NCBI GenBank assembly: GCA_040757115.1
Contig: JBFLYA010000238.1
Location: 1-5,718, forward strand
DNA length: 5,718 nucleotides
Reading direction: 5' to 3'
Source of the DNA: a bacterium
Lineage (GTDB): Bacteria; UBA9089; CG2-30-40-21; SBAY01
In this document: positions 1 through 5,718 of the stretch, piece by piece
Position numbering within the stretch: position 1 is the stretch's first letter
Layout of the letters: each line of letters opens with the position of its first letter
The notes under the pieces: generated by a model
Told to the model about the DNA's origin: nothing
The model's database searches: none
Seen by the model: the letters and a program-made list of their open reading frames with translations, nothing else
Translations under genes and position numbers: made by a program

Positions 1-124
1 TTTTCCACAATCAATTTCTACCTATTTCTATAAATTTCAATCTATTTCTATTATCTTATCTCCATATCACTCTTATCTCCTTATCCCCTTTCTTACACTT
101 TTGATATATAGCCTGAACGGTTAC
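1..124 (+). repeat. Left copy of 124-bp terminal inverted repeat
   Basis: Bases 1-124 are the reverse complement of 5595-5718 at 123 of 124 positions. The only difference is T71, where the partner G5648 would predict C. Identity ends abruptly after the inner sequence GCCTGAACGGTTAC: the left side continues GCCACA and the right side, read in reverse complement, continues CAATTT. The outer part has TTTC words spaced 10 bp apart (9-48) and the middle part has spaced CTTATC words, so the repeat is itself built from short periodic units. I see no open reading frame of note in it. It could be an end of a mobile element or one copy of a dispersed intergenic repeat. Confidence 0.95.
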
Positions 125-164
125 GCCACAAATGGACACGAATTAACCTGTGACATTCGATAAA

Positions 165-229
165 TGTAGTGCGAACCTTTAGGTTCGCTTTCCTGCTTGC
201 CAGAAGCGAGGCTAAAGTCTCGCACTACA
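165..229. repeat. 65-bp nested palindrome (two hairpins inside an outer stem)
   Basis: Arms 165-190 and 204-229 are complementary at 22 of 26 positions around a 13-nt centre; the outermost 10 bp (TGTAGTGCGA / TCGCACTACA) are perfect. Each arm is also a hairpin: GCGAACCT-TT-AGGTTCGC at 171-188 is perfect, and GCGAGGCT-AA-AGTCTCGC at 206-223 has one mismatch. The element can therefore fold as one long stem or as a short outer stem carrying two hairpins. This resembles REP/MITE-type palindromic repeats. No T-run follows, and it lies more than 190 bp before the first gene, so a terminator or attenuator role is not supported. Confidence 0.85.
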
Positions 230-284
230 AATCTTTTCGACCTGTGCGATTAGACTAATTCATCGCAGAGACGCAAAGGAAAAA

Positions 285-394
285 TAAATGTAAAATGTAA
301 AATAGGAAATGAAAAATGGGAAATTTTAGTACTTCGCAAGACTCATTACCTTTCAGTTATACATTTTCATTGGACATTATCCATTTTACATTTA
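285..394. repeat. Imperfect inverted repeat upstream of the ATPase gene
   Basis: TAAATGTAAAATG at 285-297 is the perfect reverse complement of CATTTTACATTTA at 382-394. The complementarity continues imperfectly inward (about 285-319 against 361-394), including an AATGAAAAATG / CATTTTCATT pairing. A second perfect 9-bp pair encloses it: ACCTGTGCG at 240-248 and CGCACAGGT at 397-405. The structure ends 12 bp before the ribosome binding site of the ATPase gene. It could be a MITE-like insertion; whether the two nested pairs belong to one element is uncertain. Confidence 0.6.
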
Positions 395-416
395 ACCGCA
401 CAGGTGGAAATATTTT

Positions 417-421
417 GGAGG
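417..421 (+). promoter_or_regulatory. Ribosome binding site of the ATPase gene
   Basis: GGAGG lies 7 nt before the ATG at 429. It is a near-ideal Shine-Dalgarno match and fixes the start codon. Confidence 0.85.
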
Positions 422-428
422 TTATCAG

Positions 429-2168
429 ATGTTAACACGAATTAAGGTGAGGAATTTTAAGAAGCTTGGTGATATTGATATTGAGCTTGGGAATACTGTT
501 GTCTTAATAGGACCAAACAACAGTGGCAAAACTTCTGCTTTGCAAGCAGTTGCATTGTGGGATATGGGAATAAAACAATGGAATGCAAAAAGAAAGGGAA
601 AGTCATCCCCTGAAAAAAGACCTGGAGTAACTATCAACAGGCTCGAAATGATATCTATCCCAGTTCCAAGCATTAATCTATTATGGTCAGATTTGCATAC
701 AAGGGATGTAAAACAAGTAATAGGAAAGACCTCTGTAAAAAATGTAAGAATAGATGTTATTGTTGAAGGGATTTCAAATGACAAACCCTGGTCGTGTGGG
801 ATGGAATTTGATTATATCAATGAAGAATCACTTGTTTGTAGACCTGTTCGCAAAGCTGGATTTGAAGATAAATTGGTTAAAGATGCAAGGTTCACTGAAA
901 TCCCAGACGAAATAAGTGATGTTAAAATTGCATTTCTTCAACCTATGTCAGGATTGGCGGCAGTAGAGGCAAAATTAGAATCAGGGAGAATCAATGTGCT
1001 TATGGGTGAAGGCCAGACTGCACAGGTGTTAAGGAATTTATGTTACCAGGTATATGAGAAATCAATATCAGACTGGAACAAACTTACTGCTCAAATAAAG
1101 ATACTTTTTGGTATAGACCTTTTACCTCCTCAATATATAAAAGAACGAGGAGAAATAAAGATGTCTTATAAAGAACGCAAAGGAACGAAATTTGATATAT
1201 CCTCTTCTGGAAGGGGACTTCAACAAACACTGCTTTTGCTTGCTCATCTATATGCAAATCCAAAAACAATATTGCTCCTTGATGAACCTGATGCACATCT
1301 TGAAATTCTAAGACAGAGGGAAACATATCAGTTGATTACAGAAATAGCTGAAAAAAAAGGGTGTCAGATTATTGCTGCCAGTCATTCAGAGGTCGTGCTT
1401 AATGAAGCTGCTAATCGTGATGTTGTTATAACTTTTGTAGGTAAACCTCATAGAATTAACGATAGGGGGAGTCAAGTTTTAAAATCGCTTAAGGAGATTG
1501 GATATGAACATTACTATTTAGCAGAAGAAACAGGATGGGTATTATACCTTGAAGGTGCAACCGACCTGGCAATTTTACGGAAGTTTGCAGAGATTTTAGG
1601 GCATAAAGAGGCAAAAGAGATTCTTGCAACCCCTTTTGTTCATTATGTTGGAAACAAACCAAATGAGGTAAAAAGGCATTTTTGGGGATTAAAATATGCA
1701 AAAAAAGACCTAACCGCAATTGCAATCTTTGATCGTCTGGAAAAGAATTTGCCTAATGATATGGGCGTTAAAGTGCTCCAATGGAGAAAAAGAGAGATAG
1801 AGAATTACTTGTGTATGGAAAAGGTACTTCTATCATATGCAAAATATGATCTACCCGATGATCTTTTTGGAAACGCTGAGGCTCATCGAAGAGTTAGTGC
1901 TATGAAAGAGGCTATTTTAGAATTAACCTCTGCATTAAAAACCCTAAATAAGCCAGCGCCATGGTCGCCGGATATAAAAGCAACAGATGATTTTCTTGAT
2001 CTTTTATTTGATAACTATTTTAAAAAGTTAGGATTACCAAATCTTTTAAAAAAGTCAGATTATCATATTCTTGTTCAGTTTGTGCCAAAAAATGAGATAG
2101 ATTCAGAAATCACAGAAAAACTTGATGCTATTGTTGAGATTGCTAAAAGAGCAATACCAATGGTTTAA
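429..2168 (+). CDS. OLD-like AAA/ABC-type ATPase with C-terminal TOPRIM-like region
   Basis: This 579-residue protein has an SMC/ABC-type ATPase head. The N-terminus (LTRIKVRNFKKLGDIDIEL) is typical of AAA_15/AAA_21 ATPases. Walker A is GPNNSGKT (28-35), the signature-like loop is SSSGRGLQQ (258-266), Walker B is ILLLDEP (281-287), and the switch histidine is in AASHSE (316-321). The C-terminal part begins with VLYLEGATD (371-379), matching the TOPRIM glutamate motif of OLD-family nucleases. It continues with IAIFDRLEKN (431-440) where the DxD motif is expected, then WRKREIENYL (452-461), a motif seen in related ATPase-TOPRIM proteins. The second DxD aspartate is replaced by Leu437, with Glu438 next to it, so metal-dependent nuclease activity is uncertain. 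Length suits the OLD family (about 550-600 residues). Relatives include anti-phage and DNA-processing nucleases; the role here is unknown. No GajB/UvrD-like helicase partner is in the window. The start is set by GGAGG at 417-421. Confidence 0.85.
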   Translation: MLTRIKVRNFKKLGDIDIELGNTVVLIGPNNSGKTSALQAVALWDMGIKQWNAKRKGKSSPEKRPGVTINRLEMISIPVPSINLLWSDLHTRDVKQVIGKTSVKNVRIDVIVEGISNDKPWSCGMEFDYINEESLVCRPVRKAGFEDKLVKDARFTEIPDEISDVKIAFLQPMSGLAAVEAKLESGRINVLMGEGQTAQVLRNLCYQVYEKSISDWNKLTAQIKILFGIDLLPPQYIKERGEIKMSYKERKGTKFDISSSGRGLQQTLLLLAHLYANPKTILLLDEPDAHLEILRQRETYQLITEIAEKKGCQIIAASHSEVVLNEAANRDVVITFVGKPHRINDRGSQVLKSLKEIGYEHYYLAEETGWVLYLEGATDLAILRKFAEILGHKEAKEILATPFVHYVGNKPNEVKRHFWGLKYAKKDLTAIAIFDRLEKNLPNDMGVKVLQWRKREIENYLCMEKVLLSYAKYDLPDDLFGNAEAHRRVSAMKEAILELTSALKTLNKPAPWSPDIKATDDFLDLLFDNYFKKLGLPNLLKKSDYHILVQFVPKNEIDSEITEKLDAIVEIAKRAIPMV

Positions 2169-2251
2169 TTTTATGCAAAAAACAATACTCCCTATGAAGA
2201 GCCAAAATGGTTAGCCTGGGATTACCGGCATTACAAAACGGCTTCTTGAGC

Positions 2252-2256
2252 AGAGG
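2252..2256 (+). promoter_or_regulatory. Ribosome binding site favouring the inner heparinase start
   Basis: AGAGG (followed by T) lies 7 nt before the ATG at 2264. The upstream in-frame ATG at 2207 has only a weak GAAGAG (2196-2201) in front of it. This supports starting the heparinase-like protein at 2264. Confidence 0.6.
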
Positions 2257-2263
2257 TTTTATA

Positions 2264-4420
2264 ATGTTCACCCTATTTTTTAAAATCAGGAAAATCTCGG
2301 TTAAAGAAATCTTATTCAGAACTAAAAAATTAATTGGACAAAGATTAGAAATATGGGGACATACCCCATATTTAAAGCGGGAATATGGGATGTGTCCCCA
2401 TATTCATCTTATAGAAAAAGATGAGATATTTAATACCTATTTGCCTCAAACAAGGTATATTCAGGAGGCAGATAAAATATGTGAACATAAGTTCGCATTA
2501 TTAGGTATAAATGTCGAGTATAAAGATACGATTGAATGGCATAAACATCCGCTAACCAAACAGGAGTATCCACTAAAATTATATTCAAACATCTATAAAT
2601 TCTTAAGCCATGGGGATGTAAAATATGTCTGGGAAATCAGCCGACATGAGCACTTTGTTTCCCTCGGATTAGCCTGGTGCCTGAGCGGGGATGAAAAATA
2701 TCGCCGGGAATTTTGTGCTCAGATAACTGATTGGATAGATTCTAACCCTTATTTACTTGGTGTCAATTGGTCGAGTGGTTTAGAGGTAGCGCTACGGGCA
2801 ATAAATTGGGTAATGGCTTATAACCTCTTCTTAACATCTATAGATGCAGAGGTCCATTATAAGATTTTAAATAGCCTTTACCAGCACGGAAGATACCTTA
2901 TCCGTAATCTGTCCTTTTTTTCAAGTCCGTATAACCATTTAATTGGAGAGGCAACGGCGCTTTTTATCTTAGGGTTTTTATTCCCGGGACTCAAAGAGGT
3001 AAATCAATGGAAAAAAACAGGCTGGCAAATACTTAAATCAGAACTTAAAAACCAGTTTTATGAAGATGGTGGCAATGTCGAACAGGCAGTATCCTATCAC
3101 CATTACACATTAGGGTTTTATCTACTGGCGATTATCCTTCAGATGAAAAATGATATTGAGGTTGAGCCAGAGATTCTAAAGGCTATTGAGCGAGTGATGG
3201 AATTTTCTATGTATCTAACAAAACCTGATAGTCGAATGCCAATGATTGGGGATGGGGATGGTGCTCGGTCAATTAAATTTGGTGTCGTAGATGACCATTG
3301 GGATTTTAGAACCTTTCTTTCAATCGGAGCAATTTTATTCAATCGTGGAGATTTTAAAAAGATAAGTGGTAAAATCAGTCAAGAGACAATATGGCTACTG
3401 GGTAGTGCTGGGCTAAAAAGATATGAGGCGATTTGCGAAAAAGCCGCAGAGCAAACCTCAATGGCGTTTTCTGCAAGTGGTTATTTTATTATGCGTAGTC
3501 ACTGGGACAAAGATGGGGATTATTTATGTTTTGATTGTGGCCAACAAGCCGCAGGACTTCATAAAGATGCAACACCATCCGTTGCCCATGGTCATGCTGA
3601 TGCCCTTTCTCTGGAACTTGTAGTTAATGGGCAACCACTCATTATTGACCCGGGGATGTATTCATATTTTGATGAGCACTTTCAAAATTACTTTCGAGCC
3701 ACACCCGCTCATAATACGATTGTAATTGACCGTAAGTCTCAAGCCACATTAGTCGGCAAACTTGGCTGGAGTAATACCTATTCCACAAAATGTCAGAAAT
3801 GGTTTACCTCTGAACTTGCCGATTATGTGGAGGGGGAACACGATGGCTATGCCCCGATTATCCATAAAAGAATAATCTTTTTTAATAAATTGACTAAATA
3901 CTGGCTTATTTTTGATTACTTAGACGGAAAAGAAAAACATCTGATTGAACAATATTTCCACTTTGCACCGACCGCGATGGAAGTTAACAAAGAATCAATT
4001 GTTACTCAACATGCTTTACTTATGCCAATTAATCCAGATTTAGTCAATCTTGAAGTCGAAGAAGGCTGGGTAGCTAAAAATTATGGGGTGAAAATTAAAG
4101 CCCCGGTGGTAAAATACTCCACAACATCAATATTACCCGCATCTCTGGGTGTGATAATCTATCCAACAGGGCTAAATCGTCCTAAGATAGAACAATTAAA
4201 TAAACGGGCGTTTAAATTAATTACCCCTCATTGGATAGACTATCATTTACTCAGTAGAGATTGTGAAGGGATTGAAACAGATGCGAGATTTAGCCACATC
4301 CGATTCGATAATAAAGGAGATATTAAAGGATTTACCATCATTCAAGGCTCATTTTTAATGATTAATCAAAAGGAAATTTTTAGAACGACTCAATTAACAG
4401 ATATGGTGAAAATATTATGA
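2264..4420 (+). CDS. Heparinase II/III family polysaccharide lyase-like protein
   Basis: The product is 718 residues from the preferred ATG at 2264 (737 from 2207; residue numbers here use 2207 as 1). An alpha-helical alginate-lyase-like domain carries VNWSSGLEVALRAINW (186-201), YNHLIGEA (242-249) and EDGGNVEQAVSYHHY (286-300). The C-terminal heparinase II/III beta-domain carries HGHADALSLEL (461-471), IIDPGMYSY (479-487) and RATPAHNTIVID (497-508). Asn243, Tyr297 and His461/His463 sit where heparinase III-type lyases have their catalytic Asn, Tyr and His, so an active uronate-cleaving enzyme is plausible. No signal peptide is evident with either start, which is notable for a lyase but common for members encoded in exopolysaccharide loci. 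The stop overlaps the glycosyltransferase start by 4 bp (ATGA), implying coupled translation and a shared glycan pathway. The 2264 start is chosen for its AGAGG site; the extra 19 residues from 2207 look unlike the family. A palindrome is embedded at residues 48-66. Confidence 0.9.
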   Translation: MFTLFFKIRKISVKEILFRTKKLIGQRLEIWGHTPYLKREYGMCPHIHLIEKDEIFNTYLPQTRYIQEADKICEHKFALLGINVEYKDTIEWHKHPLTKQEYPLKLYSNIYKFLSHGDVKYVWEISRHEHFVSLGLAWCLSGDEKYRREFCAQITDWIDSNPYLLGVNWSSGLEVALRAINWVMAYNLFLTSIDAEVHYKILNSLYQHGRYLIRNLSFFSSPYNHLIGEATALFILGFLFPGLKEVNQWKKTGWQILKSELKNQFYEDGGNVEQAVSYHHYTLGFYLLAIILQMKNDIEVEPEILKAIERVMEFSMYLTKPDSRMPMIGDGDGARSIKFGVVDDHWDFRTFLSIGAILFNRGDFKKISGKISQETIWLLGSAGLKRYEAICEKAAEQTSMAFSASGYFIMRSHWDKDGDYLCFDCGQQAAGLHKDATPSVAHGHADALSLELVVNGQPLIIDPGMYSYFDEHFQNYFRATPAHNTIVIDRKSQATLVGKLGWSNTYSTKCQKWFTSELADYVEGEHDGYAPIIHKRIIFFNKLTKYWLIFDYLDGKEKHLIEQYFHFAPTAMEVNKESIVTQHALLMPINPDLVNLEVEEGWVAKNYGVKIKAPVVKYSTTSILPASLGVIIYPTGLNRPKIEQLNKRAFKLITPHWIDYHLLSRDCEGIETDARFSHIRFDNKGDIKGFTIIQGSFLMINQKEIFRTTQLTDMVKIL
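2350..2404. repeat. 55-bp two-hairpin palindrome inside the heparinase gene
   Basis: AATATGGGGACA (2350-2361) pairs perfectly with TGTCCCCATATT (2393-2404). Pairing resumes after two mismatches as CCCATATT (2365-2372) against AATATGGG (2382-2389), around a 9-nt centre. Each half is also a hairpin: ATATGGGG-ACATA-CCCCATAT (2351-2371), and GAATATGGG with CCCATATTC (2381-2389 and 2397-2405). The element is read in frame as residues 48-66 (L-E-I-W-G-H-T-P through M-C-P-H) of the heparinase-like protein, close to its N-terminus. Its fold-back layout resembles that of the intergenic palindrome at 165-229, although the sequences differ. Confidence 0.85.
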
Positions 4421-5538
4421 TAACTACCATTTTATTCTTAATATCATTTATATGTCTTGGACACACTTACATCTTTTATCCGCTTATCCTCATACTATTA
4501 TCTCTGGTAGCCAAAAAGGGTGTAGTTAGAGATGAGAATTTTTTACCAGCAGTTAGTTTGTTAGTCGCGGCTTATAATGAGGAAAGGATAATCAGAGAAA
4601 AGGTAGAAAATTCACTTTCAATAGATTATCCAAAGGACAGATTAGAGATTATAATTGCCTCAGATGGTTCTACGGATAAAACTAACGAGATTGTGGCTGA
4701 GTATAAAGACATAATATTAAAAGAGTTACCTCGAGCCGGGAAGATAACCGCCGTAAATAAAACCCTCCCACAGGCTACTGGTGAAATTATAGTTTTATCG
4801 GATGCTAACACAATGTATGAAAAAGATGCCATAAAAAAGTTAATTCGTAATTTTAAAGATGAAACTGTAGGTGGGGTAACGGGTAAGGTCCTATTAATAA
4901 GTGAAAAAGCGACTTATGGCCAGGGAGAAAGTCTTTATGGTAAATATGAAAGATATATTCAGAAAAAAGAAAGTCAAATTTCTTCTATCATCGGCGTTGA
5001 TGGGGCAATGTATGCTATCCGTAAAAATCTATTTAAACTAATTCCTCCGGAAATAATTTTAGATGATTTAGTTAATGGAATGAACATTGTCAAACAAGGA
5101 TACCGCGTGATTTATGATGAGTCTGCCGTTGGTTATGAAGATACCGCCGCGAGTAGTAAAGGTGAATTTATCCGGCGGGTCAGGGTATCTGGAGGTGGAT
5201 TTCAGATGATAGTTAAAAATCAAGGTGTCCCGTCGATTAAACAGCCATTTTTCCTCTTCCAATTTATCTCTCATAAGTTATTTCGCTGGCTGACTCCATT
5301 TTCCCTCATTATCCTTTTTACAACTAATTTATTTTTAATAAATATAAATCTTTTTTATAAAATTTGTTTTGTTTGCCAGTCACTTTTTTATCTTCTGGCA
5401 TTGATGGGTGGATTCTTCAAATTAAAGGCATTGGGAACACCATTTTATTTTTGTCTAATTCAGCTGGCATCGCTTATCGGTGTTTATCGACTCATCACGG
5501 GTAAATTAAGGGTTACCTGGACCAAAGGGAGAGAATAA
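4417..5538 (+). CDS. Membrane-anchored family 2 glycosyltransferase
   Basis: This 373-residue protein is a GT-A fold inverting glycosyltransferase of the cellulose-synthase-like GT2 group. It would transfer a sugar from a nucleotide-sugar on the cytoplasmic face of the membrane; donor and acceptor cannot be read from sequence. An N-terminal hydrophobic segment (about 3-31) precedes the catalytic domain. Visible motifs are VAAYNEE (50-56), ASDGSTD (81-87), the metal-binding DxD-type SDANT (128-132), VDGAMYAIRK (194-203), the acidic pair in ILDDLVNG (214-221) and RRVRVSGGGFQ (253-263), which corresponds to the R/QxxRW-like acceptor loop. Two or three further hydrophobic segments follow at about 288-310, 312-332 and 337-358. 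The ATG overlaps the heparinase TGA, and a GGTGAA site lies about 7 nt upstream, so translation is probably coupled. The domain layout resembles exopolysaccharide-type synthases, and the protein looks full length. Confidence 0.92.
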   Translation: MITTILFLISFICLGHTYIFYPLILILLSLVAKKGVVRDENFLPAVSLLVAAYNEERIIREKVENSLSIDYPKDRLEIIIASDGSTDKTNEIVAEYKDIILKELPRAGKITAVNKTLPQATGEIIVLSDANTMYEKDAIKKLIRNFKDETVGGVTGKVLLISEKATYGQGESLYGKYERYIQKKESQISSIIGVDGAMYAIRKNLFKLIPPEIILDDLVNGMNIVKQGYRVIYDESAVGYEDTAASSKGEFIRRVRVSGGGFQMIVKNQGVPSIKQPFFLFQFISHKLFRWLTPFSLIILFTTNLFLININLFYKICFVCQSLFYLLALMGGFFKLKALGTPFYFCLIQLASLIGVYRLITGKLRVTWTKGRE

Positions 5539-5560
5539 TAAATACAGGGGAAACCAGGCA

Positions 5561-5575
5561 TGAACCTGCGGTTCA
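5561..5575 (+). other. Small hairpin after the glycosyltransferase gene
   Basis: TGAACC (5561-5566) and GGTTCA (5570-5575) form a perfect 6-bp stem with a TGC loop, 22 nt after the stop codon. No T-run follows, so it is not a convincing intrinsic terminator. The rest of the 56-bp spacer (5539-5594) shows nothing recognisable. Confidence 0.4.
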
Positions 5576-5594
5576 CAAACGAGGATGAAAATTG

Positions 5595-5718
5595 GTAACC
5601 GTTCAGGCTATATATCAAAAGTGTAAGAAAGGGGATAAGGAGATAAGGGTGATATGGAGATAAGATAATAGAAATAGATTGAAATTTATAGAAATAGGTA
5701 GAAATTGATTGTGGAAAA
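5595..5718 (-). repeat. Right copy of 124-bp terminal inverted repeat
   Basis: This is the inverted partner of 1-124 with a single difference (G5648 opposite T71). It starts 56 bp after the glycosyltransferase stop with GTAACCGTTCAGGC and runs to the last base of the window. Near the outer end the word GAAAT recurs exactly every 10 bp (5671, 5681, 5691, 5701). The middle contains GATAAG at 5634, 5642 and 5659 and the variant GATATG at 5651, a spacing of 8-9 bp. No transposase is encoded nearby. Confidence 0.95.
5671..5710. repeat. Four 10-bp phased GAAAT units within the inverted repeat
   Basis: The units GAAATAGATT, GAAATTTATA, GAAATAGGTA and GAAATTGATT follow one another without gaps; the mirror copy is at 9-48. 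Spacing equals about one helical turn. The A-tracts are only three to four bases long, so strong DNA curvature is possible but not assured. Confidence 0.8.

What the first reader, a model, noticed from the sequence alone, without database searches (positions are those of the whole stretch)
2350..2404. Palindromic element embedded in frame in the N-terminus of the heparinase-like gene
A 55-bp sequence able to form one long stem or two hairpins lies inside the open reading frame without breaking it, encoding residues 48-66. This resembles the in-frame palindromic elements known from Rickettsia genes (RPE), where a mobile palindrome inserts into coding sequence and is tolerated near the protein surface. 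The encoded stretch is before the recognisable catalytic domains, where insertion would be tolerated. A regulatory mRNA structure is the main alternative.
Basis: partly seen in the sequence, partly recalled or inferred. Interest (0 to 1): 0.6.

Follow-up and report, generated by a model that had tools for sequence, protein, structure and literature searches.

The report
Mobile palindrome inserted inside heparinase gene
A 55-base double hairpin of a jumping-DNA family that normally sits between genes has landed inside a heparinase-type gene of an uncultured bacterium without breaking it, so 18 amino acids of the protein are written by the mobile element; this is a known kind of event seen here in a new lineage.

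Summary
Positions 2350-2404 hold two 23-nt imperfect palindromes, head to head, with a 9-nt spacer, in frame in a heparinase II/III gene. The fold is far beyond chance. Single 23-nt units recur at four other, intergenic loci of the same genome, and head-to-head doublets recur in five other genomes of the same order, about 30 times in one (G007). There, the doublets share a core (GGGGACAGCRCCC) with a repeat beside a REP-associated tyrosine transposase (RAYT) gene. In G007 another doublet sits in frame in DNA ligase LigA, 22 residues replacing 8, while seven relatives lack it. Many heparinase homologues carry an SxxEIxFR-type motif upstream of the palindrome, and none outside the genus carries the palindrome peptide. 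So the element is most likely translated and is foreign to the protein, in a segment of variable length. Best reading: a REPIN-like non-autonomous element, probably spread by RAYT, tolerated in frame with local loss of target DNA. In-frame REPs are published (PMC3733652), so this is a new member of a known kind. It has neither GTAG nor CGTC tag, so it is not an RPE-4/RPE-6-type element. An mRNA regulatory role is unsupported but not excluded.

The parts
2350..2404 (+). REPIN-like element: two inverted REP-like palindromes plus spacer, in frame, encoding (E)IWGHTPYLKREYGMCPHI
2350..2372 (-). left REP-like unit (reverse strand AATATGGGGTATGTCCCCATATT; core GGGGACA on the + strand)
2373..2381 (.). 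9-nt spacer TAAAGCGGG; the same 9-nt spacing is seen in G005:C16
2382..2404 (+). right REP-like unit AATATGGGATGTGTCCCCATATT; 22 of 23 identical to an intergenic unit at G000:C149:4589-4611
2297..2320 (+). codons of SVKEILFR, an SxxEIxFR-type motif shared by many homologues, upstream of the palindrome
2207..4420 (+). host gene: heparinase II/III family protein (Hepar_II_III_N and _C); likely start ATG 2264, longest ORF from ATG 2207

Best explanation
The 55 bp are a REPIN-like non-autonomous mobile element: two REP-like imperfect palindromes in inverted orientation around a short spacer. It belongs to a family dispersed through the genomes of this order, whose relatives flank RAYT (HUH/Y1, IS200/IS605-related) transposase genes. 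A copy was inserted, presumably by RAYT acting on single-stranded hairpin DNA, into the variable N-terminal segment of a heparinase II/III gene, with loss of local target sequence such that the frame stayed open. The gene is still under purifying selection and the element is now translated as 18 residues ahead of the catalytic domains. Shown: structure, recurrence of the units and doublets, RAYT linkage for sister subfamilies, absence of the peptide in homologues, purifying selection downstream. Inferred: RAYT mobilised this copy, deletion accompanied insertion, translation through the element, and tolerance of the peptide in a loop.
For: Units recur at C149, C98, C118 and C143 of the own genome, between genes. 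A covariance model of the doublet finds the window (E 1.6e-16), its same-genus orthologue, G002, G003, G005, G006 and about 30 places in G007 (the window and several hits were in the training set). A G007 RAYT-like gene (NF047646 67 bits, below its cut-off of 80) has CCGGGGACAGCGCCCG at its 5' flank; the G007 doublets have GGGGACAGCRCCC. A RAYT fragment in G007:C41 runs into a doublet, a RAYT fragment in G005:C24 adjoins an element, and a G001 RAYT is flanked on both sides by GGGGACA/TGTCCCC arrays. G007 LigA holds an in-frame doublet, 22 aa replacing 8 aa, absent in seven relatives. None of 18 homologues outside the genus carries the peptide, and many keep an SxxEIxFR-type motif upstream. dN/dS for the same-genus pair after the palindrome is 0.24.
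Against: No full doublet copy elsewhere in the own genome. The own-genome RAYT (C4) is flanked by a different repeat, with GGGGACA but CACAATACT after it, so the exact RAYT partner of this subtype is unknown. There is no close (>51% identical) homologue with an empty site, and no target duplication was seen. Between G000 and G001 the 84 nt before the palindrome have 3 replacement and 0 silent changes, too few to judge. A start at the ATG inside the palindrome (2387) cannot be wholly excluded.
Confidence: 0.78

Rival explanations
1. The palindrome is a regulatory mRNA structure native to this gene: a -33 kcal/mol hairpin about 85 nt after the start codon that pauses ribosomes or stabilises or attenuates the message.
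For: Very stable fold; identical in the same-genus orthologue; paper PMC3733652 argues that some REPs near 5' ends act as post-transcriptional controls.
Against: The same units are found between unrelated genes and a sister doublet in LigA; heparinase homologues lack it; zero changes in 55 nt at 2% divergence is expected about a third of the time; no Rfam match.
Confidence: 0.1
2. The palindrome lies upstream of the real start codon (for example ATG 2387 or a later start) and is a 5'-UTR REP, not coding.
For: PMC3733652 warns that many N-terminal REPs reflect misannotated starts; 3 replacement and 0 silent changes upstream.
Against: An open frame upstream with an SxxEIxFR-type motif shared by homologues in several phyla, aligned at the right place.
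Confidence: 0.1
3. Another kind of small palindromic element (a MITE derived from a DDE transposon, or a Rickettsia-type RPE) rather than a RAYT-linked REPIN.
For: All are short palindromes that can be found in genes; RPE insertions are also in frame (PMC3733652).
Against: RAYT genes and fragments adjoin members of the family, and no target-site duplication was seen; the CGTC tag of RPE-4/RPE-6 is absent.
Confidence: 0.12
4. Chance palindrome.
For: None beyond the symmetric amino-acid make-up of the peptide.
Against: z -6.6, 0 of 200 shuffles; recurring units and doublets with the control pattern nearly absent.
Confidence: 0.01

Closest known systems
REPINs and RAYTs (Bertels and Rainey 2011, PMC3116915; Nunvar et al. 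2010, PMC2817692)
   Same: Two inverted imperfect palindromes with a short spacer; singlets plus doublets; RAYT genes flanked by repeats of the same family; mostly extragenic.
   Different: No GTAG/GTGG tag; core GGGGACA; low copy number in the own genome (one doublet, four singlet loci); this copy is inside a gene.
Intragenic GTAG and CGTC REPs (PMC3733652)
   Same: In-frame units in genes, doublets encoding 20-30 residues, found in DNA repair genes including DNA ligase; N-terminal and C-terminal positions common.
   Different: Neither GTAG nor CGTC tag in the window element; an unnamed lineage.
Rickettsia palindromic elements (RPE)
   Same: In-frame palindromes that add residues to working proteins.
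   Different: CGTC tag of RPE-4/-6 absent; the kin here are linked to RAYT genes, an association that PMC3733652 (Table 1) reports for GTAG but not for CGTC repeats.

Membership tests
REPIN | two REP-like imperfect palindromes, inverted, with a short spacer | tested here: met
REPIN | dispersed family of doublets and singlets | tested here: met
   own genome: one doublet and four singlet loci; about 30 doublets in G007; doublets also in G002, G003, G005
REPIN | same repeat flanks a RAYT gene | tested here: inconclusive
   met for the G007 subfamily and, in the shared core only, for G000 and G001; no RAYT found flanked by the exact window subtype
REPIN | mostly extragenic | tested here: met
   the four other own-genome loci lie between ORFs; the window copy is the exception
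REPIN | mobilised by RAYT | not testable with these tools
   needs biochemistry
GTAG REP superfamily | GTAG/GTGG tag at one end | tested here: not met
   no such tag at the ends of the element
Rickettsia RPE-4/RPE-6 (CGTC superfamily) | CGTC tag | tested here: not met
   no CGTC in 2350-2404
Rickettsia RPE-1 | sequence similarity to RPE-1 | not tested
   no RPE sequences were compared
Heparinase II/III family (host protein) | Hepar_II_III_N and _C domains over cut-off | tested here: met
   143.2 and 135.1 bits against cut-offs 22 and 24

The most novel reading that the evidence does not exclude
The GGGGACA-cored repeats are a third REP superfamily beside GTAG and CGTC, and its doublets enter genes repeatedly in a preferred translatable register, spreading a small peptide module. 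The window (IWGHTPYLKREYGMCPHI) and a beta-helix protein in G005 (IQGHIPDFSGEYGMCPNP) carry the same register in unrelated proteins.
Probability: 0.12. Interest if true: 0.6.

Novelty: new member of a known kind. Interest (0 to 1): 0.36.

Why it matters
It gives a worked case, outside the well-studied bacteria, in which a hairpin element becomes protein sequence, with a sister case in DNA ligase that has a clear comparison with seven relatives lacking it. Both cases suggest that the element replaces rather than merely adds target sequence. The order offers a RAYT-linked family in which in-frame capture can be followed.

Tried and rejected
An exact search of the genome collection for the 19-nt core gave one match, in a Treponema MAG, inside a larger unrelated-looking palindrome; not followed. 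A strict pattern search of the own genome found only the window, so a degenerate pattern and models were needed. The strongest own-genome Y1 transposase (C205) and most other IS200-like genes had no such repeats at both ends. A paper found by the string GGGGACA used it only inside a PCR primer. Rfam gave nothing. Matches of the doublet model outside the order were not examined; long hairpins of other families can score with it, so no claim is made. No structure was predicted: the accepted inputs would have left the protein without an alignment. The best-matching solved structures align only from residue 119 or later, so they do not show the site of the palindrome.

Full report
WHAT IS THERE. 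The window is a whole contig (C238, 5718 bp) of a 4.3-Mb draft genome, called G000. It carries an AAA-type ATPase gene (429-2168), a heparinase II/III gene (to 4420) and a family-2 glycosyltransferase gene (4417-5538). In the heparinase gene, 2350-2404 reads AATATGGGGACATACCCCATATT-TAAAGCGGG-AATATGGGATGTGTCCCCATATT. The two 23-nt arms are 91% complementary to each other, and each is also an imperfect palindrome. The fold is -32.8 kcal/mol, z -6.6. The single long stem is favoured over two hairpins. Six randomised windows never came near 21 of 23 pairs.

IS IT TRANSLATED? The frame is open from upstream. The residues before the palindrome include KIRKISVKEILFR, which aligns with SVAEITFR, SPQEITFR, SRDELIFR, SSGEIVFR and the like in homologues from the same order and from other phyla. 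The local match to G007 was reached by 1 of 2000 shuffles and that to G004 by 53 of 2000; two more distant homologues showed no significant match. So translation most likely begins upstream (ATG 2264 or 2207). The caution is that the 84 nt before the palindrome differ from the same-genus orthologue at three replacement and no silent sites, too few to weigh. After the palindrome dN/dS is 0.24, so the gene is maintained.

IS IT FOREIGN TO THE PROTEIN? The same-genus orthologue (98% DNA identity over the gene) has it unchanged. None of 18 further homologues has the peptide. Between the SxxEIxFR-type motif and the next conserved block the homologues have 37-97 residues. The window has 50, of which 18 are the palindrome, while the two closest homologues (50-51% identical) have 78 and 85. 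So the element sits in a segment of variable length and stands where native sequence appears to have been lost. Since 55 is not a multiple of three, a plain precise insertion would have broken the frame.

DOES IT RECUR? A whole second copy is absent from the own genome. A degenerate 23-nt pattern found units at C149, C98, C118 and C143, while the reversed control pattern gave none in G000. A covariance model scored them at E 1e-7 to 2e-6, but they were in its training set, so this is not independent. They lie between ORFs. A doublet model found the window at E 1.6e-16, doublets in G002, G003 and G005, a weaker one in G006, and 29 places in G007 below 1e-11. The window and some G007 copies trained the model, but most G007 places did not. 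G005:C16 has the same 9-nt spacing as the window.

LINK TO A TRANSPOSASE. In G007 a RAYT-like gene at C182 (NF047646 67 bits against a cut-off of 80) has GGGGGAAAACCGGGGACAGCGCCCGTTTTTC just upstream, at the contig end. The G007 doublets read GGGAAAATGGGGACAGCRCCCTATTTTT. A RAYT fragment at G007:C41 runs into a doublet, and a RAYT fragment at G005:C24 adjoins an element close to the window subtype. A RAYT in G001:C398 has GGGGACA/TGTCCCC arrays on both sides; most other Y1 transposase genes of the order do not. No RAYT flanked by the exact window repeat was found, so the partner of this subtype is inferred.

A SISTER CASE. In G007 LigA (NF005932, 776 bits) a doublet is in frame: YTL-RKNGDSALFLEEKIGRCPHFSK-RLCSLEGWG where G005 has YTL-KDSFCRLE-RLCSLEGWG; seven relatives lack it. 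Again the element replaced target sequence (22 aa for 8 aa) and the frame was kept. In G005:C16 the doublet forms the C-terminal end of a beta-helix ORF, in the same register as the window. About half of the six frames of such an element are open, so a shared register in two cases is weak evidence of anything.

HOW IT WORKS. Most likely a REPIN-like element, moved as a hairpin by RAYT, entered the gene; among such events only those that left the frame open and struck a tolerant segment survive. Mobilisation and tolerance are inferred. Published work reports in-frame GTAG and CGTC REPs, more than half of them doublets or groups encoding 20-30 residues, in many proteins including DNA ligase (PMC3733652). 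So the kind of event is known. The repeat itself has neither tag and was not found named in the papers searched.

VERDICT. New member of a known kind, interest modest.

Noticed in passing
window 1-124 and 5595-5718: The contig ends are a 124-nt inverted repeat (99%); the same sequence occurs in G000:C14 next to a transposase fragment and in G001:C73, so it is a dispersed repeat at which the assembly broke.
   Followed up: partly
window 165-229: A second palindrome (TGTAGTGCGAACC...TCTCGCACTACA) upstream of the ATPase gene; a similar kind of repeat (GTAGTGAGGGTCTTTAGACCC) flanks a Y1 transposase at G000:C7.
   Followed up: no
L067, L073, L078, L080 near 1501-1700: Several single palindromes lie beside sequences that look like integron attC sites (CCTAACAAATTGTTGCAGCGGACGGCGGGGG).
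   Followed up: no
L070, L086, L088 around 1501-1610: In G005 and G007 the palindrome is joined to a repeat of about 70 bp holding a consensus-like promoter (TTGACT, then TATAAT) pointing outward, before different genes.
   Followed up: partly
L097 1131-2000: A G001 RAYT gene is flanked by tandem arrays holding GGGGACA on one side and TGTCCCC on the other.
   Followed up: partly
L162 1196-1819 (G007:C16): A doublet interrupts a nucleotidyltransferase-like ORF after PFDILLFTKD and leaves the frame open; whether the protein is intact is unclear.
   Followed up: no
window 2187-2197 against G001: An 11-bp length difference between the two same-genus genomes lies just upstream of the heparinase gene.
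   Followed up: no
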